The notes under the pieces are model-generated. The model made no database searches and had not been told where the DNA came from. It saw only the letters and a list, made by a program, of their open reading frames with translations. From Treponema vincentii (GTDB lineage Bacteria > Spirochaetota > Spirochaetia > Treponematales > Treponemataceae), in contig NZ_CP050497.1 in NCBI RefSeq assembly GCF_018336815.1, positions 1-64,000 of the forward strand: DNA of 64,000 nt. Reading direction: 5' to 3'. Each line of letters begins with the position of its first letter. The first letter of the stretch is position 1. Of this stretch, positions 1 to 64,000 are shown in pieces. A program made the translations under genes and the position numbers.

Positions 1-1395
1 ATGAACAGTTGTGATTATCGTATTTTTTGGGAAGAAACCGTTAAACAATTAAAGAATGAAATAGGTGAGCAGGAAATATCTATGTGGTTCTCACGTATTG
101 TCTACGAGAGAGCTTCGGATACAACTATCGTTCTATCGGTTCCTTCCGAATTTTACCGCGATAATGTGCGGCAGCGATATGAACTCTTTATCGAAAAAAA
201 ATTATTGGAGCTGCTTGGCTCTCGTATCAACATTGAATTTGAAATAAAAGTTCCGGAGAATACGGATAACCACTCATCACCTAAAAAAAATGCGCATACA
301 CCGGCAGCATTTTCAGCAGCAACTCCTCATAACCCGCAAAAAACGGCAGTACCCGAAGAAAAAAAGAAGCATCCCCTTTTGAATGAGCGCTATACGTTCG
401 ATAAATTCGTTATCGATGCGGATAACCCGCTTCCCGCGAATGCTGCGATTGCCGTTTCGAAGAATCCCGGAACAGCCTATAACCCGTTGTTAATTTACGG
501 CGGCGTAGGGTTGGGTAAAACACACCTGATGCAGGCGATTGGTAATGCGCTCTATCAAAGTACCAATCTGAAGATTTTATATGCACCTGCCGAAACCTTT
601 ACGAACGAATATATTGCTCATGTGAATAAAAATAAAATGCATGAATTTAAAAACAAGTACCGCAATGCGGATGTTCTGCTGCTTGATGATATTCACTTTT
701 TGGAAAAAAAAGAAAGCACACAGGAAGAATTGTTCCACACTTTTAACGCTCTCTACGAAAGCAACAAACAAATCGTATTTACCTGCGACCGTCCGGTAGA
801 AGAGTTGAAAAACTTAACAGACAGGCTTCGTTCCCGCTTTACCCGCGGTTTGAGCATCGACTTAAAGATACCTTCGTATGAGACTCGTTGTGCCATTTTA
901 TTTAAAAAGCTTCAGGATGAGCATTTTTCCATTCCCGACGAGGTAGTACACCTGATTGCAAAGAATATTTCTTCCAATGTCCGAGATTTGGAAAGTGCGC
1001 TTACGAAATTGGAAGCGTATTCGGAACTTACCGGCCCCATTACGCTTGAAAATGCGCAGCAGCTTTTACAGGATACGTTTGGATCTCCCCGCCAGCATAA
1101 TATTACACTCGACACGATTCTAAAAATCGTCGCGGACTACTTCAGCATTTCGTATATCGATTTGAAAGGGAAAAAGCGGACTAAGAATATCTCTTTCCCG
1201 CGACAGGTTGCAATGTACCTCGCCCGGGAAATGACAGAGTTTTCTACCACGGAAATCGGTGTCGAATTAGGCGGACGGGACCATTCGACGATTATGCACG
1301 GACACCAAAAAATAGAAACGCAGACAGCGCTTGAGCCTTCGCTCGAGGTTACCATCGCCGAACTGAAAAAACGTATCACCAACGCCAATCAATAA
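1..1395 (+). CDS. dnaA: Chromosomal replication initiator DnaA
   Basis: Initiates replication by binding DnaA boxes and melting oriC. Four-domain layout is visible in 464 residues: domain I (about 1-80), a Ser/Pro/Ala-rich linker (about 85-125), and an AAA+ ATPase with Walker A GGVGLGKT at 167-174 and Walker B LLLDDIHFL. The C-terminal DNA-binding domain ends in the DnaA signature GGRDHSTIMHG. Length is normal. The window begins exactly at its ATG, so the chromosome was linearised here and the region upstream of dnaA, a usual oriC site, is not visible. The 3' end is followed by a promoter for the next gene, so dnaA is probably not co-transcribed with dnaN here, which is absent downstream. Confidence 0.98.
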   Translation: MNSCDYRIFWEETVKQLKNEIGEQEISMWFSRIVYERASDTTIVLSVPSEFYRDNVRQRYELFIEKKLLELLGSRINIEFEIKVPENTDNHSSPKKNAHTPAAFSAATPHNPQKTAVPEEKKKHPLLNERYTFDKFVIDADNPLPANAAIAVSKNPGTAYNPLLIYGGVGLGKTHLMQAIGNALYQSTNLKILYAPAETFTNEYIAHVNKNKMHEFKNKYRNADVLLLDDIHFLEKKESTQEELFHTFNALYESNKQIVFTCDRPVEELKNLTDRLRSRFTRGLSIDLKIPSYETRCAILFKKLQDEHFSIPDEVVHLIAKNISSNVRDLESALTKLEAYSELTGPITLENAQQLLQDTFGSPRQHNITLDTILKIVADYFSISYIDLKGKKRTKNISFPRQVAMYLAREMTEFSTTEIGVELGGRDHSTIMHGHQKIETQTALEPSLEVTIAELKKRITNANQ

Positions 1396-1409
1396 TGCCA
1401 AGAAAATGT

Positions 1410-1438
1410 TTGGCAAAATCCGGATTCTATGGTATACT
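1410..1438 (+). promoter_or_regulatory. Sigma-70-type promoter, TTGGCA-17 bp-TATACT
   Basis: TTGGCA at 1410-1415 and TATACT at 1433-1438 are separated by exactly 17 bp. Transcription would start only a few bases before the ATG at 1447, so that start would be leaderless. The next in-frame ATG (1483) would have a leader of about 38 bases but no clear Shine-Dalgarno sequence. Confidence 0.55.
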
Positions 1439-1446
1439 GATAATGT

Positions 1447-2481
1447 ATGACTTATGCATCTTTGTCTGCAACGCTCTCAATGCCATACACAACGGAAGAT
1501 GGAAATGCTTCTTCCGATATTGTGGTGTTCGATAAAGACGAACACGCGGTAATCGAACAGATTCTAAAAAGCTTACAAGCTTATGCCCCCGGGGTACTGA
1601 GCAACATTGCAAACTGTATTACAACATTAGAACAAGTGGCGGTGGCTGTCTCCCGCTATCCCTCAATACAACGCAGCACTGTCCTTGCAGGTGAACATCG
1701 ATCGGCAGAAACATTGATTGATACCCTGTGCAGCAGCGCTCCCGCTTCCCGTTTGCTGACATTACCGACAAAGGTTATCCTCGGTAAAAGCTTTCTGATT
1801 GCCAAATTTCAAACTTTTTCCGCACTTACTAAAATAGCGATGAATGCTTTTTTTGAAGAAAAAGATATACAAGCGCTGCGGCGGATTACACTTCGCGCTA
1901 TGTTCGCTCTTATGGCGGAGGATGTGTATACGATGCTTCTTGATAATGCCGACCTTCAGCATGAAACACGAAAAGATATAGCGGAGTTATTAACCGAACT
2001 ATGGGAACATCGGCTGGATGAGCACTCCTCATCGTTTGCACTTGTCTTACACAAGGTCTGGACAGCGCGGAACAAACTTGCGCCGAACTTCGGCAGTATG
2101 CTCGGCGTAAGCGAACTCTTTCTTCTTTCAATGGAGCTGGATGAATCGTGGGAACGGTTTATGATTGCAAAGTTGGAGTATCCGGAGATCGGCCAAGCAT
2201 TGGAAGAATTCTTATTCGGCATCTCGTATGAAAAGATCAATTTTATCCGAAATGTTTTGAAGGAAAGGAAAGCTTCCGCTCTCAGCAGAGACGAGGCATA
2301 CAAGCTACTCGGCTTCAAGCGAGAGTTTCCAAGGGATGATCCGCGCGGTTTCTATACTTCGTTTATTGAGCGAAAAAGCAATGCCGAATCGCGGCGGAGG
2401 CTCCAAGTACCCGGCCCCAAGCGGACGCTCGAAGACCTCTACATTCAGTTTATCTTTGAAGAAGGCCTGAGCGATAAATAA
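1447..2481 (+). CDS. Conserved hypothetical protein downstream of dnaA
   Basis: A 344-residue protein with no signal peptide, no membrane segment and no motif I recognise. It is mostly alpha-helical in composition, with charged helices such as NVLKERKASALSRDEAYKLLGF near residues 275-300. No family can be named. It lies between dnaA and a convergent membrane-protein gene and has its own promoter just upstream. Start is uncertain: ATG 1447 follows the -10 box by only nine bases, and ATG 1483 is the alternative. The long open frame and fit to the promoter support a real gene. Confidence 0.75.
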   Translation: MTYASLSATLSMPYTTEDGNASSDIVVFDKDEHAVIEQILKSLQAYAPGVLSNIANCITTLEQVAVAVSRYPSIQRSTVLAGEHRSAETLIDTLCSSAPASRLLTLPTKVILGKSFLIAKFQTFSALTKIAMNAFFEEKDIQALRRITLRAMFALMAEDVYTMLLDNADLQHETRKDIAELLTELWEHRLDEHSSSFALVLHKVWTARNKLAPNFGSMLGVSELFLLSMELDESWERFMIAKLEYPEIGQALEEFLFGISYEKINFIRNVLKERKASALSRDEAYKLLGFKREFPRDDPRGFYTSFIERKSNAESRRRLQVPGPKRTLEDLYIQFIFEEGLSDK

Positions 2482-2546
2482 TCCCCCCCTGCACAGCATA
2501 TTGCCGGCAGGTATTAACCCCGCCGCACGAATCAACACTACAGCTG

Positions 2547-3578
2547 CTACAGCGCAAGTTTTAAGTCGCCGTCTTTAATCCATCCGATTTTCCGTAACGG
2601 TACGGTAAAAAGGAGCGTTAGTACGGCGGGGGCGATAAAGTGCAGCAGCAAGATGGAAAGATAGATGCTCGCAGCGCTGCGGCCGGTCTGCTCCATCGCT
2701 GTCAGTGCGCCGATTTGCCCCACCAATCCGCAGGTTCCCATACCGGAGCCGATGGGAGTATTTTCCAGTTTTAACAGTATCGTCGAAATCGGCCCCAGTA
2801 CGGCGGAAGCGGCGATCGGCGGTATCCATATTCGGGGATTCTTAATAATATTCGGCATGTGGAGCATACTGGTACCGATGCCGACTGCAACGCTGCCTCC
2901 GAAGCCGTTATCCCGATAGCTCATCACCGCAAAACCGATCATTTGAGCACAGCATCCCGCCGCCGCCGCTCCCCCTGCAAGCCCCGAAAGAGAAAGCATC
3001 ATACAAAGCGCCGCGCTGCTAATCGGCAGCGTGAGAATAATCCCGACCAATACCGCAAGGCAGATACCCATCAAGAACGGACGCAGGGTTGTCGCTGTCA
3101 TAATGACGCCGCCGAGCCAATTCATACAGGCAGACATATACGGCCCGAAAAAAACAGCTATTACGCTGCCGGAAAGGATGGTTACCGTCGGCGTTACGAT
3201 GAGGTCGACCTTTGTCTCTTTAGAAACCAGTTTTCCCAGTTCGGTACCGACAATGGCGGAAATAAAGGCGCCGACTGCGCCGCCGAACATATTACCGGCA
3301 TACCCGACAATAGCAGCAGAGAACAAAACAAAGGTATGCGCTTTAAGCGAATGCGCAACGGCGATACCGATGGCAGCGCCAGTCATATCGCGGCATATCG
3401 GCCAGATGGTATCGGTCAAGAAGGCAATATGCAGCTGCTGTCCTACAGTCCTCAGGATTGTTCCGACAAGCAGGGATGAAAAGAGTCCCATCGCCATAGC
3501 GCTCATCGCATCAATAAAATACCGCTTACCGGAAATCTCTATATCTTTCTTTTTTAAGAAAAGCTGTAATTTGTTCAT
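2547..3578 (-). CDS. PTS_EIIC_2 / PfoR-type multispanning membrane protein
   Basis: Integral membrane protein of 343 residues with a short hydrophilic N-terminus followed by about nine to ten hydrophobic segments rich in Gly and Ala. The pattern (a Gly-Gly-Ala-Val-Gly-Ala turn, the segment GIGTSMLHMPNIIKNPRIW, and GSGMGTCGLVGQIGA near the C-terminus) matches what I recall of the PTS_EIIC_2 family, which includes the PfoR 'perfringolysin regulator' proteins. No EIIA or EIIB gene is nearby, so a sugar phosphotransferase role is unproven. It is transcribed away from dnaA and lies 33 bases downstream of the phosphodiesterase gene, so it could be the last gene of that transcript. The family call is moderately sure; substrate unknown. 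Confidence 0.7.
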   Translation of the reverse strand: MNKLQLFLKKKDIEISGKRYFIDAMSAMAMGLFSSLLVGTILRTVGQQLHIAFLTDTIWPICRDMTGAAIGIAVAHSLKAHTFVLFSAAIVGYAGNMFGGAVGAFISAIVGTELGKLVSKETKVDLIVTPTVTILSGSVIAVFFGPYMSACMNWLGGVIMTATTLRPFLMGICLAVLVGIILTLPISSAALCMMLSLSGLAGGAAAAGCCAQMIGFAVMSYRDNGFGGSVAVGIGTSMLHMPNIIKNPRIWIPPIAASAVLGPISTILLKLENTPIGSGMGTCGLVGQIGALTAMEQTGRSAASIYLSILLLHFIAPAVLTLLFTVPLRKIGWIKDGDLKLAL

Positions 3579-3611
3579 ATCGATACAAATCTCCTTATTC
3601 GTGCCAAGGGT

Positions 3612-4343
3612 TTAATCCCCGGCGATATTGTTTATCGGGATAGGATAGACCGCTTGTACGGCGGCAGAAAAAGCGCCGGTGCGTCCCCGTATCAGCTGAT
3701 AGAATTGCAGTTTGCCGGTACCGACAGACGGTTTACCGGTCTCGATAGGCGGTTTACCGGTACCGATGGAGAGAATAGCAAAGCCGCCGTAGGATTTACC
3801 GCGGGGACGCAAGGGGCTGCCCGGATTGATAGCTGTAACGCAGCCAAATCTTGCGATACTTTGAATATGCGTGTGCCCGTATACGGCGATTGTGCAGCCG
3901 AGGCTTTCGGCTGTCATGCTCAGTTTACGTCCGTCAAGTTCAACATGATGCAGATGCCCGTGCGCCAATAAAATATGCTGTCCTGCAATCATCTTTTGCT
4001 GATATACCGGCAGCCCGAACGGTTTCGGATTTTTGCTATCGGGGAAAATCGGCGGATAAAGCTGACTGTCGCAGTTCCCCTGTGCCATAATAATAACCGG
4101 CGGAATGGTTATCCGACCGGCAGCAGCTTCGCGTACAACGGTTATGATGTCTTGAGCGCCGTCTCCGGCAAAGAGGCAGGCTTGGCATTCCTCGCTAAAA
4201 GCCGATAAAATCCACCGCACTGCATCTACGGCTCCATGCGTGTCGGAAAGCAACAAGACAGAAGCAGTATCCGCATATTGCAGCCGGTTATAGAAAGCGG
4301 CATCGGCGATAACGCCGTTTTCGCAGCGGGTAAAACGGTTCAT
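3612..4343 (-). CDS. Calcineurin-like metallophosphoesterase, YfcE/MJ0936 type
   Basis: A 243-residue phosphodiesterase. The metal-binding motifs of the family are all present: LLLSDTHG near the N-terminus, the GNCD motif mid-protein, LAHGHLH and VYGHTHI, then a NPGSPLRPRG motif. The conserved GDxxD-like element is FAGDGAQD. The physiological substrate cannot be told from sequence. Unusual: the last beta-hairpin region carries three 7-residue repeats (IGTGKPP, IETGKPS, VGTGKLQ) encoded by a 21-bp DNA tandem repeat. Its start overlaps the stop of the upstream lipoprotein gene by four bases (ATGA), so the two are translationally coupled. Confidence 0.88.
   Translation of the reverse strand: MNRFTRCENGVIADAAFYNRLQYADTASVLLLSDTHGAVDAVRWILSAFSEECQACLFAGDGAQDIITVVREAAAGRITIPPVIIMAQGNCDSQLYPPIFPDSKNPKPFGLPVYQQKMIAGQHILLAHGHLHHVELDGRKLSMTAESLGCTIAVYGHTHIQSIARFGCVTAINPGSPLRPRGKSYGGFAILSIGTGKPPIETGKPSVGTGKLQFYQLIRGRTGAFSAAVQAVYPIPINNIAGD
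3711..3773. repeat. 21-bp in-frame tandem repeat, three copies
   Basis: Units at 3711-3731, 3732-3752 and 3753-3773 share TTTRCCGGTMYCGAYRG-like sequence and encode a 7-residue repeat inside the phosphodiesterase. Because the unit is a multiple of three, copy-number change would lengthen or shorten the protein without breaking it. Confidence 0.8.
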
Positions 4344-5179
4344 TGTTTTTCCCCTACGGCGCTTCCCCGCTCTCCGGTTACTGCGGCGCCCGTTTCCGGT
4401 TCCGTACCATCTGCCGCCCCGCCGGACGAAGGCGGTGATAAAATAAGATAGTTATACGAGCTGATATTCAGTTCCGGGTCTTTATACGGATGCAGTGCAT
4501 ACGGCGTACCGCCCCATGCCGCTATCCCCTGCTCTTTTAGCATGGCTGCCGTTGTTGCAACCGCCCGCGCAAACCGCGGAAACGGCTCCTGTTCCGGCAA
4601 TTCATTGATTTGCTCTACAGCGGTTACGGCACAGAGCACCAGCGTCTGTACATCATGCGCAGGGATATTCACCGCCCTGTCGGCCTTTGCAAACGAGTCG
4701 GGCAGTTCAAAGTCCACAACAACATCGCTGTAGGCTTCGAGCGGCAAAATCTCTTCTACCGGCAACAGGGAAAAAATATGCAAGTCAGGGTATTTTTCTT
4801 TAGCGATACGCAGTATACGGGCGCCGCCTTCGGGAATACCGATAGAAATAAGCGCCTCAACAGGCTGTGCCGCAAGCCGTTCAGTAATCATGGAAAGCCG
4901 CGGCTGTTTTGTCTTTGCGGTCATATCGCTGTAGCTTAAAATATGCAGGTTCACCTTTAGACTTTCCGCCGTATAAATATTCGAAAGATAGGTAAATAAA
5001 TCGGAATACTGATAAAAATCTTTTCCCAGCACAAATAGCAGAGGATGAGCAATGTCCTTCTTTTGATAAGATTGATTGCGTGAACCGCTTTTCCCACCAC
5101 AAGAAGCAGTTCCGACGATTAGTGCGGTAATTAAAATTATCAAGCCGATACAAATAACGGTTTGTGTAAAACGGCGCAT
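4340..5179 (-). CDS. Lipoprotein, possible periplasmic-binding-like (DUF3798-like)
   Basis: The open frame extends to 5248. The Met at 5179 is preferred because it is followed at once by MRRFTQ, a hydrophobic segment and the lipobox TASC, a complete type II signal peptide; the longer form would bury it behind 23 polar residues. The mature part looks like an alpha/beta periplasmic-binding fold (VEALISIGIPEGGARILRIAKEKYPD), which reminds me of DUF3798 proteins, but I am not certain. It sits 17-87 bases downstream of potC, where a PotD substrate-binding protein would be expected, but it does not resemble PotD. It ends in a Pro/Ser/Gly/Ala/Thr-rich tail and overlaps the next gene by four bases. 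Confidence 0.65.
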   Translation of the reverse strand: MRRFTQTVICIGLIILITALIVGTASCGGKSGSRNQSYQKKDIAHPLLFVLGKDFYQYSDLFTYLSNIYTAESLKVNLHILSYSDMTAKTKQPRLSMITERLAAQPVEALISIGIPEGGARILRIAKEKYPDLHIFSLLPVEEILPLEAYSDVVVDFELPDSFAKADRAVNIPAHDVQTLVLCAVTAVEQINELPEQEPFPRFARAVATTAAMLKEQGIAAWGGTPYALHPYKDPELNISSYNYLILSPPSSGGAADGTEPETGAAVTGERGSAVGEKQ

Positions 5180-5265
5180 TACAAAACAGTTCCCCAAATA
5201 CGATGGATGCGCTGCAACCGAGGAGGATGTATCAGTATTTTTTTTCATAATTAAATACGCGGCAT

Positions 5266-6207
5266 TTAATTTGAGGCCGCAATTCCTTTTAAAAAATTAC
5301 GTAGCATAAAAGCAATCAGCATGGTTCCTAAAATCATAATGAGGGAAAGTGCGTTGATTACCGGAGAAATACCGTACCGAACCATCGAAAACACATAGAG
5401 CGGCAGCGTCGTGGAACCGGGGCCGGACACAAAAAAGGTTATCACAAAGTCTTCAAGCGACAGCGTAACCGACATAAAAAAGCCGGATAAAATCGCCGGA
5501 AAAATTGCGGGAATTATAACCTTGAACAAGGTCTGCCGCTCCGTTGCGCCGAGGTCGCGTGCGGCTTCGACAATTGAAAAATCGAACTCTTCAAGACGGG
5601 CAAGCACCAACAAAAACACAAAGGGCAAACAGAAAGTGATATGTGCGATAATAATAGAAAGAAAGCCGAGCGGTATGTTGATTGCCGAAAAGAAAATCAG
5701 CGTAGACATACCGATAACAACTTCCGGCAGCACCATCGGAAGAATACTCACCGCTTGTACATACCCTCTACCCCGAAACCGATACCACTGTACGCCGAGA
5801 CCGGCAAAGGTACCGATAATAACGGAACACAATGCCGAAACAAAGGCAATAAATATGCTGTGCCAAAATGAAGTCCACAATTTTTCAGATTCTAAGAAAA
5901 GCGCGGCATACCATTTAAGTGAAAAGCCCGACCATACGACCGCCTTACCTTCGTTAAAAGAAAACACTGCAATAATTACAAGTGGCAAAAACAAAAACAA
6001 TAGTACAAACACCAGCACTGTAGAAGAAAACCAAGAGCTGTTAAGATTCTTATATGCGCGCCGTGCATGACGCGCCGGTTCGGATTCCCGCTTGCGCTTC
6101 CCGAATTTCTGAATTAACCGCCGGTACGGGCTTTTTGCTAAACTATGCCGATAGGGAACCGGCAACGCTTGCTGTTGTAAATCTTGCGGTATATCAGACA
6201 TGCTCAC
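5266..6207 (-). CDS. potC: Spermidine/putrescine-type ABC transporter permease PotC
   Basis: Inner-membrane permease of the polyamine importer. A long basic N-terminal extension (about 50 residues, rich in Arg and Lys) precedes six transmembrane helices. The EAA loop that docks on the ATPase reads EAARDLGATERQTLFKVIIPAIFP (described by its key residues E-A-A and G). The protein is 313 residues; typical PotC is about 260, and the excess is the N-terminal extension. It lies 12 bases downstream of potB in the order potA-potB-potC. The family also contains permeases for other small cations and iron, so the substrate is inferred from similarity only. Confidence 0.9.
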   Translation of the reverse strand: MSMSDIPQDLQQQALPVPYRHSLAKSPYRRLIQKFGKRKRESEPARHARRAYKNLNSSWFSSTVLVFVLLFLFLPLVIIAVFSFNEGKAVVWSGFSLKWYAALFLESEKLWTSFWHSIFIAFVSALCSVIIGTFAGLGVQWYRFRGRGYVQAVSILPMVLPEVVIGMSTLIFFSAINIPLGFLSIIIAHITFCLPFVFLLVLARLEEFDFSIVEAARDLGATERQTLFKVIIPAIFPAILSGFFMSVTLSLEDFVITFFVSGPGSTTLPLYVFSMVRYGISPVINALSLIMILGTMLIAFMLRNFLKGIAASN

Positions 6208-6219
6208 TCCTTATCATCA

Positions 6220-7077
6220 CTATTTTGCGGCTTGCTTTTCTTGCTTAAAGCTGGCGTACATCATCCAGAGGACACCGGCGGCGCTAACAACGGTAATAAG
6301 CACTGAAAAGGCTGAAGCGAGCGGCCAGTTACGGATCTTTGTTACCTGATCGACAATCAGATTACCAATCATATAAGAATCCTTCCCGCCGACTAAAAGC
6401 GGCACGGTATAAGAGCCGAATACCGGAATAAAGGTAAAGATGACGGCGGTCAGGATTCCGGCACGGATATTCGGCAGCATAACCTTAAAGATAGCCTCTG
6501 TTTTGGTAGCGCCAAGATCTCGTGCAGCTTCCAACAATGAAAAGTCAAACTTGTCGATAGCCGAAAAAATCGGAAAAATCGCATACGGAATAAACATATA
6601 TACCAACACAAGAATGACCGCTTGCTGATTGTACAAAAATGGAATACTTTCCGTAATGAGGTGCATCTTTTTTAAAAGTCCATTGAGGAAACCTTGAGTA
6701 CCGAGTATCGAAATCCACGCATTGATTCTAATCAGAGAGTTTGTCCAAAAAGGAATGATAATCAAAAACAAAAAGAACAGCTGATGCTTACTGCGCGCAA
6801 TCGCATATCCGGCAGGAAGCGCAAGCAAGATACAAATCAGTGTTACCGCAATGCTGACACAGAGCGTCCGTACAAATAATAGTCCGTAGCTTGCAGTAAA
6901 AAGCTGGATATAGGCGCTGAGTGTGAGATGCCGAACCACGCCGCCGTACAGTCCCTTTTGAAGAAAACTATATATACCGATGATGAGCAGCGGAAGTACA
7001 AAAAAGACGGTAAACCATGCCGCCATCGGAAAGGTATACAAAAAGGCGTACCGTCGCCGAGAATGATCTTGCACCAT
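6220..7077 (-). CDS. potB: Spermidine/putrescine-type ABC transporter permease PotB
   Basis: Partner permease of PotC, 285 residues, six predicted transmembrane helices. It shows the expected N-terminal FTVFFVLPLLIIGIYSF segment, a WTNSLIRINAWISIL segment typical of PotB, and the EAA loop EAARDLGATKTEAIFKVMLP. It begins 14 bases downstream of potA. Same-strand tight spacing with potA and potC makes one transcript likely. Confidence 0.92.
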   Translation of the reverse strand: MVQDHSRRRYAFLYTFPMAAWFTVFFVLPLLIIGIYSFLQKGLYGGVVRHLTLSAYIQLFTASYGLLFVRTLCVSIAVTLICILLALPAGYAIARSKHQLFFLFLIIIPFWTNSLIRINAWISILGTQGFLNGLLKKMHLITESIPFLYNQQAVILVLVYMFIPYAIFPIFSAIDKFDFSLLEAARDLGATKTEAIFKVMLPNIRAGILTAVIFTFIPVFGSYTVPLLVGGKDSYMIGNLIVDQVTKIRNWPLASAFSVLITVVSAAGVLWMMYASFKQEKQAAK

Positions 7078-7091
7078 AGTCTTACATACCT

Positions 7092-8213
7092 TTATGTTAA
7101 ATCTTCGACGATGTAACCGTCATTGGCAGCCCACGAAACATATACCGTATCTTTCCATTCGATTTCTGGTCCATCTTCAAGATAGTTTTGATGCTGCTTA
7201 AAAACCTGCACCACGGTACCGCATTCCAGCTTTACAAAAAACTTTGATTGGAACCCCGAATAAATCGGCTCTTCTACCTCACCACGGAAGACATTCAGCT
7301 CCTTTGTTGAAGAGGACGGCTTTTCCAACGAAATACGGATTTTTTCCGGCCGCACGGTAAAGCATACGGGCTGCCCCGCCTTAGTTTTATCATAGTCGGT
7401 GATCTTAACCGAAGTTCCCAACGCCGGAGTATCAAGCGTAACCATAAAGCCGTCCGTGTGCGGCTCGCACGCAACCACGGTTGCATCAAAGAGGTTTGTT
7501 TCGCCGATAAATTTTGCGACAAAAGCTGTGGCAGGCTGTTCGTAGATTTCATACGGACTACCGATTTGCAGCACCTTCCCTTGATTCATCACTGCAATGC
7601 GGTCGGAAACGGACAGCGCTTCGCTTTGATCATGCGTTACAAAAATAAAGGTAATACCGATTTGGTCGTGCAGTTTATCAAGTTCAATTAAAAGATTTGC
7701 CCGCAGCTTTGCGTCCAATGCGGAAAGCGGTTCATCCAAGAGCAGCACTCGCGGTTCGTTAATCAGCGCACGGGCAATCGCAACCCGCTGCTTCTGCCCG
7801 CCGGAAAGCTGAGACGGCTTTTTGTAGATATGTGCATCGAGCTGCACTAAATGCAGGTATTCTTTAACCCGCCGGTCAATTTCGTCCTGCGGGCGCTTAC
7901 GAATTCTGAGCGGAAAGGCGATGTTTTCATACACGGACAGGTGCGGAAAAAGCGCGTAGGTTTGAAAGACGGTATTCGATTGCCGTTTATGGGCTTCTAT
8001 GCCGACAATATTTTGCCCGTCAAAGGTGATAACTCCCGAATCAGGCTGTTCAAATCCGGCAATAATGCGCAGCAACGTTGTTTTCCCACAACCGGAAGGC
8101 CCCAATAGCGAGAAAAACTCCCCGCGCTTAATGTGAATAACGGCATTATCCACCGCATGAAAATCTCCAAATGTTTTTGAAACATTTTCGATTGAAACTT
8201 CGCACCCTTTCAC
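7092..8213 (-). CDS. potA: Spermidine/putrescine-type ABC transporter ATPase PotA
   Basis: 373-residue ATPase that powers the PotBC channel. Visible motifs: Walker A GPSGCGKTT near residue 38, Q-loop, signature LSGGQKQRVAIARAL, Walker B VLLLDEPLSALD, and the switch His in FVTHDQSEA. After residue 240 comes the TOBE regulatory domain typical of PotA/MalK-type ATPases. It is the first gene of potABC. The roughly 380 bases upstream hold a palindrome and a gene remnant rather than a promoter I can name. Confidence 0.93.
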   Translation of the reverse strand: MKGCEVSIENVSKTFGDFHAVDNAVIHIKRGEFFSLLGPSGCGKTTLLRIIAGFEQPDSGVITFDGQNIVGIEAHKRQSNTVFQTYALFPHLSVYENIAFPLRIRKRPQDEIDRRVKEYLHLVQLDAHIYKKPSQLSGGQKQRVAIARALINEPRVLLLDEPLSALDAKLRANLLIELDKLHDQIGITFIFVTHDQSEALSVSDRIAVMNQGKVLQIGSPYEIYEQPATAFVAKFIGETNLFDATVVACEPHTDGFMVTLDTPALGTSVKITDYDKTKAGQPVCFTVRPEKIRISLEKPSSSTKELNVFRGEVEEPIYSGFQSKFFVKLECGTVVQVFKQHQNYLEDGPEIEWKDTVYVSWAANDGYIVEDLT

Positions 8214-8240
8214 TGACGCATCGCGCCCCCTTCAACTCGT

Positions 8241-8300
8241 TATAGGGCACCTCTAAAAACGTTTAGCCGATAAGCGAACTTTTAGAGATGACCTACTATA
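8241..8300. repeat. Palindrome of the GGGCAnCTCTAAAA family
   Basis: Arms TATAGGGCACCTCTAAAA (8241-8258) and TTTTAGAGATGACCTACTATA (8280-8300) pair with a few mismatches around a 21-base loop. The same arm sequence occurs at 24604-24644 and 31066-31108. It lies just upstream of potA on the template side. Confidence 0.6.
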
Positions 8301-8367
8301 TTTGAAACATTTAACGGTTTATGTCAATATGTAAATTTATCTGTTCAATAATTTAAAAGCAATATAT

Positions 8368-8577
8368 TCATATACGCTGATGTGCATACAAAAGCAATAC
8401 ACTATTCGTGGGGCTATACCGGCTTGTATACCTGCCCGGCGTGCGTCCATATTTTAGTAACATATATTCCCTCCGTTTCTCTTCGTCTTCTTTGGTTTCA
8501 TTTACTTTTTCTTCCAGCTTTTTGGTAAATGCCGTATTCGGGCTTTGTCCGTTTATGGGGGTAATGAAAGCAAGGGG
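8368..8577 (-). pseudogene. Open coding-like remnant on the far side of the IS element
   Basis: If the IS and one copy of its target duplication are removed, the lipoprotein frame reads ...GLSG, meets TAA (8578-8580), then stays open for 69 codons (PLAFITPINGQSPN, KKLEEKVNETKEDEEKRRE) to a stop at 8368. The charged, natural-looking sequence suggests this was once coding, perhaps the continuation of the disrupted gene before a nonsense change. I cannot assign a family. No plausible start codon is seen. Confidence 0.35.
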
Positions 8578-8591
8578 TTATCCTGAAAGCC

Positions 8592-9827
8592 CACGGAAAT
8601 CAATTTTTGTCTAAAAGCGGTAATAAGTCGTGAGGATTCATAAGCGCGCGGAACATAATACCGTTCAAAGCCAGTTTTGATTGAGTTTCCCGCTTGTATA
8701 TGCGCACGATATTAAGCGCTACTTTATGGAGCATATTCAGATTCTGCTGTATATTCTTACTCTGAATCCTGCATTTATCCTCGTCAAAATGAACATCAAG
8801 CAACCAGTGCATCGATTCTACCGACCATTCAGTTCTCGCATGATGTAAAAGCTCCTCGGCACTCAACACTTTACTTGAAATATAATAGTGCCATTGCTCC
8901 GTTACCCCTTTGTCTGTCTCAAATCGTGTATGCACCGCTCCAATGCATTTAACAGCCGGCCATACCCTGCCTCCCGGCTGCCATTCAACATCATCAGTAG
9001 TATACGCACTTCTCGTTTCTATCCGTCCGTGCCCTTTTTCCGTTTGGGTAACGCTATCCATCGTTGAACGTAGTTTTTCATCTTGGACATACGCTGCTAT
9101 ATCGTTCATCAACTCTTTCTGATTACCTTTCGCACTTAATAAATAGTCGGCTTTTGCATCGATAATTGCCTGTGCAGTCTGTATTTGACAGTTTAAAGCA
9201 TCGGCAACTACCATGCATCTTTCTATCTCAAGTGTCTTTATCAGCTCTTGTACCGCCGGTATCTCGTTACTCTTTGATTGCACTGTTTCCTGCGCAAGAG
9301 TGAGCCCTAGTTCGCCTATCTGCGCGCTGACAATGTGTAACGGACTGTCATACTTCTTCATTTTCCCTGTCGAGCGGATTTCTTTCCCGTCTATTGCAAT
9401 CGTCAAGCTTTTTTTCTTCTTCTTATTTTGCTCTTCTTCTTCCGCTTCAAGCTTTTCCGCAAGATGCGGTACCAATGAGCTTACCCAGTTTTTCATACAC
9501 CGATTAAGTGATTCAGGGCTTACCATTGCCAAAAGACTTAACAGCCACCAGTAACACGGTATTCTTTTTATACCGAATTCTTTTTCAAGAAACGCTTTTA
9601 CATGCTCACTCGTTGCCCACGCATGTATTTTCTTTACGCTTTTCAGATCGCAGAGGCTTCCCAAAATAACGATGATAACCGCATCTTTTATGCTGCAAAA
9701 ATATCCGTCGTACTCCCGCTCGCTTTGAAGCACTTCAAGTGCATCTTCTAATTCTTCCCACCTCATGCTCTCACTTTAGCATTTTTTCTTCTGTTTTAAT
9801 ACCTTCACTCAAAAATTGATTTCCGTG
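8592..9827 (-). mobile_element. Complete ISAs1-family insertion sequence, 1,236 bp
   Basis: Perfect 18-bp terminal inverted repeats CACGGAAATCAATTTTTG lie at 8592-8609 and, reversed, at 9810-9827. They are flanked by a perfect 9-bp direct repeat CTGAAAGCC (8583-8591 and 9828-9836), the target-site duplication. A 9-bp duplication and this length fit the ISAs1 family. Identical ends and an intact transposase indicate a recent insertion. The transposase stop codon overlaps the left inverted repeat. Confidence 0.93.
8600..9766 (-). CDS. ISAs1-family DDE transposase
   Basis: 388 residues. The N-terminal DDE_Tnp_1-associated region carries the typical SIKDAVIIVILGSLCDLKSVKKI and PCYWWLLSLL-like motif. 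The catalytic domain follows, with the first Asp in LTIAIDGKEIRST, the second Asp in MVVADALNCQ and the C-terminal Glu in HARTEWSVESMHWLLDVHFDED, the E-rich motif of the 'H-repeat-associated' ISAs1 transposases. Length is normal and no frameshift is seen, so the element is probably still active. Confidence 0.95.
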   Translation of the reverse strand: MRWEELEDALEVLQSEREYDGYFCSIKDAVIIVILGSLCDLKSVKKIHAWATSEHVKAFLEKEFGIKRIPCYWWLLSLLAMVSPESLNRCMKNWVSSLVPHLAEKLEAEEEEQNKKKKKSLTIAIDGKEIRSTGKMKKYDSPLHIVSAQIGELGLTLAQETVQSKSNEIPAVQELIKTLEIERCMVVADALNCQIQTAQAIIDAKADYLLSAKGNQKELMNDIAAYVQDEKLRSTMDSVTQTEKGHGRIETRSAYTTDDVEWQPGGRVWPAVKCIGAVHTRFETDKGVTEQWHYYISSKVLSAEELLHHARTEWSVESMHWLLDVHFDEDKCRIQSKNIQQNLNMLHKVALNIVRIYKRETQSKLALNGIMFRALMNPHDLLPLLDKN

Positions 9828-10329
9828 CTGAAAGCCCCTGCATACTGCGCGCCGCCTTGAGGTTCATACTGAATCGCTTGTCGAACACTCTATTGTCATC
9901 AGCAATGAAGGTAATCTCGGCTCCGATATTGCCGTTACTCCATTCGTGCGCTTGTAAAAAGTCTTTCTTATATGTGAGGGTGAGTTTATTACTTGTCGTT
10001 TGTGTGAGGGTATAGTCTTTTTCTATACCGTACTGAGGTTGAGTAGACAGCCCCGGAAAACGGATAACCTTATCGGAGGATGTCGGCATCTTGAGGGTCA
10101 ATTTTTTGGGATTCCGCAGTTTAATCGTAACTATTACGTCTTCCATCGATGATACATACGATGTCTCTCCTACACTGATATATGGTTTATCGAGCGTAAA
10201 ATCCGTAGCGGCAACTTCCGTCGACCAATAACTCAAAAATACGTCTTCTATATCTGCGGTAAACTGCGTACAAGCTGCAAACAAAAGGGTTAAAAATATT
10301 CCGACTGTAATGGTATAAAGTTTACGCAT
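9805..10329 (-). CDS. Treponemal lipoprotein, 3' end replaced by the IS
   Basis: N-terminal signal peptide with lipobox LLFAACT predicts a lipid-anchored surface protein. The mature part (FTADIEDVFLSYWSTEV, then a beta-rich domain with TIKLRNPKKLTLKMPTS) matches a family of treponemal surface lipoproteins that often continue into repeat regions. The reading frame now runs into the IS terminal repeat and ends ...LSARKSIFE, so the last eight residues come from the IS. Without the insertion the next codons would be Gly and then TAA. Family members I remember go on after the 'SMQGL' position, so this gene may already have been short or decayed. Function unknown. Confidence 0.8.
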   Translation of the reverse strand: MRKLYTITVGIFLTLLFAACTQFTADIEDVFLSYWSTEVAATDFTLDKPYISVGETSYVSSMEDVIVTIKLRNPKKLTLKMPTSSDKVIRFPGLSTQPQYGIEKDYTLTQTTSNKLTLTYKKDFLQAHEWSNGNIGAEITFIADDNRVFDKRFSMNLKAARSMQGLSARKSIFE

Positions 10330-10572
10330 GCGTTTCTCTGTTTTGAGGATAAGTGTATTCCTAAAACTGATAGCGATAAAACAACCGCATTATAGGCTAG
10401 GCATTGTTGGTTACTATGTATTATTTTTATTAAAATAATAAGCAGGTCGCCCTCTCACTCTATCAAAAATCCTAGACAAGAATAGAGAAATAAGGTACGG
10501 TATGTACCTGCCGATTAACAATTTTACCATTTTTAATCGCTTTATTTATAATTAGCTATAGTTAATACAGTA

Positions 10573-10732
10573 AGGAGCTACGATAAAAAGCTCCGCCTAA
10601 AATAGCGTCGGAGCTTTTTATCTCAAGTTTGCTTACGCAAACTTGATTATTTACGTGTGCGCGTAATGCGCGCACGACTAAAAACTTTTTCGGAAACTTA
10701 TGTTTCCTGCAAAAGTTTTTATAGGAGTGTAA
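10573..10732 (+). promoter_or_regulatory. Structured leader with four consecutive hairpins before the BMP operon
   Basis: Between 10330 and 10733 there is no gene. The last 160 bases hold: a 13-bp perfect stem ATAAAAAGCTCCG/CGGAGCTTTTTAT (10583-10595, 10609-10621) ending in T-rich sequence like an intrinsic terminator; an alternative pairing GGAGCT (10574-10579) with AGCTCC (10589-10594) that would block it; a 9-bp stem CAAGTTTGC/GCAAACTTG (10624-10645); a GC-rich stem (10654-10676); and a bipartite stem (AAAAACTTTT/AAAAGTTTTT with inner GGAAAC/GTTTCC) ending next to the Shine-Dalgarno TAGGAG. Mutually exclusive pairings suggest attenuation, but no known riboswitch motif is recognised. Confidence 0.5.
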
Positions 10733-10733
10733 C

Positions 10734-11756
10734 ATGACGTTAAAACAAAAAATCATCATACTCGGTTGTAGTATCGCCTTAATCGCAGGCGTACCTCTTT
10801 TTGCAAAACCTAAAGCGGTTTCCATTGCGGTCTTTGTACCCGGAATTGTTAAAGGGAATCCGACGTACGAATTGCTCGTAGAGGGTGTACAGGATGCAAA
10901 AGCTCAACTGGGCAAAAAGGGGAAGCCGGTTACCGTCAAGGTTGTAGAAGGCGGTGTTAATCAGGGAGAATGGCAAAACGGGTTGACGGCGCTTGCCTTA
11001 AGCAAAAAGTATGATCTCATTATCAGTTCCAATCCTTCGTTGCCGGCAATCGCGGAAAAAGTGCTGCAAGCCGCGCCCAAACAAAAATTCTTGCTGTTGG
11101 ACGGCTACCTTGCCGGAAACGCTCAAATAAAAACAGTCGGATTTAATCAGTACGAACAGGGTTACCTCAACGGTTACTACGCCGCGCTCATCAGCAGCAG
11201 TTCGATGAAGAATGCAAACGCTGCGTATAAGATCGGCCTTCTCGCCGGACAGGAATTCCCTGTTATGAACGACAAAATACGGAAAGGCTACTTGGACGGA
11301 GCAAAAGCCGTCAATAAAAACTTTGAGCTCGATTTCCGTGTCCTCGGTAATTGGTATGACGCAGCCAAAGCCTCCGAGCTTGCCGCTTCGATGATTAAAA
11401 ACAATGTGGATGTCATCTTAACAATCTGCGGCGGTGGAAATGCAGGCGTTGTGGCAGCCGCCCGGGAACACGGCGCATACGTGATGTGGTTTGACCGGCC
11501 GGGTTATTCCTACGGTAAAGACATTGTAGTCGGTTCAACGGAAATCAGCCAAAAGGCAGCCTGTACCGACTCCGTGATTGCCTTTGTGGAAGGACGTTTG
11601 GAATTCGGCACATCGGCAGAACTCGGCATAAAAGACGGCGCGGTAAACTTTGCCTTTGAAGGTGTGCCTTCCGCCGTACCGGCAGACATTACTCAAAAAG
11701 TAAAACAACTGATAGACGGCGTTAAAACCGGAGCATTGACCTTATCAGCTCACTAG
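10734..11756 (+). CDS. BMP-family (nucleoside-type) ABC transporter substrate-binding protein
   Basis: 340 residues with a type I signal peptide (GVPLFAKPKA, cleavage after AKP/AFA-like site); no lipobox cysteine, unlike TmpC/PnrA of T. pallidum. The mature part is the BMP/Med fold: AVFVPGIVKGNPTYELLVEG, GYLNGYYAALIS, VILTICGGGNAGVV and YVMWFDRPGYSYG. Family members bind purine or pyrimidine nucleosides. It is followed by its ATPase (9 bases) and two permeases, so this is the binding component of a complete importer. Start ATG has Shine-Dalgarno TAGGAG. Substrate is inferred from family only. Confidence 0.88.
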   Translation: MTLKQKIIILGCSIALIAGVPLFAKPKAVSIAVFVPGIVKGNPTYELLVEGVQDAKAQLGKKGKPVTVKVVEGGVNQGEWQNGLTALALSKKYDLIISSNPSLPAIAEKVLQAAPKQKFLLLDGYLAGNAQIKTVGFNQYEQGYLNGYYAALISSSSMKNANAAYKIGLLAGQEFPVMNDKIRKGYLDGAKAVNKNFELDFRVLGNWYDAAKASELAASMIKNNVDVILTICGGGNAGVVAAAREHGAYVMWFDRPGYSYGKDIVVGSTEISQKAACTDSVIAFVEGRLEFGTSAELGIKDGAVNFAFEGVPSAVPADITQKVKQLIDGVKTGALTLSAH

Positions 11757-11765
11757 GATGCCTTT

Positions 11766-13460
11766 GTGTTTTCGACGGAAAACTTACGCTTTACGTTTCC
11801 GGAAAACGGTATTACCGCTGTAGACGGGGTAAGCATTGAGTTTGAGGCAGGCAAGATACATGCGCTGTTAGGTGAAAACGGCGCCGGAAAATCAACGCTT
11901 GCCCGCCTCTGTACCGGTCATTTACGGCCGGACAGCGGACGCATCCTTTACAATGGTGAAGCGCTGAACTTACGTTCCGCTGCGGACGGTATCGCACGAG
12001 GACTCGTGTTGACGCCGCAGCATCCGCAGCTTTCGGCAGAGCTTACGGTATGGGAAAATCTTGCAATCGGATTACACACCGAAAAAGATATCGCCGCCAA
12101 CGTTCTTTCGCCCCAAAAAACTCAAAACGCAATTGCTGCGGCGCTCGCCCGCTACGGTATCGTGCTGCCGCTCACCCAAAAAGCGGAAACGCTCGATACG
12201 GCGCAGCTGCACTGGGCGGCAATCGGAGAAGCGCTGCTTAAAAATCCTTCCGTATTCTTTTTAGACGAACCGTCCGCCTCCTTTAGTCCGCAGGAAATTA
12301 CCCAACTGTACGGCATACTCCGCAGCTGCGCGGACAGGGGCGCGTGTATTATCGTAGTAACACACCGTATTCAAGAAGTGTTGAGCTTTATGGATACGGT
12401 GCATATTCTGCGAAACGGCAAGACTGTCCGGAACGGTTCGATCGATTCTACCGTAAATGCAAATCTCCTGCTGCAAGAAATTTTCGGTTCCGAACAGGCG
12501 GAATGGACTGCCGCCGAAATACAATCGGATATTCCGCCGCTTCAAACTGATGCCGGTACAGCCGCCGCTTCATCAAACACCAATACTCCGTCGTATACAA
12601 ATACACTGCAACCCGACACGGTATCTCCGGAACATCCGTCTGCGGCATCCCCATTCAAAGCAGAGCTACAGGGCACGCTACAATCGAGTACGGTAGCGCC
12701 TGTATCGCAGTTTCAGAATCCTTCGGTAAAACCGGCGGCGGGACTGACCGTTTCGCATGTTGCCGCCGTCAGCAGTAGAGGAGTCCGCTTTTCGGATTTT
12801 TCAATCGATGTTCCGCACGGAAAGATAACCGGCGTCGTCGGCATAAAAAAACAGGGGCTTGAGCTTTTGGAGTATTTGCTGGTCAATACGCTCAAGCCGG
12901 ACAGCGGTACTATCAGGTTTGACGGGCAGCCCCTGAGCCGCATACCGCGCGAAACTTACGCCTACATCCCCAGCAAGCGGATGAGGAACGGCATTGCCGG
13001 CAGACACAGCATTGCGGAAAACCTCTATGTCCGAGCACGCGCCTCGCTGTACCGCTTCGGTATTTATTCCCCCGTAGCGGTTGAAGCATGGAAGCGCAGC
13101 TGTTCATTCGATATTCCCCGTTCATGGAAAGATTCGGTGTTGAGCTTATCGGGCGGTATGATCCAAAAACTGATTTTCAGCCGCGAACTCGATAATCCGC
13201 CGCCGCAGTTGGTTATCTGTGCCGAACCCTATTGGGGGCTGGACAGGAAGGTACAGCTTGCGCTGTTGCAGCGGCTCCGCAATCTCGCTGAAAAGGGGGC
13301 GGCGGTTATCGTGCTCACCTCTGACGTAGACGCTGCGCTTGAAACCTGCGACCGTATTCATGTATTATACCGCGGCGTCCTGACCCGCTTTATGGAACGT
13401 TCCGCATATAACCGCGCGGAAATCATTGCGGCGATGATGCAGGCGAGTAAAGATGAATAA
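11766..13460 (+). CDS. Double-domain ABC ATPase of the BMP importer (YufO-like)
   Basis: 564 residues, GTG start preceded by TAGGATG. The first ATPase domain has Walker A GENGAGKST (36-44) and Walker B VFFLDEPSAS, but where the signature LSxGxxQR should be it reads DTAQLHWAAIGEAL, i.e. degenerate. The second domain lacks a Walker A lysine (GVVGIKKQGLELL) as is common in this family, but keeps signature LSGGMIQKL and CAEPYWGLD. Thus ATP hydrolysis probably depends on complementary sites. Between the domains is an inserted Ala/Ser/Thr/Pro-rich linker of about 65 residues (about 258-322). It overlaps the first permease gene by 8 bases. Confidence 0.88.
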   Translation: MFSTENLRFTFPENGITAVDGVSIEFEAGKIHALLGENGAGKSTLARLCTGHLRPDSGRILYNGEALNLRSAADGIARGLVLTPQHPQLSAELTVWENLAIGLHTEKDIAANVLSPQKTQNAIAAALARYGIVLPLTQKAETLDTAQLHWAAIGEALLKNPSVFFLDEPSASFSPQEITQLYGILRSCADRGACIIVVTHRIQEVLSFMDTVHILRNGKTVRNGSIDSTVNANLLLQEIFGSEQAEWTAAEIQSDIPPLQTDAGTAAASSNTNTPSYTNTLQPDTVSPEHPSAASPFKAELQGTLQSSTVAPVSQFQNPSVKPAAGLTVSHVAAVSSRGVRFSDFSIDVPHGKITGVVGIKKQGLELLEYLLVNTLKPDSGTIRFDGQPLSRIPRETYAYIPSKRMRNGIAGRHSIAENLYVRARASLYRFGIYSPVAVEAWKRSCSFDIPRSWKDSVLSLSGGMIQKLIFSRELDNPPPQLVICAEPYWGLDRKVQLALLQRLRNLAEKGAAVIVLTSDVDAALETCDRIHVLYRGVLTRFMERSAYNRAEIIAAMMQASKDE

Positions 13461-14502
13461 AGATACGCAACAACACCGTCTCAAAAAAGCAGCCCCGCTT
13501 TTAAACAGTATTATTTCGGTAACGGCAAGCGCAGCCGCGGCGGCAATCTGTTTGGCGGCGCAGAGCGAAGAACCGCTCGAAACGCTTATCGCGTTTTTTA
13601 TTTCCCCTTTTACCAACACGTTTTATTTCGGCAATATGCTTGACCAAGCCTCCCTCATTTTGCTCTGCGCGATGGGCTTTATCCTTCCGGCAAAAGCAGG
13701 CTTTTTCAACCTCGGCGGCGAGGGGCAAGCGTATCTCGCTTCGTTTATCGCGGTGGAATTCGCATTGCTGGCACCTCAGTTCCCGCAGCCCTTCGGCCTT
13801 ATCGCCGGATGTATACTCGCGGCTCTTTGCTCCGGCCTTTTAGGTTTTATTTCCGCTTTTTTGAAGCAATTTCTCGGCATTACCGAACTGATCAGCACCT
13901 ATTTATTATCGTGCGCACTGCTCCCGCTCATCGACTACGGCGTGAATGACATATTCAGGGATCCTGCAAGCAATCTGATGGCAACCCCATATACAACCGA
14001 AGCGTGGTTCTTCACTTCTTTTTGGAATCCTTCGACATTGAATAGCAGCATCTTTTTTACGGTGATCATAACGGCGCTGCTTTTCTGGATGTTCAAGCGT
14101 ACCCGCTACGGCTACGAACTCGGATTAACCGGCAATAACCGCGCTTTCGCACAATCCCAAGGAATTAAGGTCGGCTTGATTTCAGTCTTGGCGCTGACAT
14201 TCGGCGCAGCAGCCCACGGACTTGCGGGCGCATTCAGCGTATACGGCTCGCGGCACTATGTTTATGCGGGCATTACGTCGGGACTGGGTTGGAGCGGCAT
14301 CTCCGCCGCGCTTATCGGGCGCAATCATCCGTTGGGGGCGGTATTCGGAGCGCTGTTTTTTGCGTGGATGGAAGCAGGCGGCAAAGCTGCGATGCTCCAG
14401 ACAAGCACCTCCTTTGACCTTTCGTCAATTGTACAGGGGATTGCGTTTATATTGATAACGGTTGATTTTTTCCGGCAAAAACGAGGGAGAAAACCTTTAT
14501 GA
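13453..14502 (+). CDS. BMP-importer permease 1 (YufP-like)
   Basis: 349-residue permease of the branched-chain/nucleoside-type superfamily. About nine hydrophobic segments; the family motif is visible as FNLGGEGQAYLASF and as NRAFAQSQGIKVG followed by HGLAGAFSVYG and SGLGWSGISAALIGRNHPLGAVFGALFFAWMEAGG-type residues. It is larger than YufQ-type permeases, as expected for the first of the pair. Overlaps both neighbours (8 bases upstream, ATGA 4 bases downstream), so the operon is translationally coupled. Confidence 0.88.
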   Translation: MNKDTQQHRLKKAAPLLNSIISVTASAAAAAICLAAQSEEPLETLIAFFISPFTNTFYFGNMLDQASLILLCAMGFILPAKAGFFNLGGEGQAYLASFIAVEFALLAPQFPQPFGLIAGCILAALCSGLLGFISAFLKQFLGITELISTYLLSCALLPLIDYGVNDIFRDPASNLMATPYTTEAWFFTSFWNPSTLNSSIFFTVIITALLFWMFKRTRYGYELGLTGNNRAFAQSQGIKVGLISVLALTFGAAAHGLAGAFSVYGSRHYVYAGITSGLGWSGISAALIGRNHPLGAVFGALFFAWMEAGGKAAMLQTSTSFDLSSIVQGIAFILITVDFFRQKRGRKPL

Positions 14503-15353
14503 TAACCGCGATTACTTTGATTGCACAAGCCGCGCCGCTGCTGATTGCCGCCTGTGCCGCTCTCGTTTCGGAATATGCAGGGCTGTTGAACGTCGGAATA
14601 GAAGGACTGATGCTTTTAAGCGCCTTTACGGGAATCGGCGGCATCCTGCTAACCGAAAGCCTCGGCGGTCTTATTCCGGGGCTTGCCGTCTCGCTTGCGT
14701 TGGGTGCAGGGTTGAGTATGTTTATTACCTATCTTGCTATCTATCGTAAGGCAAATATCTACATAGTCGGACTTGCGGTAAACTTAACCGCTGCAGGCTT
14801 TGTTTCCATACTGAGCACACGGTTTTTCGGTAACCGGAGTATCGTTGCGCTGCCGCCGGAGCTGCTGCTTCAGCCGCAGCTCGTCAAAACGGCGAGCGCG
14901 GCGCTCGCCGTTTTGACCGGCCTCGGACTTGCGCTCTTTTGCCGCTACACCAAAACAGGCTTGCGGATAAAGATACTCGGAAAAGATTCTGCATTTTTGG
15001 ATTCGATTGGGGTGCATACCGCACGGTTAAAGATAGCGGCAATGGGTATGTCCGGGGCGGCGGCGGCGTTGGCAGGCTGCCTGTTATCCCTCCAGCTGGG
15101 AGCCTTTGTTCCAAACCAAAGCGCCGGCAAGGGGTGGATTGCACTCGTGCTTGCGTATGCAGGCGGACGCTCCGTTATCGGAACAATCTGTGCCGCGCTG
15201 CTGTTCGTCTATCTTGAAAATACCATCGCGGCGGCACAGATCGGTATGGAACATCCGGCACTCTTGATTGGGCTGCCTTTCGTGCTCGGCCTCTTCCTGA
15301 TTATCGCCGAAAAGCTGATTATCCGAATATGGAAGCGGTATAGAGGGAAATGA
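14499..15353 (+). CDS. BMP-importer permease 2 (YufQ-like)
   Basis: 284 residues. N-terminal AAPLLIAACAALVSEYAGLLNVGIEGLML is the hallmark of YufQ-type permeases, followed by about eight membrane helices and a short basic C-terminus (RIWKRYRGK). Starts inside the stop of the preceding gene (ATGA overlap). Last gene of the operon; the convergent jetA stop lies 31 bases downstream. Confidence 0.9.
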   Translation: MITAITLIAQAAPLLIAACAALVSEYAGLLNVGIEGLMLLSAFTGIGGILLTESLGGLIPGLAVSLALGAGLSMFITYLAIYRKANIYIVGLAVNLTAAGFVSILSTRFFGNRSIVALPPELLLQPQLVKTASAALAVLTGLGLALFCRYTKTGLRIKILGKDSAFLDSIGVHTARLKIAAMGMSGAAAALAGCLLSLQLGAFVPNQSAGKGWIALVLAYAGGRSVIGTICAALLFVYLENTIAAAQIGMEHPALLIGLPFVLGLFLIIAEKLIIRIWKRYRGK

Positions 15354-15383
15354 CATCCGTACCTGCCTCATTACCCATTATTG

Positions 15384-16922
15384 CTACCCGAATATAATCT
15401 TAGGCACTGTCAGCGCTACGGACTGGCCGTTGTATGTGTATGTAATCCGCTCGGTTGCATCATCAAGGATAACGGCGGCGGGTTTGAGTTTCGGCGCAAG
15501 GGCAAAATAGGCGGCGACTTCGGAAAGACCTTTTTCTATCGGGAATTTTTCGCTCAAATCGTGCAGCGAAAATTGAAGGGCGCCATGGAGAAATTGACTG
15601 CGATACTGTTCAATATGTTTTTTGAGCAAGGCTTCATCAATATAAAATTGATTAAAAATACCGCTTCGCTGCAGCAGCGCTGCCGACTCTTGCTCGGTGA
15701 ATGATACGATCGGTTCAAAGCTTTGGTTAAGCGGCGGAAGGATAAGCGTCCGTGCCTGCGGGAAATGCAGTACCGCTTTTGTTTGAATACCAAACTCTTT
15801 CGGAAAAACAATATCACGCTCGGCTAGTTCAAAGGCTTTCGTCTTGATAAAAGCAATAAGTTCGGTCAGCTGCTTGTGATCACCGCAGTCACGCGAAAGC
15901 AGCACACGGTTGAGCCGGTGCGTCAGCGAATGGTTGGTGTCGATAATCTTCCGCCCCGCTTCATGCAGATATTGCTTGAGGTGCAGCAGGAAAGAATCCT
16001 CCCATGCAATGCCATGCTCGGTTACCTGTGCGATAATCGTCCGGGTTAAGTGATTGATCTCGTTTTTACCGGCATCGGCTGCAAGAAAGTCCCAAAAAGA
16101 ATCGAAGGTTTGCCCCTGCGGAGTTTCCTTCATTTCCAAATTGGCATCAAGGGCGTAGCCAAGCACCGCGCCTTTTGTTTCGCTCACCGACTGTTTTTTG
16201 TATACATCAGCAAGAATGCTTTTAAAATTTTCTTCTACCTGCCGGAAATCCGATAAGAGTTCGCGTGCCGCTTTTGAAACTTCACGTAACCGTTCGACCA
16301 TTTGCACCGGCGTATACACTTCCGCCTCTCCGGTTGTTTTAATTGCATCTATACGTTGCTGCAATGCTTCTTTCTGTTTTTCAAGTTCTGCAATTTGTGT
16401 TTGAGGATCGTGCGTAGTGTTTTCCGAAAGCTCTCTGAGCTTATGCAGAATATCTTGAAAGCGGGATTCGGTACCGATAAACGTTTTTGAATCCATCGTA
16501 TCAAGCCAGGTAAACAGCCGTTCCACTCCCGCGCTCAGTTCGATAATCACATCCTGCCGCTCATTATAGTATTTTTTGATATAACCGGCCTTTTCCGAAC
16601 ACCATTTATTTGCTAAAAAATGAGCGCGCGCCTCGATGCTTTGCATTGCAAGTTTGAACTCTTCGCTGTTTTGTATTTCTGCTGTTTCTCCGCCATACCA
16701 ATCGTCGATACTGCTATTGTCAAAACCGGAAAATTCCTGCGACCGCAAAAAATCCGCCAGCAGCGTTTCAAACCGATCGGCATTGACGGTTTGCAGATTC
16801 CGCTCTCTGAATATTTTAAAAAGAAACGAAATAACCGGTGCGGGATTCTTTGAACGTAAAAGCCGCAATCCCGAATCTTCCGCAATTAAGGTTGCTATAT
16901 ATGCACTGTCAGAGCTTTGCAT
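15384..16922 (-). CDS. jetA: Wadjet component JetA (DUF3375, kleisin-like)
   Basis: About 512 residues. The family pattern of DUF3375/JetA is clear: N-terminal AEDSGLRLLRSKNPAPVISFLFKIF, a WCSEKAGYIKKYY segment, FTWLDTMDSKTFIGTESRF, the dimer-helix region DPQTQIAELEKQKEALQQRIDAI, and ARELLSDFRQVEENFKSILADVYK. JetA is the kleisin that bridges the JetC ATPase heads in the Wadjet anti-plasmid condensin. The ATG at 16922 is chosen because AAGGA lies six bases before it; an ATG at 16928 has no spacing to that site. The start lies inside the 3' end of jetD. Normally jetA is first in the operon; here it is last. Confidence 0.88.
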   Translation of the reverse strand: MQSSDSAYIATLIAEDSGLRLLRSKNPAPVISFLFKIFRERNLQTVNADRFETLLADFLRSQEFSGFDNSSIDDWYGGETAEIQNSEEFKLAMQSIEARAHFLANKWCSEKAGYIKKYYNERQDVIIELSAGVERLFTWLDTMDSKTFIGTESRFQDILHKLRELSENTTHDPQTQIAELEKQKEALQQRIDAIKTTGEAEVYTPVQMVERLREVSKAARELLSDFRQVEENFKSILADVYKKQSVSETKGAVLGYALDANLEMKETPQGQTFDSFWDFLAADAGKNEINHLTRTIIAQVTEHGIAWEDSFLLHLKQYLHEAGRKIIDTNHSLTHRLNRVLLSRDCGDHKQLTELIAFIKTKAFELAERDIVFPKEFGIQTKAVLHFPQARTLILPPLNQSFEPIVSFTEQESAALLQRSGIFNQFYIDEALLKKHIEQYRSQFLHGALQFSLHDLSEKFPIEKGLSEVAAYFALAPKLKPAAVILDDATERITYTYNGQSVALTVPKIIFG

Positions 16923-18186
16923 AATCATTCCTTATCGTTATAAGCGATGAGAGTCCTTCTTTGATAAAATCCTGCGGGATCCGTTCTTGCTCAAGTCTGC
17001 TGCACTCAGGGTGTTCCCGTAAATAACGGAAAAGCGCTAATTCTTCGGCGGTGAGGTGTAGATCGGCGCTATCTCGCTTAGAGGATTTTCCGGGAACGGC
17101 AAACTGTGAAAATGTTTGGTATGTTGTGCTGTCCATGCAAAACGAAATAACGCCTGGAAAGACTGCGCGGAATTCCGACAGGATTTCAAATCCGTGTTCG
17201 TCTATATCGCCGAAGTAATAGAGCTTCTTTTGCCGTAAATGTTTATTGCGCTGTAATTGCACGGCGGCAAATCCCGACCCGAAAATACAAATGCTGTTAG
17301 GAACGGCGGGAAATGTCAAATACACCAGCAGATTTTCAACAACAAAAACAGTATCGACGGAATCAAAGCGAATCGCCGCAAACGATTCAAGCGGTATCTG
17401 CACCTCGCCGCTTTGGAGCATTTCTCCCGCAATAGTTACACCGATTGCATCATCCAGTAAACGGAAGCGGACAAACGGCGGCGCAGTGTGGACTCCCCAT
17501 TCGGCATATACGGCTGCCGCGGTATTTTTCGGTTCGTCAAAAACCGGTTCCGGAAGAATCGCTTCAGTCAAAACCGGTTCCGCAGTACCGCTTTTCTTTA
17601 ACGCGCAATAGAGTGAGAAAATCAGCGCGCGGTTTTGTTCGATAAATTTGGTGTGCACCGGAAGCGGAATTTCGCGCAGGTATAATCCGCACGGGCTGTG
17701 ATGTATAAACCAATCCGCACACAAAAAAAGCTGCTCCCAATACTGTGCGTCAAAGGACTCGGTTAAAACGGAGCTATGCTTGGCCGTCCAGTCATACCAA
17801 ATATCAGCGGCATCGAGCTTGAGGCATTGCGTTTTAATACGTTCAAGATTTGCTTTGAAATTGCAGGCTTCCGTTTCCTTTTGAATAAAGCGCAAAAAAT
17901 CAGCTTCGGTTTCGAATAGTATTTTTTCGATAACGGTCTGCATGCCCTTGCTGCGAGTTTTAACGGCGGCGCTCACCACTGTGTAGCCGAATCCCTTTGC
18001 CTGCTTTGAATGGCGGTACAGCTTTTCCGCTTCCGTTTTCCGCATCGCAAAATCATCCGTTGCGGAACCTCGTGCGGCCGGAATATGCAGCGGAAAAAAA
18101 GCGCTGTCTCCGTTAAGTACGGAATGCAAATAACTGAGAAATTTATGCTCGGCTTTTTTTCTGATCGCTTCAACACTTATCATACT
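16909..18186 (-). CDS. jetD: Wadjet component JetD (DUF3322/DUF2220, TOPRIM nuclease)
   Basis: About 425 residues from the ATG at 18186, which has AAAGGA before it; the frame is open to 18210 but without a ribosome site. The N-terminal DUF3322 half (EAIRKKAEHKFLSYL, LYRHSKQAKGFGYTVV, ADIWYDWTAKHSSVL) precedes the C-terminal TOPRIM-like DUF2220 half, with the catalytic Glu in VFVVENLLVYLTFP and the DxD in YYFGDIDEHGFEIL. JetD is the subunit that cleaves DNA looped by JetABC. It lies in the same transcript as jetC (upstream) and jetA (20-base overlap downstream, 14 from the chosen jetA start). A palindrome covers its ribosome-binding site. Confidence 0.88.
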   Translation of the reverse strand, partial: SMISVEAIRKKAEHKFLSYLHSVLNGDSAFFPLHIPAARGSATDDFAMRKTEAEKLYRHSKQAKGFGYTVVSAAVKTRSKGMQTVIEKILFETEADFLRFIQKETEACNFKANLERIKTQCLKLDAADIWYDWTAKHSSVLTESFDAQYWEQLFLCADWFIHHSPCGLYLREIPLPVHTKFIEQNRALIFSLYCALKKSGTAEPVLTEAILPEPVFDEPKNTAAAVYAEWGVHTAPPFVRFRLLDDAIGVTIAGEMLQSGEVQIPLESFAAIRFDSVDTVFVVENLLVYLTFPAVPNSICIFGSGFAAVQLQRNKHLRQKKLYYFGDIDEHGFEILSEFRAVFPGVISFCMDSTTYQTFSQFAVPGKSSKRDSADLHLTAEELALFRYLREHPECSRLEQERIPQDFIKEGLSSLITIRNDYAKL

Positions 18187-18189
18187 GTC

Positions 18190-18314
18190 CTTTGAAAATA
18201 TACGGCGCATCTACTGCGTCATACGCTGAAAATAAATGCTCAACGTATCAAAGATACGCCTCCGCTTTATTTTCAGCTATCTCCTTGTATCTACACCGTC
18301 TATTTTCAAAGGCG
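18190..18314. repeat. Nested palindrome over the jetD ribosome-binding site
   Basis: Outer arms CTTTGAAAATATACGG (18190-18205) and its near complement ending at 18312 pair at about 18 of 21 positions. Middle arms GCTGAAAATAAA (18225-18236) and TTTATTTTCAGC (18266-18277) are perfect. Inner arms CGTATC/GATACG (18244-18258) enclose AAA. In the jetD mRNA the outer arm includes part of the Shine-Dalgarno AAAGGA. Architecture resembles the palindromes at 21.8 and 25.9 kb but the core sequence differs. The rest of 18187-18400 holds no gene. Confidence 0.65.
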
Positions 18315-18400
18315 GTGATTCTATTTAATGCAAGTATCATCACAAACGTATCAGCAATACTATCTGATGCATTTACCTCATACCGTGAAAATAATACCCC

Positions 18401-21400
18401 TTACAATATACCGCTTGTAGTTACTCTTTCCTTTTCTTTTTGATATCGGTCAATCGTGATATTCAGTAGGCGCGAGGTATTATCGTTATGCTTTTCGGTA
18501 ATGTGAACCGATGCGATATAATCTTCTACGATGTTGATTTTATCCATCGGTGTTACAAGAATCATCTGGAGTCCGATCTCTTTAAACAGCTCCATTGCAT
18601 AGCACGAATTATCCATATCGATTTTGCTGAATACCTCATCGATGATCACCAGCCGTAACGAATATCCCTCTCCACCGGTAATGCCGAATTGAAATGCAAT
18701 TGCCGATGCTAAAATCGTATAGGTTAATTTTGATTTTTCTCCGCCCGACAAACTTGCAGAATCTTCGTAATATTGTTTTTGCGTATTATCGTTGAGATAA
18801 TATTCAATAGCGGCAAAATTAAACCACTGGCGCACGTCCAGCACTTTTTTACGGCGCGGATCATTTTCTTTTAAGTAGGCAATCAGCGTTTCAATTTTTT
18901 TATACTCTTCAAATTCCGAACCGGATGTGCGGTTAAAAATGGAGGCGGAGTCAGGCAATGCAGCTAACAACAGAGCCTGAAAATCTTTTATGGACTGATC
19001 GGTTGTTTTGCGGTTTTCCAGCTTGATATACGTCGGAGGATTTTTGCTGTAGGGAATTGTTTTTAAGCTTTTATTCAATTCCTCTATTCCGACAATAATC
19101 TGCTGACGTCCGGTATCAAGTATGGTCTTAAAATTGGTAATATCGTTTTTTACGTGCTCATTAAAAATAAGCTTAAATTTTTTCCGGCACGAAGGTAAAT
19201 CATCGCGATTCACTCGATCGTAAAAGGCTTGAAAGTCTGCAAGCCCCGATACTTCCGCTTGGAAGTCCCGTACATCGGCCTCCCATGACGGAAACTTCCG
19301 CTTTATATCCGGCTTAGGGTTTTTCACTGCGGACATTTTTTCGCGGACTTTCCGCTCCGCATTTCTGACAGCTGTTTCCGCCTGTTCGCTCTCTTTATTC
19401 AATGCCGATTCAATCCGATCCCGTTCGGTATCAACGGCTTCAGGCTGTTCAAAAGTTTTTTGTACACTGAAATGCTCTGTAAAAATAGCGAGCGCTCTTT
19501 GCATTTCTTCACTTTCTCTATCGGCATACTGATGCAGCTGAGCGGTAAATCGTTCCTGTTTGATGCGGATATCCGTCAGCTGCTGTTCCGCTTTTGAGGC
19601 TGCTGTAATAGCACCGGTACGCGCTTCTTCTTTTGTTTGCTTTTCAATTTGCAAACTTTGCAATTTATTTTCAAGCTGCCGCAATTCTTTGTCTCCGCGG
19701 AGAATAGCTTCCTTTTCTTCAAGAGACGCATTCAATGCAGCCGAATATTTTTGCACATCAAGATCATCCCAGAATTGCATCTTTTCCAAACTGCTCAAGA
19801 TAGCAAGCTGACCGGTTATATCATCTTGTTTTTTCTTGCTGTCTTCCAGCGCGGTATCGTTTTTCGCAATTTCGTTTTGCAGTTTTTTCAAGCTGAACGA
19901 AAGTTCCTGCCGCTTTTGAATATTATCCCATCCGAGTACAAAGGTTTGCCGTCCCGAATGCTGCGGACGATCGTCTTTTTCGTGACGTATTTTTGCCTTA
20001 ATTAAACCTGTTGAGGTAAGCGCCTTGGCCGCCCTACTAAATGCTTCCGTATCATCCGTACAGATATAATCGAACGTATCATGCAAATATGCTTCAAGCC
20101 AATCGGAAAGTTCATGCTTCCGCTGTATTTCCAATTTCGCAATAAGTGAATTTTTTTCGGGTATGTTCTTTTTCAGCTGCGGTTTGGTATCGGTTTTAAG
20201 ATAGACGAGCCGTCCCCGTAAATTATGTGTTGCCGCATACGTATTCACTTTTGTATAGAGGTGAGGAGGCACCAGCAGACATAACGCAAAGTTATGCAGC
20301 AGTTTTTCTATCGCAGCTTCCCATCGGCTTTCTTCTTTTGCAACCTGCAATAGCTCTCCGGCAAACACCAGTTCTTTTTCCGAGCAGCCGATATGTGCGC
20401 ATATTTGATCCCGTATATCGATATTATGCGCAGGGATATTTGTCGTCCGTTTATTGAGTGATGCCAATTCTTCGATTATCATTTGCTGTTCTTTTTTATA
20501 TGCTTGATTTTGCGTATTCCGTTCAAGGCTTGATTCGTAAAGGTCATCTTTTTCTTTACTGAGTTTTTCTTTCAATTTCGGTAGCAATGCTGCATTCGCA
20601 TTAAATTTCTTTTCCGTTTGCGGAATTTCCAAAGATAAAACACGGGCGCACTGTTCATAGTCCCGCACATTATTCCGGCATGTCTGCAACCGTAATTCAT
20701 TGAATTGAATCTTATGCTCAATTTCTTTGATCAGAATTGCCGTGCTGTTTTTTTGAATAACTGCTTTGAGCGAATCCATATCGGCATCAAGCTGTTTTAT
20801 TTCAGCTTCAAGCATATTTCTTTTATTATCAGCAAGCAACTTTTCTTGCTGCAAAACAACTATTCGTTTTGTAATCGTATTTAGGACTGTTTGTATATAC
20901 CACAGCTGTAAAATCATTTTGAACTGTTTTAATGTTCTGTTCTTTTGCTCGCAGTCTTCAAATATTTTTCCGGCATCTAAAATTTCCTGCAGCAGCCTCA
21001 GCTGTTCTTGCGCTTTTTCTATCTCGTTGTATATCTGAGAAAGCTCTTCGTAATGCTTTACCAAATCATCAAAATCGCGTTCGGTATCGCGGCCTTCAAA
21101 CATATAGGTTCTAATAAAGTCATTTAAGTTGCCGACTCCTTTCAGTCCAACCGTTTGGGAAAAAAGATAGAGCGCCCGATCCGAACGCAAGCCTGCAAGC
21201 TGAGAGAATGCTTCTGCATACGGGGCAAAATTATCGACGTAAAATTTGGTTCCGAATACTTCGGTCATGCGTTTTTTCCAATTGCTCTGCGGTGTAAAAT
21301 CAATCCCTGCTTTTTGTATCTCTTCAATTGAAAGCCGCGTATGCGTTATCGAATAGATTTTTTGCAAGGCTCCGCCGCCGGAAAAGAAGCGCACCTGCAT

Positions 21401-21805
21401 AAGCGTTATCGGCCCCTGATCATCTCCCAACACAAAGCAGCCGAGCAAAATAGAAATACAGTTTTCTTTTGTGCGTAAATTCTTCGCGGTGCCGGAGGTA
21501 AATTCTTCCTCGCGTTTGCTCCCGTATGTACCTAGTACATAGCTGATTTCATCGCGTTCCCGTTTACTCTCCGCTCCGGCGGATTGGTTATAAAAACGCT
21601 GCCGCGGCGGCACGATAAGCGACAAAAAAGCATCCACCAGCGTCGTCTTCCCGGAACCGTTTAAGCCGGTCAACAGCGTCGCCTTCTTTCCACACCGCAT
21701 CGTATACACCTTGGAATCAAAAACGCCCCAGTTGTACACTTGAAAAAAATCAAGATACACACCGTTCTTATCAATATCTTCGGTTTTTAATAAATCGAAT
21801 TGCAT
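18401..21805 (-). CDS. jetC: Wadjet component JetC (MukB/SbcC-like SMC ATPase)
   Basis: About 1,134 residues. Near the N-terminus Walker A reads GLNGSGKTT in LLTGLNGSGKTTLVDAFLSL-type context. Two long coiled-coil arms (about 230-450 and 640-830) flank a hinge-like centre, and the C-terminal head has ABC signature SLSGGEKSKL and Walker B LVIIDEVFSKID. JetC is the motor of the Wadjet condensin. The ATG at 21805 is preferred over 21838 because TTAGGAG precedes it; the extra 11 residues of the long form are encoded by the arm of palindrome B. It is followed by jetD after 215 bases. Confidence 0.9.
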   Translation of the reverse strand: MQFDLLKTEDIDKNGVYLDFFQVYNWGVFDSKVYTMRCGKKATLLTGLNGSGKTTLVDAFLSLIVPPRQRFYNQSAGAESKRERDEISYVLGTYGSKREEEFTSGTAKNLRTKENCISILLGCFVLGDDQGPITLMQVRFFSGGGALQKIYSITHTRLSIEEIQKAGIDFTPQSNWKKRMTEVFGTKFYVDNFAPYAEAFSQLAGLRSDRALYLFSQTVGLKGVGNLNDFIRTYMFEGRDTERDFDDLVKHYEELSQIYNEIEKAQEQLRLLQEILDAGKIFEDCEQKNRTLKQFKMILQLWYIQTVLNTITKRIVVLQQEKLLADNKRNMLEAEIKQLDADMDSLKAVIQKNSTAILIKEIEHKIQFNELRLQTCRNNVRDYEQCARVLSLEIPQTEKKFNANAALLPKLKEKLSKEKDDLYESSLERNTQNQAYKKEQQMIIEELASLNKRTTNIPAHNIDIRDQICAHIGCSEKELVFAGELLQVAKEESRWEAAIEKLLHNFALCLLVPPHLYTKVNTYAATHNLRGRLVYLKTDTKPQLKKNIPEKNSLIAKLEIQRKHELSDWLEAYLHDTFDYICTDDTEAFSRAAKALTSTGLIKAKIRHEKDDRPQHSGRQTFVLGWDNIQKRQELSFSLKKLQNEIAKNDTALEDSKKKQDDITGQLAILSSLEKMQFWDDLDVQKYSAALNASLEEKEAILRGDKELRQLENKLQSLQIEKQTKEEARTGAITAASKAEQQLTDIRIKQERFTAQLHQYADRESEEMQRALAIFTEHFSVQKTFEQPEAVDTERDRIESALNKESEQAETAVRNAERKVREKMSAVKNPKPDIKRKFPSWEADVRDFQAEVSGLADFQAFYDRVNRDDLPSCRKKFKLIFNEHVKNDITNFKTILDTGRQQIIVGIEELNKSLKTIPYSKNPPTYIKLENRKTTDQSIKDFQALLLAALPDSASIFNRTSGSEFEEYKKIETLIAYLKENDPRRKKVLDVRQWFNFAAIEYYLNDNTQKQYYEDSASLSGGEKSKLTYTILASAIAFQFGITGGEGYSLRLVIIDEVFSKIDMDNSCYAMELFKEIGLQMILVTPMDKINIVEDYIASVHITEKHNDNTSRLLNITIDRYQKEKERVTTSGIL

Positions 21806-21818
21806 TAGCCGTTCTCCT

Positions 21819-21961
21819 AAGGTAAACGCATCAGCCATTTTGGAGTATATTCCCGCAAAATGAGAGGCTGTACCACCAGAGTTTCGCCGCTTTGCGGCTC
21901 AAATGGTGTTCCAACCTCTTATTTTGCGATATGTGGTCTGGGTGGCTGATGTGTTTACCTT
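21819..21961. repeat. Nested palindrome B (family with CCAGAG...CAAATGGT core)
   Basis: Outer arms AAGGTAAACGCATCAGCCA (21819-21837) and TGGCTGATGTGTTTACCTT (21943-21961) match at 18 of 19. Middle arms CGCAAAATGAGAGG (21854-21867) and CCTCTTATTTTGCG (21915-21928) match at 13 of 14. The core 21872-21909 runs from ACCACCAGAG through GCCGC/GCGGC to CAAATGGTGT. It lies between fic and jetC and reaches to 14 bases before the jetC ATG. Confidence 0.9.
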
Positions 21962-22021
21962 GCTTGTTTTGAAAAAAAATAGGCCGTTCCGTAAACATTA
22001 ACTATTACCCTATTATTATCC

Positions 22022-23008
22022 TTAGTTATTCTCTTCAATATGCCAGTAGCCGTTTTTGTCAGCGCCGACACGGGTGATAATATGTTGTTCTTGCAGTTTT
22101 TTCATGTTCTTAATAATATTCAACCGGGCAATGCCGACAACTGCTGCAAGCTCTTCTTGTGTGATGTAGGGATTATCCTTTATTGCCTGTATGATTTTTT
22201 GCTGATTTACAGTAATCTTTTGAGTAATCTTTACAGTAATCTTTGATTCAGTTTTAAGGATAGCTTCAATAGTATCTAAAATCACCGACAGCATAAACTC
22301 AATGAACGCCGTACTATCGGAATTGGCATCGCTTAATCCTAAGGCTTGATAATAGTCATTTTGGTGCTCTTTGATCAAGGTTTCAATAGGCAGCCATGCA
22401 AAAAAAGGTTTCCAGTCTTTCAAGATTACAGTTTGCCATAATCGTCCCATTCGGCCGTTACCGTCTTCAAAAGGATGGATAAATTCAAACTCATAATGAA
22501 ATACACTGCTCTTAATGAGCGGATGCGCGTCGGTATCTTTCAGCCATTGGAATAAATCGCCCATCAAAAACGGAACCCGGTCGGCAGGGGGCGCTACGTG
22601 AACGACATTTTTGCCGTCAAAAATGCTAACCCCGTCTCTTCTATACTTACCGCTGCGGTTCACCAGCTCATGCATCATCAAGCGGTGTGCATGCAGTAAA
22701 TCTTGTTCTTTATATGGATTGAGCGTTAAAAGCAGTTCATACGCTTGCACGGCGTTTTTTACTTCTTGTATCTCATTCGGAGAACCGAGTACTCGTTTTC
22801 CCTCAATAATTGCGGTAATCTGTTCGATAGTTAATGAATTATTTTCAATCGCCAGCGAAGAATGAATCGTTTGAATGCGGTTCTTTTTCCTTAACTGCAC
22901 ACTGTGCTCGGTATTTTCAAAATGCTGTATCTCTCCGATTTTTTCGGATATTTCGGAAATCAGGTTTATCGCTTTTGACGTAATCTTAAATGGTGGTTCG
23001 TATTGCAT
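22022..23008 (-). CDS. Fic-domain protein with winged-helix C-terminus
   Basis: 328 residues. The complete Fic motif HPFEDGNGRMGR is at 178-189, so AMP transfer (or another nucleotidyl modification) to a protein hydroxyl is expected. An inhibitory motif of the S/TxxxEN type, SLAIEN (51-56), precedes it, the class II arrangement of self-inhibited Fic proteins. After about 260 comes a winged-helix segment (ITVNQQKIIQAIKDN, TQEELAAVVGIARLNIIKNMKKL) suggesting DNA binding or autoregulation. It starts 7 bases after the HEPN gene and precedes jetC, i.e. is embedded in the defence island. Target unknown. Confidence 0.9.
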   Translation of the reverse strand: MQYEPPFKITSKAINLISEISEKIGEIQHFENTEHSVQLRKKNRIQTIHSSLAIENNSLTIEQITAIIEGKRVLGSPNEIQEVKNAVQAYELLLTLNPYKEQDLLHAHRLMMHELVNRSGKYRRDGVSIFDGKNVVHVAPPADRVPFLMGDLFQWLKDTDAHPLIKSSVFHYEFEFIHPFEDGNGRMGRLWQTVILKDWKPFFAWLPIETLIKEHQNDYYQALGLSDANSDSTAFIEFMLSVILDTIEAILKTESKITVKITQKITVNQQKIIQAIKDNPYITQEELAAVVGIARLNIIKNMKKLQEQHIITRVGADKNGYWHIEENN

Positions 23009-23015
23009 CGGTGTC

Positions 23016-23429
23016 TTATTCTATCTCATAACCGGCTAATACAATTTGTTCTTTGCACCATGTTATAACGGTTTCCATATCAGCGAGCGCTTTTCTTGTA
23101 AGTGCTTCGTCAAAGTCGGGAGATTGCGGGTACCGAAAAGTTGCCACATATTTTGTTAAACTGATGGCGGAAATTTTTATCGTATCAGGAAACACTATCT
23201 CCGTTTGTATCATTTTAATCAACATTCCCAAATCGTGGATTTTAACGATTTCAATTTCCTTTAATACAAATAAAGCTTTAATTGCTTTTTCAGCAGCTTG
23301 CTGACAATGGAAACAAATAATTTCCAGAGGCTTTGGATGCATGGTTTCAAAAAGATGGTGCGCCGTATTTTGATCCATTTCAACAAAGCGCAGCCATTCT
23401 TTTATTGTACCTTCAAGCTCCTTTTTCAT
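23016..23429 (-). CDS. HEPN-domain protein paired with MNT nucleotidyltransferase
   Basis: 137-residue HEPN protein (PF05168-like): EWLRFVEMDQNTAHHLFE, FHCQQAAEKAIKALFVL, KIHDLGMLIKMI and the FRYPQSPDFDEA segment near residue 100. The RNase motif RX4-6H of toxic HEPN proteins is not seen, so toxicity is not assured. The start overlaps the stop of the nucleotidyltransferase gene by 17 bases; such HEPN-MNT pairs are classical toxin-antitoxin or signalling modules. Confidence 0.85.
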   Translation of the reverse strand: MKKELEGTIKEWLRFVEMDQNTAHHLFETMHPKPLEIICFHCQQAAEKAIKALFVLKEIEIVKIHDLGMLIKMIQTEIVFPDTIKISAISLTKYVATFRYPQSPDFDEALTRKALADMETVITWCKEQIVLAGYEIE

Positions 23430-23739
23430 ATAACACTACCCCCTCTTTTGCAACCGTTTTTTCCAGCGTCGGATAGAGCTTTCGTTTTTCAAAATGCTCT
23501 TTATAATTTACGATAACATCGCACGGCTTTGCCTGAATATCAAAAATTGCAAAATAAGCTTTATCGCATAAAAGTAACGGTGTTTCGCTTTCTTCCCGTT
23601 CATCTACCACAACATAAAAATCATAGTCGCTCGTTTCGGTTTCTTGATTGCGTGCGTAGGAGCCGAACAAATAAATCCGTTCCGGGTCAAGCGCTTCTCT
23701 AATTTTTTCGGCTATTTGCCGGATCTCTTCAGTTATCAT
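23413..23739 (-). CDS. Minimal nucleotidyltransferase (MNT antitoxin type)
   Basis: 108 residues. The polymerase-beta core motif GSX10DXD is intact: GSYARNQETETSDYD near residue 27, preceded by IYLF, and a third acidic residue position in ...KPCDVIVN. MNT proteins adenylylate their HEPN partner. Overlapping arrangement with the HEPN gene and the first position of the minus-strand run (mnt-hepn-fic-jetC-jetD-jetA) make it the probable lead gene. It is divergent from jetB, with 189 bases between them. Confidence 0.88.
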   Translation of the reverse strand: MITEEIRQIAEKIREALDPERIYLFGSYARNQETETSDYDFYVVVDEREESETPLLLCDKAYFAIFDIQAKPCDVIVNYKEHFEKRKLYPTLEKTVAKEGVVLYEKGA

Positions 23740-23848
23740 TAGTATGTTATTATACCAAATTTTTGACGATTCCGCTACCTTGCGCTTTTAATGTTTTGTT
23801 CTGCTTCAGTTCAAAAGCTGCTACTGTATACTATTATGTCCCGTTCTT

Positions 23849-23904
23849 TTGTTGTGGGTTTTTAATAGTCAATCTTTCAGAAATAGGATATACTGACCGT
23901 TAAA
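23849..23904. repeat. Direct repeat, left copy, flanking jetB (uninterrupted)
   Basis: TTTTAATAGT followed directly by CAATCTTTCAGAAATAGGAT and ATACTGACCGTTAAA. The same sequence recurs at 24587-24682, where a palindrome interrupts it. The copy lies upstream of jetB. Confidence 0.8.
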
Positions 23905-23928
23905 AAAGGAGCAGTCATAGGAGGCTGA

Positions 23929-24513
23929 ATGATGACGGCACAGTGGGCGGCAGTCTGTATAAAATTGTTACAAGGGGCTATTTACGAAAATGAGGAACCT
24001 GAGGCATGGAAGCTCTTGCAGCAATACCAGCGTGAAATTGCCGCATATTTTGACCAAATCGGTATCAGCCTCTTTATTGAACCGGCCGACGGCTACGCAT
24101 TTTTAGAGCAAAAAGAGAGCGAAGAAGGGGATTCTAAATCTGTTAAGCTTATCCGGCATTATCCGCTGTCATTTGAGTTATCATTGCTGTGTGTACTGTT
24201 GAGGGAGGCCTTGGAGCAGTTCGATGTTTCTCAAAATACATCTTCAATTTTAGTACTTAAAGCGAGTGAAATCCGTGGAATGCTTTCCATCTATTTTAAA
24301 GAAAAAACCGATCAAACAAAACTCTATAAAGAATTAAATAGGTATTTAAATCAAGCTGTCGATATAGGCTTTCTTAAAAACTTGAGCGAAAAAGACCTCA
24401 GCAAAACAGGTGATGCAGATATTGACCCTGCGTATGAAGTCCGCAGAATAATACGGGCAAAAGTCAGTGTCGATTTTTTAGCGGAATTTAAAGAGCGGCT
24501 GCAAAAGCTTTAG
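23929..24513 (+). CDS. jetB: Wadjet component JetB (DUF4194, MukE-like), displaced
   Basis: 194 residues matching the DUF4194/JetB pattern: ADGYAFLEQ, then LIRHYPLSFELSLLCVLLREALEQFD, EIRGMLSIYFKEKTDQTKLYKELNRYLNQAVDIGFLK (by its parts) and YEVRRIIRAKVSVDFLAEFKERL. JetB binds the JetA kleisin as the winged-helix MukE-like subunit. ATG with strong AGGAGG seven bases upstream; the second ATG (23932) is equally possible. It is on the opposite strand from jetC, jetD and jetA and separated from them by mnt-hepn-fic, and is flanked by direct repeats. Usual order is jetA-jetB-jetC-jetD on one strand. Confidence 0.85.
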   Translation: MMTAQWAAVCIKLLQGAIYENEEPEAWKLLQQYQREIAAYFDQIGISLFIEPADGYAFLEQKESEEGDSKSVKLIRHYPLSFELSLLCVLLREALEQFDVSQNTSSILVLKASEIRGMLSIYFKEKTDQTKLYKELNRYLNQAVDIGFLKNLSEKDLSKTGDADIDPAYEVRRIIRAKVSVDFLAEFKERLQKL

Positions 24514-24586
24514 AAACCGGCTAACCCAATATTTTCCGCCCCTGCCCATAGACCAAAAAATTCTTCCTACAGCCGGTTTGCTTTTT

Positions 24587-24682
24587 TCGTGAGTTTTAAT
24601 AGTTGGGCAGCTCTAACAGCTCGGTTAGATTTTTAGAGCTACCCAGTTAATCTTTCAGAAATAGGATACGCAGACCTTTAAA
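24587..24682. repeat. Direct repeat, right copy, interrupted by a palindrome
   Basis: GTGAGTTTTAATAGT (ending 24603) and TAATCTTTCAGAAATAGGAT (from 24648) correspond to contiguous sequence in the left copy at about 23856-23890. Between them sits the 41-bp palindrome. The galK stop codon is inside the repeat (24678-24680). Confidence 0.8.
24604..24644. mobile_element. 41-bp palindromic miniature insertion
   Basis: Arms TGGGCAGCTCTAA and TTAGAGCTACCC(A) with an inner TAAC/GTTA stem. It is flanked by AGT on both sides (24601-24603 and 24645-24647), which would be a 3-bp target duplication. The left repeat copy at 23.87 kb is the same sequence without it. Related palindromes are at 8241 and 31066. 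Confidence 0.65.
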
Positions 24683-25892
24683 CCCGCCGTGCGCCGTCTC
24701 CTGCCTCACAGGCAAAAAAGGAAGCCGTCAAGCCTGTCTTTTCGGTATAGGCGTTGCCGACACGGGTGGTAAATTCCGCAATGGCATCTTTTTGCACTAA
24801 GGCAATGGCACAACCGCCGAATCCCGCACCGGTCATCCGCGCACCTAAGCAACACGGTTCAGCATTAGCGGCATCGGCAAGCGTATCAAGTTCAAGACCG
24901 GTTACTTCATAGTCGCGCCGTAACGAGTCATGGGATGCCTTGAGCAGTTCACCGAGTTTCGGCAAGTTACCGGCTTTTAGAGCCGCGACCGCAGCAAGGA
25001 CCCGTTCGTTTTCCGTAATACAATGGCGCACCCGTTTAAAGATACGCTCATCGGCTATTGCCGCCTCAACCGCAGTCAAATCAGCAGAGGTCAAGTCACA
25101 GAGATTGTAAACGGTCTTAATCTTTTGTAAAAGAGCAAGACCTTCCATACATTCGGCGCAGCGTTCATTATACTTTGAGTCCACAAGCGCACGTTGCTTA
25201 TTGGAGTTCATCACAACAATACGATAATCACCCAGAACAAGCGGTACATATTCATACTCAAGCGTTGCCGTATCAAGCAGCATCGCACATTCTTTTTTAC
25301 CCATTGCAATACTGAACTGATCCATAATTCCGCACTGCATATTCATAAAAACATGCTCAGACTCCTGCCCCATTTTAGCAAGTTCTACCGCATCAACCTT
25401 AAAGCCGAACAATTCGGCGACTGCCCGTCCGAATCCGACTTCCAGCGCAGCCGACGAAGAAATACCGCCGCCTGCCGGCAATTTGCTAAAAAACAGTACC
25501 TCAAAACCGCTTGTCAGTTTGTATCCGCCTTTTTGCAGCATCGCGAGCATACCGTTCAGATAGTTCGCATATTGATTTTCTCTCCGGTACCGGAAAGTTT
25601 CCGTAGAGGAAAATTCAAGTGCACCCGGAAACCGTATATCATCATAGATAATCGTTGTATCGGCTCTCTTGCGCAGCAGCACATAGAGGTACCGATTGAT
25701 CGCCGCAGGAAACACCTTCCCCCCGTTATAGTCGATATGCTCCCCGATAATATTGATACGGGCAGGGGAGGCAATCATCATGATTTCTTCCGTACCTGCT
25801 CCGTACCGCTCGGTAAAAGCCTTTGTCAATTCCGCCTTCATCTGTTCTTCCGGCAAATCGGTTAAAAACTGTATAAAGTCATGCTGTGTCAT
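24678..25892 (-). CDS. galK: Galactokinase
   Basis: GHMP-family sugar kinase, about 404 residues; phosphorylates galactose in the Leloir pathway (cytoplasm). Family signatures: RINIIGEHIDYNGGKVFPAAI (substrate-binding motif), ATP-binding GGGISSSAALEV, and the C-terminal ARMTGAGFGGCAIAL. The ATG at 25892 is chosen because GAGAGG stands seven bases before it; the longer form from 25925 would add MSAAITQERIT, encoded by the arm of palindrome C. No other gal gene is adjacent. Confidence 0.92.
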   Translation of the reverse strand: MTQHDFIQFLTDLPEEQMKAELTKAFTERYGAGTEEIMMIASPARINIIGEHIDYNGGKVFPAAINRYLYVLLRKRADTTIIYDDIRFPGALEFSSTETFRYRRENQYANYLNGMLAMLQKGGYKLTSGFEVLFFSKLPAGGGISSSAALEVGFGRAVAELFGFKVDAVELAKMGQESEHVFMNMQCGIMDQFSIAMGKKECAMLLDTATLEYEYVPLVLGDYRIVVMNSNKQRALVDSKYNERCAECMEGLALLQKIKTVYNLCDLTSADLTAVEAAIADERIFKRVRHCITENERVLAAVAALKAGNLPKLGELLKASHDSLRRDYEVTGLELDTLADAANAEPCCLGARMTGAGFGGCAIALVQKDAIAEFTTRVGNAYTEKTGLTASFFACEAGDGARRV

Positions 25893-25906
25893 GGTGATCC
25901 TCTCTT

Positions 25907-26045
25907 GGGTAATCGCAGCAGACATTTTTGAAGTATTCCCGCCAACTAAATAAGGCTGTTCAACCAGAGTTGAACCTGCGGTTCAAATGGTTGCCACGCC
26001 TTATTTATTTGGCGATTCTGATTTATCTGTCTGCTGCGATTACCC
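25907..26045. repeat. Nested palindrome C (same family as B)
   Basis: Outer arms GGGTAATCGCAGCAGACA (25907-25924) and its perfect complement (26028-26045), 18 of 18. Middle arms CGCCAACTAAATAAGGC (25940-25956) and 25998-26014 match at 16 of 17. Core CAACCAGAGT...CAAATGGTTG (25961-25993). It ends 14 bases before the galK ATG, exactly as palindrome B does for jetC. Confidence 0.9.
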
Positions 26046-26136
26046 GTCTTTTAAAATAGACTTCCGGCAGCTGATGCTTTTTGCATCGTTACTCTTATTT
26101 TCGGCATTTTGAGGCGGATGTCTTATAAGCAGCCGC

Positions 26137-27399
26137 TTACAGTACCGATGAAAGATCTGCGATGACGGTATCGATTCGTCTATTGATAATATGAGTAACG
26201 GTAAACGTTATCCGCCCGCAAGTGATTCTCTCTTTAGTATGCGGTAAATATCCCCATTTTTCAAGTAGAAAACCGCCGAGTGTGTCATAATAATCGGAGT
26301 GAAAATCGGTGTGCAGTAATTCGTTGCAATCTTCCAGCTTTAACGCACCGGGGAGAACAAGCTGCGATGTATTGATAAAGCGTACCGAACGCATCGGATC
26401 GTTCCGCGCCTTACCGTACTCATCCTGCACCGTACTGAACACTGCGGCAATGATATCATCCATCGTAATGAGCCCCGCTACGCCGCCGTGTTCATTGATG
26501 ACGATTGCGATATTTTGCATCTTGGCATTCATCGCTTTGATAATAGAAAAGATGGAAGCTCCCTCGGGAACAAAAATTGCAGGACGCTGCAAAGTCTCAA
26601 TGTTCGGCTCCCGCCGCTCCTGCAAAGCAAACAGCAGCGTCTTATAATGGATAATACCGGTAACGGTTTTTGTTTCGGCATTGTAGACAGGCAATCGGGA
26701 AAAACGGCTGCGGCGGAACTGTTCAATGACTTGCGGAAAAGTCGCGGCGGAATCAACGTAAGTAATCGCCGTACGCGGCGTCATAATATTGCGGAGTTTT
26801 ACATCCTGCAGCAAAACGGCTTTGCGCAACAGTGCTTCTTCTCCGGCGGCGAGGGCGCCGTCTTCTTGCCCGATATGCACGAGCAGTTGGAGGTCTTTTT
26901 CTTGAAGCGTATCCGGCGTTGTTTTCGGGCGGGCATTACACAGCCTGAGCACCGCTTTTGTCAGCAGCGAAAATACCGCCACAATGGGGCGGAGCAGTGT
27001 GTAGCACACATACAACGGCAGCGAGGCTTTCTTGCCGATCGATTCCGCCCGTTCGGTTGCCAGCGCTTTGGGGAAAATTTCGGCAAGGATGATGATGAGC
27101 ACGGTAATAATCGCAGTCGCTGCGGGAACCGCTTGCGCACCGAACACATTGAGGGTAAAGGCGGTAATAAGCCCCGAGTTCAACGTGTTGACAAAATTGG
27201 TGCCGATAAGCGCGGTCGTAACGATTTTTTCTTTCATCTCCACCAGCCGAGCCAACCGCTGTGCGCTCTTACGGGAACTTTTTTTGAGGCTGCGGTATTC
27301 CGATCGCGTAATAGCGGTTACCGCCGTTTCCGTACCGGAAAAAAAGGCTGCGCAGGCAAGTAGGATAATTATTTCAACACTGATTATAACGAGCTTCAT
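26137..27399 (-). CDS. CorC/HlyC-type CNNM-like membrane protein with CBS pair
   Basis: 420 residues. The N-terminal DUF21/CNNM domain has four hydrophobic segments and the FFSGTETAVTAI motif typical of the family. Two CBS domains follow (MTPRTAITYVDSAATFPQV; VFVPEGASIFSIIKAM...IVINEHGGVAGLITMDDI), then a C-terminal CorC_HlyC domain (LPGALKLEDCNELLHTDF...DTLGGFLLEKWGYLP). The family is linked to Mg/Co efflux; the 'hemolysin' name is historical. Its start overlaps the stop of its larger paralogue by four bases. Confidence 0.88.
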   Translation of the reverse strand: MKLVIISVEIIILLACAAFFSGTETAVTAITRSEYRSLKKSSRKSAQRLARLVEMKEKIVTTALIGTNFVNTLNSGLITAFTLNVFGAQAVPAATAIITVLIIILAEIFPKALATERAESIGKKASLPLYVCYTLLRPIVAVFSLLTKAVLRLCNARPKTTPDTLQEKDLQLLVHIGQEDGALAAGEEALLRKAVLLQDVKLRNIMTPRTAITYVDSAATFPQVIEQFRRSRFSRLPVYNAETKTVTGIIHYKTLLFALQERREPNIETLQRPAIFVPEGASIFSIIKAMNAKMQNIAIVINEHGGVAGLITMDDIIAAVFSTVQDEYGKARNDPMRSVRFINTSQLVLPGALKLEDCNELLHTDFHSDYYDTLGGFLLEKWGYLPHTKERITCGRITFTVTHIINRRIDTVIADLSSVL

Positions 27400-28949
27400 T
27401 CTTCCGCCTGCATCCGCACTTCAACTTGCACAATACGGTTTGCTTCAACCTTTGTTACGGTAAAACGATACGGCTCAACGGTGATTGCATAACCTGCCGC
27501 CGGAATTTCCCCTGCTTTCTCCATAATGTAGCCGCCGATGGTGTCGCTATACTGCGATTCAAGGTTGAGGTTCAGCTGTTCGTTTAAATCGGCGAGCCGT
27601 GTAACGCCTGCGATGGTGAAGGTCGATGGCGCTTCCGCTTCATTACGGGCAGTCACTGTATTATCGCCGCCTATACCATCGGCTCCTGCCTGTACCGGTG
27701 CGGTTGAGGATGAGCTTACCGGTACGGAATTTGATATATCTCCGAATTCATTTGCCGCCGATGGTGCGCCGGCTTCAGTTACCGCTATAGCCGCTGCCTG
27801 CTCGGATTTGCTTACCGCCGGTAAAGCTGTTGATGCGTTATCGGATACAGCCTGCGCTGCCGCTGCCGTTTCGGCCGTATCATCGTGTATGTTTATATCT
27901 GCCGCAGTGGTATGAGAGTTCACGCCTGTCCGTACATCATATTCGTCAAGAATACTGCCGAATATTTCTTCGCTGACATCCTCGACGGTTATCAATCCTG
28001 CAGTGCCGCCGTACTCGTCAAGTACAATCGCCATTGTCTGCTGCTCGGTATGGAACTTTTTTTCCACTTGAGCGAGCTTCGTTGTTTCAAACACAAAAAG
28101 CGGCTTACGCAGATAGGCCCTTACCTGAAAGGCAGCGCTTCCGTCTAAGTACTCAGGGGAAAAGAGAAAGTCTTTAATATAGAAGAAACCTTGTATTTCA
28201 TCGATATTCGTACTGTATACCGGAAAGCGCGAAAATCGGGATTTTTTTGATAGCTCTATAATTTCTTCCGCAGATGCTCCGATGTGAATTGCCGCAATGT
28301 CGCGCCGCGGCGTCATCACGCTGCGAACGGAAAAGTCGCCGTAACGCAGGATATTCGTCAGCACGGCGCGTTCGTCGCTGCCGATAAAGCCGCTTTCCTC
28401 CCGTGCTTGAAAAAAGTCACGTAAATCCGCCTCGGTAACAGCCGCCGTGTTTTGCGCTTCACGGATGCCGCAAAGCCGCAGCAATACGCCGGTAACCGCA
28501 GAAAAAAGCGCAACAACCGGCGAAAGGATCGCCATCAATAATAGAATGAAGCGGGCAAAGGCAAGGCTCAACGCATCGGGATACACCAACGCAATCGACT
28601 TAGGCAAAATTTCGCCGAAGATCAGCAGCAGCACCGTACCGGCGGCGACCGCAATCCCCAGTCCGGAATCCCCGAATATCCGCAGCGCAGCAGCAGTCAG
28701 CACTACGGAAATAGCGATGTTGACAATACTATTTCCGATTAAAATCGTCGATAAAAATTTTTGTTTATTTTGTAGAATTTTTTCCGCCCGCGCCGCCGCA
28801 CGGTTGTTCCGTTCACGTAAAAACCGCAGCTTGAGCTTATTCAAAGACAGGAACGCCGTTTCCGCCGACGAAAAAAACATCGACAGCAAAAACAGCGCCA
28901 ACAAACTGACGAGCAGTAAGATTATATGCGGGGGTTCTCCAGTATCCAT
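27396..28949 (-). CDS. CorC/HlyC-type CNNM-like membrane protein with low-complexity insert
   Basis: 517-residue paralogue of the downstream gene: FFSSAETAFLSLNKLKLRFL, four membrane segments, CBS pair (VMTPRRDIAAIHIG; AIVLDEYGGTAGLITVEDVSEEIFG) and CorC_HlyC domain. It is about 95 residues longer because an Ala/Ser/Thr/Val-rich segment (about 325-425) is inserted between the second CBS domain and the CorC_HlyC domain. The two genes are coupled (ATGA overlap). Divergent from the next gene with little space, so promoters for both must be within about 110 bases. Confidence 0.88.
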   Translation of the reverse strand: MDTGEPPHIILLLVSLLALFLLSMFFSSAETAFLSLNKLKLRFLRERNNRAAARAEKILQNKQKFLSTILIGNSIVNIAISVVLTAAALRIFGDSGLGIAVAAGTVLLLIFGEILPKSIALVYPDALSLAFARFILLLMAILSPVVALFSAVTGVLLRLCGIREAQNTAAVTEADLRDFFQAREESGFIGSDERAVLTNILRYGDFSVRSVMTPRRDIAAIHIGASAEEIIELSKKSRFSRFPVYSTNIDEIQGFFYIKDFLFSPEYLDGSAAFQVRAYLRKPLFVFETTKLAQVEKKFHTEQQTMAIVLDEYGGTAGLITVEDVSEEIFGSILDEYDVRTGVNSHTTAADINIHDDTAETAAAAQAVSDNASTALPAVSKSEQAAAIAVTEAGAPSAANEFGDISNSVPVSSSSTAPVQAGADGIGGDNTVTARNEAEAPSTFTIAGVTRLADLNEQLNLNLESQYSDTIGGYIMEKAGEIPAAGYAITVEPYRFTVTKVEANRIVQVEVRMQAEE

Positions 28950-29058
28950 ATTCGATAGAGTATATTAAAAGGAATTATTAAAAATGTCAATTTTTATATG
29001 TGCATACTTTACCCGTCCTCTTGTTCAATTAGGAAAAGTATGCAATAATAAGAAACAA

Positions 29059-30951
29059 ATGGCTGTTAGTGTAAGACTCCCGGATATTTTGCGCACTTAT
29101 GCTCTGCGCTTTAATAGTCCATTTGTTGGGATTAGCGAATTAACCGATTATTTACGAAAGTATGCTCAAAGAAACATAGCCGAAAAGCCTGATGTTGCTT
29201 CTTTCATTGATATATCGGAAACAAGATTGTTAACGGAGCTGGAAGCTCTTGAATCGGAAGGGAAAGTAGAGCTTATCGACGACAAACGGAAAGGTAAAGT
29301 TGTCTTTGTCCCATTCTATTTTCTCGATAAGGTGACACGTCAATACGAGATGATTCGTGAAAAACCTGAATTACCTTTTCCGCTTGCCAGCGCAATACCG
29401 CAGAATTTTTCCAAGCGTTTTCTCCGTTATATTAGAATCAATACCGATTTTACCGAGTTGCAGCCGGAACCGGAAAACGATACCTTTCTGTATCAGCTTA
29501 TGTTTCCTGACGACACCCCTCCGCTTATTTTCCCGGGAAATTTTTCTACCGATCAAATGCTGGATCTTGCAATCGCAAAATTACGGTTCTTCTTTCAGAA
29601 GGATGAATTACGAGATTTTATTCAAAAAAAATTGATAACGGCAAACCCCGGAAAAGAGTATTCAATTAGAAAGTTTATCCTTACGATTCAGGCCCACTCG
29701 TCCGAAGCAATGTACACATTAAAAAAATCGGGTGATGTATATTTGTACTGGAGCTATCTTTGTTCCGTTGTAAAACAAGAATTTTCGAAGAAAACCGAAA
29801 AAATGAGCGATGAAATCACCATTTTGCAGGCTATCTTTATTATCGAATATCTGAATAACTATTATCGGAATAAGACGCAGCAGTCGCTTCAACGAGAAAC
29901 TGCCCTAAAGAATCTCGATTTGGCACTTCAGAAACCTCCATATTATTTTAATAAGGCTGCCATTGTTAATTTTAAAGATTCCCGTGGAGTACCGTTGCTC
30001 GGGCAATATAGTCAAAGTGATCTTGAGGAATATATACAGGAAAAAACCGGTTCGGATGGAGATGCTAATTTACCCGATCTTCTCAGTTTCAAAACTCCTG
30101 ATGGGGAGCGGTATTACATCATGTTGGATAAGACGGTACCATTAATTATCTCGCTGGTAAACGATAACCGAAAAAAATTGCGGGATGTTTGTTTAAAGAA
30201 ATGGTATCAACAGCTGATACGGTTTGAACAATCCGAGGCAATGCACACCGATTCGGCATTTAACCAATTATTAAAGACCCTCTGTGCTGAATACGTGCCG
30301 GTCTTGTATGCCTTACTGGGAGCACCGTTTATTCCAATGCTCTCAGCCGATAAACGTATTACGGAACATCAAGCTGCGGAAATTCGGAGAATATTTTCCC
30401 GTGACCGGTTATTGTCCTATATCGACTTATTTATGATGAATAGGCAAGAACTTTTAACGGATGCAAAAATTCTGTTGCCTTTCTGGTATACGATTCCTAT
30501 CATATCTTCTATTATTGCTTTCTTTATGCGTCCAAAGAAGGATCGCCGCACCGCTCGAACAGAAAATTCCAAGACCGAAACTATGCCGCAGCAACCGGGA
30601 ACTACTAATAAAAAAATTTCACCACGGGAAATTGCGAGCGAATTACAGGCCGAGTTTATTCCTGCAAATAAAAGCATACAGGATTGTATTATTGAGCAGC
30701 TCGATCTATGGAATACGATTATCGATCCGGTAATTAGAAAGCAAAATACCGAGGATGTAAACTCTTTTATCAGAGATCAGGTTAAGATAGCGCATAGAAC
30801 GCAGTCCTTTGCTAAACTGACATCAGACCGTATTCGTAATCTGGCGGATGCAATTGTCAGTACGCCCGGTTTGGCAAAAGTAAAAAATAAAAGTGCATTA
30901 AGACTTTATACGGAATATTATATATTATGGCTTGTGCTGCATTCTGTGTAA
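29059..30951 (+). CDS. Hypothetical protein with one C-terminal membrane segment
   Basis: About 630 residues from ATG 29059 (MAVSVRLPDILRTYALRF). The frame opens at ATG 28984, but that start gives an odd leader (MSIFICAYF) and neither start has a good ribosome site. The sequence is soluble and helical until about residue 500, where ILLPFWYTIPIISSIIAFFMRP forms one hydrophobic segment followed by a basic stretch and a Thr/Pro-rich linker. I recognise no catalytic motif. Composition and codon use resemble neighbouring genes. Function unknown; possibly a membrane-anchored regulator. Confidence 0.7.
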   Translation: MAVSVRLPDILRTYALRFNSPFVGISELTDYLRKYAQRNIAEKPDVASFIDISETRLLTELEALESEGKVELIDDKRKGKVVFVPFYFLDKVTRQYEMIREKPELPFPLASAIPQNFSKRFLRYIRINTDFTELQPEPENDTFLYQLMFPDDTPPLIFPGNFSTDQMLDLAIAKLRFFFQKDELRDFIQKKLITANPGKEYSIRKFILTIQAHSSEAMYTLKKSGDVYLYWSYLCSVVKQEFSKKTEKMSDEITILQAIFIIEYLNNYYRNKTQQSLQRETALKNLDLALQKPPYYFNKAAIVNFKDSRGVPLLGQYSQSDLEEYIQEKTGSDGDANLPDLLSFKTPDGERYYIMLDKTVPLIISLVNDNRKKLRDVCLKKWYQQLIRFEQSEAMHTDSAFNQLLKTLCAEYVPVLYALLGAPFIPMLSADKRITEHQAAEIRRIFSRDRLLSYIDLFMMNRQELLTDAKILLPFWYTIPIISSIIAFFMRPKKDRRTARTENSKTETMPQQPGTTNKKISPREIASELQAEFIPANKSIQDCIIEQLDLWNTIIDPVIRKQNTEDVNSFIRDQVKIAHRTQSFAKLTSDRIRNLADAIVSTPGLAKVKNKSALRLYTEYYILWLVLHSV

Positions 30952-31065
30952 TAAGAAATGTATAACGCTGATGCCGGGTTCAGAAGTCGAAGTTACCTAA
31001 ACAGAAAAAAACTGCACGTTCTCTATTCGATAGCGTTCTTTTTTTGTATCTTAAAGGTATCTTAA

Positions 31066-31108
31066 TAGGAGCCTCTAAAAATCTAACTGAGTTTTTAGAG
31101 ATGCCCTA
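31066..31108. repeat. Palindrome of the CTCTAAAA family upstream of trxA
   Basis: TAGGAGCCTCTAAAAA and TTTTTAGAGATGCCCTA form arms around a short loop. It has the same arm consensus as 8241-8300 and 24604-24644. It ends 34 bases before the trxA ATG. Confidence 0.6.
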
Positions 31109-31142
31109 AATAACGTATTTCGTGTTTATGGAGGACATTGGT

Positions 31143-31448
31143 ATGGCGATACTACACTTAAATCAGGAAAATTTTGATAAGACAATCAATGGAGCTGAAA
31201 CCGCATTGGTAGATTTCTGGGCGCCGTGGTGCGGGCCTTGTAAGATGCTTGGACCCGTTTTTGAAGAAGCGGAAAAGGAAGTCAACGGAAAAGCCGTTCT
31301 TGCAAAGGTCAATGTAGACGAACAGCAAGACCTTGCAGTAAGATTCGGAGTTACCAGTATTCCGACGCTTATCCTTTTCAAAAACGGAAAAGAAGTTAAA
31401 CGCTCGCTCGGATTTATTGATAAAGCCAAGATACTGGCATTGCTCTAA
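31143..31448 (+). CDS. trxA: Thioredoxin
   Basis: 101 residues with the redox motif WCGPC in [16 protein letters not shown], the cis-Pro in [11 protein letters not shown] and normal length. General cytoplasmic disulfide reductant. ATG 31143 is chosen: GGAGG lies eight bases upstream, and the seven additional residues possible from 31122 are not conserved in the family. Monocistronic, with a hairpin terminator behind it. Confidence 0.96.
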
Positions 31449-31465
31449 ATTAAGCAAACAATCAA

Positions 31466-31491
31466 CAACCCCGACGCTCGTACCGGGGTTG
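31466..31491 (+). terminator. Putative terminator of trxA
   Basis: Perfect 8-bp stem CAACCCCG/CGGGGTTG with a 10-base loop, 18 bases after the trxA stop. It lacks a clean T-run, so efficiency is uncertain. It lies between convergent genes. Confidence 0.55.
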
Positions 31492-31570
31492 TAAACCTTC
31501 TGCATAAATTTAAGAAAATATTTTAGGAAATGCTGACCGGTCAATTTCGGTCATGCAAAAGTACCGGCCA

Positions 31571-32356
31571 TTAAATCTCTGCCTTATATATTCGTTTTAA
31601 CGAAAGCGTTTTTTTTGTTTCCGATGATACCTTTGCGATGATACCGCAGAATAGTGCTTCTCCGCTTTCCGGTATGTCGAAGGTTTGCGGGGTAAGCGTG
31701 AGGCTTCGGGCTACGGCAGCCTCAATAGAGCTGCCGATGATCGAATGGTATGCTCCTATCATGCCTGCATCGGTAATATAGCCGGTACCTCCTGCGAGGA
31801 TACGCTCATCGGCTGTTTGCGTATGGGTATGGGAGCCGAATATACAGGAGACACGCCCGTCAAGATAATACGCGAGCGCTTCTTTTTCCTGTACCGATTC
31901 CGCATGGAAATCAACCATAACTATTCCGTCAGCCTGTTCCGCTAATAAACGGTCAACCGTTTGGAAGGGGCAGTCAATTGGACGCATATTTTCTCGCCCT
32001 TGTATATTCAGCACCGTTAGCGTCCCTTGAGGTTTACGCACGGTGATGATACCGCTGCCCGGCGCAAGCGGGTAGTTTGCAGGGCGAAGTATCCGTGGTT
32101 CCTGTCCGAAACCGGCTCGCAAATCAAACCGCTCCATAGTGTGATTTCCGCCGGTAATAACATCGACCCCGGCAGCAAATAAACGCTCGGCTTGTTCCAA
32201 TTCTATGCCGGAGCCTTTCGCCGCATTTTCTCCGTTTACAATTATAAAGTCCGGTTTTTCAGCTTTGAGCAGCTCCGGTATCACCTGTAGGGCAATATCG
32301 ACGCCAAATGTTCCGCAAATATCGCCGCCGAAAAAAAGAGTCAGTTCACCACCCAT
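31571..32356 (-). CDS. YmdB-family metallophosphoesterase (TIGR00282 type)
   Basis: 261 residues. The family's metal ligands are visible: LFFGGDICG near the N-terminus, IVNGENAAKGSGI, GVDVITGGNHTMER, RPANYP, VDFHAESVQEKEALAYYLDGRVSCIFGSHTHTQTAD by its parts, and ITDAGMIGAYHSIIG. Family members hydrolyse 2',3'-cyclic nucleotides in vitro and influence biofilm/motility choices in Bacillus. It is 8 bases downstream of sufS, so it may be co-transcribed. Confidence 0.88.
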   Translation of the reverse strand: MGGELTLFFGGDICGTFGVDIALQVIPELLKAEKPDFIIVNGENAAKGSGIELEQAERLFAAGVDVITGGNHTMERFDLRAGFGQEPRILRPANYPLAPGSGIITVRKPQGTLTVLNIQGRENMRPIDCPFQTVDRLLAEQADGIVMVDFHAESVQEKEALAYYLDGRVSCIFGSHTHTQTADERILAGGTGYITDAGMIGAYHSIIGSSIEAAVARSLTLTPQTFDIPESGEALFCGIIAKVSSETKKTLSLKRIYKAEI

Positions 32357-32364
32357 TATGCCAT

Positions 32365-33561
32365 CTACCGCTTAAAGATTTCGTACACTTTTTTGAGGGC
32401 AGCGGCGAGGGCGTCGATGTCTTCCTGCGTGTTGTAGATGCCGAGGCTTGCGCGGCAGCAGGAGTTGATACCCATGTACTCCATTAAAGGTTGAGTGCAG
32501 TGGTGCCCGCTCCTGACCATGACGCCTTGCTCATCCAGAATATATGCGGTGTCGTGCGAATGGACGTCTTTGACGTTAAAGGCGACCGTCGGCACCCGCC
32601 GCTGCGCATCAGTATAGTATGCTTCTACAAAGTCGAGGTTTTTTAAGGCGGCAATGAGCTTTTGGTGTAGGCTTTCTACATAGCGGTGTGTTTCTTCAAG
32701 CCCGAGTTTTTTCAAAAAGTCGATACTCAACTGTAAAGAATGAATTGCTGCGGTATCCAGCGTGCCGCCTTCGTACTTCGCGCCGCCCGCTTTAAATTCG
32801 CTTGTTTGTTCGCCGACAAATTCAATCATGCTGCCGCCGTAGAGGAAGGGTGGCATTTTTTCGATAAGCGCGCGCTTTGCATACAGCACCCCGGCGCCGA
32901 ACTCCGCGTAGAGCTTGTGTCCCGAGAACGCAAGGAAGTCGCAATCCCACGCGGCAACGTCGTGCGGAAAGTGTGCAATGGACTGCGCCGCATCGATAAC
33001 AGCGACGGCGCCGTGCTTATGCGCTTCCGTGATGATCTCCCGTACCGGAAATACAACGCCGGTGGTATTGACGGCGGCGGTTACCGCTACGATCTTGCTG
33101 CGGCTACCGAGTAGGGCTTTAAAACCCGCCATGTCGAAGTTGCCGTGCTCGTCAAGGTAGACATACCGAAGCGCGGCGCCGGTTTTCCGTGCAACAAACT
33201 GCCACGGGATAAGGTTTGCGTGATGGTTGGCAATCGAAATGATTATTTCATCGCCGGCATGGAGCTGCTCCAATCCGTAGCAGTACGCAATAATATTGAG
33301 CGATTCGGTTGCATTCTTGGTAAAAATGACCTCGCCGGAATCGTCGGTGCCGATAAAACTACTTACCGCAGTGCGGGCGGCTTCAATCAATGCGGAAGAT
33401 TCCATCGCAAGGGTATGTGAACCGCGCCCTGCGTTCCCGTTGCTGCGGGTATAGTATGCCTGTACTCCGTCGAGCACTGTCTGCGGACGCTGCGCGGTTG
33501 CGGCAGCATCCAAATAGTGAATATTCCTGTTTTGTAGTAATGGAAAATATTTACTGTACAT
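32365..33561 (-). CDS. sufS: Cysteine desulfurase SufS
   Basis: PLP-dependent enzyme (398 residues) that releases sulfur from cysteine for Fe-S cluster assembly. SufS signatures: HYLDAAATAQRP, GRGSHTLAMES, ITKNATESLNIIAYCYG-like (FTKNATESLN), the PLP lysine in DFLAFSGHKLYAEFGAGVLY, and VMVRSGHHCTQPLMEYMG with the catalytic Cys in a short loop-type context. ATG 33561 has GGAGAGA upstream. It is separated from sufD by the inserted restriction-modification genes; order in the ancestor was probably sufC-sufB-sufD-sufS. Confidence 0.93.
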   Translation of the reverse strand: MYSKYFPLLQNRNIHYLDAAATAQRPQTVLDGVQAYYTRSNGNAGRGSHTLAMESSALIEAARTAVSSFIGTDDSGEVIFTKNATESLNIIAYCYGLEQLHAGDEIIISIANHHANLIPWQFVARKTGAALRYVYLDEHGNFDMAGFKALLGSRSKIVAVTAAVNTTGVVFPVREIITEAHKHGAVAVIDAAQSIAHFPHDVAAWDCDFLAFSGHKLYAEFGAGVLYAKRALIEKMPPFLYGGSMIEFVGEQTSEFKAGGAKYEGGTLDTAAIHSLQLSIDFLKKLGLEETHRYVESLHQKLIAALKNLDFVEAYYTDAQRRVPTVAFNVKDVHSHDTAYILDEQGVMVRSGHHCTQPLMEYMGINSCCRASLGIYNTQEDIDALAAALKKVYEIFKR

Positions 33562-33649
33562 AATCTCTCTCCAAAACAAACACATCATTGTTTTAAACCG
33601 CAACGCAGCTTGTCTGCGTTGTCAGCTTTGAAAACGGTGTTAGGTGCCA

Positions 33650-34426
33650 TTATTTATGATGCCCGATAAACTTATCTCCATTAAAATGAATCATATGTGT
33701 CGGGTTATCTGCAATCCATGCTTCTGTTTCCCATGCAATTTCTTGTGCGTAGTGTATAAATGTTTTCTTATCCGGAAATGCTGAGATATACACTTTATCC
33801 GCAATCACATTTGCAAATAGATTTTCAAGTTCAATGTATCGCTTGCTGTCAACTGGTCCGTGCGATGTTACAGATTCAACAAGTATCAACCATCTTTTAT
33901 CTTCAATATATAAGATTACATCCGGCATTTTTCCATGCTGCTGCACATTAAATAAAAGATTGCCTGCAAGTTCTTGGTCGTAATATCCCCACTTTTCTCC
34001 GGTATCACCGACATAAATAAGCGTACTATTCGGTAAAAATCGCGGAGCCATCTGCTCAATTATATCTCGTATTAATTCGCTATGTTTACCGGGAGAAATT
34101 TGAATACTATGATTTTCTTTGATTTTTACGGAAACCATATTCATTTTCCGTTCATGTGCATATTGAGCAGAAAGAGTTGATTTCTTTTTTATAAAATCTG
34201 CAAGTAATGAATCATACAGATGTGTTTTATATGCTTTAATAACTTTGAGAGCTTCGGGGGAAATCTGATAAACAGCATTTGGACTGTTCACCGGGCGAGC
34301 AGGTTTGTCTGGGTTATACAGCACAATTCCAGCCTGTACCATCTGGTGCGTACTAAATCTTCGGAAGGTTTCACGAGTGTTTGGTGCATATTCCTTGTTG
34401 TAGTAGTCTTTCGCAAAAGTCATCAT
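33650..34426 (-). pseudogene. BsuBI/PstI-type restriction endonuclease, main (C-terminal) part
   Basis: 258 codons in one frame. The PstI/BsuBI pattern is clear: KEYAPNTRETFRRFSTHQMVQAGIV (by its parts), then the catalytic core with YVGDTGEKWGYYDQELA, KMPDVILYIEDKRWLILVESVTSHGPVDSKR and the IAWETEAWIADNP tail. The enzyme would cut CTGCAG if it is a true PstI relative. The N-terminus lies in another frame (34427-34607); removing one A from an A6 run (34469-34474) joins them into one protein of about 318 residues. No start codon with a ribosome site is seen for this part alone. Confidence 0.85.
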
Positions 34427-34607
34427 CGGTGTAATTCCAACAAGCGGACTTTCTGCATTTTCCCATTCTTTTTTCAGGAGTAACGTTTAAAAGCGAAAGC
34501 AAACAATAAGCTGTCCGCTCATTTTGTTGGGCTGATGGCATACCAAATTTTTTAAGAATATCTATAGCTTCGTCAAGTTTCAGTTTTATTTGTTCTTCGA
34601 TTTTCAT
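34371..34607 (-). pseudogene. N-terminal fragment of the same endonuclease, frameshifted
   Basis: Starts ATG 34607, overlapping the methyltransferase stop by four bases, and encodes KLDEAIDILKKFGMPSAQQNERTAYCLLSLLNVTPEK, the normal start of BsuBI/PstI enzymes. After PEK the frame is lost at the A6 run and continues with unrelated residues to a stop at 34371. With one A fewer, the sequence continues EWENAESPLVGITPMMTFAKDYY, directly into the downstream part. Either a slippage (phase-off) state or a sequencing error. Confidence 0.85.
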
Positions 34608-36076
34608 TTTGTTACAACCTGCAAAAGTTTATCAAAAAGTTTTTGATTCCATTCCTTATGAGTTCTTAAACCTTTTCCCAGTTTTTCTAGATCAGCGCTA
34701 TTTGGATAGGGAAGATTGCGTAAATCTGTTGCATTAACTTGTGTATGACCGCTAAACAGGCGGAATTTCTCATCAATGTAGGTTGAATTAAGCCAGCAAA
34801 CTAAACCATAAGCGACATTTTCTGGAAGAGATGTTTTATTTATATGGAAAACATTCAAGTGATTTTCAAAAGCGATACCGTTTTTTATAAAATCATCTGG
34901 AGTTATAATCGAAGCAACAACTCGTTTTTTTTCTTCCTTTGTAGAAAAACGTTTCACAAGAACATAAAAACCTTTGGAGAAAAGTTGTTTTTTCACATTT
35001 TCTGATTCAAAAATTGCATTCGGCTTTTTTGATTTCTGAGGCCATGCAAGACGATGATTTTTTAAATGAACAGAATACACAAGCGGGCTAGAATTTTCCG
35101 TGTAATCTTTAAGCAAAAGATTTTTCATTCTAAAGTCAACAATAGGCCCTGTTGAAACTTTTATACCGAGGTTGTTAATACTTGAGTAATCCGTCAGATT
35201 TCTATTTTCAACCTTCTGTTTTATAGGAATATGAAAATATTTTTCATCGTCATTTTTATGTAAAATATGAGAGAAAGGAACTTCTAATGCAGATAAACCT
35301 ATAAAAGTATCATCGTTGCAATAGGAAATTTTTACATTTCCTTGTTCAGCATTCTTTTGTAACATAATTATTATATTTTCTTGCAAAACAGATTCATCTT
35401 TAAATGCCTTATCACGGGATTCAAAAAGATGAATGTATTTAATAGCACAATTTTTTAAAATAAATTCTCTGAATGTTTTGTAATAAACTCCGTTACAAAA
35501 ACTTCTCGGAACGATCGCAACGATATAGCCGCTATCTTCTGTAAGTGAAATTGCAGCACCCATAAACGCTGAATATAAATTTACTGTTTCAAGACCAAAT
35601 GCACGAGCAGACTGTCGTTCTTTTGAATTTGTCTGAATTTTTTTATATGGAGGATTCATTATCACATGCGTATATGTCTCATTGATTTTCCATGTATATT
35701 CAAATGAGGTTTTTTCTAAAAAATCTTCCGAAAAGATTCTGTAATCCGATTTTTTTAAAGCTGAACTCGATAAGGCTATATTTTCATTTAAAGCAGGATA
35801 AATATTTTTATCAATATCATAAGCCGAAATGTGAATGCCGGGGGTATTCCAATTTTCTTTTGCAATTCGTTCCATAAAAGAACATGAAAGTATTCCTATA
35901 CCTGCCCCGGGGTCAAGCAATTTGATTTTTTTATCAGTAACAGGGAATAAAGATGACATAAAATGGGCTATTTTATACGGAGTAAAATACTGTCCAAATT
36001 CTTCCTTATGATTTAAGGATGTTTTAATGGCGTGAACCTTTCGCTCTTTTTCAAGTATGTCTGCAACTGCTACCAT
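34604..36076 (-). CDS. Adenine-specific DNA methyltransferase of the BsuBI/PstI system
   Basis: About 490 residues. The gamma-type N6-adenine methyltransferase motifs are present: FGQYFTPYKIAHFMSSLF (motif X), LLDPGAGIGILSCSF (SAM-binding motif I) and the catalytic NPPYKKI (motif IV), followed by a long target-recognition region. ATG 36076 (MVAVADILEKERKVHAIK) is chosen because the longer frame to 36151 has no ribosome site and encodes part of the intergenic repeat. Overlap with the endonuclease gene is the standard arrangement of this type II system. Low GC relative to the suf genes, consistent with horizontal acquisition. Confidence 0.88.
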   Translation of the reverse strand: MVAVADILEKERKVHAIKTSLNHKEEFGQYFTPYKIAHFMSSLFPVTDKKIKLLDPGAGIGILSCSFMERIAKENWNTPGIHISAYDIDKNIYPALNENIALSSSALKKSDYRIFSEDFLEKTSFEYTWKINETYTHVIMNPPYKKIQTNSKERQSARAFGLETVNLYSAFMGAAISLTEDSGYIVAIVPRSFCNGVYYKTFREFILKNCAIKYIHLFESRDKAFKDESVLQENIIIMLQKNAEQGNVKISYCNDDTFIGLSALEVPFSHILHKNDDEKYFHIPIKQKVENRNLTDYSSINNLGIKVSTGPIVDFRMKNLLLKDYTENSSPLVYSVHLKNHRLAWPQKSKKPNAIFESENVKKQLFSKGFYVLVKRFSTKEEKKRVVASIITPDDFIKNGIAFENHLNVFHINKTSLPENVAYGLVCWLNSTYIDEKFRLFSGHTQVNATDLRNLPYPNSADLEKLGKGLRTHKEWNQKLFDKLLQVVTK

Positions 36077-36160
36077 AGTAAGTACTATACTATATTTTTG
36101 ATTTTCAGACCATTCCCTATGGAAGAAGCTGCCGTAAGGCAGTCCACACATCAGATATTA

Positions 36161-36285
36161 GACCTATTCTGAAACTTTCGTTTTCGAATAGGTCGACGAG
36201 TTCTCGCATCGCACCGGAGTTTCGCCGTGTTGCGTCTCAAATGGTCGTCCAACCTCACTTATTCTGCGACTTTTACCTATTTCCG
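36161..36285. repeat. Nested palindrome D, half replaced by a second repeat
   Basis: The right half has the family core CCGGAGTTTCGCC...CAAATGGTC (36213-36248) and right middle arm CCTCACTTATTCTGCG (36254-36269); the matching left middle arm is missing. In its place lies a 51-bp sequence (36161-36211) with its own hairpin GACCTATT...AATAGGTC; 48 of 51 bases recur at 59172-59222. The right edge overlaps the last codons of sufD. Confidence 0.75.
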
Positions 36286-37557
36286 ATGCGGTTGCCCTAT
36301 ATTCGCTGTCCTCGTTTTTTCCGGAACGGTACCGGATGCCGTCGTTTTATCCGCTTGCGCCTGAATCTGCGTTGATAGGCGCGCATCAAATTCTGCGTTC
36401 AGCCGGTCCCGTATTGCCTCATCAGGAATACTGTTAAAGACGGGGCGGAATGCAGCGTCGATAATCAGCTTTTTGGCGCTGAGTTCGTCGAAGCCGCGGG
36501 TCATTAAATAGTAGAGTTTTTCTTTATCGATGGCGGCAAAGCTCGCGGCATGCTCTCCGATAACGTCATCCTCATCGCAGAAGATGGTCGGGATGCTCGT
36601 ACCGACGGCATTTTTATCAAGCATGATACTGTTATCCGCAAAGCGGGCGACGGAGGCGGAGCAGCCCTTATTCAAGAAAATATTGCCGCGGAAAACCTTA
36701 TGCGCCTCGTTTTTCAGCGCGCCGCGGGCTTTTATCTCCGATAGCGTGCTCTTGCCGTTGATAATCAGATTATGTTCAAGATCCATCCGGCGCGTTTTAT
36801 CGACAAAGTACAGCGGGAAGATATACACTTCCGCCCAATCTTCCTGCATATAGGAAGAATAGGAGATGCCGTTTTTTTGCGAACCGAGCTGTATGTCGTG
36901 AACGGTTACCCGTGCTCTTTTGCCGACATCCATCCGCACCGTTTCAAAATTGAGTGCGGTGTCTGCAAAGTTTTGAATTTTGATAATTTCGACTGCGGCA
37001 TGTTTCCCGACACGAATACTGATAAGTCCGTTCCGGTATGATTGCAGCGCCGGAGTCTTTTCATCGGTGTCAAAGTACAGGATGAGCCGCGCCGCAGCGT
37101 TATCCGCTATGTCGATATAGCTCCGGTCAAACAGCACGTGATGGACGGCATCCATCGTAAACCGCACAAAGAAATCCTGCATTGCTTCGGGTCTGTTCTG
37201 AGCGTGATTAGTGCCGGAACTCGCGCCCGCGGTCTTGCAGCAATCAGCATTGCCCGAAGCTGCGGCCTTATCGTGTTCAGCTTTATCAGCTTCAATCTTG
37301 AGGTAAAAGCCGCTGTTCCGCTTTGTCTGCGCTTCGTCGGTAAACCGCTTTCCCAATCCGCAGTTTTTTTCACGCGGAGACTTTTCGGTATTGAATATTT
37401 TTGCAACCTGCTCCGCACTGCATGTTTTGAGGAAGTCTTCAATCGGCAGATACTGCGCGGTCTTAGATCCTGTATGAAAAAAGATACCGGAAAAAGGAGC
37501 CGTCGGTACATCCTGTATATGATAATCGAGCCGTTTAAAATAGTTGTCGTTTCTCAT
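36277..37557 (-). CDS. sufD: Fe-S assembly scaffold subunit SufD
   Basis: 426 residues. C-terminal SufBD beta-helix core with KGCSASVARFADNSIMLDKNAVGTSIPTIFCDEDDV (parts), GEHAASFAAIDKEKLYYLMTRGFDELSAKKLIIDA, typical of SufD. An Ala/Ser/Gly/Asn-rich insert (about 95-125, KAAASGNADCCKTAGASSGTN) is unusual. It starts exactly at the last base of sufB. Forms the SufBC2D scaffold complex in the cytoplasm. A palindrome overlaps its 3' end. Confidence 0.92.
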   Translation of the reverse strand: MRNDNYFKRLDYHIQDVPTAPFSGIFFHTGSKTAQYLPIEDFLKTCSAEQVAKIFNTEKSPREKNCGLGKRFTDEAQTKRNSGFYLKIEADKAEHDKAAASGNADCCKTAGASSGTNHAQNRPEAMQDFFVRFTMDAVHHVLFDRSYIDIADNAAARLILYFDTDEKTPALQSYRNGLISIRVGKHAAVEIIKIQNFADTALNFETVRMDVGKRARVTVHDIQLGSQKNGISYSSYMQEDWAEVYIFPLYFVDKTRRMDLEHNLIINGKSTLSEIKARGALKNEAHKVFRGNIFLNKGCSASVARFADNSIMLDKNAVGTSIPTIFCDEDDVIGEHAASFAAIDKEKLYYLMTRGFDELSAKKLIIDAAFRPVFNSIPDEAIRDRLNAEFDARLSTQIQAQADKTTASGTVPEKTRTANIGQPHRK

Positions 37558-39005
37558 CAGCCTATCGTCCCCTCAAGCTCAATGGAAATAAGGTTATTCA
37601 GCTCGACGGCATATTCGAGCGGAAGCTCTTTGGAGATCGGTTCGACAAAGCCTTTGATAATCAAGGATTTAGCCGTCGCTTCGTCGAGACCGCGCTGCAT
37701 GAGGTATAGAATCATCGAATCGCTGATGCGTCCGATTTTCGCTTCGTGTCCGATGTCGGCATCGTCGGTATGATTTTCGATAATCGGGATGGTGTCGGTG
37801 CGGGACTCGTTATCCAGCATGAGGGATTCGCATTCGGCGAGTGCCTTCGCGCCGGTTGCCTCTTTACCGATAACCAGCAAACCGCGGTAGTTTGATTCGC
37901 CGCCGTTTTTCGCGATAGAACGCGAGTGCATTTCGGACACGGTGTTCTTTCCGATATGTACAGTCTTGGTACCGGTGTCGAGACACTGCCCCGCGGAAGC
38001 GAAGGTAACGCCGGTAAACTCGGAGCGCGAGCGGTCTCCCTTCAAAATACTCATAGGATAGAGCATGGTAACACGCGAGCCGAACGAACCGGACACCCAT
38101 TCGATAGCGCCGTCTTCTTCTACGATTGCCCGCTTGGTGTTCAGGTTGTAGAGGTTCCGCGACCAGTTTTCGATCGTGGAATAGCGCATGGTCGCCTTTT
38201 TACCGACATACAGCTCGACGGCGCCTGCGTGGAGCGCATTTTTATAGTACTTAGGTGCGCTGCATCCTTCGATAAAGTGCAGATAGGCGCCCTCATCGAC
38301 GATGATGAGTGTGTGCTCAAACTGCCCTGACTGGTTCGCATTCAGTCTGAAATAGGATTGCAGCGGCAGCTCTACCTTGACGCCTTTGGGTACATACACA
38401 AACGAGCCGCCCGACCATACCGCACCGTGCAGCGCCGCAAATTTATGATCGTTCGGCTTTATCAGCTTCATAAAATGCTCGCGGACAAGATCACCGTATT
38501 GCAGCACCGCCGATTCCATATCGAGGTACACAACCCCTTGGTCTGCAAGGTTTTTCTGCAGGCTGTGATACACCACTTCCGAATCATACTGCGCGCCGAC
38601 GCCTGCCAGCGAGGTTTGCTCCGCTTTGGGAATACCGAGCCGGTCAAAGGTCTGTTTTATCTCCTCCGGTACCTGATCCCAGTCGGTCGCCATCGGCTTT
38701 TCGTCCGAAACAATGTAGTGAATAATCTCTTGAATATTGAGGTCGGAAATATCGGCGCCCCAATCCGGCATCGGCCGTTCAAAAAAATACTGCAAAGATT
38801 GCAGTCTGAGGTCGAGCATCCACTTGGGTTCCAACTTGCGGGCGGAAATCTTTCGTACCACATCTTCATTCAGCCCCATACCGGTGGAATACTGATAATC
38901 GATTTTGTCCTTTATATCGTAAATGCCCCGCTCAATATCGGAAACAAATGTGCGCTTCCGCGTTTGAAACAGGGGCGAGCGGGAATCTCTAAAATCGTTA
39001 CTCAT
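37557..39005 (-). CDS. sufB: Fe-S assembly scaffold subunit SufB
   Basis: 482 residues, highly conserved family length. Recognisable blocks: EEIKQTFDRLGIPKAEQ, VGAQYDSEVVYHSL, FVYVPKGVKVELPLQSYFR, SAPKYYKNALHAGAVELYV, VEWVSGSFGS-like (IEWVSGSFGSRVTMLYP) and GHEAKIGRISDSMILYLMQRGLDEATAKSLIIKGF by its parts. Scaffold on which the cluster forms with SufC and SufD. 8 bases downstream of sufC. Confidence 0.97.
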   Translation of the reverse strand: MSNDFRDSRSPLFQTRKRTFVSDIERGIYDIKDKIDYQYSTGMGLNEDVVRKISARKLEPKWMLDLRLQSLQYFFERPMPDWGADISDLNIQEIIHYIVSDEKPMATDWDQVPEEIKQTFDRLGIPKAEQTSLAGVGAQYDSEVVYHSLQKNLADQGVVYLDMESAVLQYGDLVREHFMKLIKPNDHKFAALHGAVWSGGSFVYVPKGVKVELPLQSYFRLNANQSGQFEHTLIIVDEGAYLHFIEGCSAPKYYKNALHAGAVELYVGKKATMRYSTIENWSRNLYNLNTKRAIVEEDGAIEWVSGSFGSRVTMLYPMSILKGDRSRSEFTGVTFASAGQCLDTGTKTVHIGKNTVSEMHSRSIAKNGGESNYRGLLVIGKEATGAKALAECESLMLDNESRTDTIPIIENHTDDADIGHEAKIGRISDSMILYLMQRGLDEATAKSLIIKGFVEPISKELPLEYAVELNNLISIELEGTIG

Positions 39006-39013
39006 AGCCGCTC

Positions 39014-39745
39014 CTACATCCCTGCGTAGCCATATTTTTGAATATGCTCTACCAGTTCGATGCCACCAGTCTTTACCAGTGATCCGTTAATCAACACGTG
39101 GACATAATCGGGCTTTAAGTAATCGAGTACCTTGCTGTGGTGAGTGATGATTAAGATGCCCATATCCGGCGTTTTGAGTTTTGCAACGCCCTCAAATACA
39201 ATTCTGGTGGCATCGATATCCAGCCCTGAATCCGTTTCGTCCAGAATAGCGAGTTTGGGTTGGAGCACGGCGAGCTGTAATATTTCGTTCTTTTTCTTTT
39301 CGCCGCCGGAGAAGCCGACGTTCAAACTGCGGTCTGCGTACTCGGGATTGATACTGAGCGATTCCATCAGCCGGAGCAGCTCTTTGTGGAAGGTGAGCGC
39401 CGGTATTTTTTTACCGGTAACCGCTTCCTTTGCAGCGCGGAGAAATTCTTCGACCTTTAAGCCGGGGATTTCTTCAGGATTTTGGAAGGAAAGAAAGATA
39501 CCTTTCCGCGCTCGCTCAAAAACAGGCAAATCGTTGATCAATTCTCCTTCAAAAAAAATCGAGCCTTGGTCAACTTGAAAGACGGGATTACCGACAATCG
39601 CAGCGGCAAGCGTGGATTTTCCGGCGCCATTCGGCCCCATCACGACATGTATTTCTCCCGCATTGACGGTCAGGTTTAAATTATGCAAAATCGGCTTTTC
39701 ATTCACCGACAGATGTAAATTTTCTATATGTAATAGCGGTTTCAT
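39014..39745 (-). CDS. sufC: Fe-S assembly ATPase SufC
   Basis: 243-residue ABC-type ATPase. Walker A GPNGAGKST, signature FSGGEKKKNEILQ, Walker B LAILDETDSGLDIDA and the switch His in LIITHHSKVLDYL are all present and characteristic of SufC. ATG 39745 is used: AGGAG stands six bases before it; an upstream TTG (39751) is not needed. First gene of the suf operon. Directly upstream of the ribosome site is a 10-bp stem hairpin (39760-39782). Confidence 0.96.
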   Translation of the reverse strand: MKPLLHIENLHLSVNEKPILHNLNLTVNAGEIHVVMGPNGAGKSTLAAAIVGNPVFQVDQGSIFFEGELINDLPVFERARKGIFLSFQNPEEIPGLKVEEFLRAAKEAVTGKKIPALTFHKELLRLMESLSINPEYADRSLNVGFSGGEKKKNEILQLAVLQPKLAILDETDSGLDIDATRIVFEGVAKLKTPDMGILIITHHSKVLDYLKPDYVHVLINGSLVKTGGIELVEHIQKYGYAGM

Positions 39746-39759
39746 TCGCAACTCCTATA

Positions 39760-39782
39760 CAAGTTTGCGGTGCGCAAACTTG
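39760..39782 (-). promoter_or_regulatory. Hairpin abutting the sufC ribosome-binding site
   Basis: Arms CAAGTTTGCG/CGCAAACTTG, loop GTG, ending 4 bases before TAGGAG of sufC. The same arm sequence (CAAGTTTGC/GCAAACTTG) is used at 10624-10645 in the BMP leader. The rest of the 39746-40253 interval contains no gene, only further hairpins listed separately. Confidence 0.6.
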
Positions 39783-39930
39783 GAGAAATAAAAGACGTAC
39801 CATTGTACGGCTTTTATTTTACATTTTTCTGTGTGAAATGTATTAATAAAATATTATAACGAGATGCAAAATACGTTACAAGAGCGCGTTGAATCACGTT
39901 AAACAAGTTTTGAAACAAAACCTGTCCTTT

Positions 39931-39958
39931 ACCGATGTACATGGACGTACATTGGTAG
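39931..39958 (+). repeat. Hairpin with ATGGAC hexaloop
   Basis: Arms TACCGATGTAC (39931-39941) and GTACATTGGTA (39948-39958), one mismatch, closing the hexaloop ATGGAC. The apex reads ACATGGACGT on the + strand. Member of the GGA-hexaloop hairpin set. Confidence 0.7.
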
Positions 39959-40035
39959 AGAGGTACAAGAATGTATATTTTTGACGAGGTGGTTGCAATC
40001 GGCTTTAATACCCTTTATTACGACGTAGAGCGTTC

Positions 40036-40067
40036 GTCAAAACTATACATCCGTGTATAGTTTTGAC
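40036..40067 (-). repeat. Hairpin with ACGGAT hexaloop in the sufC leader region
   Basis: Perfect 13-bp arms GTCAAAACTATAC (40036-40048) and GTATAGTTTTGAC (40055-40067). On the minus strand the loop is ACGGAT and the apex ACACGGATGT. Confidence 0.75.
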
Positions 40068-40110
40068 TGCAAGTTGTGGCTCTGCCACAACATTGCTCCT
40101 GTTCGGAACC

Positions 40111-40128
40111 ACCGCCGTCCGTGGCGGT
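40111..40128 (-). repeat. Short hairpin with ACGGAC hexaloop
   Basis: Perfect 6-bp arms ACCGCC/GGCGGT around GTCCGT on the + strand, ACGGAC on the minus strand. A separate 8-bp stem GTTGTGGC/GCCACAAC lies just before it (about 40073-40091). Confidence 0.55.
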
Positions 40129-40253
40129 AGAGGACGGCGGGTATGAAACCCTCCGCACGAATAAAAGAATGTGAGAACAAATATTGATACATGAGTGAAC
40201 TCAAAGCATTTGTAAAATCGCTTACAATACCTTTTTGTGATAGAACAATCATC

Positions 40254-40283
40254 TTGACAAATATAGGGTATAACCTATATAGT
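40254..40283 (+). promoter_or_regulatory. higBA promoter with embedded operator
   Basis: TTGACA (40254-40259), 18-bp spacer, TATAGT (40278-40283). The spacer is a near-perfect palindrome ATATAGGGTATAACCTATAT (40261-40280), the likely HigA operator. Transcription would start near 40290, five bases before the higB ATG, with no Shine-Dalgarno site: an almost leaderless mRNA. Confidence 0.75.
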
Positions 40284-40294
40284 CAGAATTAGAT

Positions 40295-40666
40295 ATGGAA
40301 AGTAATTGGACGGTTGAATTCTATGAAACAAAAGCAGGTGAAAAACCAAGTTTAGATTTTATAAATACGCTTGAAGTCAAGCTTAAAGCTAAAGTATTCC
40401 GTGATTTAGAATTACTGGAAAATAAAGGAAATGAATTACGATTACCATATTCACAACATCTTGATGACGGTATATTTGAGTTAAGAACAATTCAAGGTAA
40501 CAATATAGTAAGGTATTTGTATTTCTTTTTCATTGAAAAGAAGATAGTCATAACGCATGGTTTTCGAAAGAAAACTCAAAAAACACCACCTTCAGAAATA
40601 CAACGGGCAAAAGATTATCGAACCGACTATTTGAATAGGAAGCTAGAAGCAGGAGGAAAGAAATGA
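40295..40666 (+). CDS. higB: HigB/RelE-type toxin (Gp49-like family)
   Basis: 123 residues. Pattern of the phage-derived Gp49-like/HigB family: WTVEFYETKAGEKPSLDFINTLEVKLKAKVFRDLELLE (parts), HLDDGIFELRTIQGNNIVRYLYFFFIEKKIVITHGFRKKTQKTP. Conserved Arg and Lys of the RNase surface (ELRTIQ, RYLYFF, GFRKKTQKTP) are intact, so ribosome-dependent mRNA cleavage is expected. Toxin-first order, with the antitoxin gene overlapping by four bases. Confidence 0.88.
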   Translation: MESNWTVEFYETKAGEKPSLDFINTLEVKLKAKVFRDLELLENKGNELRLPYSQHLDDGIFELRTIQGNNIVRYLYFFFIEKKIVITHGFRKKTQKTPPSEIQRAKDYRTDYLNRKLEAGGKK

Positions 40667-40953
40667 CATTAACAGAGGCATTAAAAGAACAAATGAACGA
40701 TGAAACTTTCAGAAAGGAATATGAATCTCTTGAGCCGGAATATGAACTTATCAGTTCGTTAATTGATGCCAGGAAATTGTGTAATGTTACTCAAAAACAA
40801 CTTTCCGATGCAACTGGAATTGCTCAAGCAGATATAAGCAAAATAGAAAATGGTTTCGGAAATCCGACAATAAAGATTTTGAAAAGGCTTGCAGACGGAT
40901 TAGGAATGAATTTGAAGATAGAATTTGTTGCTAAAGCTAAAGTATCGATATAA
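40663..40953 (+). CDS. higA: HigA antitoxin, XRE-type
   Basis: 96 residues with a C-terminal helix-turn-helix LCNVTQKQLSDATGIAQADISKIENGFGNPTIKILKRLADGLG (described by parts) of the XRE class. Starts within the higB stop (ATGA) after AGGAGG. Would neutralise HigB and bind the palindrome at 40261-40280. A small hairpin CCAGCC/GGCTGG just after the gene may terminate the transcript. Confidence 0.88.
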   Translation: MTLTEALKEQMNDETFRKEYESLEPEYELISSLIDARKLCNVTQKQLSDATGIAQADISKIENGFGNPTIKILKRLADGLGMNLKIEFVAKAKVSI

Positions 40954-41060
40954 ATAAAGCACCCATTCCCCAGCCTCAAGGCTGGCATTGCCTTTGCGAC
41001 AATGTAAGTTAAGCACTCGTTCAACGGGACGTCTTATAGCGAGGGAAAAAACAAACAAAC

Positions 41061-41200
41061 GTAAGGAATTTTCGCAGGAAACTGTTTTGGGGTGACGATT
41101 TAGAAAAAATGAGGCTTGATAAATGATTGTTACAGATACATCGGTTTGGATTGATTATGTAAAGGGGATTGATGCACCTCATACCAATAATACACAATAA
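41061..41200 (+). pseudogene. VapBC toxin-antitoxin remnant
   Basis: 41061-41126 encodes the C-terminal tail of a VapB-like antitoxin (RRKLFWGDDLEKMRLDK, stop). Overlapping it, 41123-41200 encodes the start of a PIN-domain toxin (MIVTDTSVWIDYVKGID) that stops after 25 residues, having lost the rest. The ATGA overlap typical of vapBC is preserved. The antitoxin N-terminus is also missing. Lies just upstream of tRNA-Val. Confidence 0.7.
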
Positions 41201-41306
41201 TAGGAATTTTAATCCAATGGAATGAGTTTTAGGATGATTGTTAAAAATAAATGCCCGCTTGTCTAAACCCCGCAAATATGCTACATTCGTTTCGTTGTTT
41301 AAAAAC

Positions 41307-41378
41307 GGACGATTAACTCAGTGGTAGAGTGCTACCTTCACACGGTAGAAGTCACTGGTTCAAACCCAGTATCGTCCA
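41307..41378 (+). tRNA. tRNA-Val (anticodon CAC)
   Basis: 72 bases. Acceptor stem GGACGAT/ATCGTCC, discriminator A, D-loop with AGTGGTAGAG, anticodon stem CTACC/GGTAG with loop TTCACAC (anticodon CAC at 41339-41341), and T-loop GGTTCAAACCC. No encoded CCA. Confidence 0.95.
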
Positions 41379-41447
41379 ATCTTTTATCTTTTTCATTCAT
41401 CACAATTCTACAATTCGGTATTATCCTACAAGCCGATGTTGATTTAA

Positions 41448-42500
41448 TTAAACTTTTAAGATTTGAGCGGCTCCTTGGCGAAGCATCATATCCGCAAGCA
41501 CAATCGCAACCATTGCATCGATAACGGGCATGACCCGCCGGTAGAGACAGACATCATGCCGTCCCGTAATCGCATAGGCTATACGTTCGCCGCTTGCGGT
41601 CTCCATTATCTGTTCTTGAGCGATTGAAGGCACCGGCTTTATGACCGCCTGAAACACAATATCTTTTCCATCGGAAATGCCTCCGGCAATTCCTCCGTGA
41701 TAATTTTTATCGACGGCATTTGCCTCCGAACCGGCCATACGCGCCAGCTGAAAGCCTGCTCCGAATGCAATACCCTTCACGCTGCCGATGGAAAGCACCG
41801 CCTTTGCGAGTTCCGCTTCGAGCTTATCAAAGACCGGCTCACCGAGACCGGCGGGAACATTCCGCACCGTGCACTGCACAATAGCTCCGGCGGAATCGCC
41901 TGCCTGCTTAATCGCAGCAAGTTTACTGCTGATCTCCAGTGGGAGTTCGTCGGCTGCAGAAATCGGTTCGCAAGGGATGCCTGCAATTTCTATTGCTGAG
42001 GTTTCAATGGTGAGCGGGAGACTTGCAGACGCCGTATACTGTGCATGATACGGTGTCGAACAATGTGTCAACACTTTCTTTGCGATAACACCGGCAGCAA
42101 TGCGTGCAGCGGCTTCACGCCCCGATGCGCGTCCGCCACCGCGCCAGTCGCGGCGGCGGTATTTTGCCTCGTAGGCAAAATCCGCATGACCGGGACGGTA
42201 TATGTTTTTTAGCGCTTCGTAGTCATGCGGACGCGCATCGGCATTGCGCAGAAGCACCGCAATCGGAGTCCCAAGAGTTTTGCCTTCAAATACGCCGGAA
42301 AGGATTTCGGGTATATTCGATTCCCGCCGCGCGGTTTCAAAACTGCCTGACGGTCTTACCGTATTAAACGCAGCGGTAAAATCTTCCGAACCGAGCGGAA
42401 TACCGGCGGGGCACCCGTCGACGACAACGCCGATTGCGGCTCCGTGGCTTTCACCGAATGTGGTAACTCTAAAAATCGTTCCAAATGTATTTCCCGCCAT
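41448..42500 (-). CDS. aroC: Chorismate synthase
   Basis: 350 residues; converts EPSP to chorismate, last step of the shikimate pathway, needing reduced FMN. Signatures: GNTFGTIFRVTTFGESHGAAIGVVVDGCPAG (by its parts), RRDWRGGGRASGRETAARI-like (RASGREAAARIAAG), and ISDGKDIVFQAVIKPVPSI, RHDVCLYRRVMPVIDAMVA. Slightly shorter than most but all blocks are present. Monocistronic between two tRNA genes. Confidence 0.96.
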   Translation of the reverse strand: MAGNTFGTIFRVTTFGESHGAAIGVVVDGCPAGIPLGSEDFTAAFNTVRPSGSFETARRESNIPEILSGVFEGKTLGTPIAVLLRNADARPHDYEALKNIYRPGHADFAYEAKYRRRDWRGGGRASGREAAARIAAGVIAKKVLTHCSTPYHAQYTASASLPLTIETSAIEIAGIPCEPISAADELPLEISSKLAAIKQAGDSAGAIVQCTVRNVPAGLGEPVFDKLEAELAKAVLSIGSVKGIAFGAGFQLARMAGSEANAVDKNYHGGIAGGISDGKDIVFQAVIKPVPSIAQEQIMETASGERIAYAITGRHDVCLYRRVMPVIDAMVAIVLADMMLRQGAAQILKV

Positions 42501-42623
42501 GACGGTATTTTACTTTAAATACTCATAGGACTCAAGCTCGTCGGCGGAATGATAGGGTCAAGATAAACCCCTGACGAACCTCTTGCATAAGATATCGGTT
42601 TCTGATATAGTAATTCCATTATC

Positions 42624-42695
42624 GGCGCCGTGCCCAAGTGGTAAGGGAGAGGTCTGCAAAACCTTCATTCATCAGTTCGATTCTGATCGGCGCCT
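42624..42695 (+). tRNA. tRNA-Cys (anticodon GCA)
   Basis: 72 bases. Acceptor GGCGCCG/CGGCGCC, discriminator T, anticodon loop CTGCAAA with GCA at 42656-42658, T-stem ATCAG/CTGAT with GTTCGATTC. No encoded CCA. Its 3' end is followed at 18 bases by the stop of tatD on the other strand. Confidence 0.95.
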
Positions 42696-42712
42696 TTTAT
42701 TCACCCATTCGT

Positions 42713-43597
42713 TCAATTCGATAATCCAAACGCACAATTAAAATTCCGTACAATAATATCGCTGAATGCTTCTACCGCAGCTTCATCTATGTCGATTTCT
42801 TCAAGCGCCGTAGTGCACGATTCATACTGTTTGATAATACCTATCCGCTTTAGTGACTGTACACGGGGGTGCTTTGCCGTATCGTCTCCTGTGTATCGTA
42901 GATGTGCACATTGCGCCGTAACTGCGATAATATCTCGAGGATGAGAATACGGCTCCGATTTAAGCCTCATATATGGGGCGTCGGTTTCCGTTAAGAGGCG
43001 GCTGCTATCGAATGAAGCGGCCATTGCGCATACGGATTTCTGCCCGCGGAGTACCGCCTTGCCGAGTGAAAAATAGGCGTTGACACCTTTTTTGAGGAAC
43101 GCCGCAGCCTCTTGCGGACTACCGCCCCAACCGTGAAAGATAACTGCCGGCAGCTTTTTTAACCGAGCTACCGAATCAAAGATGAGGGGCAGGGCTTTCC
43201 GGCAATGAATCACAGCCGGCAGCTGAAACTCCTGCGCCCATCGTAATTGCATATCCCATACTGTTTGCTGCATCGGCAAAAGCTGTTTATAATCATCATT
43301 AAAAAGATCGAATCCGCATTCTCCGATCGCTTGAATCTGCCGTGTTTCCAATAGGCGGTATAAAAACTCCGCCTCATCGGTTACGGGATTTTGCGGATGA
43401 ATGCCGAAGGAAAAGAGTACCCGCCGACTCTCAGACAGTTGTAAAAGGCTGCGGTGCCGTTCGTATTCGGTATGATCGTGCGCCGAGCAGCAAAGCGATA
43501 TCGACTGTGCAAATAGCTCACTTACAGTTCCGGTATCGTCCGAAGATATGCACGAATCAATATAATCTGCAGGATGGAGATGGGCGTCACTATACAT
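42713..43597 (-). CDS. TatD-family metal-dependent hydrolase
   Basis: About 294 residues from ATG 43597 (MYSDAHLHPADY). Family motifs: DAHLHP (metal ligands), IGECGFDLF, VIHCRKA, FHGWGGSPQEA and TETDAPYMRL. Family members act as 3'-5' exonucleases on damaged DNA. The frame is open to 43729, but the extra 44 residues (cysteine- and phenylalanine-rich) are not part of the family. No strong ribosome site precedes either start. Confidence 0.88.
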   Translation of the reverse strand: MYSDAHLHPADYIDSCISSDDTGTVSELFAQSISLCCSAHDHTEYERHRSLLQLSESRRVLFSFGIHPQNPVTDEAEFLYRLLETRQIQAIGECGFDLFNDDYKQLLPMQQTVWDMQLRWAQEFQLPAVIHCRKALPLIFDSVARLKKLPAVIFHGWGGSPQEAAAFLKKGVNAYFSLGKAVLRGQKSVCAMAASFDSSRLLTETDAPYMRLKSEPYSHPRDIIAVTAQCAHLRYTGDDTAKHPRVQSLKRIGIIKQYESCTTALEEIDIDEAAVEAFSDIIVRNFNCAFGLSN

Positions 43598-43773
43598 ACA
43601 TAAACTTTTAAATGATATTAGAAAGAAATGTAAGCCCTCTTTTGCTTTTGGAAATATCGTACAGGCAACCGGACAGACGCAGGAAGAAGTCAAAAAATAG
43701 ATATTAGAGAAAAGAGGTAATATCGTCATTCCCGATAAAATTGTGATAGTATCATGATAATAGGGAGATTGAT

Positions 43774-44964
43774 ATGAAATATGATTTTACGACAAAAGTA
43801 AACAGAGCCGGTTCAGGTTCGCGTAAATGGGATGCGATGTATCAGGTCAACCCGCACGTCGATTCGTCCGTTGTGCCGCTTTCGGTTGCCGATATGGAAT
43901 TTAAGATGCCGCCGGAATTAACGGAAGAACTCAAGCACTATCTTGATAACGCCGTGCTGGGCTATACGGGGCCGACTGTTACATATAAAGAAGCGGTACA
44001 AAATTGGATGAAAGCGCGGCATAATTGGGTAATTGATCCTGATTGGATTGTCCCCACTGCGGGTGTTGTGCCTGCGATTTTTAATGCGGTTAGAGCTTTT
44101 ACCGAACCGGGAGACGGCGTTATTCTGCTGTCGCCGGTGTATTATCCTTTTTTTAGGGCAATACGCTTGCAGGGACGGAATGTTGCAGCGTGTTCGTTGC
44201 AGGAAAACGGCGGCCGCTATACGATTGATTTTGAAGCACTTGAGCGGCTCGCTGCGGATTCGCGTAATAAGGCGCTGCTCTTTTGTTCACCTCATAATCC
44301 TGTCGGCAGAGTGTGGACAAAAGAAGAGCTGCATAAAATAGAAGAAATCCTGTTAAAAAATAATCTTTTGCTGTTTTCGGACGAAATTCATTTTGATATT
44401 GTAATGCCGGGGTATACGCACACCGTTTTCCAATCGTTAGGGGACGACCTTGCCGAGCGGACAATCACCTTTACCGCACCTTCCAAGACATTCAACATCG
44501 CCGGTTTGGGAATCAGCAATATCATCATTAAAAATGAGAATATGCGGGAAACTTTTGTAAAAGCCCAAGAGCTTGGGGCGGGAGCATTGTTCACGGCATT
44601 GAGCTATAAGGCCTGTGAAATTTGCTATACGCAGTGCGCGGCGTGGCTTGATGAATTTTTGTCCGTAATCGATGCCAATCAGCGTATTGTGCAGCAGTTT
44701 TTCCAAACGCACCATCCCGAAATTAAAGCGCCGCTCATCGAAGGCACGTATTTGCAATGGCTCGATTTTAGGGCGCTGGGAATGGAACACAAGGCTTTGG
44801 AAACGTTTATGACGCAGACGGCGCAAGTATTCCTAGATGAAGGATATATCTTCGGCGAAGAAGGCAGAGGTTTTGAACGGATTAACCTTGCAGCTCCCGC
44901 ATCGATTATTACCGAGACCCTCGAACGGCTGAGTCGCGCATTGCGGAACTTGAAGACGAAATAA
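43774..44964 (+). CDS. hly: Cystalysin-type cystathionine beta-lyase (C-S lyase)
   Basis: PLP enzyme of the MalY/PatB family, 396 residues, very similar along its whole length to T. denticola cystalysin as I remember it: VPLSVADMEFKMPPEL, AVLGYTGPT, FCSPHNPVGRVW, DEIHFDIVMPGYTHTVFQS, PLP lysine in TFTAPSKTFNIAGLG, EGTYLQWLDFRALGM. It splits cysteine to pyruvate, ammonia and hydrogen sulfide; the T. denticola enzyme lyses erythrocytes and is a virulence factor. AGGGAG precedes the ATG. Monocistronic. Confidence 0.93.
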   Translation: MKYDFTTKVNRAGSGSRKWDAMYQVNPHVDSSVVPLSVADMEFKMPPELTEELKHYLDNAVLGYTGPTVTYKEAVQNWMKARHNWVIDPDWIVPTAGVVPAIFNAVRAFTEPGDGVILLSPVYYPFFRAIRLQGRNVAACSLQENGGRYTIDFEALERLAADSRNKALLFCSPHNPVGRVWTKEELHKIEEILLKNNLLLFSDEIHFDIVMPGYTHTVFQSLGDDLAERTITFTAPSKTFNIAGLGISNIIIKNENMRETFVKAQELGAGALFTALSYKACEICYTQCAAWLDEFLSVIDANQRIVQQFFQTHHPEIKAPLIEGTYLQWLDFRALGMEHKALETFMTQTAQVFLDEGYIFGEEGRGFERINLAAPASIITETLERLSRALRNLKTK

Positions 44965-45062
44965 GTACCATAATGATCGAGAGGTTCTCTGTCGAAGTTA
45001 TACCTTCGTTGGGAATCTCCTGTCTTATTTTCGACAAATCTGAGTTCTTGTAGCAGTTGATG

Positions 45063-45662
45063 TCATCGGTCTATTCTAAAAACGGGTCCGATTGAAATAA
45101 CGGTCGCGTTAACAATATTGATGTCTCGTCGTGTCGGGTTGGGCAAACAACCGAGGCTATTGCCGACCCCGAAAAATATTCCGCATTTTTTATTAAAGTA
45201 ATATGCGCCGCTTAAACGCATATTAAGAGCAGGCGCTAACGGCCACAGTCCTGCGGGGCCTATGCCAACCATAAGCTCAAAATTACTTCCGATACCGTGT
45301 GTGTATCCGAAAAGAAATTCAAAATAACCGATTATACCGAATCCCATCGATCGCGCTTCGCCGTGCATCGATTCTGGCGGTTTATAAGGATCTGTACGAT
45401 GCTCTATTATAAAAATAGGCATAATATTATTGTTGATCATAAAAGTAAAGCCGTTTTTCTTTTGTACGAATATGATATCCAATCCGATTGCAGGGCCGGC
45501 CATTGTTTCATACAAATACATTTTATCGGCATAGTGGGACGTATGTGCGAGAATTGCGCCTGTCATTCCGTTATGCGGTGCGAAAACAAAGTGGTCAAAT
45601 CCTGCTGCAAAAAGATAAAGCGGTGCAAGCAGCAATACGGCAGTAATGCAATTCCTTTTCAT
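45063..45662 (-). CDS. Secreted treponemal protein, DUF2715-like
   Basis: 199 residues with signal peptide (VLLLAPLYLFAAG). The mature part is rich in Gly and aromatic residues with alternating hydrophobic strands (GIIGYFEFLFGYTHGIGSNFELMVGIG, MRLSGAYYFNKKCGIFFGVGNSLG) and ends SIGPVFRIDR, as in small outer-membrane beta-barrels. Resembles the treponemal DUF2715 group; not certain. It starts four bases inside the BCCT gene's stop, so is expressed with the choline module. Confidence 0.65.
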   Translation of the reverse strand: MKRNCITAVLLLAPLYLFAAGFDHFVFAPHNGMTGAILAHTSHYADKMYLYETMAGPAIGLDIIFVQKKNGFTFMINNNIMPIFIIEHRTDPYKPPESMHGEARSMGFGIIGYFEFLFGYTHGIGSNFELMVGIGPAGLWPLAPALNMRLSGAYYFNKKCGIFFGVGNSLGCLPNPTRRDINIVNATVISIGPVFRIDR

Positions 45663-47242
45663 ATAATCTCCTTCGCATCCTTTAAAAAGCTGACAATAAT
45701 GCAGATCATAATGATGCCGAGCGGAAAGGCGGCGATAATTGATAAGCTTTGCAGCTGGCTGAGGTTACTGCCGGTAAGAATCAACGCTGCCGGTAGTAAG
45801 ATAAAGACAACCGACCAGAATGCCCGCAGGCTTTTTTTAGGTTCACTGCCTTCCAGCTGCCGCTGCGAATAAGACGCAATAACCATTGTAATTGCATCGA
45901 ATGTACTCGCATAGAGAGCAATCATCGTGATGATGAGCAGCACTAAACCGACTTTCGCAAATGGTAGCGTTTCCAAAATGCTTAAAATAATTTCTGCGGG
46001 GGCGATACCGGCAGCAAGCCGTTCCGCTGCCGGTAATAAGCCATGCGTTTCCAAATAGAGACCGTAGTTCCCCAACACGATAAACGAGCAATAGGTTCCC
46101 GCGATACCGCACATAAGCCCGCCTAATACGGTATTCCGTACCGTTCGCCCTTCCGAGATTGTCCCGATAAAGAACGGCGTTGCGACAAACCATGCAATCC
46201 AATATGCCCAATAAAAAATCGTCCACTGCTGCGGGAACCCTGCACCGTCTGCGCCCGAAATCCGTAGGGGATCCATCCATGTGGAAAGCGAGATAAAGTT
46301 TTGCAGCATCTTCCCGATGCCGGTTATGCTTGTTTCGATAATATAGAGTTTGGGACTGAACAAAAACACAAATACAATGAGGCTTGAAAAACACACAACG
46401 GCAACCTTTGCCAGATGAGAAATGCCTTTTATCCCCAGCAGAACAGCCGAGGTATATACCGCTGCAATAATGCAGAGTACAACCAAGGTAAGCATCCGTG
46501 ATTCAGGAATGCCGGAGATGGTGGAAATTGCCAGCGACAACAGCGGTGTTGCAAGCGAAAATGTCGTTGCGGTTCCTGCTAAAAGACCGACGACTGAAAA
46601 TACATCGATGATGGTTCCCAGTATGCCGTCGATTTTATTACCGAAAAGGGGGCGACACGCTTCGGAAAGTTTTTGCTTTTTCCGCTGCCGTACATGGAGC
46701 ATATAACCGAACGCAACAGCGCATACGATATGGAAGCTCCACGGGGTAATGCCCCAGTGAAACAGCGGGTATGTTGCAGCCCAGTCTTGTTTTTCAGCTG
46801 CCGTAAGCAGATGTTTCCCGAATGGCGATGCTGTGTAGTAATATCCCCATTCGATAAGCGACCAATACAAAATATCGGCAGCCATCGTAGAGGTAAAAAT
46901 CATGGCGCCCCATGTAAAATTGCTATAGCGCGGTTTATCGAGACTGCCTAACCGGATTGCTCCGTATTTTGAAAAAGCAAGATAAAATGCGGTACACACT
47001 AAGCCGAAGCCAAGAAGTATATAGAAAAATCCAAGCTTATTGACAAAAATATTCCATAGAGTATCAATGACCTTCATCGAGTGCTTCGGAAAGGTAAGCA
47101 GCAATGCCGCAGTGCCGGTTACAATGATGAGCGGTAAAAGGGTAATAATCCAATCGATTTCTCCGGAACCGTACCAGCCTTTATTGAGCTTCCGAGTGTT
47201 CATTTTGTGTTTGTTCATTGGTTGTTTCTTCATTTTCTCCAT
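45659..47242 (-). CDS. BCCT-family choline/betaine transporter
   Basis: 527 residues, 12 membrane segments. Family hallmarks: SLIEWGYYYTASPFG in segment 4 region, FHWGITPWSFHIVCAVAFGYM, and the IAWFVATPFFIGTISEGRTVRN block. Na+ or H+ coupled uptake of choline or betaine is the usual role. The gene begins within the last codons of licCA (overlap up to 62 bases; start could be ATG 47218 or 47203), so import and phosphorylation of choline are coupled. Confidence 0.9.
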   Translation of the reverse strand: MEKMKKQPMNKHKMNTRKLNKGWYGSGEIDWIITLLPLIIVTGTAALLLTFPKHSMKVIDTLWNIFVNKLGFFYILLGFGLVCTAFYLAFSKYGAIRLGSLDKPRYSNFTWGAMIFTSTMAADILYWSLIEWGYYYTASPFGKHLLTAAEKQDWAATYPLFHWGITPWSFHIVCAVAFGYMLHVRQRKKQKLSEACRPLFGNKIDGILGTIIDVFSVVGLLAGTATTFSLATPLLSLAISTISGIPESRMLTLVVLCIIAAVYTSAVLLGIKGISHLAKVAVVCFSSLIVFVFLFSPKLYIIETSITGIGKMLQNFISLSTWMDPLRISGADGAGFPQQWTIFYWAYWIAWFVATPFFIGTISEGRTVRNTVLGGLMCGIAGTYCSFIVLGNYGLYLETHGLLPAAERLAAGIAPAEIILSILETLPFAKVGLVLLIITMIALYASTFDAITMVIASYSQRQLEGSEPKKSLRAFWSVVFILLPAALILTGSNLSQLQSLSIIAAFPLGIIMICIIVSFLKDAKEII

Positions 47243-49034
47243 CTTGTTGAGCAGGAAACTCCGTCATCTGCATAATTTGTTTGTAATAATCTTTTGCATA
47301 TCGGTACATCTTTAGCCCGTACTCACCGAAATTTTCTCCCAGCGCTTGTTTATAACATGTCCACAGCGCCCATAAGAATCCTGCAAGCGCAACATAGATA
47401 TAGACACGTAACTTCTCTTCGCTTTCCGGATCGCGGCGGAAGTAGCGGTGCATAAGATCGGCTATTTGAGCTTCGGAAAAGTAAGAGTAAATAGAAAACA
47501 TTGCAAGGTCGGCCAGCGGATCGCACATCGCGGCGTATTCCCAGTCGAGCAGTTTAACATCACCATCGCTGACAATAAAATTATCGCAGATTAAATCGAT
47601 ATGGGTCAGCACTTCCGGTTTTTTAAGTGTATCGAGTAAATCCAGCAAGGTGTTCATTTTTTCCCGGACTTCGGCATAATCGTAAAAAAGAATACCGTGC
47701 TTTGCTTCCGCTTGCTGTTCATAAAAATTAATCCGCTCCCTAAAATTAAATCGGTGCCGTACCGTAATACCGGATGTATGCAGCTTACGGGCTATCCACA
47801 TACACGCTTCCAAATCATCCGAGTTGTGAGGATTCGCTATGTGCATATTTTCTTCAAACTGACTGATTTTTACGCCGGTTATTTGGTCAAAATAGATAAT
47901 CTTATCGGAGATACCGAGCGGCTCAATCGCTTTATATACCGCATATTCCTGTTTCCGGTTGATAAGAATGTCAGTACCGGCGCCCGGAATGCGGAAAATA
48001 TATTTGTTGTTGTTCAGTTCAAATATGAAAGATTTATTAGTCATTCCAAGCCGCAACGGACGTAAATTTTTGATCTGCATTTCAGGTTGCCCGAATACAC
48101 GGGAGATCAATTCCATCCATTTATTCTGTGTGGAAATCATGTATGAGGTGTCGAATTGGCGCAGCTCTTCCAACGATTCAAATTCATATACCTGATTGGA
48201 GGGCTGTTTATTTGCAAACATCGTCAACGTGTTTAAGTGACGGCTCAATACGTCTTCCCAATACCAGTCGTCGGTATCCTCGCGGTGATAGGCTTCTTCA
48301 ATCATTGGACGGATGGCATCGGAAAAAGCACGCGAAAAATAGACCGGCCCGTACATCACCCATGCGTTCCTGCCGCCGACCTTCACCTTCATTATCTTGT
48401 CATGTAAACCCAGCTGCAATACCCATTCGGTAGTCTTTTCGTTCACTTTTACGGACGAATACCATGAATCGTATTCATACGTGTGATACATATTTTTTCG
48501 CAGCCAGTTGTCGCTGGAAAGAATATAGGTGTTTTTGAGTTTGTCGCGAACATGATACAGTGTTGAAAGATTGTTTTTACTTTCAAAATCGGGATTGTAT
48601 ACAAGTTTTACATTGTATTTATCGATGAGGTATTCAAAGGTTTCTTTCAGATAGCCGACGACTACCGTGATATCGGTAATGCCCGCTTCCTGCAGCTGCT
48701 TGATTTGGCGTTCAATCATCCGCTCACCGAAAACTTCCAGCAACCCTTTGGGGATGGCATAGGTGAGCGGAATAAACCGCGAGCCAAAACCCGCCGCCAT
48801 AATAATAGCATTGTCAACTTTACACGAATCGTATTCGGTATGCGCTTTAATGGTTAGAACTCTTTTGCCGATGGCGGGTAATCCGTTCGTTTTAAGAAGA
48901 CCATCCTGTTCCATAGCAAAGAGAATTTGATTGACATACGCGAGTGATATTTTTAATGTGCCAGCAATATCCCGCTGCGTAATCGCCGGATTTTTTTTCA
49001 TTAACTCGATAATTTGAAAATATCGTCTTTTCAT
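47181..49034 (-). CDS. licCA: LicCA fusion: CTP:phosphocholine cytidylyltransferase + choline kinase
   Basis: 617 residues in three parts. Residues 1-65: winged-helix (MKKNPAITQRDIAGTLKISLAYVNQIL). About 75-305: LicC-type nucleotidyltransferase with NAIIMAAGFGSRFIPLTYAIPKGLLEV and DWYWEDVL. About 310-590: LicA-type choline kinase with FRIPGAGTDILINR, HIDLICDNFIVSDGDVKLLDWEYAAMCDPLADLA (parts), the Brenner-like motif HxDxxxxN. T. denticola uses a licCA fusion to make CDP-choline for phosphatidylcholine. A Gln/Glu/Asn-rich tail of 25 residues follows. Preceded by a strong promoter with repeated GTGAAC sites. Confidence 0.93.
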   Translation of the reverse strand: MKRRYFQIIELMKKNPAITQRDIAGTLKISLAYVNQILFAMEQDGLLKTNGLPAIGKRVLTIKAHTEYDSCKVDNAIIMAAGFGSRFIPLTYAIPKGLLEVFGERMIERQIKQLQEAGITDITVVVGYLKETFEYLIDKYNVKLVYNPDFESKNNLSTLYHVRDKLKNTYILSSDNWLRKNMYHTYEYDSWYSSVKVNEKTTEWVLQLGLHDKIMKVKVGGRNAWVMYGPVYFSRAFSDAIRPMIEEAYHREDTDDWYWEDVLSRHLNTLTMFANKQPSNQVYEFESLEELRQFDTSYMISTQNKWMELISRVFGQPEMQIKNLRPLRLGMTNKSFIFELNNNKYIFRIPGAGTDILINRKQEYAVYKAIEPLGISDKIIYFDQITGVKISQFEENMHIANPHNSDDLEACMWIARKLHTSGITVRHRFNFRERINFYEQQAEAKHGILFYDYAEVREKMNTLLDLLDTLKKPEVLTHIDLICDNFIVSDGDVKLLDWEYAAMCDPLADLAMFSIYSYFSEAQIADLMHRYFRRDPESEEKLRVYIYVALAGFLWALWTCYKQALGENFGEYGLKMYRYAKDYYKQIMQMTEFPAQQDGENEETTNEQTQNEHSEAQ

Positions 49035-49043
49035 ATAAAATGT

Positions 49044-49111
49044 AGTATATTTTAGTTTTTGTTCACTGTCAATGATAAAAATGTTGGAAAGTGAACAGAA
49101 AATAAGTGAAC
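49044..49111 (-). promoter_or_regulatory. licCA promoter with three AGTGAACA operator-like sites
   Basis: On the minus strand: TTGACA (49067-49072), 17-bp spacer, TATACT (49044-49049). GTGAAC lies in the spacer next to the -35 (49061-49066, minus strand), with two more copies inverted and upstream (49091-49096 and 49106-49111), all in AGTGAACARAA context. Likely binding sites of a regulator; the winged-helix of LicCA itself is a candidate (inference). Confidence 0.7.
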
Positions 49112-49328
49112 AAGAAGGGTAGATTATTTACGTCACGCTTTACAAGAAATGCGGGGATGTCTCAAAAGTCGGTTACTTTTTCGGCATCCTCATGATAAAT
49201 TATCGAACGGTCTCATTACAATCAGACTCTCTATAATTTATCTACTTAAAAGTGTATAGTAATTAAAGGTACCCTTTCATATCTAATCTAGGTTAGGCGG
49301 TACCGAAATTATTTTAGGAGAGACTTTT

Positions 49329-50276
49329 ATGGATCAAAAGAAACGAAAAGTAACAATCGTCGGCGCAGGCTCCGTCGGGGCAACCTTTGCGTATGCGTTG
49401 GCTCAAAGCGGTTTTGCCGATGAGATTGCAATAACCGATATGAATAAAAACTTTGCGGAAGGGCAGGCAATGGATCTTGTCCACGGCCTACCGTTTTTGC
49501 CACAGGTCGATATCCATACCGGCAGTCAAACCGATTATGCGGACAGCGATATTATCGTCATAACCGCCGGTGCAAAACAGCAGCCGGGAGAAACGAGAAT
49601 AGATCTCCTTAAACGCAATGCTGCCATCATTAAAAACATTGCCAAAGAAATTGCCGCAAGCGGCTGCAAAGGTGTGATGCTGCTCGTCAGCAACCCCGTC
49701 GATATTCTTACAAAGGTAGCGCTCGAAGCAAGCGGCTGGGAACGCGGGCGTGTTATCGGTTCCGGCACCGTCTTGGACACTGCCCGCTTCCGCTACGTAC
49801 TCAGCAAAGAATGCGGCGTCGATGCCCGTAATATACACGGATACATTCTCGGTGAGCACGGCGACAGCGAATTTGCCGCATGGTCGATGACCACCATAGC
49901 CGGACGGCGTATCGATGAATACTGCGGAAACGGCGCCTGCACTTCAGGCATTCACTTCGATAAGGAAAAAATCTTGGACGAAGTACGCCATTCAGCCTAT
50001 CATATCATTGACTACAAAGGTTCTACCTATTTTGCCGTCGGCTTGGCGCTTACCAGAATAGCCGGCGCCATTTTGCGGAATGAACGCAGTATCCTCTCCG
50101 TTTCGATGGCTCTAAACGGAGAATTCGGTTTGCACGACGCCTGCTTGAGCGTTCCCTGTATTGTCGGCAGAAACGGTGTAGAAAAAATCATCGAAGGCGA
50201 ACTTCCCAAGGATGAACAGTCAGCGCTTGAAGCCAGCGCACAGCGACTCCACGATGCCTATCTTTCTATCTGTTAA
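49329..50276 (+). CDS. ldh: L-lactate dehydrogenase
   Basis: 315 residues; reduces pyruvate to L-lactate with NADH. NAD-binding VTIVGAGSVGATFAYALAQSG, catalytic DTARFRYVLS (Asp and Arg) and the active-site His in LGEHGDSEFAAWS; the substrate-specificity Gln/Arg loop KQQPGETRIDLL favours lactate over malate. Shine-Dalgarno TAGGAGAG. Monocistronic. The upstream region (49112-49328) holds a TATAAT at 49232-49237 without a clear -35. Confidence 0.96.
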   Translation: MDQKKRKVTIVGAGSVGATFAYALAQSGFADEIAITDMNKNFAEGQAMDLVHGLPFLPQVDIHTGSQTDYADSDIIVITAGAKQQPGETRIDLLKRNAAIIKNIAKEIAASGCKGVMLLVSNPVDILTKVALEASGWERGRVIGSGTVLDTARFRYVLSKECGVDARNIHGYILGEHGDSEFAAWSMTTIAGRRIDEYCGNGACTSGIHFDKEKILDEVRHSAYHIIDYKGSTYFAVGLALTRIAGAILRNERSILSVSMALNGEFGLHDACLSVPCIVGRNGVEKIIEGELPKDEQSALEASAQRLHDAYLSIC

Positions 50277-50404
50277 AAACTGTTAAAAAGCATATTTTTT
50301 ATGTAGGGTTTTAGGGCGGCTGTTGAGCAGCGTACATCATTAATATACTGCTCAACGACGAAAGGCTGTCCAAAAGGACAGTTTCCTTGAGCTTTAGATG
50401 CGAT

Positions 50405-50450
50405 GTTGTCGATGAAAAATGTACTTCCGTGTACATTTTTCATCGACAAC
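50405..50450 (-). repeat. Perfect 20-bp-arm hairpin with ACGGAA hexaloop
   Basis: Arms GTTGTCGATGAAAAATGTAC (50405-50424) and its exact complement (50431-50450) enclose TTCCGT on the + strand, ACGGAA on the minus strand (apex ACACGGAAGT). It lies just beyond the normal end of the ABC exporter gene, in its 3' untranslated region. The 50277-50404 interval holds two smaller stems (GTTGAGCAG/CTGCTCAAC, CTGTCC/GGACAG) that may terminate ldh or the exporter. Confidence 0.85.
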
Positions 50451-52290
50451 GCAGATGCCCGCATATCTGCAAGTTTACGCCGACCACTGGTCGCTTTCCC
50501 TTTGCAGCCGATACATCTCCCGATAAATGCCGTCTTTTTTTCATCAGCTCGGCGTGGGTGCCGGTTTCGGCAATGGTTCCTTTGTTGAGCACGATAATCT
50601 TATCAGCATTTTCTACGGTACGGAGGCGGTGAGCGATGACGATAACGGTTTTACCTTTTATAAGTGTACCGATGGCATGCTGGATAAGCGTTTCGTTTTC
50701 AGGGTCGAGGGCTGCGGTTGCTTCATCCAAAAGGATAATCGGTGCATCTTTGAGGAGGGCGCGGGCGATGGAAAGCCGCTGGCGTTCTCCGCCGGAAAGG
50801 GTATAACCGTTTTCGCCGATTTCCGTGTCGTAGCCCTGCGGCAGTTTTTCGATAAACGACTCACACTGCGCGGCTTTTGCGGCAGCGAGCACTTGTTCCC
50901 TCGTCGCATTCCGGTTGCCGATTAAAATATTGTTGTACACCGTGTCGTTAAAGAGCACGACATCCTGAAACACAATCGAAAACGCGCTGAGCAGGGTTTC
51001 CGGTTCTACCGAGGAAACATCAACACCGCCGATGCTGACCGTACCCGATGACGTATCCCAAAAGCGCGCAGCCAATCGCGCAATGGTGGATTTCCCGCAG
51101 CCGGAGTGTCCCACGAGCGCGGTAATTTCGCCCTGCTTGGCGGTAAAGCTGATTCCGCTTACCGTGTTTTCTCCGGCATCGTTTGCGGCGGTGCCTGCAT
51201 TATTGGAATTACCGGCAGCGCTTCCACCGATGTCAGTCGCACCTTTACTGCTCGGTTCATTATATGAAAACGACACATTATCGTAGCAAATGTCGTAGCC
51301 GTTCGGCTTAAAACTTTCACTGCCCGTCTGTTTGGGATAATTGATAATCGCCTGCTTCCGCTCAACAGCAATCAGTGTATAAAAGAATTCGGCAAGCAGC
51401 ATAAACACTGTCGTCAACGGATCGAAGATACGGCATGAGACCAACAAAAAAACGATATAGGTCAACAGTTCGATTTTCCCCTGCGACAGCAAGTACGCTC
51501 CGTAAGAAATGACGAGCGGAAAGCCGAACCGGATCAACGCGGCCACACCGAACATAAGCGCGCCGATTGCAGCTTCCGATTTGAGCGCAGCGTGCGTTGT
51601 TTCGGTAATATCGTCTTTGAGCTTTTGCACATACAAAGCTTTTTTATCGGAAGATTTCAGCACCTTGATATTGTCTATCATCTGCTGTAGCGAATCGTAT
51701 ATTGCATCCTTCCGTACGATGACGCTTTTCATCTTTTTTTCCGACAGCTTCCGGCAGCCGACAACAATAAAAAATCCTGCAAAGGCACAAACAAACAACG
51801 CAATAGTCATCCGCCAATCCAAAAACGCTAAAAGAGCCGCCGCAATTAAAATCGAAATAATACCGCCGAACATTTCCGGCACGACATTAGAAAACGCTTG
51901 TTCAATCGTTGTAACATCGTTTAAAAGCGTCGAGGTCAAATACGATAAATCTTGCCTGCCGAAATACGACAGCGGGAGCTTCCGAAGCGATTCCGCGAGC
52001 GAAATACGCACATTTGCCGCTTCTTCATACGCGCCGTTATACGTCCTGCCGTACTTTAATTTTTCAAGGATAAACAGCACGGCTATAAACGCCGCTCCGG
52101 CTGCTACCACCGCCCATACATTCGGAGCTTTAAAACCTTGCTGCATAATGCGCGCTAAAAAATACTGCAGCACATACAGCGAAAGTCCCAGCGGCACCAT
52201 CACAAACAAATTGATAATAACCCCGAGCGTAATTGACAAACGCAAATTCCGTGTCCCCGCATCGGATAACGCAAAAAATCTTTGTAACAT
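50440..52290 (-). CDS. ABC exporter half-transporter 1, frame-shifted C-terminus
   Basis: 616 residues: six membrane helices, then an ATPase domain with Walker A GHSGCGKST, signature YTLSGGERQRLSIARAL and Walker B PIILLDEATAALDPENE. An Ala/Gly/Asn/Ser-rich insert (about 345-375) precedes the ATPase. The last 22 codons are out of frame: after HAELMKK the expected ending DGIYREMYRLQRESDQWSA is read if one A is removed from the A7 run at 50535-50541, giving a stop at 50475. As written the protein instead ends in 23 odd residues running into a palindrome. Probable heterodimer partner of the exporter at 53.9-55.9 kb; substrate unknown. Confidence 0.88.
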   Translation of the reverse strand: MLQRFFALSDAGTRNLRLSITLGVIINLFVMVPLGLSLYVLQYFLARIMQQGFKAPNVWAVVAAGAAFIAVLFILEKLKYGRTYNGAYEEAANVRISLAESLRKLPLSYFGRQDLSYLTSTLLNDVTTIEQAFSNVVPEMFGGIISILIAAALLAFLDWRMTIALFVCAFAGFFIVVGCRKLSEKKMKSVIVRKDAIYDSLQQMIDNIKVLKSSDKKALYVQKLKDDITETTHAALKSEAAIGALMFGVAALIRFGFPLVISYGAYLLSQGKIELLTYIVFLLVSCRIFDPLTTVFMLLAEFFYTLIAVERKQAIINYPKQTGSESFKPNGYDICYDNVSFSYNEPSSKGATDIGGSAAGNSNNAGTAANDAGENTVSGISFTAKQGEITALVGHSGCGKSTIARLAARFWDTSSGTVSIGGVDVSSVEPETLLSAFSIVFQDVVLFNDTVYNNILIGNRNATREQVLAAAKAAQCESFIEKLPQGYDTEIGENGYTLSGGERQRLSIARALLKDAPIILLDEATAALDPENETLIQHAIGTLIKGKTVIVIAHRLRTVENADKIIVLNKGTIAETGTHAELMKKRRHLSGDVSAAKGKRPVVGVNLQICGHLRCR

Positions 52291-52344
52291 AATTCCTCCT
52301 TCATTTAATTGGTAATTGGTAATGTTTAATTGATAATTATGTTT

Positions 52345-52457
52345 TGGGCGTTCCGGTTAATTTTTGCTCAAGCAAAAATCAACCGTCGGGCTTTGCGGGG
52401 TTCCGCTCGCGCTCCATTCCTTCGGAACAGCTGCGCTGCCCCTCCAATCCCTAACGC
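52345..52457. repeat. GC-rich palindromic element bounded by GGGCGTT and TAACGC
   Basis: Starts GGGCGTTCCGGTT and ends CCCTAACGC, with an inner stem GGTTAATTTTTGC/GCAAAAATCAACC and GCGG/CCGC-type stems. The bounded layout recalls widespread extragenic palindromic elements and, loosely, integron attC sites, but the attC core-site consensus is not fully met. Composition differs sharply from the AT-rich flanks. Confidence 0.45.
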
Positions 52458-52458
52458 T

Positions 52459-52492
52459 GTCTAAGAATTGACATCCTTGTCAATTCTTAGAC
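52459..52492 (-). repeat. Perfect 14-bp-arm hairpin with AAGGAT hexaloop
   Basis: Arms GTCTAAGAATTGAC and GTCAATTCTTAGAC around ATCCTT on the + strand. On the minus strand the apex is ACAAGGATGT, identical to the core of the CsrA SELEX consensus. It lies in the minus-strand transcript region between the GNAT gene and the exporter. Confidence 0.85.
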
Positions 52493-52534
52493 ACGAGTTT
52501 TTTGCAGGCAAAAACATCGTTACTGCTTGGAAAC

Positions 52535-52552
52535 AGCAACATCCTTGTTGCT
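52535..52552 (-). repeat. Hairpin with AAGGAT hexaloop, second in tandem
   Basis: Arms AGCAAC/GTTGCT around ATCCTT (+), AAGGAT on the minus strand, apex ACAAGGATGT. 42 bases from the preceding hairpin. The rest of 52291-52690 contains AT-rich TAATTGGTAAT-type sequence and no gene. Confidence 0.7.
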
Positions 52553-52690
52553 TCTGAATGTACATCCTGTCCGCTTAGTAATCGTAAGACTCACTCCATC
52601 TACCGTATAGGCTTTATGCTTGTAAGCATTCGGCATCTTGTGTTAATATTGCATTCCAAAAATCTTGTATGTTCATACCCGACCTCAAAG

Positions 52691-53188
52691 TTAGATATTC
52701 GATTCCATTTCAATACATTCCCATACGCCATCCGGCATCATATAGGTTATAACTTTCCCTATTGGTTGAAAACCGGCGATTTCATAACAATGCCGAGCGC
52801 GTTCATTATTCGTAAACACTCTCAATGTTATTTTTGAAGCATGCAAAACGTTTTTTGCATATTCTATTGCAAGTGCTACCATTTCTTTTCCGTTTCCCTT
52901 TCCTCTGCTCTCAGGCGAAAGTATAATAAACCCAAATCGGACGAGTGTTTTATCGTCTTTATTTGGGTACCGGATAAACAAATGACCGAGCACGGTGTGT
53001 TCGTCAACGGCGCAAAGAGGGATGATAGACTGTATACCGTTCATCGAATCATAGTATTCATTTAACTCATTGCCGTTTAACGGAAACCGTCCTATTCTGT
53101 CGGCAGACCATTGATAAAGCTGCTTTGTATCCTTAATCCAACTGCAAATGATTTTGGAATCTTGCGCCTCATATTTTCTTAATGTCAT
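52691..53188 (-). CDS. GNAT-family N-acetyltransferase
   Basis: 165 residues. GNAT pattern: MTLRKYEAQDSKIICSWI, HLFIRYPNKDDKTLVRFGFIIL, acetyl-CoA-binding SPESRGKGNGKEMVALAIEYA (R-G-x-G-N-G), ITLRVFTNNERARHCYEIAGFQPIGKV. Similar to RimJ/RimL-type acetyltransferases. Acceptor unknown. Position between two ABC exporter halves suggests a role with them, but it may be incidental. Preceded by a 7-bp tandem repeat. Confidence 0.9.
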   Translation of the reverse strand: MTLRKYEAQDSKIICSWIKDTKQLYQWSADRIGRFPLNGNELNEYYDSMNGIQSIIPLCAVDEHTVLGHLFIRYPNKDDKTLVRFGFIILSPESRGKGNGKEMVALAIEYAKNVLHASKITLRVFTNNERARHCYEIAGFQPIGKVITYMMPDGVWECIEMESNI

Positions 53189-53236
53189 GAACACCTCGAT
53201 AATATTTTTTATAAACCGGTTACCAGTACCATCTTA

Positions 53237-53285
53237 TTATTAATTATTAATTATTAATTATTAATTATCAATTATTAATTATTAA
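53237..53285. repeat. 7-bp tandem repeat (TTATTAA) x7
   Basis: Six perfect TTATTAA units and one TTATCAA in register, immediately after the methyltransferase stop and 49 bases before the GNAT start. Copy-number change would alter spacing by 7 bp steps in the GNAT upstream region. Confidence 0.85.
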
Positions 53286-53289
53286 TTAT

Positions 53290-53901
53290 TTACCCTTTTC
53301 GCGCTGTTACACACAGATACCTTTTTGCAAAAAGCGAGTCGATTTGTATACCGGTAAAGCCTGCCGAAGTCAGCAGTGCGCTCAACTGTTCACCGGTATA
53401 GATTTTCATACCGCTAATTCTTTTCGGCCATTTTTCATCGCCTTTATGAAGCCCGTCTACTTCGTTGCAGATAAAAAAGTGCGCTCCTTTTTTGAGTACG
53501 CGAAACACTTCTTTAAACGCTGTTTCTATTTCCGGCCAAAAATAAACCGTTTCGAATGCCGTCGCAATATCGAATGAATCGTTTTCAAACGGCATGGAAG
53601 AAACGCTTGCTTGCAGTATGCGGCAGGTTCCGCGTCCGATGTACGCCTTATTGCATTTCGTCGATTGCGCAACACAGACATCGGAATAATCAATGCCGGT
53701 TACCTCTTCGCAGCCGCGCTCAAGCAATCGTTTGACATTTGCGCCTCCGCCGCATCCGATATCAAGACCGCTGCCTAAAATTTTTCCATCCAAATGCGAA
53801 AAGCCCCATTCCGCCATGCGCGTATGTCCTGAATTCATTCCCGCGACAATCAGCTTACCGATAAAACCCTCAGGCTTCCTAAAATTATCTCCTAAACTCA
53901 T
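53290..53901 (-). CDS. Class I SAM-dependent methyltransferase
   Basis: 203 residues from ATG 53901, which has GGGGAGGAG upstream; an open frame to 53985 overlaps the exporter gene and is rejected. SAM-binding motif I GSGLDIGCGGGANVK, EEVTGIDYSDVC, and SMPFENDSFDIATAFETVYFWPEIETAFKEVFRVLKKGAHFFICNE (parts) place it in the UbiE/methyltransf_11 group. Substrate unknown. It begins 16 bases after the exporter gene, so is co-transcribed with it. Confidence 0.88.
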   Translation of the reverse strand: MSLGDNFRKPEGFIGKLIVAGMNSGHTRMAEWGFSHLDGKILGSGLDIGCGGGANVKRLLERGCEEVTGIDYSDVCVAQSTKCNKAYIGRGTCRILQASVSSMPFENDSFDIATAFETVYFWPEIETAFKEVFRVLKKGAHFFICNEVDGLHKGDEKWPKRISGMKIYTGEQLSALLTSAGFTGIQIDSLFAKRYLCVTARKG

Positions 53902-53917
53902 TTTCTCCTCCCCTGAT

Positions 53918-55924
53918 TCACACTTTCCACTCGATGCCTTTTTGGAAATTGTCCCACATACTTGCGTACAAACCCTTCCGCACAAGCAGTTCCTTATGTG
54001 TGCCTTCTTCTGCGATTTTGCCTTCGTCTATAACACAGATTTTATCTGCGTTTACGACTGAGGAAAGGCGGTGTGCAATCATGATGACGGTTTTGTCTTT
54101 GAGCAGTACGTCGAAGGTCTTTTTGATTTTGTATTCGTTTTCGGCATCGGCAAAGGCGGTTGCTTCATCCAGTACGATGATAGGTGCGTCCTGTAATAAG
54201 GCGCGGGCGATGGCGAGCCGCTGGGCTTCTCCTCCTGAGACGTATGTGCCCTTGGTGCCGTACACCGTGTCGATACCGGCGGGCAGTTTTTCGATAATGT
54301 CCATACACTCGGCTTTGCGGAGCGCTTCCATTACCTCTTCACGGCTTGCATCTTTTTTGCCGTAGCGGATATTTTCTAAAATGCTTTCCTTAAAGAGCTT
54401 ATTCTCTTGGAACACAAAACCGACGGTGTGCAGCAGGTCGCTTGTTTTTATATCGCGGATATCCACGCCGCCGATGCTGATACTTCCTGCATCAACTTCC
54501 CAAAAGCGACCGAGCAAATTTACCAGTGTTGTTTTGCCGCCGCCTGAAGGACCGACCAGTGCGGTGAGCGAATGTTCGGGGATGCTGAGTGTGATGCCGT
54601 TTACCGCGGTGCGGCTCTGGGCTTGTAGGCTGGTGCTGTCGGCAGTGCCTCTAGCCGTGGTACAGTCTGTTTCTGCTGCCTCGGATTCCGCAGCTCCTCC
54701 CTCGCTGTTGTTGTGCGCTGCGGCAGTCTCTCCTGTTTTCATTGTTTCCGGTGCGGTCTTTGCAGAGGCGGCAGCCGGTTCCGATGCTGTCTCCGTCTTA
54801 TATGAAAATACCACGTTGTTAAATGCAATATCATATTTTTTAGGCAGTATGGATGTTTCCGGTTCCTTGGTCAGCGGTGCTTGCAAAATATCTTCGATAC
54901 GGTTGAGCGCATCGTTTGAGCGTTGATAAAACGTGTTTGCATACATAACTTTCATCAGCATCGTATAGGTAACCGGTGCAAAGGCGAGGTAAAACACAAA
55001 GCTGTAAAAAAAGTGCGGGTCAAGCGTTGCTGTCCCGGCCATCAATAACGCTGCCGGAAGTAAAAAGACAAACCCGAGTTTAATCAGCGATAAAAAAATC
55101 GAATAGCCGTTTTCCCACGACATCGAATATTGGAGAACGAACTCTTTATAGTTCATAATTGAGGTGTAAAAGTTTTTAAAATAATACACAGACTGATTAA
55201 AAGTTTTGATAACCGAAATACCGCGTACATATTCGGTACCTGCATTGTTCATCTGCTCAAGTGCGTCTTCATACTTTTGCATAAAACCGGAGTTTGTACT
55301 GATCCGCATTAAAACAGCTTGCAGAACAAACGCAAGCACAAGCGGTAAAAGAGAAATCAGCCCGAGCCGCCAGTCGAATACCAGTGTAAGGGCGAGTATC
55401 GCAAAAGGAGAGACCATGTTCTGTGCGGTGTCAGGCATATTATGAGCAATGAGCGTTTCAAGCTGATTAATGTTTTTTTCAAACACCTTGCGTACCTTGC
55501 CGCTGACATGCGTAATATGCCAGCCAATGGGCAGGTCTGCCAGTGTTTCCGCCATCCGTATCGAAAGGTTTTGCTGAATGGTAAATGCCGTCGCGTGTGA
55601 AAGCATGAGCGCCGTGTAATACAGCACAAAGCCCGCCGCCGCAGCACCGACCGCCCACAGCCCATAGCGTGCAAGAGCTGCTGCGTTCACCGCTTCTTTT
55701 GCCGCAACTGCGGAAATCACATCGCGCATTACAAAGAACACCATAATGTACGGCACAAAACTGACGAGTGCGCTTAAAGCGGAAAGCACCAGCGACAGTG
55801 GTAAAAGCCCTTTGCTGCTTCCCGCATAGCTTAACAGCCGCTTAATGGCTTGCTGCTTTGCCGGATTTCGTTCCTGCTGCTGCGGTGCTTTTTTTTCCCC
55901 ATGCAGGATTTTCCTCTGTAGCAT
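53918..55924 (-). CDS. ABC exporter half-transporter 2
   Basis: 668 residues: six membrane helices, ATPase with Walker A GPSGGGKTT, signature YVSGGEAQRLAIARAL, Walker B PIIVLDEATAFADAENE and a normal C-terminus (EGTHKELLVRKGLYASMWDNF). An Ala/Thr/Ser/Glu-rich insert of about 65 residues (about 370-435) precedes the ATPase core. Together with the gene at 50.4-52.3 kb it would make a heterodimeric exporter of the type seen with treponemal multidrug or peptide exporters. First gene of the minus-strand run with the methyltransferase and GNAT. Confidence 0.9.
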   Translation of the reverse strand: MLQRKILHGEKKAPQQQERNPAKQQAIKRLLSYAGSSKGLLPLSLVLSALSALVSFVPYIMVFFVMRDVISAVAAKEAVNAAALARYGLWAVGAAAAGFVLYYTALMLSHATAFTIQQNLSIRMAETLADLPIGWHITHVSGKVRKVFEKNINQLETLIAHNMPDTAQNMVSPFAILALTLVFDWRLGLISLLPLVLAFVLQAVLMRISTNSGFMQKYEDALEQMNNAGTEYVRGISVIKTFNQSVYYFKNFYTSIMNYKEFVLQYSMSWENGYSIFLSLIKLGFVFLLPAALLMAGTATLDPHFFYSFVFYLAFAPVTYTMLMKVMYANTFYQRSNDALNRIEDILQAPLTKEPETSILPKKYDIAFNNVVFSYKTETASEPAAASAKTAPETMKTGETAAAHNNSEGGAAESEAAETDCTTARGTADSTSLQAQSRTAVNGITLSIPEHSLTALVGPSGGGKTTLVNLLGRFWEVDAGSISIGGVDIRDIKTSDLLHTVGFVFQENKLFKESILENIRYGKKDASREEVMEALRKAECMDIIEKLPAGIDTVYGTKGTYVSGGEAQRLAIARALLQDAPIIVLDEATAFADAENEYKIKKTFDVLLKDKTVIMIAHRLSSVVNADKICVIDEGKIAEEGTHKELLVRKGLYASMWDNFQKGIEWKV

Positions 55925-56181
55925 TTACCGGGGATTGCCGCTCCTTTGCAGAACTTTTCCCCAGTGATCTTTTTGTATCATTCATAGAGCATAGGCCTCC
56001 ATATCAAATAATCGACGGTATCGTCAGCTGTTTGACATGAAAAAATATATCCAAACAGAAATAGATTGTCAACGGCATCTAACAAAGATACTTGTAGACA
56101 ACAACCGCTTCTTTAAGTGCTTCATATAAGCCGTTTTAATTATGCAGTACCGATTACCAATTACACATTATCAATTAAACA

Positions 56182-57045
56182 TTATTTTCGTCTTTTCCAC
56201 GGAATAAAGCGGTTGACCCGTTTGCAATACGCAGCGTATTCATCACCGAAACGTTCGGTAAGCCATCGCTCTTCCGTCAATTTCATAAATATGGTGAGGT
56301 ATAGCCAAAAGAGCGGAGACAATATCAATACATACCAGTTCCGGCAAAATAGCAGCGCTCCGGTACAGATAAATAAAAAGGCGGAATAGATCGGGTTACG
56401 CACAAGGCCGTAAACACCATCCGTTGCAAGTTGATTTGCTTTTATTTTGGTGTCGATGCGGGCACCGAATACTGCAGTGCACCACAATGCAACGCCGCCT
56501 GCAATACACAAAACCCCGACAATGACAAACACGCTTGCAATGATTGCACTGCGAATGTTTCCGCTTGTCAGCATACCGAATGTTACCGCTGCAATACCTG
56601 CGGCAGTGAACGCAATCATAATTGCAATACAAATCGGACCGATACCGAGTATTGGAAGATGCTCTTGTTCAGTTGTTTTCATTTCAGTATCCTTTGCCTT
56701 CTTTTTGCTACGAATGGTGCCGATAAGATGTTGTAAGCTCAAAACTGGATGGCGGAATAACATACGCGGACCGCTGTAGCGCATAACCGCACGGATTTGT
56801 CGGCGCATCTCCGGCTTGTAGCAATGCACGGGACAAACATTACAAAACGGCTTTTCCTGCTTACCGCGATACCGGCATTGTTCAATCCGTTTGTGTGTAT
56901 ATGCTTTTAACGCCTCCACGTCCGGCACCGCTGCATCAATGACTTCCCTATTAGACTTTGAAGGATTATGCCGATGTGCCGCGGCATAGAGATCGATCAT
57001 CGAATCGACCAAGCGTACTTCATCTTCTACCGTCATCTTATGCAT
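56182..57045 (-). CDS. YgbA-type cysteine domain fused to isoprenylcysteine-methyltransferase-like membrane domain
   Basis: 287 residues. Residues 1-100 match the 'nitrous oxide-stimulated promoter'/YgbA family: HKRIEQCRYRGKQEKPFCNVCPVHCYKPEMRRQIRAVMRYSGPRML (parts), with four conserved cysteines (C-x-n-C-x2-C-x3-C). After a charged linker, three to four membrane segments and the ICMT/PEMT core LVRNPIYSAFLFICTGALLF...ERWLTERFGDEYAAYCKRVNRFIPW follow. Such methyltransferases act on membrane substrates. I know each domain alone; the fusion is unusual. Function unknown. Confidence 0.78.
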   Translation of the reverse strand: MHKMTVEDEVRLVDSMIDLYAAAHRHNPSKSNREVIDAAVPDVEALKAYTHKRIEQCRYRGKQEKPFCNVCPVHCYKPEMRRQIRAVMRYSGPRMLFRHPVLSLQHLIGTIRSKKKAKDTEMKTTEQEHLPILGIGPICIAIMIAFTAAGIAAVTFGMLTSGNIRSAIIASVFVIVGVLCIAGGVALWCTAVFGARIDTKIKANQLATDGVYGLVRNPIYSAFLFICTGALLFCRNWYVLILSPLFWLYLTIFMKLTEERWLTERFGDEYAAYCKRVNRFIPWKRRK

Positions 57046-57073
57046 ATCGATACTTTACAAATGGCCTCACTTT

Positions 57074-57823
57074 CTACAGAGGAGATACACTGCCCACGCC
57101 GGATATCTTACGTATAATAGCAGGGTCGCCTTTATACCAAATGCTTCCGCTGCCGCTGATATCGGCTCGTAAAACCTTTGTAACCCACACATTTGCAGAG
57201 CCTGAACCTGAAATGGATATATCGGCATATTCGGCTTTCAAGTCGGTAGCTTTGATATTGCCGGAACCGGAAATAGCAGCTCTCATGTGTTCGGCTTTTC
57301 CTGACGCTGTAAAAGATCCCGAACCGGATATGTTCAACTCTAGTTTTTTTACGTCAATATTGCGTGCAGTAATATCGCCGGAACCGGATACATCTATTGT
57401 CATTGTTCCCCTGTGCATATCGAATGATGAAATCGTACCGGTCAGCGATCCGGAAGCTGTTAATTGTGTTAAAACCGGCATCGTAATAGAAGCTTTGCAG
57501 TGGGCGTTGCTTATAGCGTACCCTTTTTTGAAGCCGATATGGAGGTTATTACCACTATCGTTGACTTGTATATCTAAATAGTCAAAAAGATTTTCATCGG
57601 CATCTACGGTAACGGAAAATGTTCCGTTCCGTGTTATCTCGACAGTCCAGTCGCCGCTGATGGAAACGGTCTTAAAACTATTCAGTGAAAAGTTCTGTTG
57701 TTTTACGTTCCCGTTCCCGCGAATAGAGGTGAGCGATCCCGGGCAGCCGCCGGTGGCAAACAAAAGCAGTGCGGTAATGGCGGTACATATTATATTGATA
57801 ATTTTGCTCTTTGTTTTATTCAT
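57074..57823 (-). CDS. Lipoprotein with head-GIN domain (DUF2807)
   Basis: 249 residues. Lipobox LLFATGGC after a hydrophobic segment predicts a lipoprotein. The mature part is a right-handed beta-helix-like DUF2807 domain: repeated motifs SISGDWTVEI, DVSGSGDITARNIDVKKLELNISGSGSF, AAISGSGNIKAT, ISISGSGSANVW, DISGSGSIWYKGDP. These 'putative auto-transporter adhesin' domains are surface or periplasmic; ligand unknown. Own promoter with a palindromic operator upstream. Confidence 0.88.
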   Translation of the reverse strand: MNKTKSKIINIICTAITALLLFATGGCPGSLTSIRGNGNVKQQNFSLNSFKTVSISGDWTVEITRNGTFSVTVDADENLFDYLDIQVNDSGNNLHIGFKKGYAISNAHCKASITMPVLTQLTASGSLTGTISSFDMHRGTMTIDVSGSGDITARNIDVKKLELNISGSGSFTASGKAEHMRAAISGSGNIKATDLKAEYADISISGSGSANVWVTKVLRADISGSGSIWYKGDPAIIRKISGVGSVSPL

Positions 57824-57857
57824 AAAAAATCCTACTAAATGGTAAATATCTTAACAT

Positions 57858-57894
57858 AGAATACTTTAAGGCGGGCGCTATGTCAACGTTGACA
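57858..57894 (-). promoter_or_regulatory. Promoter of the head-GIN lipoprotein with palindromic operator
   Basis: On the minus strand TTGACA (57881-57886), 17-bp spacer, TATTCT (57858-57863). A perfect 14-bp palindrome TGTCAACGTTGACA (57881-57894) overlaps the -35 box, so a dimeric regulator bound there would block the polymerase. Confidence 0.65.
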
Positions 57895-57989
57895 GACAAA
57901 CCTATATCGACAAACCCGTTAATAGGTTCTTTTTAATATTGCAGTGGTATACAAGTAGCTGCAATTTTGTGCTATACTCTTCCTCATGC

Positions 57990-58789
57990 TGCAAAAAGCA
58001 AGGTATCACTGCAACGACGCTTTGGAAATATACTGAAGTCGGCCACAATTAGGATGCACGCAAAGAAGTAAAGGTATTTAATTCGGAATCCGTGTTTGCC
58101 CCCCCCCCAAAAAACCTAAACGGCTGATGAAGCGCATCATTACCCTTGCGAGTAATCCCAATGACCTCGTGCTTGACTCCTTCCTCGGTTCGGGGACAAC
58201 CGCTGCCGTTGCACACAAAATGAGGCGGCGGTGGATCGGCATCGAAATGGGAGAGCACGCCTACACCCATTGTAAGGTCAGGCTTGATAAGGTTATTTCG
58301 GGTGAAGACCAAGGCGGTATTTCAAAAGCCGTCAACTGGCAGGGCGGCGGGGGTTACATCTTCTACACATTAGAGCCAACCCTTATCAACCTCGACTCTT
58401 TTGGACAGTCGGTCATCAACGAAGCATACAGCCCCGATATGCTCAGCGCCGCCGCTGCCCTGCACGAAGGCTTTATCTACAAGCCCGATGCCGACCTTTT
58501 TTGGAAGCAGTCCGTTTCAAGCGAAAAGTCCTTTTTATTCGTTACAACCCGCTATGTAAGCGCTGCTTACCTGCAATTCATCCAAAACACCATGCAGGAG
58601 GGAGAATATCTTACCATCGCCTGTACCTCATTTGATTCCGCAGCAGCGAAAACATGTCACAATATCACCGTCAAAAAAATCCCCCAAATGCTGCTTAAAA
58701 AATGCGAATTCGGCAAAACCGGCTACAGCCTCAACATTTTCATCCTCCCGTATATGAAGAAGATGATGAGTGACAGGCAATTCGAATAA
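57990..58789 (+). pseudogene. Type III DNA methyltransferase (Mod), 3' remnant
   Basis: Reads GITATTLWKYTEVGHN, then TAG where Gln is expected, then DARKEVKVFNSESVFA, a C10 run (58099-58108) that breaks the frame, then PKRLMKRIITLASNPNDLVLDSFLGSGTTAAVAHKMRRRWIGIEMGEHAYTHC (parts). The latter is motif I of beta-class Mod proteins; a long C-terminal domain follows to the stop at 58789. The N-terminal half, including the DPPY motif, is gone, and no res gene is present. Thus inactive: truncation, nonsense codon and frameshift together. Confidence 0.85.
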
Positions 58790-58815
58790 ACGGCAAAATG
58801 TGATATACTAACGCT

Positions 58816-59148
58816 ATGATTAAGTCCGGACCAGATAATCGCAACTATAAAGACTCTGTATTCGTCGATCTTTTTAGTACCGATGAAAAAGCAAAAGAGT
58901 ACTTACAAAGGAAATCGAGGGAGGTTATTAATATGCTCATAGCAGAATACGATTATGATACTGATATTGCCGTACAGCGGAGAGAAAGCCTCATGCTTGG
59001 TATACAGCAAGGAAGACGTGAGGGGCTACAACAAGGTTTTTTAGACGGAAAAAAGGAAACGGCAAGGTTTATGAAGTTAAAAAACTTTGAGGTGTCTCTA
59101 ATTACTGAGATAACCGGACTATCTCAAGCAGAAATAGAAGCATTGTAA
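58816..59148 (+). pseudogene. Rpn-type nuclease with internal deletion
   Basis: 110 residues: the N-terminal NYKDSVFVDLFSTDEKAK of treponemal Rpn/PD-(D/E)XK transposase-like proteins is joined directly to their C-terminal tail EYLQRKSREVINMLIAEYDYDTDIAVQRRE...GLQQGFLDGKKETARFMKLKNFEVSLITEITGLSQ. About 190 residues containing the nuclease core are missing, apparently in frame. An open frame remains, so a short protein might still be made. Confidence 0.75.
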
Positions 59149-59171
59149 GATGCATTTTTTCTATAATAACA

Positions 59172-59222
59172 GACCTATTCTGAAACTTTCGGTTTCAAAT
59201 AGGTCAACGAGTTCTCGCATCG
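59172..59222. repeat. 51-bp repeat, second copy
   Basis: Matches 36161-36211 at 48 of 51 positions: GACCTATTCTGAAAC/GTTTCAAATAGGTC hairpin plus GAGTTCTCGCATCG. Both copies sit beside DNA-methyltransferase genes (intact at 36 kb, broken at 58 kb). Confidence 0.8.
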
Positions 59223-59229
59223 GACAATA

Positions 59230-59322
59230 AAGACAAGAGGTAATACGAAAACCTTGACACTTGATGAAGTTAAAAAACTTCTTCCACTTACCGAAAAAAG
59301 ATTGCAAGAGAGGTGTGTATGA
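59230..59322 (+). pseudogene. BrnA-like antitoxin fragment
   Basis: Encodes LTLDEVKKLLPLTEKRLQE, typical of the N-terminus of BrnA-like antitoxins, then stops after ERCV. No start codon remains and the DNA-binding C-terminus is missing. Confidence 0.5.
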
Positions 59323-59570
59323 ATGAGATAATGTTACATCAATATAATTTACTTTCTACCGAATTACAGCAGGAAGTGCAACATTATATTGAATATTTAT
59401 TTTTAAAAAATAAAACGCTGAGTAAAAAAACTCGTGGAAATATAACGCAGCGAGAAAAAAATAAAGCGTATGAAACTCTAGTACAGTATGTAGGTTGTAT
59501 CCCACCAGATATTGATTATAAACACGCTATTGTAGAAGAAACGGTTAAGAAATATGACAGTATTACTTGA
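59319..59570 (+). CDS. Putative antitoxin of a PIN toxin (VapB/DUF2281-like)
   Basis: 83 residues from ATG 59319 (AGAGG five bases upstream). N-terminal HQYNLLSTELQQEVQHYIEYLFLKNK resembles DUF2281-type antitoxins that precede PIN toxins; charged middle; C-terminal VEETVKKYDSIT overlaps the toxin start by 17 bases. Its toxin is truncated, so it may be an orphan. Confidence 0.65.
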   Translation: MNEIMLHQYNLLSTELQQEVQHYIEYLFLKNKTLSKKTRGNITQREKNKAYETLVQYVGCIPPDIDYKHAIVEETVKKYDSIT

Positions 59571-59751
59571 CACAAATATCTTAGTTGATTTTTTAGCAAA
59601 ACGTCCTCAGTTTTTTAATAATGCACAGTGTATTGTTAAAAAATGTAAAAATGAAGAAATAACGGGAGTTGCAGCAGTTCATACTATTTCAACGCTATTT
59701 TATATCTTAAAAAAATATATTCCGACAGAGAATATATACGAGCTTTTTTAA
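59554..59751 (+). pseudogene. PIN-domain toxin, C-terminally truncated
   Basis: 65 residues beginning MTVLLDTNILVDFLAKRPQFF with the first catalytic Asp and conserved Asn, and ending ...YIPTENIYELF. PIN toxins are usually about 130 residues with further acidic residues in the lost half. The stop overlaps the 3' end of the MATE gene on the other strand, marking the deletion joint. Confidence 0.8.
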
Positions 59752-61103
59752 TTCCAAATCGTCCGCATTTTTTTATACCACCTATACACGACTGCAACGG
59801 CAAATAGGAAGGATAAAAAATCGGAAACCGGTTGCAGCAGGTAGATGCCGGTTTTGCCGTATACGGCAGGCAGAAGATATAGGAGTGGTACATAAAAGAA
59901 ACCCTGCCGTGAAATTGATATGAGGAGCGCTGAAAAATAATTGCCGATATTCTGCATGAACATACTACTGACGGCAAAAGCGCCGAGCAACGGAAGCGAA
60001 AAGCATTGCATCCTGAGTATCGTAATTCCGGTAGACACAACTTCATCATCATTGGACATAAGATGAATACATTGTTCGGCGAAGATGAATAGGATTATTG
60101 AAGCGACTGTTAAAAAAATTGTTCCCACGGTAACAGTCGTAATAAAGGCCCTTTTTACCCGCTCATATTGTTGAGCACCGTAATTCATCGCACAAATCGG
60201 TTGAAACCCCTGCCCCCAACCGATCATAATCATAAAAGCCACTGCAACAATTTTTGAACTTATTGTTAAAGCAGCGATCATACTTTCGCCGTACTGCGCC
60301 GCCGTAACATTGAGCAGCACCAATGCAGCACCGGTAATTGCCTGCCGCGAAAAATTGGGAAGCCCCCCTGCAAGAATATGATACACACGCGCTTTACTGC
60401 ATTGAACTTTTTTTATGCTAAAAGAAATAGCTCCGCGGCTTCGAGCAAGTGCGGTCAGCACAATACATCCGATAATCTGACCGATCAGTGTTGCATATCC
60501 GGCGCCGATAAATCCCATATTAAGCGGAAACATCAATAACGGATCCAGTACCATATTGCTCAGCATTCCGGACAATAATCCGATCATTCCATCGCGTACA
60601 TTTCCGCATAAGCGCAGCTGATTATACACGGTTATTGCATATAAGCTGAACGGAATGCTGATGATAATGATCTTTAAATACTGCACGGTAAAGGCGAGCA
60701 CGTCTTGAGATGCACTGCCGCCGATCAGTGTTGCAAGCGGTACAACAAAAATATATGCTGCGATTGCGATTACGATGCCGGTTACGATTGCAATGACAAT
60801 GCCTATCGACGAAATGATTTCCGCTTCCGCATAATCGTGTTCTCCGATTTTCTTTGACATTACGTTACCGCTGCCGTAACCGTACCAAAACCCGATTGCT
60901 TGAATAACACTGACAAAACTGAACACCACACCGATTGCCGCAATCATCGATCTATTGTGTAATTGTCCGACAAAAAAGGTATCGGTTAAATTGTATATAA
61001 CACTGATCAGCATACCGATTATAGTCGGAATTGCCGTTTTAATGAGCAACGGAAAAATCGGTTTTGTTAAAATATTCAATCGCCTTTGTTCTTTTAAATC
61101 CAT
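59748..61103 (-). CDS. MATE-family efflux transporter
   Basis: 451 residues, 12 membrane segments in two similar halves. Features: KPIFPLLIKTAIPTIIGMLISVIYNLTDTFFVGQL (parts) at the N-terminus, FSVIQAIGFWYGYGSGNVMSKKIGE, and the second-half counterpart GGLPNFSRQAITGAALVLLN, WGQGFQPICAMNYGA. Na+ or H+ driven export of cationic drugs or metabolites. Ends on the remnant PIN gene; its upstream region holds palindrome E after about 110 bases. Confidence 0.92.
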   Translation of the reverse strand: MDLKEQRRLNILTKPIFPLLIKTAIPTIIGMLISVIYNLTDTFFVGQLHNRSMIAAIGVVFSFVSVIQAIGFWYGYGSGNVMSKKIGEHDYAEAEIISSIGIVIAIVTGIVIAIAAYIFVVPLATLIGGSASQDVLAFTVQYLKIIIISIPFSLYAITVYNQLRLCGNVRDGMIGLLSGMLSNMVLDPLLMFPLNMGFIGAGYATLIGQIIGCIVLTALARSRGAISFSIKKVQCSKARVYHILAGGLPNFSRQAITGAALVLLNVTAAQYGESMIAALTISSKIVAVAFMIMIGWGQGFQPICAMNYGAQQYERVKRAFITTVTVGTIFLTVASIILFIFAEQCIHLMSNDDEVVSTGITILRMQCFSLPLLGAFAVSSMFMQNIGNYFSALLISISRQGFFYVPLLYLLPAVYGKTGIYLLQPVSDFLSFLFAVAVVYRWYKKMRTIWN

Positions 61104-61210
61104 CCCAGCAACTCCGTAATGTAAGGCAACCGTATCGGAAATCTTTTGAACGGTTGCTTTCCTTTAGTGGAAAATTTTAAATAAAATTTCCCACCATTTT
61201 TTCAAACTCA

Positions 61211-61354
61211 GTGCAGATGCATCAGGAAGTGTGGATCAAGTAACGCAGAATACGTGAGGCAGAGCAACCATTTGAGCCGCAAAGCGGCGAAACTCTGGTT
61301 GAACGGACTCACGTATTCTGCGGCATAGCTAAAAAGCACCTGATGCGTCTGCAC
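61211..61354. repeat. Nested palindrome E (same family as B, inverted)
   Basis: Outer arms GTGCAGATGCATCAGG (61211-61226) and CCTGATGCGTCTGCAC (61339-61354), 15 of 16. Middle arms CGCAGAATACGTGAG (61244-61258) and its exact complement (61308-61322). Core CAACCATTTG...CTCTGGTTG (61265-61299), i.e. the family core on the minus strand. The right arm contains the last codons and stop of the phosphotransferase gene. Confidence 0.9.
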
Positions 61355-62687
61355 AGCTCCGTACTTCACCCTTGTTTCCGTTAACGGTGATGAGGTCGCC
61401 GTCCTTGAATTTGGCGGTGGCGAAACCGACACCCAATACTGCCGGTATATTAAATTCCCGTGCAACAATCGCTGCATGGCTGAGTGCAGAGCCGGTATCT
61501 GCAACGACAGCACTTGCAAGTTTAAAAAGCGGTGTCCATTCAGGATCGGTGAGATGACACACCAGCACATCTCCTTTTTGCATCTTATAAAATTCTTCAG
61601 GTGTGCGGATAATGCGTACCGTTCCTACAGCAGTTCCCGGGCTTCCGCTCACCCCTTTCAGCACATCCCCTTTTGAATCAAACACCAGTAATTTTGAAGC
61701 TTCCCAAACTTTTCCCGCAAGCGGAAATTTTTCATTCCGTCTTGCGATCTTTTCTTTATAAACATCACTGATATATCCGGCTTTCAACACTTCCAGTAAT
61801 TCACGATGAAAAAGATTTGCAATTCCGTTTTTATAATCTCCGCTGTTTAAGAGCAGAATATTTATCCGCTTTACACACTGTCTGACATAATAAAAGAGTG
61901 TTTCCCAGAGATACTGCGATTCTTCTCGAACAACATGAAAATACCGGAAGCGCTGTATGTCTTTTTCTATACGCGGATATTTGTTTCCATAAATACGCTT
62001 TAATTGCTGTATTAAATCCGTATAATTCTTGTTATCATGAGAATGCTGATCGGATGTATCAGCGGTGTTTAATAACGGGCGTATAATATTGACAAGCCTA
62101 TAGGGATCCTCGATAAATGTTTTTGCTTCGATGCAATAGCAGTTGTAGTCAGACTTAAAACCATTCTCTTTAATAAAATCATCCGCAAGCTGCTTAAATG
62201 CAGGAAAATCGGCACACAGTGTGTTGAATCTTTCGCCTGATAGTATGGCTTCCGTTAGGGCTGTGTTTTTCCGTATCGTATCCGCTATGCGAGAAACAGC
62301 ATTGGTAACGACCGCTGTTTTATTATTGAGTTCCCAATAAAAATCAAAGGCGGAATAATTCGTATCTACACGTTGTATTATTTTGGTGAATTTTTTGCTC
62401 ATTAAAAAAGACGGGAATAATGCATACTTAAATCTATCGTATGCAAGTTTTTCTGTCAGCACATAACTTCGTTCCATAAATGCAGTACATTCGGCTAAAC
62501 TCATATTTTCAAAATCTAAGGTTTTAATATGCGCTATTTCTTGTTCATATTGAGTCATAAAATTTTTACATACTTCTACACAATAGTCAAAATTTTTAAG
62601 CATCCGAATAATTTTAAAAATATGAAAAATACGCAGCGTAAACCCTTTTTTTGTTTTCCGGAAGCGTCTGAATACCATCGTCATCAA
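61329..62687 (-). pseudogene. PEP-synthase/rifampicin-phosphotransferase-like enzyme, C-terminal part
   Basis: 452 codons. A helical middle region (KIIRMLKNFDYCVEVCKNF, MEEL-like segments) leads to the C-terminal phosphohistidine domain GSPGTAVGTVRIIRTPEEFYK...VADTGSALSHAAIVAREFNIPAVLGVG with the mobile His in LSHAAIVARE. The first about 20 residues are out-of-frame sequence: with one A removed from an A7 run (62646-62652) this part joins the upstream one as GIQTLPENKKGFTLRIFHIF. The final arrangement lacks a PEP-binding barrel, as in rifampicin phosphotransferase. Confidence 0.8.
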
Positions 62688-63825
62688 TTACAGGGTTTGA
62701 ATTAAAAACAATACCGCCTTCTGCGAATATCCGTGCTTTTTGGTTGTTAATTGCTAGCATATAATCAAAGTCCAGTGCACGGTATGCAAACGGCATTTTT
62801 TCAAACTGAAAAGCCATATTTTGTTTCATCATTCGTGTTAATTTACTACCTTTGAGATATTCCTGAACTAGCTTCTTATCATCATTATTTTTTAAGGTTG
62901 TTATTGCACGTGCTTGCAAAATATATATTTCGTTCTTTTGTATTGCCCATTCAATATCCATCGGCATACCGTAGTGTTTTTCTATTTTTAGTGCAGCGCT
63001 CAATAGAGCTGCAATCTCAGTATCATTCAATGCCCGCGCTGTTCTTTTTTCCTCGCTTACCGATTCTTCTTTTGTGTTTTTATCTGCATAAACAATTTGC
63101 GTTTCTTTACTTCCGATAGTTACTTCTAGCACATCGCCTGATTTATTTACAATATAGCTATCTGCCGTTACACGGCCGCTTACCACACTTTCCCCCAATC
63201 CGTAACTTGCGTTGATCTGTATTTCATCTTTGTTTTGTGTTACCGGATTGACGGTAAACAGAACGCCCGCTTTCTCGCTTTCTACCATTTCTTGAATGAC
63301 AACGGCAATCGCAACACCGCTTTGATTATATCCTTGGTTAAATCGATAGCGTACCGCTCTCTCTCCCCATAGTGAAGCATAACAATGGCGTATTTGAAGC
63401 AGGACATCTTCTATCCCTTGCACATTTAAATACGTTTCCTGCTGACCTGCAAAACTTGCATCGGGTAAATCTTCCGCTGTTGCTGATGAGCGAACCGCAA
63501 CTCTCGCAGCTTCTCCGAGTTCTGCATATTTATTCCGTATCTCTTTTTCCAATTGAGCAGGAAAATGTCCTGTTATGATTTTCTTCCGAAATGTACCGAC
63601 TGCGGATAACAAGGCTTGTTCATCCGTTTGCGCCTCTGTAAGAACGCGCAAGATAATTTCATCTATGTTATTTTCTTTGAGAAATTCTCGATACGCATCT
63701 GCGGTAATCACAAATCCCTTAGGAACCGGTATTCCCGCAGCAGTCATCTCGCCAAGGTTAGCGCCCTTACCGCCTGCAATGAGTACATCATCTTTATGTA
63801 TCTGTGTAAAATCAGCTATCCGCAT
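62614..63825 (-). pseudogene. PEP-synthase/rifampicin-phosphotransferase-like enzyme, N-terminal ATP-binding part
   Basis: 403 codons; ATP-grasp PPDK_N domain: AGGKGANLGEMTAAGIPVPKGFVIT, RVAVRSSATAEDLPDASFAGQQETYLNV (parts), GVLFTVNPVTQNKDEIQINASYGLGESVVSGRVTAD (parts) and IEWAIQKNEIYILQARAIT. The frame is lost after LPENKK at the A7 run and stops 13 residues later. Together the two parts would give one protein of about 830 residues, the size of rifampicin phosphotransferase, although substrate cannot be told. Confidence 0.82.
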
Positions 63826-63907
63826 TATTCAACTCCTTTAAGGAAAAACGCTTACAGTATTTTCAGTGCGGTTTCTCTGTATGCCTTTTTCTTTTAAACG
63901 CTTACAT

Positions 63908-64000
63908 TCATACTTCTATATATTTGTGCACAACTCCGGCAATATATGTTCGCAGCACATCATTAAAATACGCTTCATCAAATTGATAACACTGAGAACA
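63908..64000 (-). CDS. Partial gene at window edge, possibly a TetR-type regulator C-terminus
   Basis: The last 30 codons (SQCYQFDEAYFNDVLRTYIAGVVHKYIEV, stop at 63908-63910) run in from beyond the window. The amphipathic helix pattern resembles C-termini of TetR-family regulators, but the fragment is too short to be sure. The 63826-63907 gap holds two copies of AAACGCTTACA-type sequence (63846-63856 and about 63897-63906), possibly binding sites. Confidence 0.35.
   Translation of the reverse strand, partial: CSQCYQFDEAYFNDVLRTYIAGVVHKYIEV

Follow-up and report, generated by a model that had tools for sequence, protein, structure and literature searches.

A type I Wadjet locus of Treponema vincentii with jetB on the opposite strand and fic, mnt and hepn genes inside the cluster

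Genes of the cluster and identity of the Jet proteins

The window analysed here comprises positions 1 to 64,000 of contig NZ_CP050497.1 of Treponema vincentii (GCF_018336815.1), referred to as our own genome; other genomes are given G-numbers and loci L-numbers. A gene cluster, flanked by a permease gene on one side and galK on the other, is composed of the following parts:

15384–16928, minus strand: jetA, kleisin (DUF3375), 514 aa, final gene of the minus-strand unit
16909–18210, minus strand: jetD, Toprim nuclease, 433 aa counted from the first ATG, with VEN at residue 291 and GDID at 334
18401–21838, minus strand: jetC, SMC-like ATPase, 1145 aa, with Walker A, LSGGE and Walker B
21839–22021: gap between fic and jetC, holding a dispersed repeat
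22022–23008, minus strand: fic, 328 aa, with HPFEDGNGRMGR, an N-terminal inhibitory-type motif SLAIEN and a C-terminal winged helix
23016–23429, minus strand: hepn (PF05168), 137 aa, without Rx4-6H and with RYPQSPD
23413–23739, minus strand: mnt, minimal nucleotidyltransferase, 108 aa
23740–23928: divergent intergenic region between mnt and jetB
23929–24513, plus strand: jetB, KITE (DUF4194), 194 aa, sole plus-strand gene of the cluster

A sequence-only reading of this DNA had proposed a complete Wadjet system. This is borne out by family matches, the PADLOC type I models and the JetB fold: all four families of type I Wadjet (JetABCD; MksBEFG/EptABCD) are encoded together. The SMC ATPase motifs of JetC and the Toprim acidic residues of JetD, taken as the essential ones, are present according to motif check and alignments, and the solved JetB, JetC and JetD/MksG structures are matched by our own proteins. 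The 194-aa protein matches DUF4194, as had been suggested, and its predicted structure (made for JetB only) agrees with the JetB fold; a protein search at E 0.001 revealed no second jetB in our own genome. The system-level function is thus most likely that of Wadjet, with a putative activity deduced from these sequences.

The usual Wadjet layout is A-B-C-D on one strand, which is no requirement for the complex. Our locus departs from it: jetB lies on the opposite strand, jetC, jetD and jetA remain together, and fic, mnt and hepn are located inside the cluster.

Gene order and conservation of Wadjet loci

JetC and JetB are present in three of the seven genomes of the genus, namely our own, G001 and G004. 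As the sequence-only reading had called for, the treponemes were surveyed for the same gene order, which recurs with identical strands in G001 (L008). The G004 locus (L009) shows jetB, fic, jetC, jetD and jetA in the same orientation as ours, with jetC in two frames, and mnt-hepn was not found there. JetA, JetB and JetC share 94–99% identity between our genome and G004, JetD 83%. In G005, permease and galK are separated by about 1.1 kb containing a glutathione peroxidase gene, and no jet genes were found in the stretches surrounding galK of G006 and a diverged galK match of G003 (70% over part).

JetC was furthermore searched in the family (274 genomes, 25 matches with E not above 1e-60; 35 of 245 at E 0.001), in the phylum (392 genomes, 30 matches) and in a collection of named species, from which 80 loci were kept of at least 366 relatives; G148, G197, G315, G436 and one piece of G084 are left out of this survey. 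A first contig scan with a single protein query revealed no relative. After four duplicates were dropped, the matches listed comprise 133 distinct jetC loci, 98 of which contain all four genes according to our own profiles. The order in these 98 listed loci is nearly invariant: 91 are ABCD and three display the layout of our genus, while one locus each shows BCDA on one strand (L030 in G037), ABCD with jetD reversed (L026), ABCD followed by a further C-D piece (L028), and BACD (L051). In the latter, the frames overlap and run off the edge of a contig, and its true order is most likely ABCD. The splitting off of jetB, previously described as unusual, occurs in three of seven genus genomes and in none of the 95 other four-jet loci among the matches listed. 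It is a real and rare rearrangement of a known system, common to three species: in this lineage the order has changed, and none of the four genes has been given up.

The other 35 listed loci are distributed over C-D only (15), A-B-C (11), B-C-D (4), C only (4) and A-C-D-C (1). Immediately ahead of jetC, ten of the 15 C-D loci carry a pair of ORFs on the same strand whose lengths fit JetB and JetA; PADLOC identified the pair as JetA (DUF5716) followed by JetB in all four loci to which it was applied, which indicates A-B-C-D order there. Three further C-D loci lie where the sequence ends near jetC. In the two related loci L022 and L023, toxin-antitoxin DNA is inserted after jetC and followed by jetD, the insert being a Phd/YefM-ParE pair in L023 and the same antitoxin gene in L022. 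Neither jetA nor jetB was recognised on the whole L022 contig (12.4 kb) or on the L023 plus L168 contig (26.2 kb), and both loci may be examples of another type of Wadjet that is split or incomplete.

Two side observations concern this survey. Beside the Wadjet operon of L028 that another jetC-jetD piece follows lies a 1374-aa ORF (10877–14998), which presumably resembles Cas12a, and plasmid NZ_AP025289.1 of Treponema saccharophilum carries a short piece of the JetC C-terminus (67% identity over 12% of the query).

Passages of the Wadjet literature describe operons with four genes (PMC12287153), a three-type scheme together with the loop-extrusion model (PMC10586767), and a jetC frame break by which PADLOC overlooks a Wadjet (PMC9252829). 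Judged by title and abstract start, no description of the present layout was found among the matches listed from the open-access literature on Wadjet, in agreement with the sequence-only reading.

Among the loci examined, G037 provides the nearest relative outside the genus for all four Jets (JetA 72%, JetD 52%, JetB pieces 68–69%, JetC pieces 57–82% identity). Its genes jetB-jetC-jetD-jetA (L030) lie on one strand, jetB and jetC are broken, and no fic, hepn or mnt was recognised at the locus. Since all four Jets share this nearest outside relative among the loci examined, jetB came with the others, and its capture from a separate source was rejected. The simplest reading of the sequences is a permutation followed by displacement of jetB: in an ancestor common with G037, jetA would have shifted to the end (B-C-D-A), and in the genus lineage jetB would then have moved to the opposite strand with fic in between, a direction of rearrangement for which a single outgroup locus, its own genes partly broken, is the basis. 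Thereby fic would have ended up ahead of jetC-jetD-jetA, preceded by the mnt-hepn pair in two of the three species.

It is conceivable that the system no longer mattered after jetB had been displaced and that its genes drift. The split jetC of G004 and the broken jetB and jetC of G037 are in line with such a decay and indicate that the system has not stayed intact in every genome, and an insertion of 240 bp lies at our own jetC-jetD junction. On the other hand, all four jet genes are open in both our genome and G001, and their dN/dS ratios between the two (Nei-Gojobori) are low: 0.042 for jetB, 0.10 for jetC, 0.18 for jetA and 0.18 for jetD. The jetB value is the lowest and amounts to 0.020 against G004. 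We therefore regard decay as improbable. By the same method, the ratios of the embedded genes are 0.054 (fic), 0.25 (hepn) and 0.35 (mnt). Synonymous divergence from G001 is uneven along the locus (dS 0.06 in jetA, 0.57 in jetD), a sign of recombination. A lineage in which jetB is the most constrained Jet offers a way to find out if JetA, JetB and JetC need to be synthesised in a coupled manner.

Fic and MNT-HEPN genes within the cluster

Class II Fic proteins carry HPFx[DE]GNGRxxR and, N-terminal to it, an inhibitory (S/T)xxxE(G/N) motif. Our Fic reveals both and shares with SoFic and class II Fics the HPFxDGNGR core, the N-terminal inhibitory-type motif and a C-terminal winged helix. The nearest solved chain is 4rgl (E 1e-94), and PADLOC reports a SoFic match (E 7e-50). 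In contrast, the score of 68.9 bits lies far under the NCBIfam SoFic equivalog cut-off of 550, so that we consider it a related Fic and do not file it as SoFic. PMC12249575, which presents a three-class Fic scheme, describes Sofic as an AMPylase that acts against phages, is toxic and is under the control of its C-terminal domain; by analogy, a back-up defence role of the related Fic found here would fit this description.

Fic is 92% identical between our genome and G001 and 57–58% identical to that of G004, with a near-identical stretch at residues 151–175. The remaining Fic matches in the seven genus genomes are at most 36% identical; hence the G004 allele was most likely acquired from outside the genus, and a copy of a resident paralog is ruled out.

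The mnt-hepn pair is a variable part of the island. Against G001, the first half of mnt is 96–100% identical and the second half 44–52%, and identity of hepn drops to 36% in one middle block. The pair resembles MntA-HepT (type VII toxin-antitoxin) in its two overlapping genes, MNT then HEPN. It differs in that its HEPN belongs to PF05168 (HEPN-T) and shows RYPQSPD instead of Rx4-6H, and in that its MntA model score (37.8 bits) is below the cut-off of 60. According to PMC3710099, several HEPN-T proteins have D instead of H, whose part may be taken by a different conserved H; our HEPN has H65 among other H residues. The G001 hepn gene (L008 7092–7619) contains an in-frame insertion of about 37 residues, parts of which match window positions 39987–40033 and 40139–40167.

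Of the embedded genes, fic keeps its position in all three loci, and mnt-hepn is present in two of them. As the G004 locus starts with fic alone, the view of MNT-HEPN as integral to the system, taken from the sequence-only reading, is not supported.

The recurrence of Fic near Wadjet was studied in 1,324 kb of flanking DNA from the 130 listed loci that do not belong to the genus. A motif search identified nine Fic genes of at least 150 aa in nine loci. Four of them precede the operon in the same orientation at a distance of no more than 600 bp, against an expectation of 0.23 (Poisson P ~9e-5): L025 (3 bp), L027 (6 bp), L071 (overlapping a long jetA frame) and L099 (584 bp). L025 and L027 form one lineage with JetC 95% identical, which reduces the count to three events (P ~0.001; 0.011 without the strand factor), and as the 600-bp window was set after the loci had been seen and the Fic count is small, the enrichment serves as a lead only. 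The other five Fics lie 1–6 kb from Wadjet (L064, L076, L083, L093, L115).

There is about an even chance that fic and mnt-hepn are independent toxin-like cargo of a defence island, which arrived by chance beside an already rearranged Wadjet. Along this line, the G004 locus does without mnt-hepn, Fic was replaced between species while the Jets stayed similar, jetC and jetD of L023 are separated by a toxin-antitoxin pair, and the more distant Fics are scattered around other Wadjet loci. The preserved position of Fic in spite of allele replacement and its placement directly upstream in four of nine cases argue against mere chance, and speak for some link of Fic to Wadjet, as far as positions can tell; the sensing, regulating or guarding role considered in the sequence-only reading would be one candidate.

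A closer tie would make Fic a fifth Wadjet gene, either a winged-helix repressor of the unit or an AMP-transferring guard when Wadjet fails. Fic precedes the jets in about four lineages, our genus counted, and active and inhibitory-type motifs occur in all seven Fics checked. A helix-turn-helix scores above the Pfam cut-off in our own, G004 and L025 Fics; its position differs, being N-terminal in L025, none was detected in L071 Fic, and that of L099 is below the cut-off. Moreover, Fics are only about 26–31% alike across lineages (26–30% between ours and those of L025, L027, L071 and L099), and 121 of the 130 other Wadjet loci have no Fic of at least 150 aa in the flanks examined. We thus consider this closer tie unlikely. 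More speculative still, and rather doubtful, is a scenario in which Fics were recruited about four times as an upstream fifth gene for control or guard, and in which, with jetB of this genus on the opposite strand, the plasmid-cutting complex would need two promoters for its assembly, both adjustable by a single regulator. The interest of this locus lies in what Fic may do, and its recurrence ahead of the operon makes it a tangible candidate for controlling or backing up Wadjet.

Candidate control region, proposed mode of action and inserted DNA

The divergent mnt-jetB region, previously proposed as a shared control point, heads both units, and both of its ends are conserved in the three species. 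A -10-like TATAAT (minus strand, 23754–23749) and a -10-like TATACT (plus strand, 23889–23894) recur in G001 and G004 in an alignment inspected by eye, and AGGAGG precedes jetB; promoter-like sites are about as numerous in this region as expected by chance (19 sites, shuffle mean 16.9). The sequence upstream of jetB is kept in all three genomes, and fic of G004 starts at the position of the mnt start elsewhere. Gaps of 183 bp (fic-jetC) and 190 bp (jetC-jetD) with inserted DNA lie within the minus-strand unit and, like the number of promoter-like sites, count against the reading that follows.

Taken as a whole, we think it probable that the cluster encodes a working type I Wadjet which underwent two rearrangements and whose Fic is transcribed with the jets without being a subunit. 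JetA, JetB and JetC would extrude DNA loops, and after the end of extrusion JetD would cut DNA circles of small size. With its gene displaced to the opposite strand, JetB would therefore be made from its own predicted promoter, back to back with that of the other unit. Fic would be an AMP-transferase resembling a toxin, autoinhibited through an N-terminal helix and equipped with a DNA-binding tail, acting as a back-up defence gene or an autoregulator.

Several repeats and insertions mark the region. The dispersed repeat within the fic-jetC gap (21839–22021) has 29 genome matches, itself included, and two of the others lie in the window (36212–36269 and 61267–61323). Where jetC meets jetD, the inserted DNA of about 240 bp (18188–18427), absent from G001 and G004, has inverted arms (18189–18214 and 18287–18312); jetC ends inside it, and the start annotated for jetD lies there as well. 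A 38-bp repeat, 87% identical, brackets jetB (23867–23904 and 24645–24682), and its 20-bp core has exact matches nowhere else in the genome. Since its copies are direct and the second sits in a stretch missing from G001 and G004, inversion of jetB via flanking inverted repeats is not supported. Further along the window, positions 34001–36000 show a GC content of 33%, compared to 39–49% in adjacent blocks, and perhaps represent acquired DNA.
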